Assembly: GCF_018320785.1 (NCBI RefSeq)
Contig: NC_054884.1
Coordinates: forward strand, 16,865,667-16,929,666
From: Cheilinus undulatus
Lineage: Eukaryota > Chordata > Actinopteri > Labriformes > Labridae
Length of the DNA: 64,000 nt
Direction: 5' to 3'
Part shown: positions 1-64,000 of the stretch, piece after piece
How positions within the stretch are numbered: position 1 is the stretch's first letter
Layout of the letters: each line of letters begins with the position of its first letter
Translations under genes and position numbers: made by a program
Notes under the pieces: generated by a model
What the model saw: the letters and a program-made list of their open reading frames with translations, nothing else
Database searches by the model: none
What the model was told of the DNA's origin: nothing

Positions 1-935
1 CCTCCGTGTACCTGTTGTTTTTGTAGCCTTAAACAGTGAAAAAGCTGGAGTGAACTGTACTCATCCACTGTTACTGCCTCCTCAGACCAACGTTGACCTT
101 TTGTCATTACATTATTGTCTTGTATGTTTTAGTTTGATGACGCTATCTGACATGTCAGCGTGTTTTCTCTCTCTATAACATTTCCAGATATCATACATTT
201 TCTGTCCACAGAGAGTTTGAAGGACAGGATGTTTGAAACACTAGACACACGTTCCTAAACTCCTAACATGTGGGAATGCTGTGAGGAATGTACTGCAGTG
301 AAGGAAATGACACCTACAGAGTTTTAGGTGGAGTCGTACAGTCATGATGTTTGCTGACTTTGGAGTCATTTCAGATCTGCAACAAGGCAAAAAGATAAAT
401 GTTTGGCTTTCTTTTATTTTGTAGCCACACCAAACAGAGTGAAATGGAGGCTTGGGTTTTGGATTTTTGAACCTCTTTTTGTTCTTTCTTATGTTCAACA
501 CATGCTGCAGTATGTGATTCCTCACATATTGTGTGTGACAATGTTTCAGGTCATATTCTGGATCTGTCTGCTTGTGGGTGAACTTGCCCTCCAGCAGCAA
601 AATCACTTCAAATACTTCCTCTTTCATGTTTTTTTTTTTTTCTGTAGATGTTAATAGTATTTATTTTAAGGTATCTTGCAGAGTTGTGCTGCATCATCTG
701 CAAGTGACAAGCACACTTTTTAAGGGACTCCAGTGAAGATTTGTGTTAAACTTCCACCAGGCCAGCCAACGATGTTACTGAGCAATAACTAACATTTTCT
801 GCTTCTTTCTCTTGCTTCCTTTTACTAATTGTAAATACTGTACATGCACTGGCTTCTTTTATTTTCTTACTGCAATTGTATGACTTTCTTTATGTACCAA
901 ATGTATTTTCCCAATAAAACTGACAACTTCCAATG
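1..935 (+). other. Probable 3' UTR end of an upstream plus-strand gene
   Basis: No convincing coding exon is visible here; the longest open frames are AT-rich and match nothing I know. An AATAAA poly(A) signal lies at 913-918, followed within about 40 bases by a GT-rich stretch. The preceding sequence has the pyrimidine-rich, low-complexity look of a 3' UTR. I infer that a plus-strand gene ends here, convergent with the ZNF646 gene. The gene body is outside the window, so no product can be named. Confidence 0.4.
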
Positions 936-1283
936 AAAATGTGAGTTTTATGTAAATGGAAAGTAGTCATTTTTACTATGTTAGCACTAGGGCTGTGTAG
1001 TTTATCGCAATTTTATCACTTCTAGGATACGAGTGTCAGTGATAAACATGTAGCAGAAGTCTGAATAATGCAATGAAAAGACATTAAAAGTCAGTAAGAG
1101 GATGCAAATTTTCCCTTTCCCCGTTTCTGAATCAATGCACTATCATCCCTACTGCATAATACTCCAACCACTGTTTCACTGTGGGGTTGGTGTTCTTTGG
1201 GTTATACACCTCTCCCTTCTTCCTCCAAACATAAGCAACATCTCTATGGCCGAAGAGCTCAAATTTGGTTGCACCTCAAGCTT

Positions 1284-1880
1284 TCAATATGCATAACCTT
1301 TCTCCAGGTTGTCCTTGGCATATTTCAGTCTGGCTTGAAAAGGAACAAAATGAAGAAAACCTGGTTGCATAACTATGTGCACACCCCTAAACTGATACTT
1401 AAAAGTCTTTTTGGGTGGGAGTCTTTCAGAGTTATCTATCTTGACTTGGCAAAATTTGGCCACTCTTCCTTTCAAAAGCACGCAAAGTCTTTTAGATTGT
1501 GAGAACATTTCCTGTGCACAGTCATGGTCAAACAACAGAATTTCAGCAGGTTTCAGGTCTGAACTCTGGTTGGGCCAGTCCACATCTTTTATCTTCCTCT
1601 CTTGAAACCATTCTTTTGTAGACCTGGTTGTACGTAGCGTCATGCTTTTGGGCTGTTTGTATGCAGATGGAACTAGGGTTGTGGTAAAGGTGGAGGGAAA
1701 CATGAAAAGTTCCAAAAGTGGTCAACTTTGTCAGAAAACCTTCAAGTACTAGCTAGATAACCGAAGGTAAAGAGGCTCCCCACCGTAAAGAGAGACCCAA
1801 TGACCCAAAGCATGCATCCAAATCTACAAAAATGTGGTTTCACCAGAAGACAAAAGTTGTGGACTGTCCCAACCAGGGCT
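1284..1880 (-). mobile_element. Degraded Tc1/mariner transposon remnant
   Basis: The minus strand between about 1715 and 1284 encodes a decayed C-terminal piece of a Tc1-type DDE transposase. The clue is VDWPNQSSDLKPAE, a worn form of the family's WPSQSPDLNPIE box that carries the last catalytic acidic residue. It runs on into the non-coding tail of such elements, with the phrase ATGCAACCAGGTT near 1350-1375 on the minus strand. A second copy of that tail phrase lies in the opposite sense at 2046-2082, so more than one Tc1 fragment is present. There is no intact frame; this is a dead copy. Confidence 0.6.
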
Positions 1881-2079
1881 CAGCCCTAAACCATACTTAA
1901 AGTCTGTGGGTTGGACCTAAAAAGGGCTGTGCATAGGGAATGCCCTCGTAATCTGACAGATCCTGAGCACTTTTAAAAGGAAGAGTTGACAAATTCTGCC
2001 ACTCAGCTGCCACACAAAAGACTGATGTTGAAGGTGCTTTAGTAAGTCCAGATGTGCATATTTATGCAACCAGGTTTTT

Positions 2080-2725
2080 CTGCTGTTTGCAGATGATGTG
2101 GTTCTGCTGGTATGAAAATAAGCACCTCCAAGTCTGAGGCCATGGTCCTCTGCTATAAAACAGTGGATTGCTCCCTCTGGGTAAGGAGAGTCTTTGCCCC
2201 AAGAGAAGGAGTTCAAGTATCTCAGGGTCTTGTTCACAAGTGAGAGTAGAATGGACCATAAGACTGACAGGTGGCTTGATGCAGTACATGCAGTGTTGCA
2301 GGCCCTTTACTGTACTGATGTGTTGAAGAGGGAGCCTAGTCAAAAGGCAAAGCTCTTGATATACTGGTCGATCTATGTTCCAACCCTCACCTATGGTCAT
2401 GAACTCTGAGTAAGGACTGTAGGAATGAGATCATGGGTCCAAGTAATTGGAATGGACATCCAGAGGGATCTCGAAGCAGAGCTGCTGCTCCCTCACATCA
2501 AAAGGTGTTTCAGCAAGCATGGTTCAAGCATTTGATCTGGATGCCTCCTGGTCCCCTCCCTGTGAAGGTCTTCCAGATAAGTCTAAATGGGAGGAGACCC
2601 CGGGGCCTACCCCAAACTCAGTATGCAGTGTATCCCAGCTGGCCTGGGAGCACCTCAGAAACCCTCAGGAGGAACTGGAAAAGACTGTTGGGGAGAGGGA
2701 AATCAGGGTTGACTAACTTCACCTG
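2080..2725 (+). mobile_element. LINE reverse-transcriptase 3' remnant, copy 1
   Basis: Plus-strand translation in shifting frames gives, in order: LLFADDVVLL (the catalytic FADD box, about 2080-2110), STSKSEAMVL, EFKYLRVLFTSESRMD (from about 2207), YWSIYVPTLTYGHEL (to about 2405), and GRRPRGLPQTQ with a LAWE-type block near 2600-2715. This is the usual order for the C-terminal half of a common teleost non-LTR retrotransposon reverse transcriptase. Several frameshifts and stops make it non-functional. Related pieces lie near 23.7, 42.3 and 43.1 kb. I cannot assign the clade (RTE/Rex3-like is one possibility) from sequence alone. Confidence 0.75.
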
Positions 2726-2739
2726 GTGAAACTGCAACC

Positions 2740-5288
2740 TGACCTCAATTTAGCAGAAGATGGAAGGACGGTGGAATTTTAGCAATTGTGTATATTTTTT
2801 AGAGCCCCTGTATGTAAAAGTATGCTTATTAAAATACTAAGATTCGAAGGAATGATGACAAGAAAGGAGCATGGTGTATTTCCAGGTCTTTTAATTAATT
2901 TCAGCTATTTTATTTTGAATAATTTGCTTATATTCTACTCTAAGTTCTAACAAAGGAGTAAAAATCTACATTCCAGAGTGACAAAATAGTTATATAAATA
3001 TGAATTAAATAGTGAGCAGACATTTTGGAGCACTGAAAACCCAATAAATCCTTACATTGTCTTGTATATGCTTTTATTATTACACGATAGTTGATCTAGC
3101 ATTTTCCCCCTCTTAACTGAACCTTGCTGTAAACAGAGATCCAAGTGATATTTTTACTTTAATATTTACAGAGTTCTGAGATTAACACAAACACCAGGCT
3201 GTGATTGTGAACAGTGAGAATAGTGAATCTAAGTGCCACATGTGGTTTGATGGAAAAGAAAAGGCAGTTTTAAATTAAACGTGCACGAGTTGCTTAACAT
3301 GGAGGCTACCATGGCATAAGAAAATATGATACAGTAAGAACAGCAAAAACATTACAATAACAAAGAAAATATTTTTAAAGATACAGCAAGCTGTCATGTA
3401 TTTTCAAGGCGAGTGTGAGTACATTTAAAATGCCACTGGACTTAAACAGTGGTTAGACAAACAAATGAGATGCTCTAAACAGTTCTTTCTGCATATTGCT
3501 CGAATACGACTACCTGCAAACTAGCTAAACTGAGGTGAACTATCAAAGAGCCGACTTTCTGACCCCCTTTAGGCTACAAGTGTCTTAGATTTGTACATGT
3601 GCAAATAAAATTGTATAACTGCAGAGAAACCTCCGTTTAAAGGAGGAAACTGTTTCTGCAAACTACAAAGCAAAGCCAACAAATTAATACTTCATTCAGT
3701 CCATATGTCCTACAGTTAAAAGCTATCTGAGTTTCCATTGTAACAGTGTATTTTCAACAACGAAGCTGCATGAGGCAATAAGTAGGCAGGGCTTTCTGTG
3801 AGGTATATCATACTTCTGACCAGTGCCAAACATACTTACACATAGATAAGGCTTAACGAAAATGTAAGGTTTGATTTCAATATGATAAAAAAGGCAATAT
3901 GTTCAATCTTTCTAGATTTTTGATTTGTTAAAAGAAACACTGAGGCACGTAAGACAACTTGGCAAAATAAAAATTACCCTGTAAATCAATTAATTGCACA
4001 TTTTTAACTAAAAATAAGTAGTTCTTGAACTTGAGGGAGAAAATGAAGCTTTCTCATTCTTGTAAAAGCTCAACATGTTGCTTCTTGTGCTTGGTCCAAT
4101 TCAGATATGAATTGTATTGAGCATTGGTTATGGAAGAAAATTCAAAGGGATAGAAGTAGCATCACTTTTACCTCACTGATGAAATACTAGTAATGTCACA
4201 CAAAAACATTAACATTTTACAGTAAAAGATGATTGTTTAAATTAAACTGCTACAGTTGAATTACATTTGAGGCACTGGCACTTCAACATAACTGATGCTG
4301 CTTCTTAATTTTCCCACAGAATAAGGATTTAACAGCATGCACTGCACATGGAGATGCAACTAAATCATGGAGTGATTTTGAAGTTTTAAATGGCACAAGT
4401 GAAAAATAAATGCTATGCTCAGTTCAGAAACTGATTATGTACAAAGTTTCACACGTCAGGTTTGTTCCTTTTGAAGGTTTTGACCCTGAGTGCAGCACAT
4501 TTGCCTTGTTCTCTCCTGCCTGTTTTTAATTAAGAAGATACAAATCGACTGATGAAGCTCCATAAAGGCTACATGAGTTTAGAACAGTTTGTACAACATT
4601 CATAAAAAGTTGTTCTAATAAAATATAAACATAAAATAACAGAAATAAATTAATTAAATACATAAATTTTAGCATACAATGTCACTGAATATTATTAGAA
4701 GTACAACTATTTACTTGATATAGGATTTGAGTTAAACACTTCTTGCCCCCAGAGGTATTTGACAAGCTTGCCCTATTCAACCCAAAGTAAGCAATCCTCA
4801 GAAACTGACGGCAAAGCTAAGAAAAGGATTCAGAGATAAATATAGTTTGTACATTTTGCTTCCTAAGGAACTTACAGAGGCACTGAATACAATTATACAT
4901 CGTCAGAGAGGAGGCGTTAACGTTAGAACAGTACTGGCTTAGAAAAATCCCTTCTTGTTCTTCCATGGACCCGGGCTGCACTTTTCTGTTCACTTTGGTT
5001 GGTTTGAGGAAAGAGCGGCGACGTACATGATCATCGCACGCTCTTCTTTAGAATTGTGTGTAAAACATTCAAGCCTTATTAAACCGATGAACGCTCTAGA
5101 GACTTTCCACTGGCACTGTCTCTTGTGGAGGTAAGACTGGAAGTTTGTAACGAGAGTTGTAACGAGTTTCTGTCAGGACCAAGGAACACTTTCTGAAAAA
5201 ATACTGCTTTACAATTACTGATAGAGGGATAAATAAGAGATAGATAAGAGGACCACATGCCCTCTATTCTTCAACAGTCTGAAATTCT
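2740..5288 (-). other. Probable 3' UTR of the ZNF646 gene
   Basis: This AT-rich stretch has no supported coding exon and lies directly downstream of the ZNF646 stop codon at 5289-5291 on the minus strand. Minus-strand poly(A) signals (AATAAA, read as TTTATT on the plus strand) occur at 3073-3078 and 2909-2914. A transcript ending there would have a 3' UTR of about 2.2-2.4 kb. Beyond about 2870 the sequence turns into LINE debris, which fits a gene boundary. The exact end is inferred, not seen. Confidence 0.4.
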
Positions 5289-6183
5289 TCAAAGAAAAGA
5301 ATCAATGTCCAAGTCCATGAAAGTGTTAGTATTCATGCTAAATGAGTTGTCATAGGTCTGGGTGTTCTGGTGTAGCTTCTGATGGTGTCGCAGGTTGGAT
5401 TTGCTGGAAAAGCTCTTGTCACACATCATGCAGGTGAATGGTTTCTCCCTGGTGTGGATCCGCCGATGACAAATGAGCTGAGTGGACACACGGAATGCCT
5501 TCCCACACTCCAGACACTGGTAGCGCTTTGGCTCTGTGTGAATGCGCCGGTGGTTCTTGAGTGCCATCAGATTGGTGAACTCTTTCTGGCACACGGAGCA
5601 GGAGAAGGAGCCAGTCTTGTGGCTGTTTTTATGGTTGAGGAGGGAGCCGGCGTGGCGGTAGGTGCGGCCGCAGTGCTCACAGATGTGGCTCTTTTCTTCC
5701 ACGACTGCAGGGTCGTTGCTCGTCTGTGAATTCGTGATGCTTTCTGGAATATGGGACAAAGGTGGAGGAACCTGCTTTGGCATCCCATCCATTCCCATGG
5801 TCTGGTTTATTCCTGAGTCCCAGCAGAGGTTGTTATCAGCAGACTCCCCCACGCCTTGTTGATAGGGGTTCTCAGCCCTGTGGTGAAGCTCCTGGTGCTG
5901 CTGGTAGCTGGATGTGTCTGGAAATGTCTGCTGGCAGAGGCTGCAGACCAAAGATCGCTCCTTTGAGTGCACCTCCATGTGGCTCTGCAGGTGGGAGAGC
6001 AGACAGAAGGTCTTGCCGCACTCAGGGCAGCAGTGGCGCCTCATCTGGGAGTGAATCTGCAGAGTGAGGGGATCGGGAAATGTCTGGAGACACAGGGTGC
6101 AGTGGTGGAGGTTTTCAGAGTGAGTCTTTTTATGGTTGAGAAGAGATCCGGCATGACGGTAAGAGCGCCCACACAGGTCACAC
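5289..6183 (-). CDS. znf646: ZNF646 coding exon 3 (residues 1222-1519, C-terminus)
   Basis: The exon starts at 6183 by completing Met (AT|G) and reads [19 protein letters not shown], so a simple ATG-to-stop reading beginning at 6044 misses the first finger and part of the second. It holds a YRH pair, several classical fingers, a second YRH pair ([24 protein letters not shown]) and two terminal fingers. The tail MDLDIDSFL is acidic and hydrophobic. I recall human ZNF646 also ending in a short acidic/hydrophobic tail (ADLSFSL), so a conserved C-terminal peptide is plausible but unproven. Confidence 0.88.
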
Positions 6184-9100
6184 CTGCAGCAGGGACAAGG
6201 TCATATTCAGCATCTAACAATATCAGACACTCAAATCATGTTAGATTCACTGATATCGCTACAAATTCAAAAGGAACCCTGCATGTTGAGACTAGTTTAC
6301 TTAACGAATTAACAATATCTTTTTTGTGTATGTTGTACAAAGGAACACAAACGGTTTCTACATTTTCACATAAATTTAGTAAATATATTTCTATACAGTC
6401 TGCCAAGGGGTAAAATTTTCTGATATAATGCAATTTTTATGCAATGTCCAGTGATATAGGGCAGTGGCTCACAAATGGTGTGCATGAAGATTTTGGCTTG
6501 ATCTTAGGTGTGCCTTGTGTAAAGTGTTAAAGAACCACTGATACAGAGCAGAGATGTTTTTTGGCCATAAACACCCAAATTTGATGGTTTCTGGGACATT
6601 AAGTGCCACTATTCTATCAGTGTATAGTGATAATTATTGTATTACATATCAGCAGGTTTGCTAGCCTGATTCTGAACAGTTCATAAATTATTACAGAGGA
6701 GGACACATTTTCTCAAGGGAGGCCTGTCAAAACAAAGGTGGGCTGTACACATTTGTTAGTGGGCACTAATTTGATAAAGACACATCTAAGTCAAAGTGTC
6801 ATCTAAAATTTAAGACTTCCAACTAATAACCATAAGACTTTTTTATGGCTTTAAATTTCAAAAGTACAATTTAAGACTTTTCAAGAACCTGCATGGACCC
6901 TGATTTGACAACTTGTTTAAACCCTGTGCCTCTCCCATGTTGTGTGTTTTTTTTAATGTTTTATGGTTTGGTAAAGAAGCCGCTAGCATGGCAGGGTCTC
7001 CAGTGTAAGAAATATTTGATTTTATTGGGAAGTTCTGATAAATTAAGGGTTCAATAAAATATAACAAAATGATGAGACTTATCTGTGAATTACTGATCTG
7101 TATCGATATTTTACTATCCACATAAAGCAAAAGCTCAATAAACTGCATCTACAGCACAAACAGGGGCCTTTGGCAACCCTACTATCCACCCCCGGACAGT
7201 ACCCTAAGCCATGCTTTCTCGCCACATTCACCCCTAGTCCACCTTATAGGTGTGGACTTTATTTTTTTTTCCTAAAGATTATTTTCCATGCCCCTGTTGA
7301 TATGCAAGGACAACAAGAGCATTACTGGGGTTGTGTCAATCCTCCTTCCAACTCTTAGGTGCCTTCAGATGGCTTACTCGCCACATCTATGCTTTACTTC
7401 AGCCTCAATTTTTGTCCCAACATGCCTAAAAGTTCTGCACAGTACTGTACACATATTTTTTTCCTTACTGGATCACATGCAAACTAAACAAATACATGCA
7501 ACCTAACAACGGTTAACACAAGACATGCTAATTTTTTTGTAAATATAACACAAAAAAACTTGAAACAAGCCCCTAATTGTTGAGATGTCTCTGACACCTG
7601 GAGACTGCATCAGAAATAGTCTGATAGAATAGTCTCCATTAAAAAAACAAGCATTTTACAACTGTTTGTCTTGTGGAAAAAGCTGAATGAAATATGTTAC
7701 GATAGGGGAATGGCGTTTGTAAATTGTGTTTATCAACTCAAAAACACAAAAAATAAAAATTTGCACGAGTAAAAAAAGTAATGCTCCCTTTATTCTAGAC
7801 ACACACATACCAGCATAGTTCACAATAATTCAGTTACTCACATGAAGCACTTGTCTGCTCTCTCTGCCTGCTGGACTCCGGCTCTCAAAAAGTTCTCCTG
7901 ACCTTGGCGGCAGCGATGCCTCTTCAGACCGGACCGGCCCTGGAAGCTCTTTCCACACGTAGAACAGCTGAAGTGACTGGCTGCTCGATTGTGGACCCTC
8001 TGATGGTTGTGCAGGATGCTGGCAAGGCGGAAGGCCTTTCCACACGTGAGACACACGTACTTTTTCTTCTGTGTGTGGATGCGTGTGTGATTACGTAGAG
8101 CCATGGGATTGGTGAAGGGCTTGGAGCAGAAGGTGCAGCTAAAGTGTCCTGTCTTGTGGGTGTTTTTGTGGTTTAGGAGTGAGCCAGCATGGCGGTAGCT
8201 GCGGTTACATATGTTGCATGTAAAAGGCCGCTCCTCTTTATTCAGGATAGGGGTTGTGTTTGTTTGTTCATCAGTGCTGCCTGAAGGTCCATTACAGGTG
8301 TGAGCTGCCAGCTGGGCATCAGAAAAAAAGGCCTCCTTACATTCCTTACACTTAAAGGCTCGAGATTTTAAGCCCCGCCTCCCTCCAGCCCCTTCCTTTC
8401 TGAGGTCTGCACAAACATGGGCTAATAGCTGCTTCTTTCCTCTAAAGCCTTTTCCACACTTTTGGCAGGAGTGTTTTTTAAATGCAAAGTGGGTTCGCAA
8501 GTGGTTCTTCATTGCCAGTTGGTTGGAATAAGAGTTGTTGCAAACGGAGCAGTAATATTCACCTGTTTTATGGGAGTTTTTGTGGTTGACCAGACTTCCT
8601 GCGTGGCGATATGTGCGCCCACACTGGTCACAGGCGAAGGGCCGTCCATCACCTGTGTCCTCTGATTTGACTGAAGTCTCAGACTTCATTTGTGGTTGCC
8701 TGCAGCGTCGAGATGAGGTAAAAGCCTGACTGGCATTTGAAGTTAAGGGCTGCATTCCTCCATCAGTGCTGGTCCCATTCATCTGCATGAGTGCCTGGAT
8801 CTGGTTGTTGAGTTCCTGGATTTTGGCCTGGTTCTCTTTGTGCCTTCTCAGGTGATTCAAAAGCTGCTTCTGTATTTTGAAGGCTTTCCCACACTCGTGG
8901 CAAGTGTGCCTGAGGAGAGAGACAAGGCAAATTGTTAATTCTGATAAAGATGGTACAATCAGGCTTGAAACTGACCAATATCACTTACTTACACAAAAAC
9001 ACACTACAACATGAGTACAGAATTGCAAACATGTTTATATTGTGTGTTCTTGTTTAAACTAACCTTTTTATATCAAAGTGTGACCTCTGGTGGTTCTTAA

Positions 9101-11867
9101 GGGCCAACAGGTTGTAGAAACGCTTCTGACAGACAAGGCATCTGAATACACCTGTTTTATGGGACTTTTTGTGGTTAAGGAGGGAGCCAGCATGTCTGTA
9201 CGACCGCCCACACTGATCGCACTTGTAATGACGATGTTCAGTGTCTACAGTTTCTTTCAGGGGAGTGGGGTCTTCATTCTGGGAAACATCATTCACTTTC
9301 ATTTCCTCTTTACAGTGCATTGACTCATCTTTCTTTTCATCTGTGCAGCCATGGTTGTCCAGATGATGGTAGCTGGAGCAGAAAATGCCACAGCTGCCAC
9401 AGATGATACTTTGTGCTTCCTCCTTGCCTTCAGGCACATCACTGTTGTTTATTTGTAAATGATCAACATCAGCCACCTGGTCCTTGTTGTGCAGAAGCTG
9501 ATGAGTTATTAGGTCCTGTCTATTGGCAAAGCTTTCTCCACATGTGCTGCAGATCATCATTTCTCCAGGCTCTTCATCTTTCACTTCATCATGGGAGGAC
9601 ATTGACGAGGGCCCTGAGCTTGCAGGAGTGCTGAGAGACTGCGTATGACCTCGCAGATGGCTCCTGAGTGCCCTCATGCTGGTGTAGCTGTTTCCACATA
9701 TGGAGCACTGATACAGATCTCCATCATCATCCTCTTCATCAGGATTTTCACCGTCTTCTTCTTCTCCCCCGTTCAGCTGATCACTGCTCAGACTTTCCTG
9801 GAAATTCTGTTCAAAATAACTTTGGTTGTGGCTGCCATTCTGACCGTGAAACTCTACATTACTCGCTGGATTTCCAACAGCGCAGTGACCGTTACTGTCC
9901 TGGAAATTCATACTGCTGTCAAAGTCACTGCTAGTATTGTCATGCTGCTGCTGTAACAAAGGGCAACTGTGAGACTTAATTCCTGCAATATCTGCAAATG
10001 TCTCACCACAGTCTGCACACATGTGCCGCTGCATCAGGTGGTCATTGTGAGGTAGATGCACAGTCATATCCTGGGAGAAGTCCTGATTAAACTGCCCATG
10101 ATACAATACTCCACTGCTGTTGTCTACTCCATTTTCTTGATCCATACCAAGATTAGGGAGAGCGGCCTCCTCCCCATCCTCTTGAGAAGAGAAGCAGCTC
10201 TGTTGGTTATCTAGAGGCTCTGAGGAAAGCCAGTCTCCTTCCATGTGGAGGCTGAAAGATGACGGCTGAGCTTTGTGGAGGCGAAGGTGACTTTTGAGGG
10301 CGGCCAGGTGGGGATAATTCTTCCTGCAGATAGAACACTGGTAAATCCCAACCTGATGGGATCTTTTGTGGTTGATGAGACTCCCAGAATGGCGGTAGCT
10401 TTTACCGCAGACTTGACACTTGAAGGGACGCTCATCAGAATCTACAGTTGAGGTCTCATTTATTTCTGTTGCATTGACTGTGTTTTGTGTTTGTGTCAGG
10501 GCAGAATGGAGAATGCCTGGGTCTATAATTGTAGGATCTCCCTGAGTGCTATTGAAAGATGGTATTTGATTGTTGGAGCAGTCCGAGTACACATGTCCAT
10601 TACTTGTGATAAGCTCATGGGGCTGGTCAAAGCCGGCTTGATTATCTAAAGATGATACTGAGGGAACATTGTTTAAAGGAGATGGATAGAAATTTGACTC
10701 AGGTGAAGCAATACTGTTTTCATAGGACATATTGTGGTTCTCTGATAAGGAATCTTGAAGCCCAAATGACACAGATGAGGAATTATGCATCTGAATGTGA
10801 TCCTGGAACTCCTCCTCATTTGGGAAAAGAACCTGACACAGATGGCAGAAATTAACAGGAGCATCTTGGCTCTGAGGTGAGAACTGGTTCAGTGGTGTGC
10901 TTGTGTAAGACCCACCCATCAAACCTGGGTCCGTCCCACTTCTTGCCTTGTGAGTCCTCTGGTGGCTGTAGAGAGCAGCCATGTTATTAAAAAGTTTGAA
11001 ACACACCGTGCACTCAAACATTCCCACTTGGTGAGTCTTTTTATGATTGGTCAGGCTTCGGTGGTGTATGTATGATTTATCACATAAATCACACCTGAAA
11101 GGTCTATTTGCTGCATCATCGGAGGTCTCGGATTGATTATACGCAACCTCTGGCTTTTCCTCAGCTGGGCTATTTTCTGTAGAATTCCTAAAACTGTTTG
11201 AATTCTCACTTAAAGGATGTGGGTGCTCATTTTCATTTTTATGTGAGGGATATTCCATGTCTACCTTCCTATATGACTGCTCCTTTGCTCGCCTGGCAAG
11301 ATGAACCCTTTCATGCGTAGCCAGCTGGGTTGCCAGACGAAAAGCTTTCCCACATTCAGCACAGGAGTATTTTTTCTGTGACGTGTGGCTCCGGAGATGA
11401 CTTTTCAGGGCTAATGCATTGGAGTTTTCTTTACCACATATGTTACATTGAAAAGAGCCCACATCATGAGTCTTTTTGTGGTTAGCGAGGCTACCAGCAT
11501 GCCTATAACAACGTCCGCATTCATCACATTTAAACCTGCGTTCCTCCTCTTGTTGAAGGTGAACTTCCATGTGCTCCTGCAGACTGGGCATGTTGGGAAA
11601 TATCAGGCCACATTGTTTGCAAGGAAATCCTGTTGTCCTGCCAGGATCTTGCAGTGCCATAGCAAGTGAACTGACTTGAGGGCACCAGAAGCAGTGTGGA
11701 TGAACATGCAGAAGGGAACTGCATTAGATGCCTTTGTGGTTAATATAACAAGAAAACAGTTCATTACATTAGCGTCCAAACAGCTTCCAGGGAGGTAACA
11801 CAGTAGGGGATGTGGAGAAACAGTCCAAGATAATTAGGAGAGGTAATGACGACTTGAGTGTGATGAC
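5289..11867 (-). CDS. znf646: Zinc finger protein 646 orthologue, whole gene, 3 coding exons
   Basis: A large poly-C2H2 protein expected to bind DNA in the nucleus. Coding exons are 11660-9064, 8909-7842 and 6183-5289, summing to 4560 nt: 1519 aa plus stop. Splice sites are clear: donor AAAAAG|GTTAGT at 9064, acceptor CTCCTCAG at 8910, donor TTCAT|GTGAGT at 7842, acceptor CTGCAG at 6184. Both introns are phase 2. I count about 32 fingers, several degenerate. The hallmark is a finger reading YRHAGSLxNHKxxH, followed after a short TG-type linker by a second finger ending ALKNHxRxH; this pair recurs along the protein as in human ZNF646. The start ATG is at 11660. A likely acceptor at 11868 makes the 5' UTR continuous with the first coding exon, and a non-coding first exon probably ends at 13562. 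Human ZNF646 is longer, about 1.8 kaa. Confidence 0.9.
6420..6905 (-). repeat. Dispersed hAT-like repeat copy in ZNF646 intron 2
   Basis: This intronic segment shares recognisable stretches with 12077-12562. Examples are CATAAACACCCAAATT with a following TATCAGT-TATA motif, and a tail where CATAAGACTT and a CTGCA-xxx-ACCCTG end occur in the same order. The right end reads GGACCCTG at about 6902, the complement of CAGGGTCC, as in hAT-type termini. The left end is not clear. No coding potential is seen. Confidence 0.5.
7842..8909 (-). CDS. znf646: ZNF646 coding exon 2 (residues 866-1222)
   Basis: The exon opens inside an Arg codon (AG|G) and continues [19 protein letters not shown], then a predicted helical stretch ([19 protein letters not shown]) that could form a short coiled coil. 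It carries YRHAGSL fingers at [10 protein letters not shown] and [10 protein letters not shown], each with a partner finger, plus three fingers that end in H-x-C (LLAHVC, LAAHTC, LKRHRC). It ends in an AT| split codon before GTGAGT. The next in-frame bases would be TGA, so read-through would truncate the protein directly after ADKCFM. Confidence 0.9.
9064..11660 (-). CDS. znf646: ZNF646 coding exon 1 (residues 1-866)
   Basis: Encodes the N-terminal 865 full codons plus two bases. It starts [18 protein letters not shown] and holds about 15 fingers. YRH-type fingers begin near residues 46, 410 and 820, with a variant (YIHHRS) near 200. Long acidic and Ser/Asn-rich spacers separate finger groups, including a run of Glu/Asp just before [10 protein letters not shown]. 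Two fingers, [10 protein letters not shown] and IICGSCGIF, end in H-x-C instead of H-x3-H. The frame stays open for two codons past the donor, so an unspliced reading would stop with LV; the join to the next exon completes finger [10 protein letters not shown], which confirms the splice. Confidence 0.9.
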
Positions 11868-11948
11868 CTGTTTAAGACAAAAGAGGAAAGAGTTAGGGGG
11901 ATATCCAGCAGAATGATTAGATAACAGTATCTGCATATATATTACAGT

Positions 11949-13013
11949 CAGGGGTAGAAAGTAACTAATTGCATTTACTCAAATTACTTAATCAAGACGC
12001 TTTTTTGTTAACTTTTTGAAAACAGTCATTTTACTTCTACACAAGTATATTTTTGGGAAGTATTGTACTTCACTACCAGGTTTCCTACACACTTTTAGCC
12101 ATCATATTTAAGGACTATTAAGACCATTTTAAGATCTGAGCTAAGAGAAATTAGTACAATTTTTTGTGCTGCAAATGGTCAAAAAAAGAAAGGCATGTGA
12201 GATTTTTCAGTAGACTGGACAGAGCTGAATTATCTGGTATAATGCATTGTTAATAGCATGCTAATTGATAAAGAGAGAGAGATTTTTTTTGGTCATAAAC
12301 ACCCAAATTGGATGATTTTCTGGCACATTTGATGTCTCTTTCCTATCAGTATATGGTACAGTAATATTTCATAACATACAAAACAGGCAGATACTCAAAA
12401 AAAAAAAAAAGTCAAATAAATGTAGGTAGAAAAAAAGGTCTGCTTAAGACAAATCAAAGTCAATTAGCTTTCAAAAATTCAAGACCACTCATTACAAAAA
12501 ATAAGACTTATGGCCTTAAATTTGGCCAATTTAATTTTTTTCAAGGATCTGCAGTAACCCTGAATGCATGTTAGAAAGCATCAAGTACCAAAAGAATTAA
12601 GCACATAAAGCCACAATAAAGAGGTCCAAGCTTTCTGCCAGCAACTTGAAACTGGCAAGTAGTTTGTCTTTGAAAACACATAGTCAGTAGCACATTGCCA
12701 GAGAATAATTCCACATTTCCTGCTAAAACAGCTGCTAAATTTTACTTTAGGTTAAGTCACACCTTATAATAACCAGCCTTGTTGGGGATTTAGATATTCT
12801 TGTTGTTATTGCACATTAAGGAAATATCATATTTCCCAGTACAAGCTCTTTGGGTATCAAAAGTTACTACTCAGTACTTAAAGTAAACTTAAAATAACCT
12901 TTTCTTCTTTTACTAGAGTACATTTATGGACCAGAACTTTTACTTTAGTAAATCTTAACAAAAGTAACTGCACTTTACTATAGTACAACAGTCTTGTACT
13001 TCTTCCACCTCCG
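11949..13013. mobile_element. hAT-like non-autonomous element in ZNF646 intron 1
   Basis: The left end is CAGGGGTAGAAAGTAACTAA and the right end, on the other strand, is CGGAGGTGGAAGAAGTAC, a matching imperfect inverted repeat of a kind common in fish genomes. The 8 bp flanks are ATTACAGT (11941-11948) and ATTATAGC (13014-13021), six of eight identical, consistent with an aged hAT target-site duplication. The inner termini are rich in AAGTAC-type motifs. No transposase is encoded. A second repeat (12077-12562) sits inside it. Confidence 0.65.
12077..12562. mobile_element. Second repeat nested inside the hAT-like element
   Basis: The outer bases read CAGGTTTCC at the left and, on the complement of the right end, CAGGGTTACTGCAG. 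The inner sequence resembles that at 6420-6905. This points to a separate CAG...CTG-ended family inserted in the larger element, making the surrounding element older. No target-site duplication can be recognised, so the exact ends are approximate. Confidence 0.5.
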
Positions 13014-13561
13014 ATTATAGCCAGCTTTACAGAAGCACAAACTTGTCTTTGCAACGCATCCATGACAGTTTTGCAGTACAAACTGCGCAGTGTTTAACAC
13101 ATACTTTTTAATGTTTCAGAGATCCGTCAGAATACTTTCAAAATGTTTTTGAAAAGGCAAATAAATTGATAGACTAACTGCGTCACTGGTTTCGTTAATA
13201 GGTGTATAAACCGGCTGGAAAAACATGTTTTGCAACATCTCTGCAGCAGCAGGCTAGCTGCAATAGCTATGTCAATAAACCGGGGACCAACGCCTCTCTG
13301 CAGATTTTTCACCACTACAAGTGGCAATGCTCTCACTCATTACATACAGAAACGATACGAATCTATGAGTCCATAATATGAAATGATGGCATTCTTATGG
13401 GGTTATTATATTCATGTAATGTAGTATAAAATTCAGCGAGCTAGCGTTAGCGCGTCATCAGCTAGCATGATGATGGCTAGCTAAACAAACATTGCACCAA
13501 AACGCCATGAAGTCGTTTAAATGCGGTATTATAACGTCAGCTAATGCGTCAAATTAAATAC

Positions 13562-14160
13562 CTGCGGCAGAACTGATAAACTGCAACTCTTCGATGGTAT
13601 ATTTCCATTCATTAATACAAAAACGTTAATCTTATGTGGAGGGCAGACCCCTTTTTCCAATTGTCTTTTTTTGCCTCCATTCCCATTTCCACATTGCTCT
13701 TGTTGCTAGGAAACAGGAAATGTGCAGCAGAGAAACACCTCCGTCTAAGGCGGAAGTAGATTATTCGGCTATAAGGCTATAACTCAAATGTTATGGCAAA
13801 TTAGGGATTAACGTAGCTAGAAAGAAAATTTTAACGCTGAAAACTAAAATCTTGGAGTTCTGAAAATATATTCTTGAAGCTGACTTCTAGTTTGAACGCG
13901 TTAGTCGCATTACAAATTAGTTAGGTTACATAGCTAGTGTTGACACACTTATTAGCACTGTAAAGTGTCTGCGTTCCAGCTTTGCGCAACTGTCACAGTC
14001 ATAGCAGGTATCTATTAGCGTCATTAGGATAATATTAGGACAATATCTTTCCTCGTACATAGTCAAGCGCTTTCTTTTCGTTTTTATAAAATAATACGCA
14101 TTTCAATGTAGCACACTTGGCTTGCCGAGAGCTTTCGTCATCATGGTCCTAAAGCCGTCC
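13562..14160. promoter_or_regulatory. Shared bidirectional promoter region of ZNF646 and ZNF668
   Basis: Probable non-coding first exons diverge from this interval: on the minus strand one ends at 13562 (GCCGCAG|GTATTT), on the plus strand one ends at 14267 (CACGG|GTAAGA). Between them lie an RFX X-box-like GTTGCTAGGAAAC (13702-13714), an adjacent ETS-type core CAGGAAAT, and a second ETS-type site CGGAAGT (13751-13757). No TATA box is convincing. Housekeeping-type divergent transcription is inferred from the arrangement; start sites are not seen. Confidence 0.5.
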
Positions 14161-14827
14161 CCCCATCCTGCAGCCAGTCAACAGCAACCTCCGTGCTCTC
14201 AGTAAAGGCAGCCGATCCGAGCACCAAGACGTATTTCCTGACCGCAGGTTTTAATGTTCTAACACGGGTAAGAAATACATTTTTTCCTCTCATGCACATG
14301 AAATGTAATACCATTTTTGCTATCCAAGTCCATCATACAGCTTTCACGATGATGATGACACTGTTGAGCGAATTGGTGCAGCCGGTCCTAAAGCCAGCCA
14401 TTTTGAGTTAGTAAAATGTTTAGCAAGAGAGCTAGCGAGAATTACTGCGCACAAGTCTTCCCCCTCTTGTCAGTACCATCACACCGAGTCGTGATCTGTG
14501 ATCCTGGGGTGTGCTCACGCCCATGTCAGTCATTTTTAACGACAATTTCTGTCTTTACATCGCCAACTTCCTCTGTCATGAAAGCAGTTAGCTTATTGTC
14601 CCAGAGGTCCTAATGCCAGCCATTTTGTGATTTAATGCACACCCACATATTTCTGTAATTATTAGACAGATATTTCCTGTGGTTCGTCATCAAACGCAGT
14701 CACTGACGATCTTCTCTCCTTAATCATATCTGTCCCACTAAGGCTGATTCCTTCAGTCGCCTTGTGCTGCTTATAAACAGTATATTTTTTTTTACATAAT
14801 GACTACAACTGTCTCATTTCTTTGCAG
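14160..14827 (+). other. znf668: ZNF668 5' UTR exon end and first intron
   Basis: A good donor, CACGG|GTAAGAA, stands at 14267/14268, and the matching acceptor TTTCTTTGCAG ends at 14827, eight bases before the ATG. The intervening 560 bp has no supported feature. The start of the 5' exon is unknown, probably within 14100-14200. Confidence 0.55.
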
Positions 14828-14835
14828 ATTAAAAG

Positions 14836-16809
14836 ATGGCCTCTCCTCAACCTGGCAGTCCACCTCTTGCAGAGCAGTACACCCCTATTGATCAGGATGA
14901 AGAGAGCCAACAAGAGGAAGAGCTAGTGAAAGATCAGCCTGCAAAAAAACGTGGCAGAGGCAGGCCTCCAAAAGCCAAGCCTTCCTTCAAATGTTCTGCG
15001 TGTTCAGAGACTTACAGGAGTATGTCAGCTCTGCGCAGCCACAAGTTTTTAGCACACACAAAGGACCGCCAACAGCAGCAGCAGCACTCATGTTCACAGT
15101 GTGCCAAAACATTCTCCAGCAAGGCTCAATTGTCAAAGCATGAGCGCACTCACTCAGCCCAGCGTCCTTTTCAGTGTCCTGACTGTCACAAGGCTTACAA
15201 GACACCCACAGAACTGCGCAATCATAGCCGCTCTCACACAGGCGAGAAACCCTTTGTATGCACCGAGTGTGGGAAGGCCTTCATGCAAGCAATATGCCTG
15301 AGGATACATATGACACAACACAGTGGTGAGCGTCCTTACTCATGCCGTCAGTGCTCTAAAAGTTATCCCACCCTGTCAAAACTGAAGGTGCACATGCGTT
15401 CTCACACGGGAGAAAAGCCGTACTTCTGCGCTGAGTGCGGTAAGAGCTTCGCCGATCCTTCCGTGTTCCGAAAACACAGGAGAAATCACCAGGGACATCG
15501 CCCGTATGCTTGTGACAAATGTGGGAAAACATACACAGAGCTGAAGGATCTGAAAAACCACGAGCGCTCCCACACTGGAGAGAAACCCTACCTATGCTCC
15601 GACTGTGGCAAAGCCTTTTCTCGTTCCTCCTCCCTTGCCTGCCATCAGCGCATTCACTCCCAGAATAAACCTTATCAGTGTGAGCAGTGTGGCAAAGGCT
15701 TCACCCAGCTGTCCTCCTACCAATCTCACCTCCGCACGCACTCCGGAGAGAAGCCGTTCCTCTGCCCGCAGTGTGGTAAAATGTTCTCAGATCCCTCAAG
15801 CTTTCGCCGCCACCAGCGAGCCCACCAGGGCTTCAAGCCCTACCCCTGTGATAAGTGCTCCAAAAGGTTCAGACAGCCGGCTGATCTGGCTGTGCATGAG
15901 CGTGTTCACTCCGGGGAGCGTCCATACAAATGCCAGAGCTGCGACAAGGCCTTTGTAGCATCCTGGGATCTCCGACGCCACATGCTCGTCCACACTGGTC
16001 TCAGGCCTTTTTCATGCACAGAGTGTGACAAGTCATTTGCAGAGCGCTCCAGCCTCAACAAACACCGGCGTGTTCACTCTGGAGAGAGGCCCTTTAAATG
16101 TGAGGAGTGTTTGAAGTCATTTGTGGTGTCCTCTAGCCTGCGTAAACACGAGAGGACTCACCTCGCTGAGCATTCTGAGCAGCAGCAACAACAACAGGAA
16201 ACAGAGACAGGATCAGCTTCAGGCTTCACTGCCCACACGACTCTGCCTCAGTTCTCCTGCTCTCACTGTGATGCCACGTTCGGAAGCTGGGATGAAGTCC
16301 AGGCACATGAAAATCTTCACTCCATTGACTCCACTCCTCCGACTGTTACCAAAATCATTCCCCTGGGCTTGCATGTCTGCGAGACCTGCCAGGCAGAGTT
16401 CACACAGTTGGCAGAGCTGCAGGAGCATGAGAAGCAGCATCCCAAGCCGAGGCCTCATGTCTGTAGCGACTGCAGCAAAGGCTTTCTCAACAAATCGGGG
16501 CTGAGGAAACATCAGAAGATCCACTCGGCCGACAAACCCCACAGCTGCCCCCACTGTGGCAAAGCCTTTCTGTTTGCAGCCTACCTTCGCAAGCACTTAC
16601 GGACTCATGCAGACGCTACATCAGCAGCCACACATCTTAGTGACTTGAACATTATTCACACTGACCCGCTGCCCTCTCCTCAACCTCCCAGTGAGGTTTC
16701 CCCCTCCACTGTTGAGCCAAGCACGATCTCCCTGACAGTCCCAGTCACTGTACCTGTGACAGCTTTTCAAACTCTGCCGGAGTACTTAGTCAAAGAGGAG
16801 GGACTTTAA
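14836..16809 (+). CDS. znf668: Zinc finger protein 668 orthologue
   Basis: A 657-residue nuclear C2H2 protein on one coding exon. In mammals ZNF668 is linked to DNA repair and p53 stability; that role is family knowledge, not visible here. The N-terminus is acidic ([10 protein letters not shown]), followed by an AT-hook-like [10 protein letters not shown] at residues 37-46. I count 18 fingers: 1-14 form a long, mainly TGEKP-linked array from about residue 51 to 440; fingers 15-18 follow after a Gln-rich spacer. Runs shared with human ZNF668 as I recall it include [35 protein letters not shown] and [15 protein letters not shown]. The C-terminus is Pro/Ser/Thr-rich and ends EYLVKEEGL. The start is the first ATG after the acceptor. 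It lies head to head with ZNF646. Confidence 0.93.
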
Positions 16810-17330
16810 GTTTTTATTTTCCTTTATAGATTTTTAACTGCACAGATATTCTGCCAAGGCCTTAAACCTTTTTAGAGGCTGGGTCTGATTTTATGTTTTT
16901 TTTTTCAAGCAAACGTCCTTCAAATTAAGTTGTCTTTATGTAAATTGTCAGGGCTCAGTCACTCTTCTACATCTCCATGTATCTTACAAAAATGTTAGAC
17001 ATATTGATCAAATTTTATATTCTGTACTATAAGCATCATTCTGTGAACTTGTCGAGTGTTGCAATCTTCATAAAATGTGGTCAACATTTATGCACCTATC
17101 TTATCTCAGTAATGTTTTTTTTTAGCTAATTTTTAATTGTATTTTTATTTGCAGCTTCTTTTAAATCAACATTCAATGAAGTTACATTTTGATGGAACTA
17201 AAACATTTGTATCTGTTATATTGTGCATAAGTATTACCTACTGATAATAAAAAAATGGGTCAAAGTCACATTCTAAGGTATTTAATCTGGCGGATCGACT
17301 TTTGATACACAATAAATGTGTGTAATGTTT
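16810..17330 (+). terminator. znf668: ZNF668 3' UTR and poly(A) signals
   Basis: AT-rich sequence after the stop codon at 16807-16809. Poly(A) signals AATAAA occur at 17246-17251 and 17311-17316, the latter followed by a TGTGTG stretch suited to a downstream element. A 3' UTR of about 450-520 bases is inferred. Confidence 0.6.
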
Positions 17331-17339
17331 AAAAATGTC

Positions 17340-20300
17340 TTTCTGTTTTGTTACAGATTGCGTATGTTAACGAGTCTTTGGTGTAGTGAGATGCAAACCG
17401 CTGCTAATGTAAAGGGAGGCAATGTCAGCACAACATGATGTGACAAACAGCTACACATATTTTGATGACATTTGTTTCACCCATAAAGGCTGAAAGTGAC
17501 AGTGAGAGAGACAGAAATCCAACGGCTGCAGCTCTAAGAGGTGAGTTTTCGAATTTGCTACACCCTCACTAACATTAGTCTTCAGGTGCAATAAAACACG
17601 TGAGGCACAGGAGTGCAGTATGATGTTCGTATATACCCAATTTCTGTGTCCTATCCAGAACAAGGACAGATGCATGAAGAACACCACTGATGGCACGCTT
17701 TTGGATACAAACAGTGGCTGAAATTATTTTAGTCGCGTACAGCTCTTAAGTAAAAGGTTGAGCCTAGTTTATGCATTAACTATTTCACATACAGAGGAAA
17801 AGTGCTTAGTGAGTGTGCCTTCTAATAACAATGGCATACTGGTAAACATAAGTTGATCCTGATGCAGTGAAAAAAATTAAAACTTTAAGGCAATAGCCAC
17901 ATTGATCCATCATAAAAATATATACAGATTGCTGGCTAGTACGTCAGGTTTGACATGAGGTTTATTTTTCTATTAATGGACACTACAAACAGGGAAAACC
18001 TGCTACCTCAAACGTGCCCAGCTTTAGTCACTTGTTACATTGTTATTGAATTTACACGTTTTATTAAATTCTGTTTCACCTTTTTGAAATCTGAAATTCT
18101 TTCTTATGTGTCTTCATTCTATTTTCATTGCAGTCAGTAGAGTGTTCCTCTGTTTCTGTGTAAAAGTCAGGTTAAATTTCCTCTGTGTTTCAAACAGGCT
18201 GTATAAACACAGCTGCCTTGCCCTGCAGTCTTACAAAATGGATCAAAATTAGCCCCACCTCAACTAACAGTAAAAACTGGGTGAAAGTATAATAGCATAA
18301 GGTTCCTAGATACTTTGAACATTTTAGGAAAACTAACAGATTATAATTTTCTAACTGTTACTAGGTGCCATTAAAAGTGGTAATATTTCAACATTTAAGT
18401 GCTTTTTATGGATGTAGATTATTTTGTTCAACCCAGTAATAAGAGTCAGCTCTGGCTCTCTTAGATGGCTTTCTATTTATTCTGGTCCATTTTGACTTGT
18501 ATTAACTCAGTCCGATTTTGCCATGTGTGACTGATGTGTGCACATATTTTACTCAAATTGTGCTTGATCTTTTTAGATGTATGAAAATCTCAGGGGTATC
18601 AGTGCTGATACCAAGTTGAAGTACTCGTACTGATAAAACATTGCAGATACTGTACTCTGCATCATTTCAAAGAATAATGTTAGCCTCTCATTATGTGAGT
18701 GTGCTGGAGCCATGTCTGCAGTTTATTGATGAAAAAAATGTAGAGGAGAATAACAACTATGGTATGCACTAATAAGTGGTCATGAGGACAAACTTTCAAA
18801 ATAATTTCAAGAACAGTTATGGTATTATGAAGTACTTATAAATTATTTGTACTCAGTATTCAAATGTAACTACTTGTACTTGGTCTGCAAAAATGTGGTA
18901 CTGGTGCATCCCTGATAATTGTATTAAATGTCCTGTCTCCACAAAATCTGATGAAATCTGCCCACTGGCTTGTCAGTATGACCCTGATATAAAGCATTAA
19001 TGTTACACCATCAAGCATGAGTCCTAAGTGTGGGTGTATCTGTCAGGGGCTTGTGGAAAAATTGTTATTGTTTATTAGATGTAAAGATTATCTTTGGTGT
19101 GATTAAGTGAGTGTTTTTGATCAGAAAAAAAGTAATTGCTGGCCAGTACTGGGCATATGGGATATAGGCAGCCCTCTAGGGCCATGCTGAAGGGGGACCT
19201 ACATGAGCGCTGAACATGTTAAATGAAGCACCAACGTAAAAGATTGTCAACTGCTGAGATTCGTGCTCTAACCTCTGCACTCCTCGGTCCAGCCTCTCTC
19301 TTCACACTGGTGATGCATCCTTCATGAACAAGCTAGTTTATAGAGCCAGCTCTTACATGAATGACAAGATCTTATCATTTTTAAAAAATGTGTGTATATT
19401 TTTTGTATGTCTCTGTCATGTGATTGATGCAGATGTTTTTTTTTCTCCACACTGCTCTACCACAGGCATGCCACACATAATAGTCACACTTGATAATGTA
19501 ACATTCATGTTTTATATCAGGTGTGTCAGCAAGCCATCTGACCAGCAAGGTGTTTTGGGGAGACAGTATATTTAAACAACAAAACCCCACAATATTTTCA
19601 CTTATTGCAAAAATTAAACATGATTGGAATAAAATACCAACACAAATTTCAATCATATGTTATGACATTGCTAAAAAATTATCCAAATAAAGAACTGTTT
19701 GAGAGCTGAAAGAGCCAACTCTTCTTGCTGAGCCGAGCCAAATGACCCAGATCACCAAAAAGAGCTTTAATTCCCGTCCCCATCATTACCCCGCTTATGT
19801 GCAACTGCCCTTGTTTCAAACAGATGAAATGGTTTTTCAAAACAAAATGCAGTTTTAGACAGTGTTTAAAAAAATAAAACTGACTGAACAGCTACAAGTG
19901 TCAATGAAGAATGCAAACACTGCTACATTTTGTGAAACTGGTGGTATAATGGATGAAGACATAGCCAGATAGTAATATCAGAGGTTGCAGGTTTGAGACC
20001 CAGCTTTAATATGCCTTTTAATAATGCCTTAATAGGCCCAATGACTTCTTTATATATTTGCACTTTGTAGTTACCTGAAATCGTCCTCACTGAAATCATT
20101 TTTCAACATTTTACTGTGCAGCAGAGGAAAAATGTTTTACTACAAAACAAAAAAGAAAAAGAAAAAAACCCTATGCTAATATTAGTGAGTAAACTTCATT
20201 AACTCTCTCTGAGGTGATGATGAAGTGCCGGGCTTGGGGGGCACTAAATAGAAATCTTGCCAAAATCGCTAGTGCTGACCCTGGCTGTGTGAGGTTATAC

Positions 20301-21430
20301 CCCATATGCAGATGCCCAGTCACCCATTCAGATATGACCTGTGGCTTTCTCATCCGTTTCTTCTGACTCTATGCCATGTCCTATCAAATTAGGGGCAAAA
20401 AAGGCAATAGAAAATAGAAAAGAATATAAATCTGATTTCTTTGCCCATGTCTCCACAGGCTGTTGGTAAATTTTCCTTTCTGTAACATAGACGGACATTC
20501 CATATAATTTAGATATACAATATTTAATTTTTATTGTACATTTTGGAGAAAATGGAAGACTTTGGAGCCAAAATCTTGATTAAATTCTGCTTCATCCTTG
20601 TTTAGTATTTGGTTATTTGTCCGTTTTTCTTTATACATTTCAAAACTAACATGGAAAAAGTTTGAAACTTTCTGAAGAAGTTCTTGAAACTTGATGAAGA
20701 GATGCACCATCATCTGTTTTCACAATTTGGTGTAAATTGGCCCAGTTTTCCCCCATGTTACAGTCAGCTGGTTCCACTTCAGATTCAAACAGACTGAAGC
20801 TATTTAACCCTTAAAAGTCCACATCTATTTTGCCATTTTGTTAATACTTTTCTTTTGACAACATAAACCACTGAGAAAATGCAAACAATCCTCATGTTTT
20901 GTATCATTTTTTTCTGCACATCCTGAACTTTATGAAATGAAACTTTTTTAAAAGTTTAACTTACTGTATAACTTACTGTATTAGATTTCCGACAAAAAAA
21001 ACACAAACCCCTCCCAAAAATAGATTTTTAAACCTTTCTATTTTTAACAATATATCATCATTTTTGTAAAGAAATCACACAATGCTGAAATTTAAAAAAA
21101 TTACCAGTTTCAGTGCCTTTACAGTATGGTCCACTGTGCCCTATTTGTAAAATCAATTTTTAATATCAAATTAAATGATCCTATTTCCTGTTTTACTTGG
21201 CCTATTGACATAAAGCAAACACTGAAAGAAAGCTTAAAAAAACATGATTTCTACACTAAATGATTGTATTGCAAAATGAGGCTTTGTTTTCATGCTGTCC
21301 TGTGACAAAAATAGCACATGATGAAGTGCTGGCGTGATCATGGACCCCTAGGTGTTAAAGCTGCCACCCTGTATTCAATTTTCTGAAACCGTGTCTGATT
21401 ATTTTTAATCGATGTAATGTATTTAAACAG
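17340..21430. other. Intergenic region between ZNF668 and the connexin-like gene
   Basis: No exon can be supported on either strand. It contains a repeat at 18591-18914 (listed separately), a worn repeat with inverted ends around 19340-19760 (AGAGCCAGCTCTT near 19345; AGAGCCAACTCTT near 19720), and a possible tRNA-derived SINE relic around 19935-20015, where GCAGGTTTGAGACCC resembles a B box. The rest is AT-rich with no recognisable structure. Confidence 0.4.
18591..18914. repeat. Short hAT-type MITE-like repeat
   Basis: The left end is CAGGGGTATCAGTGCTGATACC and the right end is GGTACTGGTGCATCCCTG, so the termini are CAGGG...CCCTG and the inner ends are inverted around GGTAC/GTACC-like motifs. 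The length is 324 bp with no coding capacity. Flanking 8-mers do not match, so the boundaries or the class may be wrong. Confidence 0.45.
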
Positions 21431-21463
21431 ATGAAGTCACATTTACTTTCTTCCACACTCTAA
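21431..21463 (+). other. Possible upstream ORF before the connexin-like gene
   Basis: A 10-codon frame, ATG through TAA (MKSHLLSSTL), ends 29 bases before the main ATG. It follows a possible splice acceptor TTTAAACAG. If it is in the mature transcript it could dampen translation, but the transcript start is unknown. Confidence 0.25.
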
Positions 21464-21492
21464 AGATTCACAGATAAAAGCCAGGAGTGACG

Positions 21493-22200
21493 ATGGCTGC
21501 CATAGTAACAGGCCTGATCCCCATCCTGCGCACAGCAGTTGATGCCACCACCACCTACAAGTGTCGCTCGCTGTGGTTTGGCTTCCTGAGCATCCGCCTG
21601 GTGATTCTTTTCCTTGCCGAGCTTCCTTTCACCAAACTGGACGCTGACTTCACCTGCAACGGCACCAGAGACAGCATCTGTACCCGAGCCTGCTTTAACA
21701 GACACTTTCACAAACCCATGATGGTGGCATGGAACTTCATCTTCGTGCTGGTTGTCATCTCTGTGCTGCTCATGGAGCTGTTCACCTCCCACCTGCGCTC
21801 CCTGGCCCAGAAGAGGAGGGATAAGGCAGAGGAGGAGGAGATGAATGCTCAGGGGAAGGAGGAGGCCCCGGATGTGTCCGAAGACCCAAGGGGTAGGACG
21901 GTGATCAACCTTCACAGAGACAGAGGAACGGTGGGCTTCTACCTGCTCAGCATCATCCTGAGAATCCTGGTAGAAACCTGGTTTGTTTGCGTTCTGCTCT
22001 CCTGGAACCTCCCGGCTCTGAGCGATGATCAGTTCAACTGTTCCACAACCATCTGCTCACAGTTACATGTTTGTGTTGTTAGGGCAGCACCAGAGAAACG
22101 CATGTCTATTTACGCCTTGGCTTCCATCTCTGGCATGATTATTGTTGTTTCAGTCTTGTTTTGTATGTACTCCATTGCTCATTACCTCTTCAACGTTTAA
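21493..22200 (+). CDS. Divergent connexin-family (gap junction-like) protein
   Basis: 235 aa, one exon, four predicted membrane segments at about residues 27-46, 76-98, 146-170 and 204-233. The extracellular loops carry three cysteines each: loop 1 C55-x7-C63-x3-C67, loop 2 C183-x4-C188-x5-C194. Loop 2 has the exact connexin spacing and is followed by VVRAAPEKRM, like the connexin SRPTEK block. Loop 1 is one residue longer than the usual C-x6-C-x3-C. The cytoplasmic loop is charged (residues 99-145); the C-terminal tail is only a few residues. Odd points: the N-terminus lacks the usual GxW/FL start, and sequons N56-G-T and N182-C-S sit in the two loops. The start is the ATG at 21493, since the in-frame codon at 21487 is GTG. 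It could form gap junctions or only hemichannels. I cannot assign a connexin subfamily; it is not the GJE1 type, which lacks the full cysteine set. Confidence 0.72.
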   Translation: MAAIVTGLIPILRTAVDATTTYKCRSLWFGFLSIRLVILFLAELPFTKLDADFTCNGTRDSICTRACFNRHFHKPMMVAWNFIFVLVVISVLLMELFTSHLRSLAQKRRDKAEEEEMNAQGKEEAPDVSEDPRGRTVINLHRDRGTVGFYLLSIILRILVETWFVCVLLSWNLPALSDDQFNCSTTICSQLHVCVVRAAPEKRMSIYALASISGMIIVVSVLFCMYSIAHYLFNV

Positions 22201-22589
22201 ATATTTACACTTAGCTTGTTTCCTTTACGATACTCTGATTAGGTATGTAAGTCATTTATATCGCTTTTGTTTAAATTTCTCAGTCTTGTGAGCAAAACGA
22301 AATGTATCCTTCTTATAAATGTGTCGTTCTTTGTTGACTGATGAACGCCCTGAGCAGACATACACCCATGCATTTAAGTTCACCCCATTGTCCCATTAAG
22401 TAATTTCTGTTTGTTTCCTTAAGATCTGGACTATTTTTATCTTGTCACAGCACTGATGATCCTGTGATAACAAGTTAATTTTTTTTAGGTCTTGGGAAGT
22501 TGATTGAAGCTGACTTTTCTCAAGAAAATTAACTAGTTTCCCCTTGAAAGCAAGTTAATGTCTCAAGAACTCACAAAAACCCGACCACC

Positions 22590-23385
22590 TGGCAGTTATA
22601 TATCTCCACAATGTATGTAATTGCTGAAAGTAGAGTGATGGTCAAAGAAGGACTGGCTGGGTTTGGCCTCGACTCTTTACCTCCAAAATATATTCAGTTT
22701 CTCCTTAGAGTAGAGCGGACATTTGTGCAAAGTTTGTGGCAAATATTTTACAGGCAAATCTTCATCAAAGGGACAACTAGACTTGATTGAGGTTCTTGAA
22801 GACATTTCACCTATACACCAGGAGGAGTTCTGAAGAACTTAAGAAGACCATTGGGGTCCCCAAGAACCTCAAACAAGTCCAGTTGCCCCCTTGACGAAGA
22901 TTTGGATAACCATAACCTGGATGAATGAGAACCTAATGGACAAACACCTTACAGCATTCTTGAGATTTCACTTTCAAATACAAGGGGAGAACATGAAGCC
23001 AAATGATCCTGACCTTTGAGCCTCAACATCCAAAACTGAATCAGTTTATCCTTTAGTCAAAGTGGATATTTTTGGATAACTTGAAGACAATCCCTTAAAG
23101 TATTCTTGAGATACTGAATTTACAAGCAAGGGATGAACTTAAGACCCAAAGACACCGACCTTTGACCTATAACCTCCAAAACTGAACCAGTCTATCTTGA
23201 GTCACGGTGGATATTTGTAAAAGGTTTGAATAAAATCACTCAGTTTTCTTGAGACATTAATTTCAAACCAGCGGATGAGCATGAGGACATAAAACCTTAA
23301 CTCTTGACTTTTGACCTCTAAAATTTTATCATGTCATTCCTAGTCAGAGTGGACCTGTGTGCAAAATTTGAAGAAATGGTTAATG
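22590..23385 (+). repeat. Tandem repeat, about 145-bp unit, four degenerate copies
   Basis: Four successive blocks share the same order of phrases: GGATGAxCATGAxG or similar, TGACCTTTGACCT, CCAAAACTGAA-CAGT-TATC, AGTCAxxGTGGA-AT-TTTG and TTCTTGAGA. They begin near 22627, 22960, 23111 and 23256. The 3' end of the same family recurs at 23905-24085, ending in the typical AAACATAAAGCC...GGAGGCATTAAA. No coding capacity. A palindromic insert (22756-22903) splits the first unit from the second. Confidence 0.6.
22756..22903. repeat. Palindromic (hairpin-like) insertion
   Basis: The left arm AAATCTTCATCAAAGGGACA, through GACTTGATTGAGGTTCTTG, is nearly the reverse complement of the right arm CAAGAACCTCAAACAAGTCC through TTGACGAAGATTT. 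The arms are about 45-50 bp with a central spacer of about 50 bp. It interrupts the tandem array. It looks like a small foldback MITE common in fish. Confidence 0.6.
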
Positions 23386-23615
23386 GAATTGAGCTTGTAT
23401 AGCACTTTCTAGTTGTCTGACTACTGACTACACAGCAGGTCACACCTACCAATTCACACCCTCTCACTTCACATTCATACACCGATGGCAGAGCTAATCC
23501 AAATTAGCAAATGAGGGTTAAGTGTCATGCCCATGGACACACTGACATGCGACTGCAGCAGCTGGGGTTCAAAACTTCATTGCAGAACGACTAACTCTAC
23601 CTAAAGAGCCAGTTG
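23385..23615 (-). mobile_element. tRNA-derived SINE remnant, reverse orientation
   Basis: On the minus strand the head reads CTCTTTAGGTAGAGTTAGTCG (A-box region) with a worn B-box (GTTTTGAACCCC). The body has the CATGGGCATGACACT and GTGTATGAATGTGAAGTG phrases and ends AGTGCTATACAAGCTCAATTCC, the typical end of a widespread teleost SINE. A shorter, internally deleted copy in the other orientation lies at 51105-51240. Confidence 0.65.
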
Positions 23616-23639
23616 CTCCTCTTAGAAAAAAATACCCTC

Positions 23640-24085
23640 AAAAGAAAGCTTTCAGTTTACTGGTCTATGTTCCAACCCTTACTTATGGCCAAGAGCTTTG
23701 GGCAATGATCGAAAAAAAAACAAGATATTGGATACTAGCTGTTAAAATCAGATTCTTGAGGAGGTGGTCTCTTTATGGAGATCTTCCAGGCAGGTCAAAC
23801 TGGGAGGAGAACCCAGGCCAGATCCAGAACTTGCTGGAGGGATTATATATCCCATCTGGCCTGGGAATCCCAGAATCCCAGATGTCTTCCAGTTCATCCC
23901 CTTGGAACAAGTTCATACTTGATTCAGAGTGGATATTTATGCTAAATTTAGGGAAAATCATTCAAAGATTTCTTGAGATATCCTGTTCACATGAATGGCG
24001 CAGGCAGATGGTCAGAAGAAAACCCAAAAACATAAAGCCCCTTGGAGCTGGCTAATGTGGAGGCATTAAAAAAACAACAAACGTT
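23640..24085 (+). mobile_element. LINE remnant copy 2 joined to tandem-repeat tail
   Basis: The plus strand reads VYVPTLTYGQELWAMIEK in a worn frame (about 23665-23715), then a deleted form of the GRRPRG block (GRSNWEENPGQIQN) and a LAWE-like segment ending near 23890. The order is the same as at 2080-2725 but with internal deletions. From about 23905 it continues as the 3' end of the 145-bp repeat family described at 22590-23385. Confidence 0.6.
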
Positions 24086-24701
24086 ATCTTGTAAACTCAA
24101 TATTAATAAGCTAGTTTTTCTTAATAATATGGTGAGTCTGAGAGAAAACAACTAAAATTTACATTATATCACTGAAAAACAGCATTCTTCTCTTAATCTA
24201 ACTGGTAATTCAATCAAAAGTCAGAGAAAGCAGCCAAAATGTACTCATTATTATACCAAAGTAAATTAAATTTTTGGATGCATGTCCTCTCAGTATGTGT
24301 GTAAGTATGTGCTGTTTTAAACACTTACATATGTATTGAGAAGCTTTCTGCTGATGCAGAGGGATCTAGCTGCTCGATGGTGTTTCTGACTCAGGCTTTC
24401 CTTGTGCGTTTTAGTCGACACAAAAACACAAACATTGTCAAGCACACCCATGTGGTTTGGGTGTACTCGGCACTTTAAAGTGCGACACTGTAAGACACCA
24501 AGCTGTGCTTTAAGATCTTTATGAAACATATGGCAAGATTTTGATATGCTGTAATATACTGTTCACATTATGAAATATTGGAGCTTTCAGCCAGAAAATC
24601 AAACAGCAGAAATTATCCTTGAGTTGTCTCCAATGAAGCAATAGTTGGAGGCTAGAGTTTCTGTTTGTTTTTCAGTGAGATGGATTTCCTGTTGCTGTGT
24701 T

Positions 24702-27700
24702 TCATAGTGTAGAGCAACACTGCCCCAGCATCTGTTAAAAACTAGCATTAGGAGAAGAAAGAAAGAATTGTCAGGACAATTGAAACAAACAAGGCCAAAA
24801 TATTCTTGTGTTAGGCATGAATGGTATTAAATATGAGAGCTGAATTACCTGTGCATCTGAAACCACTGAATTTCTCTGGAAAAATAAAAAAATAAGTGTT
24901 AAAATGGTGCAATTCTGTACAGTTTAAAGCTCTGAATATGATCAAAACAGTGTTTAAACTCACTCTCGTGAAGTTATGTATGTTGTTGTATATAGGCTCC
25001 ATTGTTTTAACCCATTCTTGATATGTCTCTTTGTCCTCCGCACTGCGATTATGCTCTCTGAAAAAAGGACACTCTTTTTATCAATAAATATTCTGTAAAA
25101 GCATGCATTCTGAAAAATAACCTTCATAACTGATGTTTTTTCATGTCTTTTATCTTTTTGTGTTAAATATATGCAGATCAGCTCCCATTAAATTCATTCG
25201 TCAGACTGTAGCATCAAGTAGCTCTTGTTCTACGTGTAGCCCACACACTAACGTCAGTCATTGCCACCCCTCCTCCCCTTCCTCCTATTACTCACATTGC
25301 TCTCTCAATCAGCTTCCTCTGCAGCTCGCCTTCCCTCCGGGCGTCCAGGAAACGTCCTCTGACGGCCAGAGCGGCACTGGCCTGCGACGAGTTGAGCTGA
25401 ATGATGGCCAGAGAAAGAGAGGAGAGGGCCGCCGAGCTGAAGAGGAAGGATCACACTTTAACATAAGAGTACTTCATCTTCGGCCTTTTATCCTAGTACA
25501 CTGCAGGTCTCTTTGTCTGTGCTCAGTCTATGAATTGCTGGACCTTCATCTGTATAAGAAGCTTTCAGACAGAGCTGAGAGGTTCATTTTCCATGTGACT
25601 ACATGTTATGAGAGAAGGGATTTTCAAGGTGCAATCATTTCTGCATGATCTCGTATCTCAGCAACAGCCAGTCTTCTCAGATTTTTAAAAAGCTTTGCCT
25701 TAAGGTTTACTGAGATAGGTATGAAATAACACATCCAATCAATTGTTGTCCTCAGGAGGAGAACGCCTCGTTGATTCATGATATCATAAGATAATGACTT
25801 GTTTAAGCTTACAGCAAGGCCGCACAGTATGCAAATCAATCAGTACAGCAGTTTAAAACACAACATGAGATAAAAACTGTGATTATGGAAACATTATCAC
25901 CTGTCATCTGTGACTTCTCTCTCTGCTGTGATCACTCTGAGCATCCTCTGTCCATTCCTCTGCCGGTACCTGACCTGCACCTGGATGGACACACAGCTAC
26001 CAGAGGCCAGAGCTGAAACTGAAAAGAGATTTCAGTGTAAACACTGGGAAAACTAAATATGATATCATGGCTCAGTTTGGTTTACAAACTTAAATCAAGT
26101 GATAACTTCTGGTGCTGTAAACTGAAGTCAGTGTATAAGCGCAGAAATTGCAGTTCCTCCAGTGTCCACTTGAAGCTGAGTCCAAAAGCCAAGGAATCTT
26201 TATAAGGCCTCATATTACAATACCATGATGCACATGTTTACAGTCTGGTGTAAAGAAACCTTTAAGGTCCCTATAGCTAATGTCTTTAGTTGTGACAACA
26301 ATATAGGAGTTGATTTAGAAAAGGCATTTATTTAGATTATACATAGGCTGGAGTCACGCATGAATTTTTATAATTAGGTGTGCAGCGGATCTGGCTTACA
26401 TGCGCACATGTTATAGCTGTTTGACAGGAATTCAGATGAATCCTTTCAAGATCCAAGTTTTAATGGGCTCACCTTAGCTTTAATTATTTGCCTATTTTAA
26501 CCTCCAATTTCAACAGGGTCTTAGCCTACAGCTTTTCATCTGCACCACAGGTTTCTCTCTGATTGACAACCCACACCCTCACCCACTGGGTCTGATTCTA
26601 AAGCTGACATCAACGCAGTCCAGTGAAATAAAGCACAGTGCAGCGCAGCTCAGCTCAGAGCAGCTTGATCAAGAGGTCACCAGTTCACAGTAACAAAGAA
26701 AAACAAGATACATCATGGTTTTTGCTCATATGGGATTGATTTGCTGTTAATTTGATTCCTGTGCGATGTAATGATGTTAATAATGATGGGATAAACCAGT
26801 GGTTTTCAAAGTGTGAGATGTGCCCCCCCCCTCGGGGGCAAAGTGCGACAAAATTAAACCTGGAAAAAGTGATCTGCTAAGTCAACTAAAGTTATGAGTG
26901 AGGCATTATGGAGAGACATTTTTAGTTACTACAGAGGTAGTTACTACTGGAGTAAGCACAGAAATTAGAAATATGATGACAACTACTTAAAGTCTGGACT
27001 TTCACTGATGATATCTGATGATGATCCTCCACGCTATGGTTTGTAATTCACAAACAGGTGCTTGCTAAAGACAGCAGGAGGCCATGTGAACTCTGTCATA
27101 TTGTGACAAAGCAGCCAAGTTTGGTGACCAAGTTAAAGGAGTTTTTTTGACAGGAAGCTAAAGTTGTGGTCACAGAAAATATCAATTGAGACACTGAGTT
27201 CTGTAAATACCAAGGCAAAGGAAGCATCAGATCAAGTAACATTATGTATGGTGAAGACAGTAAAAAGTCCCATATTACTTTGCCCTGCTGCTAAAGATCA
27301 TTTGTTAATGACAGAAGCTGTTGCTGCCAAGTTTGCTGCTGGTGGTTTGTTTTCAAATTGACTGGATGCTCGGCGCGTGCCTGCATGGTTGCATCAACTA
27401 TGTACAGAGTAATACATGCTTGAAGCTAGCTCTATTGGGTACCTTGCTCATTGCAGATTAGAGATGCAGCCCTAGCGGTCCAGCATGTGCTGTGATCTAT
27501 CTTCATGGTGTGCTGTGGAAACCCAAAGATTAACTTTAAAGGTCAGCCACAGTGCTCCGTTTGCACTGGCGGAATAACAGATAAAGCAGCCTGATGTTAG
27601 CTGGAGTAGCATTTTAAATATGGTGTCTGCCATCATTGCCTTTTCAGGAACCAATAGGTGACATCACTAAGACTTTATCCATATTTATAGTCTACGATTG

Positions 27701-29168
27701 ATTTATTTACACAAATTCAGCAATTATTAAGTTAAATATGAGCTGATGTTCCAGCTGGCCAAGGTACACTTACAAAACAAAACACTTGTGTCCCACCTGA
27801 TGCTGTCTTCTCAGAATACAAGCTTATCCCCTCATACAGGAGTTAAGTAATGCCAGTTTAAGATTTAAATGCCACATATTTTAATCGTGTCTATCAAGAC
27901 CACCATGCCTAGCTCAACTGTATCTGTGTGTACTGACCTTAACTGACGGGACATCAACTATGCTAGCAACACTGTGAGTGATCCCAGAATGCTGGGCAAC
28001 TTTCAATCTGATTGTGCGTCATTTGTCGTGCAGTGTACAGCGGAACATGATGGCTGGACAAACACTGACCACAGCTGGACCAGCTATTTTTGACTGGTTG
28101 GATGGATTAGTGGAAGTAGTGTCTTCTAAACCCCCCCCCCCCCCCGGCAACCAACCTGACATTTACAGGCACTTAGAACAACCATACATTAATAACTAAA
28201 CTTCTCCCCAATGATAATGTTTCTTTTAAGAGGTAATCAAGAGGTATCAGTATCAATTTAAATATTTCAAGACACTTGACAGAAGAGTTAGCACATAGGG
28301 CAGCTAAGGTTGATGGGAAATATTGTTGCAGTCTTTTACTGTCAGACAAAATCACAGCTCTAAAAGTTCAACCTCAACAGAGCCAACACAAACTGCAGGG
28401 AAGTTTCAGCCTAATATTTGGGGGAATTATGAACAGACTGACATTTCAATCTCAATGTTGCAGCTGGATTGCCAAAAAGTTCATCTGAATTAGCTTTGAA
28501 GCTCCTCTGAGGTTTTTCTTATTTTAACAGGTTATGAAACAGTCTGAAATGTATTCACATGCCTCTTTATGACTTATTAAAACAAACAGAACCATCAACG
28601 AAAAGCTTCATAATTGTACTGTGTGCACGGCTGCAGAGTAAGCTGTTGAAACACTTTTTGTTGACAACTTTACATCAAAGATTCTACCAAGTGATAAGTT
28701 AGATATGTCTTTAGAAAACACAACCCATCCATTTACAGGACAAGATAAGCAGAGAGATCCAAGGCATTGCATTGTTCAAAGGGGAAACCAAAATCTAAGC
28801 AGGAAATTTAATAAGTATGATTTCCCACTGTTGTAGTATTTCTTTTTGTACCACGACAGTTTCTGCAGTTTTTCATCAATCCAGCTAATTTTCAGATGTT
28901 TCAAGTCTTGCTCCCTCTCAGTTCAGCCGTTTGAGATGTCTTGTTTTCATAGGTGGCAACAACTAAAATCAGCAGCTTGCAATTTTCAAAATATCTCAGA
29001 AATAATTAAACTGTGGATTCTGTTAGTCTGTTGAAGCATACCAGTTATTTCTCACCCTCTGCATCATGTTCATTGGCTCCAAACTGGAAGGTGATCTCTG
29101 TGTCTGGGTCAACATTCCCAACCTCTCTGGTCCCTTTGTGCCCCGACTGCCTCTCTCCTCTCACACGT
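24702..29168 (-). CDS. cpras1-like gene, beta-sandwich and helical tail exons 15-20
   Basis: Exons 29168-29056, 26012-25901, 25436-25296, 25057-24964, 24875-24849 and 24731-24702 encode residues 575-746. Exon 15 reads GTREVGNVDPDTEITFQFG. Exon 16 is basic and strand-like (VSIQVQVRYRQRNGQ). Exons 17-18 are helical (SLAIIQLNSSQASAALAVRG; ERAIEHNRSAEDKETYQEWV). The last two exons are tiny, 9 codons and 9 codons plus TGA. They were found by phase continuity, so they are less certain than the rest. Confidence 0.72.
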
Positions 29169-32100
29169 CTGGATTAAAGAAGAAAACAGGTGTGGGTGTG
29201 TTAGGTGTGGATTAAGGAGCATGTTACTGTGCTCAAAAACTTGTAAATATTACAATGGAGGGTATAAGTGTAAAGTGAAGACCTTACAGTGGCTGAGGCA
29301 GCAACAATGTGACAGTGCAATGTGTAGCTGTGGTCCTGTTCTTTATGATTTGTTCAAACTCAGGATGCAGCATATTCGGACTAGCTATCACCACCTGATA
29401 GACAAGACACACAAACATGATCCAACGAGTGATGCACGTGATAAAAAAAGAGCTGTTCAGTATTCAAATTTGGACAGTTTGAGATATTTTCTTACTTTTC
29501 CTCCGGTGCGATCGGCAAGCCGTCCCAGCTCATCCAGTCTGCAGTCTGTTCCCTCTATTGACAGCACAGACACGGTCACACTAACGATAGAAGGACATTT
29601 ATTTGGATTGCAGCAAAGCTCTGACACTTTAAAAGTATTGAAACTGCCCCAAGCCTATTGCTATTTCCAGAGAAACAATATTAAAGCCTGCTCTCTGTCC
29701 AGATGTACAATATTATTGTGAATGCATTTTCCATTTCTGACACTCATGAGTATTTTTTGACTCACCCCTGATTCGCTGCATATTCTCCCAGGTCTTGGTA
29801 AAAGATGGTGGATGAGAGGAGGGTGCGAGCATCGTCATCCTCTACCTCCAGATTCCCCAAATCTGTGTTGGCCTTCCCATCTGTACAGATAATCACCTTC
29901 AGGATCAACAGGGACAGCACATCAGGAATGCAAACAGAAATATAAAAAAAGGATTTATGATTGCTTTCATGTCAAAGTCAAAGTTTGACAAAGTATGTTT
30001 GCATGTTTTTAATCATTTGCTACAAGTCTTTCCAACAAAAATCATCAAGCTTAAAGTGCGTTTTTGTCCAAAATAGTTGTCTGATGTTTGTTTCAGTTCA
30101 ACCTTTAATCAAATGAAGGGAAATGAAAGCATGTCTGATGAATGGAAGGAACGTTTATGCAGCTTTGTAGCAGAGGAGGAGTCAGAAATGCAGATGACGC
30201 TCAATAAATGAAACTTTATGTTCAGATACTTGCTATTTGTCTTTCAGTGTACTGTCTTGACAGTTTATTTGTATGACTACTCATTTGTCTGTGACTCTGT
30301 GCTGCTGCCTATCTTGGCCAGGACACTCTTGAAAGAGATTTTTAATCCTAATGAGTTTTTTCTCCTGGTTAAATAAAAAATAAAAATATAAAGTGACCTT
30401 TAATTGACTAGTTGTTGAATGTCTTTATTTTTGTTACTGATCTACAGTATAATCCCATTTGCAATATAGAAAAGAGCCAAATAACTAAAATGTCTTTTAG
30501 ACTCAGAGTAACAATTTATCATATTAAAGTCCTCATTCCATTCGTCTTTTTTCACTCGTTAACGCTTCCTGATCCTATGGGCTACTTATTTGGAGTCATT
30601 ATTGTTGCAAAACTCAAAAGTGGGTTTTAACCTTTTGTGGTCATGACTTATTGATTTAGGGCTCAATTTTTAAAGAAACTTTCCAATAAAACCTGCTTTT
30701 GTACTCAAAACCACATCCTTGGGCTTAGATTTTCTCTTTTGCACTAAATCAAATCTCTATTTGCTTGCCCAGATTTTCCATGCTCACACTTAAAACCAGT
30801 TCCCAGGTAACTTCTTCTCGCACTGAAAGTGCTTTACTGGCATTCAGATTTTGTGTTTTGAGACACAGGCAGACCATTTGTTGTTGGCGTGTCTGTTGAA
30901 TGGGCAAAGTCAGTTTTCTGGCTCAAATCTCTGTTATGATACTTTAAATGATCCGTAGACCACTGTGGCTGATAGATTTGGCAAATTTACCTCACAATGA
31001 ACAGAAAAACAGCATTTAACTGACTTTTTTCTTTCAATAAAGGCAGTGACTTCAGCTAACAACAGACTGTACTGAGATGACCTGCTCTGTGATTTTATAT
31101 TGTAATATTAGAGGGATGGGGTCATTTGCTACACATATTGGCCCCACCCACATGAAACCAATCCAGGAAAGAGGTGAAAAACTTTCTAAAAGTCCAAATC
31201 AAGAATTCAGTCACATATTGATCTCAGTATTTTCACATTTTTGCAGCATCCATATTCCAACATATTTAGTGTGTTAAGACAAAAACTTTGGATTTCACTT
31301 TACAGGGTCTTTAACACACCAAAGGTTAAAAGTTAAAAAGCTGACCTGCAAAACCTGATTATAAAACATTTAATAAAGCCGAGTTAACAGTCTGCTTTCA
31401 GGAAAAAAGCTTTCTCCCCCATGGAAACAATGTAAAAAGCCAGCGTACCTTACCTAGCTCTGTTAGCAGCATAAGCTATGTAGATAATGTAGCTACATAG
31501 ATAACTTAGCTACATAGCTGATGTTGCTAAAGTAAGCTTCCAAAGCAACCATGAAAGCTAAGTATGTTGTCTAAGTAGCTGAGTAAGCTTTGAATAAGTT
31601 TGCTAAAGCTAACATTGCCAAAGCTATCTTAGCTACAGATAATGGAGCTACATAGCTAACATAGCTATGTAACTAACTTTACTGCATAAACCAATGCAGC
31701 TAAATTAGCTTAATTTATGTAGATACCTTAGCTACAAAGCAAAGGTATCTACATGGCTTACATAGCCACTTTATGAGCTTAGGTTTAACCACGTTTACTT
31801 AACCTCACATTGCTGAAGCTACCTTAGCTACATTGGTTTATGTAGTAACCTTACTCACGTAGCTAGTGTAGCTATGTTAGCTTTAGCTAAAACTAAAGAT
31901 GCTAAAGTGAGCCACCATTTGTGTAATTACTTCTAAAACAGGTCTATCTATACATATTTTTCCCAGATTAGACCTTTAATCTTTTTTTCTGTTTAATTTA
32001 TGAAATGTTGTTTAGTGTGTAGTGTTTGCAATGTTGTTATTTCATAAATGTTATTGCCAGACTTTGATAATGAATAAAAATTCATTTAACAAAACAGGCA

Positions 32101-35100
32101 GATCTATGTAAGACAAGACACTGTGCACCCCCACATACCTGGGGGTGGTCTTCATTGCAGGTGTTCAACCATGAGATTGGTAGTCCACTGAGACTCTTTC
32201 AAATGAATTGCTTAATATTCTATTTTTTGCAGTGATCCCAATTCAAGTAATTCTTATTTGTTTAAATTGTCTGTCAGAAACGCCACAGCACAAGATAGTC
32301 CATGTGATTATGCAGTTCTGAGAAATGGTCTGCACCATAGGTCACATGTAAACTGTGCATTATTTAGACAAAATCTACCTTTGACCCAGGCTGTCTGGAG
32401 GCCATAGTAATCGCCAAAAGAGCAGCTGGGCCGAGAGCTGTTGTCCCACTTTCAGATAATCTTCAACAAGAGGAAAAGAAAATACATCTGTTTTTCTGAG
32501 CATGACGTTAGCATTATGTAAGAAAAGAAAAAAACACAAACAAATTGATTTTACACCAGTTTTTCTTACCCCCGGACTTGTCTCTGTAAGTAGTCCTTGG
32601 TGTGTGAGAGGGGAGGAGGGACGGGAAAACTGGCTGCAGCCTCTTTCAGATAGTCTACGTCTGCCAACTCGGCACTGCTCAGGAAATGTGAAGTGAAATT
32701 CTCATATCCATGCAGTGTCACCTTGGGACACAAAACAGAAGGGGATACAGAACTTGAAAACTGTACTTAGATTGTTTTATGAGATAAGAAAAAATCCATG
32801 AGCAGTCAAATAAGGACTTTAAAGACACAAATCAATCACATGTTTATAAAAAAAAACAAGTATATACCTGATTATTGAAGGTGATGAGACCCACTTGTGT
32901 GTCAGGCTGTTGCTCACTCAGCATTTGAACACACTGGAGCACAGCTTCCTGGACAAACTGGTTAGAAAACAAAGAATGTTTTTTTTCAAATCTCCAGATG
33001 AATCTCATATCTCTATATCTACTATCTCACTGCAACATCTTGATCAAACGCATGGGAGTTATGAATGTCTTTGTGGATTTCTATGATGTGTATGACCTGT
33101 GTGCACAATTACCATCTTCTTATGCATTTACAAAAACAGATACTTTTCAATTTGATAGAGTTGATTTCTAAGCAATTTCTCAGTGTGTGCTAAGTGCTAC
33201 AATTTCTAGGTTCATTACAACCTCTGGAGTAGTGGAGGCTAATGTGTTTCAGGAAAATCTCAGTCTACCTAAGAAGTGAGTTACACAGTGGCTTTACTCT
33301 GACTAAATGCAGTGGAATAAACCCAAAAAGAGACAGCATTTATTGTGATTTACTTTGATTTAATGAGTCATATATTTTCTAAAATAAAAACATCATGATA
33401 CTGATTTATAAAAATTAATAATAGGCTTTGGCTTTTTTCTGGCTGAAGCCTATGTAGCAGCAGCACTGAATGTGACTTCAGCTGCAAGGAAGAGTTATGG
33501 ATGAGAGGAGGGCAGCACTGAACTATCCACAGTGGATGTTTTTGTCTTACTTTGGAAATACTCCAAATAAATCATGATGGTTGGATTTTACTGTTTTGGT
33601 GGAGGTTACAGTTGAGATCATCAGTTAATGCGGACTAATACTGGACAGTTGACGGGGAAACTCATTTGAAAGGCAGAGTTTTAATGTGACTTATAGGCTG
33701 GTTAGTTATTTGTTTGGAGGATCTGTTGGTGTTTTCAGAGGAGGATGTTATTTTGCCTTTGGAAAGTTTTAGATTATGGTAGCAGCTAATGTGCTAATGG
33801 GCTAACTTAGAGCTAACAGTACTAATGTGAAGATAAGTGCTGTTTTTGTTTATGTGTTTAACATAGGTGTGTACTGTGAAACTGACCATGTGTGAGGAAC
33901 AGCTCACAGTTTTCATTATGTTTGTTATAAGCTACATAAAGAAAAATCAACTGGCTCTCCACAGTCATTTCCAAGGTCCAGTTAAGCAGGCTATAATAAC
34001 AGGGTAACAAGAACTCTGGCTGTGCTGGACTTGGATCAGTTTCAAACAGAAACATGTTTTCTCAGCTCTGCTTTAGCGCAGACTTAAAGCCATATCACAG
34101 TGTTTCTGTTTATATGTTTCATTGCTGTTAAATGCAGGTTACTGGTCAGACAGCCATCTGAAGTTTATATAAATTTAGTTGTTTTAAATGGCCAGACCAG
34201 GAATTTTTGCCAGATTAAAAAATGTCTGGCAGAAACTCTGGTGCAGCTAACAATCCATTGTGAATCAAACATTTCAATTTGAGCCACAAAGCTTTTTCAT
34301 GTTGTGTTGCTAAAGCCAATTAGCGTTAGGATTTGGTCACTACCAGAAACACATTAATAATCTTATCATCCTGGATTAAAAAAACAACCATTTAACGGAC
34401 AGACCTGATACTGATTGACCTTTAAGTTTTAACAAGTCTGAATAATGATGTATATAATTTGTCAAACTTAACCCCTAACTTTGAGTCACTAACAATGAAA
34501 TTTATTTATTTTTTTGGCTCATATGGCTGAAATGTGTGCGAGTAAAGCTGTTGTATACTGATGAACTGGGACCCAAAAAGTAATGGCACTCCTAAGTACT
34601 GAAAAATAAATTAGGACATACAGTGCTTAACAAATTTATTAGACCACCACCCAAAGTAAGGTTTATGCCACAGCTGCCCTAAATTAACAGCATTGGTGAT
34701 TACCAAAATCATTTTTTATGTTTCTGCAATGGTTAATACACCAATATTTAGAAGCTCTTTAACAGAAATTATATTTTTAATGCTGAAATATAATTATTAT
34801 TGTTATCCATGAATTTTCAAATTTATTAATTTACAAAAAAACTGAAAAAATAGTAAAGCACATTATTATTTCTTGATTAATATGTCAAATTATAGTTATT
34901 TACTTGCATTCCTGAACAGAAGAATGAGTTTTAGTGGTTGAATGTTATGTTTGATTAATTTCTGACTTCTCAGAGAAGCCCAGTGAGCCGGCTCAAATTT
35001 GGGTATAAAAAGGTGAATTCAGTTCACAAGGCTTAAAGGGAAGAATAGCTGCTAAGAAGCCATTATTGGGGCCTGCAAACATCCAGAAACGCCTGAGATT

Positions 35101-38100
35101 TGCCAGGGAGCACAAACACTGGACTGTGATGACTGGAAGAAGGTACTCTGGATGGACGAGTCCAAGTTTGAACTCTTCGGTCAGCGTGTTTATGTCTGCA
35201 GAAAAGCTGGAGAACGTTTTGATGCCAGATGCATTGCACCCACAGTGAAACACAGTGGAGATTCCATTATGGTATGGGGTTCCATTTGTGGATACGACGT
35301 GGGCAAATTAGTCAAATTCGACAGTATAGGGGAGCAGGTGGCCTAGTGGTTAAAGGCGCTCCCCATGTACACGGGCGGCAGGGGTTCGAATCCAGCCTGA
35401 GGCCCTTCACTGCATGTCTCTCCCCCACTCTTGACCCTGCTTCCAACTATATCCACTGTCCTCCTCTATCTAATAAAGGCACAAAAATGCCCAAAGATAA
35501 ATCTTAAAAAAAAAAAAAATCGACGGTATCATGAACAAGAACGTCATGGAATTCCTTCTGGACTGAACCTGGTTGGTCGTGGGTTCATATACCAACAAGA
35601 CAATGACCCCAAGCATACTTCAAAGCTGTCCAGAGACTATTTGACAGAGAAAAAGGAATCTGGAGTACTGGAACTGATGGACTGGCCAAGTCAAAGTCCA
35701 GATTTGAATCCTATTGAACAAATTTGGGGTTTAGTAGATTCAAAGATTGATGGCACAAAAGTTTCATCTAAAGCAAGTCTGTGGGAACAGCTAGAAACTA
35801 TTTGGAACTCAGTTACAAAAGAGACTGTGGAAAAGTACATAAAAACAATGCCAACAAGAATGTAAGCTGTTATTAAGGCCAAAGGAGGCCATACAAAATA
35901 TGAAGTTTTTTGGTTATTATGTGTGAAAAAGGACTATTTAGTTGTTCAGTTTGTTATTTGCCAAATAAATAACAATAACATTTTTAGTTTTAAACAAGTT
36001 TTTGAAAGATTTCTAAAATATTTATGTTTTCTCGTTATTATGACAGGTGGTCTAATAAATTTGTTAAGCACTGTATATATTAGAAATGTAAATGCCACAT
36101 GCAAAAGGAGGTCTTACCTTCAAACAAAATTACAAAGATACTAATGTCTGTCCTCAGAGGCATACAAAATTAATGAGATGATCACTGCCAATGTTTCCTG
36201 AAATTTCAGCAAGGCTTCAGAACACTTCTCAGACTAAAAATCCATACTACAAGCACAGATTATATATATATTTTTAAATCTGTACATGGAGCCATTTTTT
36301 TAGCTTATGTATCAATCAGTTTGTACCTTTTAAAATAACATGACAGAGTGTTGTGAACTAAAAACTGTGTTTATTCTCAGACTGACAGAGGTTAAAAGAC
36401 ACTTGACTTACATGAAGACGAGATCTGTGGAAGACTTCCTCTCCCTCTAACACCTAAAAAAAAAGATGATTTTTAACATCAAAACTTGTGTTTATAAATG
36501 CTGTATGTAACACAGAGTAAACATAAAGGCATTTGGCAACACCTGTTAATTACTGAATTCAGATGTTTCAATCAGATCTGTTGCCACAGGTGTATATAAT
36601 CAAGCGCCTAGCTATGCAGTCTCCATTTGCAAGTACTTGTGATACAAAATGGGTCGTCCCGAAGAGCTCAATGACTTCGATGGGGCTTTTCCATTACATG
36701 GCGCGGCTCGACTTGGTTTGACTTGGCACAGCAGCCCAGCACGGCAGGGGATTTGCTTTTCCACCATAACCAAGCTACCTGTTTGAGGTAGCTGAGTGTG
36801 TTTTGAGCCCTCCTTGATCTCTCTACACTGTCTGATCTGATTGACTTTACATCGTTTTAAAGCAAAAATCAAACTGTAGACTGACTGCGCTGCACAATGC
36901 TCTTTTCACATTCTCTCCCTCTCTCTCTCTCCACGATCAATAAACAAACAATAATTTACTCTTATCATCAAAAGGAGAGGATTTTCCTGCATATAAGTTG
37001 AAGGACAGTCTTCTGATGATTGATTTGTAGGTCCCTTGAGAGCAGAACATGAACACAATCATATTTTTGGATTGGGCAGTGAGAACGGCATGCTTTACTA
37101 GCGCCAGTTAATACATTAAAGACTGACTCTGTCATGGGCTCAATGTCATGGGCTCCTGCAATTAATTTTTTTTAAAAGTCTAGATTTTGTCTATCAGAAG
37201 GGGAAGGGTCAAGCTTTTGTTATTAGTAGGTGCAGAAAAAGTTGTAATCCTGGATCCGATGACAACAAGATCACATGTACATTAGAGATTACGTAATCTT
37301 GACACTTCCTGCTAGTGTAATGGTGAGGCGGCTGAACACTTTCATCCATATTGTGTATTATTGTGTAGTTTTGTAGTTTTTACCTGTGAGGTGATGCTCA
37401 TAGAGCCTGAGATGTCAATACAGAAGAGCAGTAGAGCATTTGTTGACCCCAGCAGCTTTTCCTGAGGATTGAGCAGAAAGAGTCCGTCCTGGTAACCTGT
37501 TAGAAGACTCTGTGATGAACTGGGAGAACTGGTTGACTCACAGGGCTGACAGAAGTAGCACAAATCCACCTGCAATTATAAAAAGGTATACAAATAGCCC
37601 CATCATTCTTTGTTTTGGTATTTCATAATTCATAATCTTTGTCTTCCATGATCTGTATTCTGTGTACTTACCATATTGTCATAGCAGGAGTCCAGCACAG
37701 ATCCACACTGGGAGCAGGCAGAGGGTTCTCCCTGTATGATCTGCACTGGAAATATTTAAACATCACTGTCATTATGAGCCAATCAGAGTGGAAATAAACT
37801 AGACTGACTGATCATGAAGTTTTTAAAGCAATGATAAAAGTTTTCAGACCTTGTTCCTCTGATATTAATTTTTCTAAACTGACGAGCATCACATTAGGGT
37901 TCCCCTGCAAGGGACTTTTATCTGCTGGTCCTGAACCAGGGAAATGTAGATCATTAAAAATGACCATTTGATCATGATTTTAAATCTTTATTTTTTGTCA
38001 AGAACAACTGTGGTAATTATTTTTACTTGTTGGTGATGGTGGAACTGGCCCCTCAGAGAGTGATTTCTGAGATGATGATGTGGATGTGGGCAACACCATC

Positions 38101-41100
38101 AGGTACTCTGGTACTGACTTCATGTTTGATGGTCTTGGAGGAAGAGGTGGGGGGGCTGAGATGTATGAGTAGAAAAAAGTTCAACTGAGAAAAAGCGTAT
38201 GTTCTTTCAGCATTATGGCACAAGGTTACATCAGTATCAGGGAAACCCTGAACAAAATGTTTTTACCTGATGTCTGAGGTGAAATGTTGCTGTTTTCAGT
38301 CAGTAGCCTCACTGGGGCCCCTGTGCCTTCTGGTGCGGTGTATGAGTAGTCTGGGTCCCAGGGTTGTGCATTTAAATCTGGCTCAGCTTCAGGTAGGTCA
38401 TAGGAAAATGTCTGATTGTTGGTGATGGATGAATTGAAGGGCTCGCTGTAAGGGGGAGACTGGCTGTTTGCTGGAGGTCGCATGTGAGGTGGAAGAAGAG
38501 CTGGGTAAAACAAAATCAGAGAATCAGAATCATTTCATTGGCAATGTACAACAAATTTTTTTTGCAGTTCCATTTAGTGCTCGAGCAGTTTCTCATTTAA
38601 TATTGAAACTGCTCTGGGATATGGGATATAAAAAATGGTTTGTTAAAGCTCCTGTGAGAAACTTTGAAGCAGTGTCTTTTTATTCTATACCCATGTGGCT
38701 GCCAAGGGATTAACTTAGGAATAGAATTAACAAGATAAATCTCTCTGGTCCTTAACTGGTGGGTCAGGACCCAAAAGTAGGTTGTGGAGTGGTTTTCAGT
38801 ATCTGGAAGAAAAATTATGGCAAAATTTGATGAAGTACTGGGGGTATCACTGGTCATACAGCCATATATTTTCTTTTACTGTTTACAGAAGTAATAGGCA
38901 AAATGTATTTTTTGGTCAATATTTTAACTAATTTATGTCATTTTCTTGGGATAACAAAGCTGTTTTTTTTCCTTTTTAATGAGGTAATTCCACAAGATCT
39001 CGCAGAAATGTACAAACTATCACAAGCAGTGCTTACTGACATACACTAATTCATTTACTGTCCCAGATGCAGACATGATTTCAAGAAAAATGCAAATGAC
39101 ACCATTTTGATGATCAATGTCAGGATAGTTAATAATGTGCATATTAACAGTAATTCTTAGGTTGAATTTAAATGATTTTGAAGGCAGCCCTGATGTCGCC
39201 AGAGGGCCCCCAGGGTGCCACGGCAGCACAGTTGACTAAGGCTGATACAGAGGTGTTAACGTTAATTTGAGTCATCACCAACTAAAACCTCCTCACAGGA
39301 GCAATAAAAGAACGAACCACATAACTAATTAGAATGTGCACTCATGTAGGCAGCTGAAGATTAGGGAAAAGACAACTAGAAATGAAAACAAAACAATTTT
39401 CCATCACAAGTGTGGTTTTTCTACACTTTTTAAACTGTTTAAACAGGAAAAAAAAATATGGATTTGTGTCAGGGATAAAAATCATGCAATTAAGAATCGC
39501 ACTATAAGATCAAATAGATTACATTTTCTTTGACAATGTCATAAAAATCCTTTCTTGCAATCATTCAGTTATCTTTTCTGGATGTCTTTACTATATTGTT
39601 GATACCTGACCTTCACTTATCTCATACAGTTCAAAGTTGTGGAAAAAAAGAGTGTTCAGTATCAGAGCTAGGTATAAGCACCCAGAGTAAACATAGGAAT
39701 GAGAAAAATGCTCCAATTATACATGTTTGTGGGTTTTGTTTTTTGTCATCTACACCTTTTCGGGTGAACATATTCAGTTTTTTCCCTCCTGATGTAGGGA
39801 AAAAACTGACTTCATTGTCAGTAGAAACTGACTTTCTACTGACAATGAAGATAAAACAGGATTTGAGGCTCACACTGCAGTCCTTTAATGTAAAAGCAAT
39901 CTCCTTGCATCTTTACACAAGGCCATGCTAAAGGTTTAACAAGCAGGCTTCTAATGAGAAGGCTGAAAGGTTGCTGGTATGGACTAAGAACATTCAAGCG
40001 TGGAAAAAGAAATGGTTGTTGATGTCTTGTCTGTTTTACTTCTGATGTGTTGCAATTCAGAAAGGCACTTAACCTCAAACACCTCCAGGAAATTGGCCTC
40101 AGATACTCTCTAATTGCACTTGCATTTGCTAAACAACGCACTCAAGTTATGAAAATAGACATAAAAAATACAGAACAGGGGCACCGGTTTGACTAGAGCA
40201 GGCGCTCACATACAGAGTGAGCTGCCCCATGAATCCTGTCTCTCTTCAGCTGTCCTATCCAAATAAATGCAAAAAGACAAAATAACATTGACAAAAAACT
40301 GAGTCATAAATATCTAAATGTGAAAAAAGTAGTTTTAAAATGCCCTCTTGCCACAAGTCAGTTTGTGTAATTTCTGCCCCGTTAGATCTGTCTGCGTCTA
40401 TTATTTCAGAGTGGAGGTCATGTGAGACCACACAAACTCACAGATTGCAGATGTAAGCTAAAAATGTCAAAGGATAATTTTTTTTTACCATGCTCATAAA
40501 TCAACTTTACACTGGAAGCTTTATTTGTGGAGGTTACCATGCTAAACCTCTGCAAGCAAGCCTGAGGCTTCTGCTCCACTTGTGTAGAGAACAACACAAC
40601 TGGATTCTGGTTCCTTATTATGCTCTTTTATTCAAAGAACTGTACTTCACCTTGAAACATGATTGAGGAAAATCTAGGAGGAAGAAGAGCACTAGAGGTA
40701 GCTACTTCTGCTCAGCTAAGTGTGGTAAAGAAGAATAGTCTGATGACATTTTTCAGAGTTTTGACTACACTCCCTTTTTCTAAAAGGGGGGACCAGGATA
40801 GTTTAGCAAGCTTGGCATCAGTGTCCACCAAAACTATGACTAAAAACATTAGTCAACTTCCTTTATTCCATGAGGCAGACGAGACTAAGACTAGCTAAAA
40901 ATAGATCTTTAATGAGAAAAAGTAAAAGTAAGTTTAGTTTTCACCAAGGAGACTAAATGAGACTAAAATGTAATTCAGTGTTTGTCAGACATTCAAAATC
41001 CATTACATGTGAGAGCATAACCTGTTAGATAATCTGTAACTCTTTTGCCTTTCAGCTGTAGAAAGCAGAGACTCCAGGTTATGCAGGCTGGGTATAACTC

Positions 41101-43498
41101 ACAAGTGTAATTTGGACCAGATTTAGGCAAAGAGAATAAATGCTTTTTTTTCATTTTGGGGCATTTTACACCTTGATAGAGGAGGAGAGTGGATAGAATT
41201 GGAAACAGGAACGAGAGAGGTGGGGAGAGACATGCGGGAAGGCACCACAGGCCAGATTCGAACCTGGGCCAAGCCTTAAACCACTAGGCCACCTTTGCTC
41301 CAAAAGCAAGGACTTTTTAATGACAAAAATGTTTTTTAGTCTTCACTGACTAAACTGCCAGACAGCAGGAGGTGTGGCTGTCCTGTCAATCAAGGCAGAA
41401 CAACCAAACCTGTGTAAGATCAGCTGATAAGACATGCCTCAGCAACATCACATAACTCGTCAGAGGAAGACTGCAGGAACTTACCAGTAGAAAAAACACA
41501 TAGAAGTGTCTTATTTACCTGTTCTTGATGTAAGTAAGTGAACAAATTAAAATGATTCCCCTTATTTAAATATCTATACCACAACACTCACAGTACCTGT
41601 TTTTCGACGAGGTGTCGGTGTGTGCTGGGGAGTCACACTGACGGAAGAAGCTTCCTCTGTTTTTTTGTGAAATGCTGCATTTTCATAGAAGGGAGACAGC
41701 TTCACAACCTGCTTTACTTCCTTGTTTTTTTCCAACTGCTCGATAAACTTGGGTGGAGACAGAAGGGTTTTGGGTGTTTTAGCTTCTGCGGAGCTGTTCG
41801 GAGGGGGAGGTGGAGGAATGATGGGACGTTTCCAGTTAGCAGCAGCAGGAGGAAGAAGAGCTGAAAGGATGGAAAAAATACACAGTGTCTGTTAATCTGA
41901 GAACATTTTCTAGCAGAAGAACTGTGAACGCAGACAAAACAACTGGTGCAGAGTCGACCTTTGTGCTGCGAAGAAAATGTGACTCAGGATGCAGATGGCT
42001 TTTAGTGAGCTAAGAAAGTATCTGTGAGAAATATCTGCTAAGAGACAGACAGCAGAGGTTGTGTGTGTCACTGGTTGCATAATAAATAACCATACTTAAC
42101 CAGACACTCACCTAAAACACTCTGGTTTACAGAAGAACATACCTTAAAATACTTTTAAAAAATATGTTGCAATATTTTATAACTTTGTTTCCTTTGTGAC
42201 TTAAATTCTTAAGTCTTTTCTGTTCATATACTTTAGTGTACCACTCCCTGCATTTCCCAGAATGCCTAATGACAAAAATGTAGAGAATGGAGCTGACAGC
42301 ACCAGCACCAGATTCAACAAAAGCAAATATGATGCCAAAATCTACTGTCTTTAAGTAGAGTTCAGTGAAAGTGAAAGAGTTTAAATATCTTGGGGTCTTT
42401 CTTACTATAAGGGGAAGAATGGAGTCTGAGATAGACAGTTTTGGTGCAACATTGGCAGTATTGCAGAAATTGTGCTGGACTATACTAGTACCCAAAAACA
42501 TAACTTGATTACAGTAATTTGAGTAAATGTTAATAGTTACTTTTCACCCCTGCTGAGGAAAAAAGTTTGGTTGCCCAACATATTTTCTTTAATTTTAGAA
42601 GTAAAATGGAGAATGTGTAAATACATCCCATTCTCTCATATGGATGCAACCTTGATGCCACTTCTGCGCAAGTTCATGAGTCAGTGGCCCAATGTGCACA
42701 AACGCACATTAAAAATGAAAATGATCATAGCTAAGAAAAAAATCATGATAGATGTGTCAGTATGCTTGTGTCAAAGACTAAATATATTTTGTCTCCAATT
42801 TTATTTTATTGTAGTTATTTTTTTTTAAAAAAACACAAGATTGTTTTTGTTTTTGTAAAGCTTCATTTTTATCTAAGTTTTAGTTGACTAGAATTCTCAT
42901 TAGATTTTATTTCTTTAGTTAGATTTAATCAACTGTGATAAACTTGGTCTAGGTGAGATTATTTTTGAAAACAGAGGTGGAAAACCTCTGTTTTCAAAAA
43001 AACCTGCCTATGTGTGGACTAGTCCTGAGAGACAGGGTGAGGGGCAGAGACATCCAAAGGCAGCTCAGAGTAGAGCTACTGCTCTTTTGCATCCAAAGGA
43101 GCCTGTTAAGGTGGTTTGGGTATCTGATCAGTATGTCACTTGTGCACCTCCATGTGGAGGTCTTCTAACTGGGCAGAATCCCCCAGGAGGAGCTGGAGAA
43201 TGATGTTAGGATGAGGGCTTTCTTGGCTGACTTGCTCAGCCTTCTGCCTTGTTGACTTACCTCAGTAAAGCAGAAGAAAATGAATAGATGTCTTGATTTC
43301 TGATGAGGCTACATTAAAAAATACCTGGCTAGTGATGTGTGGAATTAAGATAATTTTGACAACATGTCCTGTTAAATTATGTTTTTAAATTTAAAGAGTG
43401 TGTTTGAAAGAATTCTTACCTGAGCGTTTCATGAGTCGTTGCTTGTCCTTCTGAGTCACTGATGGCGGCACGTAAACAAACCCACAAGCAAATTCCAT
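24702..43498 (-). CDS. Sec23/24-like vWA-domain protein, 20 coding exons (cpras1-like)
   Basis: Coding exons on the minus strand: 43498-43420, 41860-41597, 38500-38267, 38155-38027, 37930-37850, 37745-37672, 37569-37384, 36453-36412, 32957-32868, 32721-32570, 32448-32379, 29896-29766, 29580-29496, 29394-29288, 29168-29056, 26012-25901, 25436-25296, 25057-24964, 24875-24849, 24731-24702. Every junction is GT-AG with matching phase, and the sum is 2241 nt: 746 aa plus stop. The protein starts MEFACGFVYVPPSVTQKDKQ, then has a proline-rich leader (about 27-262), a CxxC...CxxC zinc ribbon (273-297), a vWA domain (about 330-540), a beta-sandwich-like part and a helical tail ending SDAQMLGQCCSTL. 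The order zinc ribbon, vWA trunk, beta, helical mirrors Sec23/Sec24 of COPII coats. From memory, fish databases call such proteins 'circularly permutated Ras protein 1-like'; I see no P-loop or NKxD motif. The cellular role is unknown to me. A likely 5' UTR acceptor lies at 43514. Confidence 0.85.
27030..27361 (+). pseudogene. hAT/ZBED-type transposase fragment, broken
   Basis: The plus strand reads VTKQPSLVTKLKEFF, a frameshift near 27148, then DRKLKLWSQKISIETLSS, KAKEASDQVTLCMVKT and LCPAAKDHLLMTEAVAAK. The order of a 'K-x-HL-x-KHP...EFF-RK...EASY-VA-xIAK...LPAAKD' region is what I know from ZBED/hAT-derived transposases. Stops and frameshifts upstream mark it as dead. It sits in an intron of the vWA gene on the opposite strand. 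Confidence 0.5.
28131..28146 (+). repeat. Poly-C run
   Basis: An uninterrupted run of about 16 C in an intron. A shorter C run of the same kind lies near 52097-52109 inside a SINE head. Both are likely length-variable and error-prone in sequencing. Confidence 0.8.
29288..36453 (-). CDS. cpras1-like gene, vWA domain exons 8-14
   Basis: Seven exons (36453-36412 to 29394-29288) encode residues 350-574. In order they give VLEGEEVFHRSRLH, QVGLITFNNQ, the TTALGPAALLAI block (MIDAS threonine near 446-447), VIICTDGKAN (MIDAS Asp 473), VTVSVLSIEGTDCRLDELGR, then the start of the beta part, TATHCTVTLLLPQP. All five canonical MIDAS positions appear to be kept, so metal binding is likely. The intron between exons 8 and 9 is about 3.5 kb and contains the Tc1 element. 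Confidence 0.82.
29900..32370. other. Intron of the vWA gene with no gene-like content
   Basis: Between coding exons at 29766-29896 and 32379-32448 there is only AT-rich sequence apart from the GCTA-rich repeat at 31440-31910. No exon-like frame with matching splice sites is seen. Confidence 0.5.
31440..31910. repeat. Degenerate GCTA-rich minisatellite
   Basis: Variants of TAGCTACATAGCTAACATAGC and AAAGCTAACATTGCTAAAGC recur throughout about 470 bp, with both TAGCTA and its neighbours in either order. The unit is poorly kept, roughly 18-22 bp. The motif resembles the core of the 42-bp minisatellite near 62.5 kb (GTAGTTAGCTATATCAAGCTA). Confidence 0.6.
32960..34618. other. Intronic sequence, nothing recognised
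   Basis: Part of the large intron between exons 36412-36453 and 32868-32957. It is AT-rich, with no open frame that resembles a known protein and no clear repeat ends. Confidence 0.4.
34621..36073 (+). mobile_element. Tc1/mariner element with intact inverted ends, defective transposase
   Basis: The termini are CAGTGCTTAACAAATTTATT... at 34621 and its perfect complement ending at 36073; identity extends at least 28 bp, through AGACCACC. TA dinucleotides flank both ends (34619-34620 and 36074-36075), the Tc1 target duplication. The plus strand encodes a DDE transposase core: WMDESKFELFG (first Asp), IYQQDNDPKHT (second Asp) and MDWPSQSPDLNPIEQIWG (final Glu). The N-terminal helix-turn-helix DNA-binding part is absent, so an internal deletion has occurred upstream of about 35040. 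A SINE at 35328-35519 interrupts the catalytic region and a frameshift follows. It lies in an intron of the vWA gene. Confidence 0.9.
35328..35519 (+). mobile_element. tRNA-derived SINE inserted in the Tc1 element
   Basis: The head has an A box (GTGGCCTAGTGGTTAAAGGC) and a B box (GGTTCGAATCC) of RNA polymerase III type, the body reads CTGCATGTCTCTCCCCCACTC, and the end has AATAAAGGCACAAA...CCAAAGATAAATCTT then 13 or more A. Target-site duplications TCGACAGTAT (35318-35327) and TCGACGGTAT (35520-35529) differ by one base. Other copies lie at 41130-41310 (reverse) and 52075-52238. It was mobilised by a LINE partner, which is family knowledge. Confidence 0.88.
36538..36675 (+). mobile_element. 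Tc1 5' fragment cut off by another repeat
   Basis: The plus strand carries the phrase TGCCACAGGTGTATATAATCAAGCGCCTAGC, then CATTTGCAAGTACTTGTGA and an ATG frame MGRPEELNDF. This matches the 5' leader and first codons of a second, common teleost Tc1 family (M-G-R-S-K/E-E-L-S-E-F). At about 36675 it breaks off into GGGGCTTTTCCATTACATGG, the end of a different repeat family running to about 36800. Confidence 0.6.
37384..37745 (-). CDS. cpras1-like gene, zinc-ribbon and MIDAS exons 6-7
   Basis: Exon 6 (37745-37672) and exon 7 (37569-37384) encode residues 263-349. Cysteines C273, C276, C291 and C294 form two CxxC pairs (CSQC and CYFC), with extra C283 and C297, as in the Sec23/24 zinc finger. 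Exon 7 ends with ALLLFCIDISGSMS: the D339-x-S341-x-S343 metal-binding signature at the first strand of a vWA domain. Confidence 0.85.
37850..43498 (-). CDS. cpras1-like gene, proline-rich leader exons 1-5
   Basis: Five exons encode residues 1 to about 262. Exon 1 gives the conserved start with FVYVPPSVTQKDKQRLMK. Exons 2 and 3 both open with the same peptide ALLPP, read from near-identical starts CTCTTCTTCC, and exon 4 opens APPPLPP. Junctions 1|2 to 5|6 are all phase 1, so exons 2-5 are symmetric cassettes that could be skipped or duplicated without frame change. The sequence is rich in Pro, Ser and Thr, with possible SH3-binding stretches (IIPPPPPN), and is probably disordered. Confidence 0.8.
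38510..41590. other. Intron of the vWA gene with dispersed repeats
   Basis: Between exons 38267-38500 and 41597-41860. It contains a repeat around 40820-41000 rich in ACTAAGACTAGCTAAAA and AGACTAAATGAGACTAAAATG, related to 54395-54945, and the reverse SINE at 41130-41310. A short perfect inverted repeat around AGTAGAAACTGACTTTCTACTGACAATGAAG occurs near 39820-39850. No exon is supported. Confidence 0.45.
41130..41310 (-). mobile_element. tRNA-derived SINE, reverse copy
   Basis: On the minus strand: AAAGGTGGCCTAGTGGTTTA (A box), GGTTCGAATCTGG (B box), CCCGCATGTCTCTCCCCACC and a CTATCCACTCTCCTCCTCTATC tail, then A-rich sequence. It is the same family as the copy at 35328-35519, and fairly well kept. 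Confidence 0.8.
42245..43265 (+). mobile_element. LINE reverse-transcriptase remnants, copies 3 and 4
   Basis: At 42245-42480 the plus strand reads VKEFKYLGVFLTIRGRMESEID and a worn ATLAVLQKLCW. At 42985-43265 it reads VLRDRVRGRDIQRQLRVELL, RSLLRWFGYLISM and a PQEELEN-type end. These are adjacent blocks of the same LINE protein as at 2080-2725, here split by an inserted stretch (42485-42975) that begins with the reverse end of the CAGGGGTGAAAAGTAACT hAT family at 42505-42556. It may be one LINE copy later interrupted. Confidence 0.6.
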
Positions 43499-45038
43499 TA
43501 TGACTCCACCTGACTGTGAGAAAAAGCACAATTTTCATATTTCTGTAAGAAATCCATCAAAGAGGTCTGAGTCATTTAACACATGAGACAAAACAATCAG
43601 GTCAGACAAAATGAAAGTAATTACGGCATAATTGCAGCATTCAGTTTCTAACACAATGACACAACTTTATAAAGCAGTCAAATGAAAGAATCTTAATCCA
43701 GACACTGCCATACTGATCAATTTTATCTACACTAAAGAAAAAACTCACAAAATAGACGATCAAAGATGAACTTACTCATTCAGAGTCCTTAGAAAGCTGA
43801 ACGTACAGTACAACCAGACATGAAACCCTCCCAGCCCTCAGAAATGTTTCAGCGCCTCTGTGACGTCTCGTCATTCACCGGTTGGGTTTCAGACATCCCG
43901 TCCAACAGGTTTTTATCCTTAAGAAGTTCTTCAGTAGGACCATGGTGTGTGCTTGTGTTTGTGTGTGTTCAGAGCTGTGCAGGTGGGTGGTGGTAGTCAC
44001 ATATTTATTGGGTATTGTCTAACTCTGGTTAAATATTCCATGAATGTAAATGAAATGGAAAAAGAAGAAAAGAAGCTGATTGAATAACAGAGCGGAACAG
44101 AGGGTAAAGGTCAAGATGAGTCATAATGTATAGATAAGAATAGCCTTCAAAGTAAGAGGCTGGCAACTAAGTACTGTAAAACAAGTTCCTGTTCACTGGC
44201 TAGTTGTCCAGTGTGTTTTTGCATGTCAGATATTATTTTTTCCAGACATTATTTTCCCATTTTACAGTATTTGAGAATTTGGATGGGCAAAAATAGATAA
44301 ATAAATAGATTTCCATGTCTACAGGACGCCTGGATACCCATAAACTTTCTGTAAAAGAAATAAACACTTAAAATAAACAACACCATAAGCCACATCAAAA
44401 CGTGTTTTATCTCTGTTGTTTTTAACAAGTTTCTTTTAGTATTCTGCTCACTTTTTGTTTCACAAATGTAAATGTGCATTTGCAAAAGGCTAACTGTGCT
44501 AGTCATTTTATTATTATTTACACATAAAGGTATTACAAAAGTTGTCCACTCATACATATTGTACACGTGCTATTGCTAAAATATTTTCCCTGGTCTAATG
44601 TGTTTGTCTTGAAATAAACTAACCTCCTGCTATGTTAGCACTTGTTAAAGGTATATACTCAAAGCCTGGGGTAAACGGACGTCACTGTCCTACATTAATG
44701 ACAAATCTAACAAGCTAAGACCATTAGACTGTAGCATTGAGCTAACGCTAGTAGTGTAATTATGTACCGTACATTCTTAGCATGCTAACGCGCTAATTAG
44801 CCTTAATCACAATTCTGGGTACTAACTTGGTAACACAACAAAGAACCAGAAAGGTATTTTAAGACATGACCTTGTGAGGGCACTGAAAAGTCAGGAAATA
44901 TAGATTATCAGGATTCATACCGATGATGTTTAGCAGGATGTATGCATTTTGACCTGCTGGGGGCGCTGTAGAGCAACAACATCAACAGGGTCCATCCACT
45001 GAATCTGTAGAAATCTAGAAATCCATTTCAAATACTTA

Positions 45039-45040
<2 letters not shown>

Positions 45041-45070
<30 letters not shown>
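45041..45070 (+). repeat. Poly-A run of about 30 bases
   Basis: An uninterrupted A run directly at the start of the AT-rich minisatellite. It may be a retrotransposon tail or simply the founding slippage tract. The assembly length is likely approximate. Confidence 0.85.
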
Positions 45071-45073
<3 letters not shown>

Positions 45074-45850
45074 GAATGATAATTACTTTTGAAAAAAAGG
45101 TAAAACTGAATCATGAGAAAATTATGAGTTAGAGAAAAAAAGTGATATAAAAGTAAAAATATATGTTAAAACGTAATAATAGTGACAGAAAGGTTGAAAT
45201 TATGAGACTAAAAGTTGAAATTCAGTTAGTCATAAAGATGACATAAAGTCAAAAATACTTAGACAAAGTTAATTATGAGATAAAAAAAAAAGCAGATATG
45301 ATACAGTAAGTCAAAATTGTGGGATTAAAGCAAATTATGAGATAAAAGGTCATTATCATGAGATAGTAAGTATAATTGTGAGGAAAAAAGTCAATATTAT
45401 GAGTTAAAAATTATAATTCTGAGATATTAGTCAATATTGTGAAATATAAAGTCATAACCATGACATGAAAAGTCAATATCATGAGATTAAAAAGTCATAA
45501 TTACAAAATAAATGGCATAATAGTGAGATAAATGTCAAAATTATGATAAAAGTCAAAATCATAAAGCAGTAAGTCAGAATTGTGAGATAAAAAGTCAATA
45601 TTATAAGTTGAAGGTCTTGATTATGACATATAAAAGAAACAACTTATGATAAATTAAGTCAATTATGAGATTAAAAAAGTAAAAAAAAGTGATAGCAGAT
45701 CATAATTGTGAAATTAAAAAGACAAAATTAAGCGATAAAAGGTGGACTATGAGATGCAATTTTAGAATTATAAGACAGACATAATAACTTTTAAAAATAT
45801 CATGAAATGAAAAGTCAAAACTAAAATGTATATCTCATAATTGACTAAAA
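45071..45850 (+). repeat. AT-rich minisatellite, GTCAAAATTATGAGATAAA family
   Basis: Dozens of degenerate units of about 17-21 bp with the core AAAGTCAaaATTaTGAGAT, separated by variable A runs. The same core recurs around 61090-61620 in the same orientation. The unit has no coding capacity. It lies downstream of the PACSIN 3' end. Confidence 0.75.
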
Positions 45851-46425
45851 AACGGTTTCATATAAATCCACACAGCTGGCTCATGACAATGACCACCAAG
45901 ATTAGAGGTAAAACAATTTCAGATTTATTTGAAAATCCACTCCCTCAGTCAAAGTGACATCTGTGAACTTCTACATAATACTTATTAGGTAAACAGGAAC
46001 TGTGTGTGCATATCATTGTAAACGTGCACCCAGCTTAACCTCATAAATCATTATCAGGTGTTGTTATACATTAACCAGCTGACTCAGACATGAGGACACT
46101 AAATAAATACTTTCTCATTTGCTCTTCTTTGGTATGAAATAGCACACATGCATGCAAACAAACAGTCACACATAAACACATACAGCTCTGACACAAACAA
46201 TACATTCTTGTCTTTCATAAGTTATTTGATATTGCAGAAGTCATCAAACCAGTAGGTTAAAATATTAAGGCTTTAGGTTACAAATGTCAAAAATGTCTGA
46301 ATAAAGTTGGACTCAGAAACAGTGTGGAAACATAGAATATAAATGTTATTTTTTTAAATATATATTTTTAAACTAATTCTTTGTGAGACATAAGTTTAGG
46401 GCACAGAAAATTAAACAGTGAAACA

Positions 46426-57242
<10,817 letters not shown>

Positions 57243-57249
57243 GATTGTG

Positions 57250-59270
57250 AAGGTGTCTGCCTCAAAAAGAAAGTGAGAGATACTTGTTTGTGTTGTACCG
57301 GAGAGTTGTTTGACTGGTTACAAAGTAGGGAATGACAGCTTTTATTGGCACTGATTATCATGCAACAGGTTTAACATGCCGAGGTGTAATGTGCAGAGCT
57401 TATATTTGTCTGAGGGGGAATAAATGACACTGAAACCTCACTTTTTTAAACTGTGACAAGGAATTAGAAGATCCTGATGAAGTGTGGTTTGCAGTGGTAC
57501 ATCCGAGCCCCCTGCGTGAGTAACGGGAGTGTGGTTGCTGTGGCAGACTGAAATTCACAGGGGTGGGGATCTGCCAGCAGGAATAGAACAGCTGCTCAGG
57601 CATTCTTCCTGCAGCCTTCCCAAAATAAACAGCAGGGAAAGGTCATCTTTCCCCTTTGCTCTGACTAATACAAGGCCTATTAGGACCAACTGTCTCCCTC
57701 AGCGATTCGATTCAGAGATCAGGACCACAAAAGGAGCGGATTTATAATCAGGAATGTGGGATTTAACAGGAATAAATTCCAAAGATAGCTGCCTTGTTGG
57801 ACATGAAGCTGTGACAGGTACATCTGAAAGGGAACAGATTGAACAAAAGGAAGGACACAAGCACAAACATGCAAAAGTTATAATTGGGCCTGTTGCTGTC
57901 TGGTTAGCACGCTGACACATTGCTGGCTGAGTAATGTGAAAAGTGACTAACCACACCTCGTCACAAGACTGAGCATGACAGAGAAACACAAACACAGGAG
58001 TTTGAGGCTATATTTTGTTATTTTCAGCCTGAATGGGTGCATTAAAGCTGAAAATTCCTGAACTTTTTCATGCAGAGGAGAGTTAAAACAGCTCATTCTG
58101 GTATTTTATCTAAAGGAAGCATTTTTATCACATAAATGGTAGAAAGTTCTCCATCCACAAGCCAGCAACAAGCACAAAAGTGGCAACAGAGCAGGCATGC
58201 CTGGGAGAAACCCGCACTTACATTTCTCTCTGGATCACCAGTGATTACTCAAGTGACCACTTGTTACTGTAGTACAAGAGCTTCAAGGATTTCTATCCGT
58301 TTCTGTGTGCGTCTTCCCCTCTCTCACTGCGCCTCTCTCTCCTCCTCTAACACATGCTTCTCTCCCTCTCTCCTCTCTCACTGACCCAATTTTCCCCTGG
58401 CACTTAAAGTTACACTCACACAAACTGTTGTTGTTGATCTGAAAGTGGGCGTGAGGCACAGGGGCAAGAAAATAATCAAATCAGAGCGTTTGCATGGTTA
58501 TCATTTGGCTGCTAATTGGCTTCAAGGCAAACAAAACGAGGGAGGAAGACTTACCTTGGTGTTCTCCACCCCCGTCAGCTCTTTTGGCGCACTGTATGAA
58601 CTTCTTATCCCTTTTTCTCCTACTTCAACCCCATCCTTTGCTTCTTACATTCACCAGCCTCCTCTCTTTCAGGCTTCTACCCCTCTTTGACTTTCTCTCT
58701 ACTCTATCGGATACAAACAGCTGGAAGAATCCCCCTCCTCCCCCGCCCCTCCCTCCCTGCCTTCGTCTCTCTCAATATGGTGCTAATGAGAAGCTGAACC
58801 TTCATTTTGACCATGTTCTGGTCACAGATCAGTGTCAGTGTAACACAGAGTCATGTGAGCTTATTAGTGTGGGAGTGTGACAGTAGAGAGAGGGGGCGGG
58901 GTCGGGGTCTATGAACAACATTAGCCCCCTGTGCCCCCTTTGTGACCTGCCATTCTGTGTGGTCAGGCCTAGAAAGAGAGGAGAGCTTGTTTACTTGTTC
59001 TAGGCTTTACTGTTCTGGAGTTAAAGGACAATACCAGCATCATCCACAGTACTGCTGTTATCACCATCATAGTTTTTAATCCTCAGTCTTTTTGGAATTT
59101 GTGGTGTTTATAATTCCAGCTTGCAAACTAATTTTTAACAGCTAATCCAGAGCCAGAGTACCTCCAACACCCACCATGTAAGAGATATTGTTTCTCACTT
59201 TTGCTTGGAGGCTTGAAATCAAATCTGGTGCATGTTCTGCAGGGCTTTATGTTATTTATACTAACATATT
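57250..59270. other. PACSIN 5' UTR region and upstream spacer
   Basis: From the start codon at 57242 upstream: a likely intron to the donor at 58555, then a probable 5' UTR exon and promoter around 58555-58900. The plus strand there is pyrimidine-rich (CCTCCTCCCCCGCCCCTCCC near 58734-58754), giving a purine-rich minus-strand leader. No coding exon is supported on the plus strand; frames near 58445-58880 are low-complexity shadows. Confidence 0.4.
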
Positions 59271-59279
59271 AGATAGACA

Positions 59280-59780
59280 CATAGTTAGAAATGTCCAAAT
59301 GCAATTCCAAAAAAGTTGGGACACTGTACAATGCAAAATTAAAACAGAAAACAAGGATTTGCAAATAATATTTTACCTTATTTCAACTGAATACAGTACA
59401 ACGAGAACATACAAGGACTGTAATGGGATGTTGTATTTAAATACATGTTTATGTGAAGAGTCAGTCCCCCTTCTACAGCTTTCAACAAGATTTCGGAGTG
59501 TTTCTGTGGGAATTTGTGCCCATTCATTCTGCAGAGCATGTATGAGGTTAGGCACTGGCTCACAACCTCTATTCCACTTTATCCCAAAGTTGCTCATTTG
59601 GGTTGAATCAGGGTTCTGTGTGGGCCAGTCAAGTTCCTCCACACCAAAATCATCAAACCATGTCTTTATAGTCCTTGCTTTGTGCACTGATGCACAGTCA
59701 TGTTGGAAGAAAAAAGGGTCTACAACAAACTGTTGTCAAAAAGTTGGAAGTATAGCATTGTCCAAAATAATTGTGTGATT
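59280..59780 (-). mobile_element. Tc1-like transposase remnant, reverse orientation
   Basis: Minus-strand translation gives TIKTWFDDFGVEELDWPTQNPD, a worn DWPxxSPDLNP box, then EWAQIPTETLRNLVESC, the C-terminal motif typical of another teleost Tc1 family. Upstream codons on the minus strand carry the CCTTTTTTCTTCCAACATGACTG phrase. The far end (59298-59330) has CAATTCCAAAAAAGTTGGGAC, a motif of a separate common fish repeat. Dead copy. Confidence 0.65.
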
Positions 59781-60156
59781 CATCACTTCACTGAACGTTT
59801 CCACTGCTCCACAGTCCAGTGTCGGTGTGTTTTACAGCAGTGGTTCTCAACTGGTCCGGCCTCAGGACCAGTCTGTCTTATGACAGATTGCAACCAAAGT
59901 TTCCAAAAAATTTCAACAAAGCATGTTTAGTTAATTGAATATGTTGCAGTTTGGAGCATGATACCACCAAAACACCTGATGTAAAAAAGAAAAGGAACAA
60001 AACTGACTAATTTCATACCCTCTTTCCCCATCTTTATGTATCAATGTTTACAAGTTTTCCGGAGAGCTTGTGAAATTACTTCATTATCATGGGAAAAGTA
60101 GCCATTTATTGCAAGAAGAAGAGATAAATTTGTTTAAATATTGATCAAAAATTTAA

Positions 60157-60775
60157 AGGTGACATATTTTACCCCTTTAAGACAAGTTTATATTGTTCTC
60201 AGAGGTCTCCAAAACATGCCTGTGAAGTTTGTTGCTGAGAAAACACTCCAGTATTGGATTGTTGCATGTCTAAAAACCCCTCTATCTCAGCCCTGTTCAG
60301 ATTGAGCCGTTTCTGTGTCTGTGGCTTTAAATGGTAATTAGCTGTCTGACTCCGCCCCAGACCACACCCCTCTCGGGAAATGGATGCAGCACTCATGATA
60401 TTACAGACACTTTTTTTTCCAAAGTTTAGACTGGGATTCGAACCATCAATCTCCCAGACCGTAGTCAGCGGGGTAACTCACTGAGATTTCCAGCATTTCA
60501 GCTGATAGCTGAGAAGATCAGTAGATGAGGGCAAAACCTTCTTCCAATTGGGGGAGGGCCAACCAAACCTGGGGGCAGGTGCTTAGGCCCCTGGTGAGGT
60601 CACTAGATGTAAAATCTGAAAACGGCTTGTTTCAGCACACATTTTCTGAAAGGTGGAGAAAGACAGTGGGAGAGGGAATGGATTTTTCTGGTGCTTGAGG
60701 GGATTGTGGACAGGTCAGGGGCACATATTTGTGTTAGAAAAGCCTGAAAAAGTGATTTTTGCATCATATGTCCCC
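60157..60775. mobile_element. TTAA-flanked DNA transposon, non-autonomous, copy 2
   Basis: The left end is TTAA|AGGTGACATATTTTACC and the right-end complement is TTAA(G)GGGACATATGATGC. Inside, GGCTTGTTTCAGCACACATT and TGTGGACAGGTCAGGGGCAC match copy 1 (47385-48407) in the opposite orientation, as do the CCAGTATTGGA and CTGTGGCTTTAAATG parts. A tRNA-like minus-strand head, with GGTTCGAATCCCAG near 60430-60445, is present here and not in copy 1. Confidence 0.68.
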
Positions 60776-60892
60776 TTAAATTTACCCAATTTCACAGTAA
60801 AACAGGGTTAAAAAAGGTATTGATGCATGTCCAATAAGGACAAGTTATTTAACAAGTTACTTTTAAACATAATTGTTATCCAACACTGTCCA

Positions 60893-61045
60893 ACAGAGGT
60901 GTTGCAAGCTATGCGACAGCAACTTGGCAAACGTAGCTAGCTACAACAAGCTATTCAACAACCACTTAGCATAAAGAATTAGCTATATCAGGCTAAGCTA
61001 CCGCAACTCGGCAAAAGTAGCTAGCTACATCAAGCTATAACCATA
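60893..61045 (+). repeat. 42-bp minisatellite family, outlying block
   Basis: Three or four worn units with GCAACTTGGCAAACGTAGCT, AGCTACAACAAGC and AGCTACATCAAGCTA, matching the better-kept array at 62385-62760. The two blocks are separated by AT-rich minisatellite and a LINE piece, which suggests one ancestral array split by later insertions. Confidence 0.65.
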
Positions 61046-61089
61046 AACTGTCAACTGTATTTCACCAGTAATATAATATGAAAAAGACT

Positions 61090-61620
61090 CAGCACCGATG
61101 ATAAATGATTTTGAGGTTAAAAAAGTAAAAAGATAAGTTTAAAGGCTCATAAGCTGACAAATGTAAATTTATTAGTTCAAAAAGACCAAAACATGAAATT
61201 AAAATTGAAAAATAATATTTCTTAAAGGCAAATATATTAGATAGAAAGTCAAAATTATGGGCTTAAAAGGTCAAAATATGAAATAAAATGTGTAATCATG
61301 AAAATTAAAGTCAAATTATGATTCAAAATTTTCAATTGTGAGTCTAAAAGGTCGAACTATGGGATGAAGTCAAAGTTTGGAGTTGAAAATATGAGATAAA
61401 ATGCAAATTGAGTAGTTAAAAAGGTAAAAAAAAAGATACTTAAAATTTTAAATTATGAATCTAAAAGCTGAAAATATTCAATAAGAAGTCAAAATTATGA
61501 GTTGAAATGCTCAAAATATGAAATAAAAAGTCAAAATCCTTAGAGTGAGATGCAAAATTGAAAATATGAAATTAAAACACAAATTAATTTCTTTTCCCAC
61601 ATTCCTGACTTCTTATCTAT
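61090..61620 (+). repeat. AT-rich minisatellite, same core as at 45 kb
   Basis: Degenerate units with AAAGTCAAAATTATGAGTT, AAAAGGTCAAAATATGAAAT and similar. They match the core of 45071-45850. No coding capacity. Confidence 0.65.
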
Positions 61621-61863
61621 ATATTTTTACTTTTGACTTTTTCAGATTTTATGACTTAACAAGGATATCTTAAATCATCAAGGATAGGTTTATATTTTTT
61701 ATACTTGAGGAAATCAAGAAGCCCTATACTGCATACTGACGGGCCCGTTATAACAGAAATATCATATGATCTTGCAGGCTGGATTTAACTGTTGCACGGG
61801 CCAGGTTTGACCCCAGGCCTTGAGTTTGACACCCCTGCTGTAGAGAAATCAAGATTTTTTGTT

Positions 61864-62395
61864 TTAACGTGTGGGCCAGAGAGTCAATATGAAACTTGAA
61901 GGTGAGTTTTTGATCTTACCAAATACGAAGATATTTATACTCAGAAACTCTTTCATGCTGTGTCCTGTTAGAATGGTGATGTGAAAATTATTGTCCTTGA
62001 TGTCTGTGGCTCTGGAGTATAACATGAATTTGGTCTTGCTAGGATTGAGAACCAGTCTTAAATTAAACAGAGCATGTTGTAATTGATTGAAAGTTCGCTG
62101 AAGAGTTTGAATGGCTGAATGGGAAGTACTGGCAAAACAAAATGAAATTGTATCATCAGCATAATGGTGGGTGTTCAAATCTATTATAGAGGATGTGATA
62201 TTGTTGATGTATATTGTAAAAAAGGTATTACCCAGTTTTGAACGTTGCAGCACCCCTTTTGATAGTGGCAAACACACAGAACGACAATTACCAAGAACCA
62301 CACATTGATCTCCCTGTGAAGGTAGTCCTGGAACCATTTACAAAACAGAGAGTCAAAACCAATTTCTTTTAACCTCTCAAGGAGCATCAAGCTAT
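61864..62395 (-). mobile_element. LINE reverse-transcriptase remnant of a second family
   Basis: Minus-strand translation gives a worn PLSKGVLQRSKLGNTFFTIY (the GVPQGSxLGPxLFxIYIN block), then HHYADDTISF (the catalytic YADD box) and LNPSKTKFMLYS. The order is that of L2/Jockey-like non-LTR retrotransposons and differs from the FADD LINE at 2, 23 and 42 kb. The frame is open for 157 codons but substitutions in the conserved blocks mark decay. It interrupts the 42-bp minisatellite region. Confidence 0.75.
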
Positions 62396-62760
62396 GCTAC
62401 AGAAACTCAGCAAAAGTAGTTAGCTATATCAAGCTATACAACAGAAACTTGGCAAAAGTAGTTAGCTATATCAAGCTATGCTACAGCAACATGGCAAAAG
62501 TAGTTAGCTATATCAAGCTAAGCTACAGAAACTTGGCAAAAGTAGTTAGCTATATCAAGCTATACTACAGAAACTTGGCAAAAGTAGTTAGCTATATCAA
62601 GTTATGCTACAGAAACTTGGCAAAAGCAGCCAGCTATATCAAGCTTAGCTATCACAATTTGGCAAATGTAGCTAGTTACATCAAGCTAAGCTACAGCAAC
62701 TTGGCTAAAGCAGCTAGCTACATCAAGATGTGCTAAATCATCTGGCAAAAGTAGCTCTTT
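62385..62760 (+). repeat. 42-bp minisatellite array, about nine units
   Basis: The unit is close to GCTACAGAAACTTGGCAAAA followed by GTAGTTAGCTATATCAAGCTAT, period 42. Because 42 is a multiple of three, the plus strand stays open from 62449 to 62736 and would encode a 14-residue repeat (LAKVVSYIKLCYRN and variants). There is no sign that it is translated. Later units drift toward GCAGCTAGCTACATCAAG. Confidence 0.85.
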
Positions 62761-62769
62761 ATTAAAGCT

Positions 62770-63780
62770 TTTATATTGACAGCATAAATAAAAATAGTGA
62801 TCATAAATAGGTCACCTAAGCAGCTTTCAGAGATAGGGTATACAACATAACCGTTTAGATGATCATAGCTTTGAAGATTTTTTACTTTACTCTAAAGCAA
62901 ACACTAGACCTGTTTTTGAAGTAAAAAATTAGTAATCCATTCTTTTTTAAGGAAGTACAGCTGGAGTTGACCAGAGTGAGGCCTCTTTATAACTTAGAAT
63001 TTATAGTTAAACTAAAACTTACCTGAAACAGATGAATGGCTGCACCTTAGGTGGCTGGATGATTAAAAACTAAGAGATCCAAGTGTTTACACTGTAGACA
63101 GAAGCAGGGGGAATTTTGCTTGATGTCTGATCTGAACACAGTCAGCCACACTAAATGCTTGATCGGTTGGCCATTACCACTGTGAGTCATAATCTGTGAA
63201 CAAAATGTCAGATTTTGGTACAAGTGTTCTGATTCTTGCTTGTAGTCAGGTAGTGTCACCCTTGGTGTTTCTACTTACATAAACTGTACAAAGAAACCAG
63301 TCCATGTGGGGAGCAAAAAAAGTGGAATCAATTTGCTATGACGCAACTTTGGAATTTGGCAATCATCTATGGACAAGAAGCTTTGATTCAAGTCTTCAAA
63401 TATTTACATACAAGAACAGGATGCAGTCCCCTCTTAGAAGCAGCTCCATTCTCACTTCTGAAGTGGTTAGACCGACAGTAAACAATGTCAATACACTCAA
63501 AAGGGAATATTGGCCCAGTATTTTTTATAGTTAGACAAGACCTGATGGGTTCCAAGATTTGGCCCGATGCTAAATGGACAATACATGATAAAATGCCCTC
63601 CAGTGTTGTCTAAAAGTGTGCAGGGTGTCCTCTTAGTGGATGAAACCACAACAAAGAGAAAATGCAACAAAGTTCTATAAACATGTTGGTGTAAGGGTTC
63701 ATTTTTATTGACATCCTTCATTGTGTATCTTTGTTAAATGAATGGCTGAATGCTTTGTAATTCCTTATCATTTTTTTGAT
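62770..63780. other. No recognised feature
   Basis: AT-rich sequence after the minisatellite. Short open frames on both strands (63047-63259, 63304-63534, 63497-63721) match nothing I recognise and lack splice context. It may be intergenic or intronic for a gene beyond the window. Confidence 0.35.
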
Positions 63781-63802
63781 TTTTTTTTTTTTTTTTTTTT
63801 TA
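63780..63802 (+). repeat. Poly-T run
   Basis: A run of more than 20 T. On the minus strand it is a poly-A tail candidate, but no matching retroelement body is recognised next to it. Confidence 0.7.
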
Positions 63803-64000
63803 ACAGATGTGTAATCATGATAAAAAATTAGTTCAATCTTAACTGGGATTTCTTACTATTTCACTAACAGTGTTTGACCACTTTTGATCAATGGTGCCCC
63901 ACAGCACACAGGTGCCATTTTCATCATTTTCACCCATGCCCCTCAAACTTTCTGAGTATGCCCCTGATAAAATGTTAAAAATAAGAAAATACATAAACTA

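Follow-up and report, generated by a model that had tools for sequence, protein, structure and literature searches.

Within a 64,000-nucleotide window of the Cheilinus undulatus genome (contig NC_054884.1; the whole stretch of DNA analyzed here), we found an intact gene that belongs to the connexin family by profile, carries one N-glycosylation sequon in each of its two extracellular loops and has its loop docking motifs replaced. This query gene would encode a full-length subunit with the connexin fold, from a lineage that has diverged very far and is most likely gjz1, and the reading that we favor, to which the sequence leads us to give an even chance, is that the resulting channel has given up docking and acts as a glycosylated hemichannel. 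The features on which the argument rests are as follows.

21493..22200, forward strand: connexin-family coding sequence, one complete open frame with stop codon included (235 aa, 26.7 kDa)
21622..21726, forward strand: first extracellular loop, residues 44-78, C55-x7-C63-x3-C67, without the DEQ and QPG motifs
21658..21666, forward strand: sequon 1, N56-G57-T58, directly after C55; G57 is absent from the 31 aligned others
22006..22104, forward strand: second extracellular loop, residues 172-204, C183-x4-C188-x5-C194
22036..22044, forward strand: sequon 2, N182-C183-S184, at the Cx26 K168 position and including a loop cysteine

A complete gene with a connexin profile

The first-pass annotation of this DNA had called the product connexin-like and named a connexin HMM as the check, and the claim was borne out by a frame of 235 codons plus stop (21493-22200, forward strand) whose translation has no internal stops and which matches the Pfam Connexin profile PF00029 over residues 15-228 (E 9.2e-27; 94.7 bits against a curated cut-off of 31.3). 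Both its codon-usage score (0.31) and its GC3 (0.68) fall inside the ranges of 31 other connexin domains from the same genome (0.12 to 0.54 and 0.57 to 0.81), so we took the frame as a gene and not as noise; 1000 control sequences encoding the same protein at the base composition of the flanks scored at most -0.15. Profile match and codon usage together ruled out a chance open frame.

Hydropathy analysis of the protein revealed four hydrophobic segments, as expected for a connexin, and its cysteines lie at positions 24, 55, 63, 67, 166, 183, 188, 194 and 224. Exactly two N-X-S/T motifs occur in the whole protein, N56-G-T and N182-C-S. A structure model is compatible with the four-helix connexin fold, which is partly built in because the model was made from a connexin alignment; an AlphaFold model from the single sequence was poor (pLDDT 54). 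The last helix of the model stops at residue 233 of 235 and leaves the C-terminal tail nearly missing, which agrees, as do the three cysteines per loop in connexin order, with what had been noticed at first pass.

Distance from the other connexins of the genome

Searching the 1.17-Gb genome (46 contigs) with the Connexin profile returned 56 matches, 55 of them above cut-off and many of them exon pieces, and among the stop-free matches that span most of the profile the query gene scored lowest, at about 94 bits, with the others at 228 to 347. Identities, tree and loop counts given below are based on an alignment (A1) of the query and 31 other connexin domains of this genome, the same 31 regions used for codon usage, which leaves out L032, L033 and L036-L044 as matches with stops, partial matches or matches split into pieces. 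The query is 17 to 24% identical to the 31 others, the least related of which still has a partner at 40% identity, against 24% for the query. Where the others are conserved at 90% or more (41 columns), the query keeps 16; each of the other rows, itself left out, keeps at least 84% of its conserved columns. A tryptophan near the N-terminus is missing from the query; of the other aligned rows, 26 extend that far, and by eye all 26 have it.

In the maximum-likelihood tree, the end branch of the query measures 10 changes per column, in our view the ceiling of the tree program. One supported split (98/99) separates it from 19 rows, in a tree that was midpoint-rooted for drawing and cannot show an outgroup, a limit that slightly lowers the odds for gjz1. 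By path length, four rows that resemble delta connexins come closest; the branch of the query is too long for this to mean kinship. Only one other match to the query protein was found in the genome, at 26% identity, so no recent source copy is seen, and scans of viral contigs and of bacterial and archaeal contigs revealed no relatives.

Loop architecture and docking positions

All six loop cysteines are kept in the query (A1). Spacing in the first loop is C55-x7-C63, as the first-pass annotation had it, unlike all 31 aligned others and the classic C-x6-C-x3-C, and the C-x4-C-x5-C of the second loop fits the connexin pattern C-x4/5-C-x5-C. The extra residue of loop 1 is G57, which sits between an Asn shared with 28 of the 31 others and a Thr shared with 29, and it is this insertion that makes the N56 sequon; loop 2 has four extra residues (SDDQ, 177-180) ahead of C183. 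Because each sequon touches a loop cysteine (C55 and C183), which fixes the register, we rejected alignment error at these sites, and both sequons described at first pass stand.

The motifs around these cysteines have been replaced. At positions 48-50 the query reads K-L-D, where the others have D (31/31), E (31/31) and Q (29/31), and ahead of the second loop-1 cysteine it reads D-S-I, where they have Q (30/31), P (31/31) and G (31/31). Its second loop is without the Pro before the second cysteine (31/31 others), and before the third cysteine it is without both the Val (30/31) and the acidic residue (D in 22 and E in 4 of 31). Set beside connexin 26/GJB2 and the classic connexins, the query thus has in common the profile, the modeled fold and the three plus three loop cysteines, and differs in the x7 for x6 of loop 1, the replaced docking motifs and a sequon in each loop.

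Mapping by the cysteines and their Cx26 numbers, with A1 and a printed Cx46 alignment as the basis, placed the sequon asparagines on two Cx26 docking positions. The docking residue N54 corresponds to query N56, so that this Asn is itself kept, and K168 corresponds to N182. Of the further contacts, Q57 is lost and N176, T177 and D179 have become Q, L and V. With both sequons on docking positions and the contacts replaced, docking would be questionable even if no glycan were attached, and on this mapping the place of the sequons would matter more than their mere presence. According to PMC5414816, human connexins conserve Q57 absolutely and N54 and D179 well, and many of them diverge at L56, K168, N176 and T177, so that of the changes in the query only those at the Q57 and D179 positions count for much. 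The docking Gln is also missing from two other loops of this genome, L031 (S) and L039 (E). L031 (G000:C14:2561492-2562145, forward strand) is a connexin whose matched domain is open and which has five loop cysteines, with Phe for the first one of loop 2 besides the Ser for the loop-1 docking Gln.

Sequons in the loops

Shuffling the residues of the query loops produced a sequon in 25% of draws for loop 1 and 27% for loop 2, and hence in both for about 7% (as a product), so the pair taken alone is weak evidence. Loop sequons occur in none of the 31 other domains (0/31 for loop 1 and 0/31 for loop 2, where shuffling expects 6.1 and 2.4), and the rest of the same domains, outside the loops, holds 11. 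Extracting loops by regular expression over more loci gave sequons in 0 of 39 first (E1) and 0 of 34 second (E2) loops, in a set that favors ordinary loops and is blind to strongly divergent ones, since P-G-C was required in E1 and E-K after E2, and some of whose loops belong to stop-containing frames or to pieces of exons. The expression returned no E1 for L041, L043 and L044 and no E2 for L024, L030, L031, L032, L034, L039, L042 and L043, and L002 was left out of the sequon counts as the same place as L008. It thus looks as if connexins in this genome avoid loop sequons, with the query gene as the exception.

Sequons of the N-G-T type are usually used well and those of the N-C-S type less so, and the disulfide cysteine inside N182-C-S may lower occupancy. 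The first-pass statement that connexins normally lack loop glycosylation is found in a review (PMC5983588) and fits the 0/31 control. For eutherian connexins, PMC6858305 gives 0 to 3 common predicted sequon sites per cluster, which may or may not lie in the loops. Among the papers listed on connexin glycosylation, on gjz1/zeta and on new connexin subfamilies, we recognized none that describes loop sequons in a connexin.

Lineage identity

The query gene is probably the Cheilinus undulatus gjz1, an assignment made on the published description of gjz1 (scans of PDB, viral and prokaryote sequences yielded no gjz1 sequence). Zebrafish gjz1/Cx26.3 was described in 2022 as a previously unreported connexin that is outgroup to the rest, is said to be conserved in mammals and is expressed in the nervous system (PMC9073686, Table 1 for expression). 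Its predicted mass is 26.3 kDa, against 26.7 kDa for the query, and where gjz1 is the outgroup connexin the query is the one strongly divergent intact Connexin-profile match of its own genome, which is why we take it as gjz1. Connexin-like genes possibly forming another subfamily have also been described (PMC7914757), and gjz1 is perhaps the same gene as ENSDARG00000086255 of that study; neither PMC9073686 nor PMC7914757 contains the string "glycosyl" in its main text. Of the suggestion at first pass that this might be an under-described fish connexin lineage, the divergence holds, given the identities and end branch above and the fit to the gjz1 description, but the lineage has probably already been named.

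Two other identities were rejected. Reported gje1/Cx23 proteins have four loop cysteines (PMC10598745), with spacings of C-x10-C and C-x12/13-C (PMC6858305), against six in the query. For a pannexin or innexin, no innexin-family profile was among the Pfam matches up to E 1, and the match is to Connexin.

Neighboring features in the window

The surroundings of the gene, which played no part in the orthology assignment, contain the following.

49107-57109, reverse strand: exons of a pacsin-like gene, with F-BAR at 56942-57109 (PACSIN3 as its closest sequence in PDB) and SH3 at 49107-49307
5289-11660, reverse strand, and 14836-16809, forward strand: long C2H2 zinc-finger open frames, those of 868 aa and 657 aa confirmed by Pfam and those remaining at 5289-8860 assigned by visual inspection
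32566-33026, reverse strand: two exon-like pieces, one with weak VWA and Sec23-trunk matches below curated cut-offs, the other with no match
35000-35865, forward strand, and 59373-59735, reverse strand: Tc1-type transposase-like fragments, by eye from translations
61864-62337, reverse strand: reverse transcriptase-like fragment, by eye from translation

Pfam searches of 10 neighboring exon pieces left 4 without a match, and one match below cut-off was taken as spurious.

Proposed function and alternatives

In the reading we favor, the subunits would probably form a ring-shaped channel within a single plasma membrane, and docking to the channel of a neighboring cell would probably be impossible with the residues of the cross-gap hydrogen bonds replaced; N-glycans would obstruct it as well, most of all one on N56, at the tip with which loop 1 docks. 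The first-pass annotation had suggested a connexin working mainly as a hemichannel, which is plausible and has become somewhat stronger because the docking residues themselves are replaced. Precedents are found in Cx31.3/GJC3 and mouse Cx23/GJE1, both reported as hemichannels and not gap junctions (PMC11117596; PMC10598745), and pannexins, with sequons in their extracellular loops and a single-membrane channel (PMC8769644), offer a comparison for how the query might work. The likeness to Cx31.3 is not one of spacing, as its second loop is given as C-x5-C-x5-C (PMC11117596), against C-x4-C-x5-C in the query, and PMC7066803 assigns C-x5-C-x5-C to GJB3 instead.

Against the glycosylated hemichannel, insertion of a single glycine could have created the N56 sequon as a mere side effect, eutherian connexins are not free of predicted sequons (PMC6858305), and seven innexins with sequons are reported as parts of working gap junctions (PMC8769644). 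The protein might then still form gap junctions through a docking interface specific to its lineage, with the sequons unoccupied or tolerated. The six retained loop cysteines and the compatible fold model would suit this, as would the sequon-bearing innexins, a zebrafish Cx23 that appears to form gap junctions with four loop cysteines (PMC10598745) and the variability of several Cx26 docking positions among human connexins (PMC5414816). The loss of the absolutely conserved Gln, of P-G and of the usual loop-2 acidic residue, together with a sequon placed at the docking Asn, argues the other way, and we consider continued docking rather unlikely.

A different role is conceivable, as an auxiliary or inhibitory subunit in the rings of other connexins or as an intracellular channel, with no surface channel formed alone. 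The absence of the N-terminal tryptophan and of the loop-1 DEQ that nearly all other rows have would each make an altered pore and gating likely, but at no more than 24% identity to the other connexins mixing is not obvious, and this role seems to us unlikely to a slightly greater degree. A degenerating copy whose odd loops reflect decay would account for the extreme divergence and the long end branch; set against an intact frame in which no loop cysteine is missing, codon usage and GC3 within the connexin range and no recent source copy in the genome, it is very improbable.

Significance

By the usual description connexins carry no glycans and are made to dock, and the query, if a glycosylated hemichannel, would be a natural connexin that does not dock. 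We advance only tentatively the wider idea that an old vertebrate connexin lineage has become an obligate N-glycosylated single-membrane channel, its docking Asn now bearing sugar, in convergence with the pannexins. If true, a replaced and sequon-bearing docking surface would test what roles connexin loops have beyond docking and would parallel the pannexins. Zebrafish gjz1, the likely counterpart, has no known phenotype according to Table 1 of PMC9073686, and its knock-out would have a ready hypothesis.
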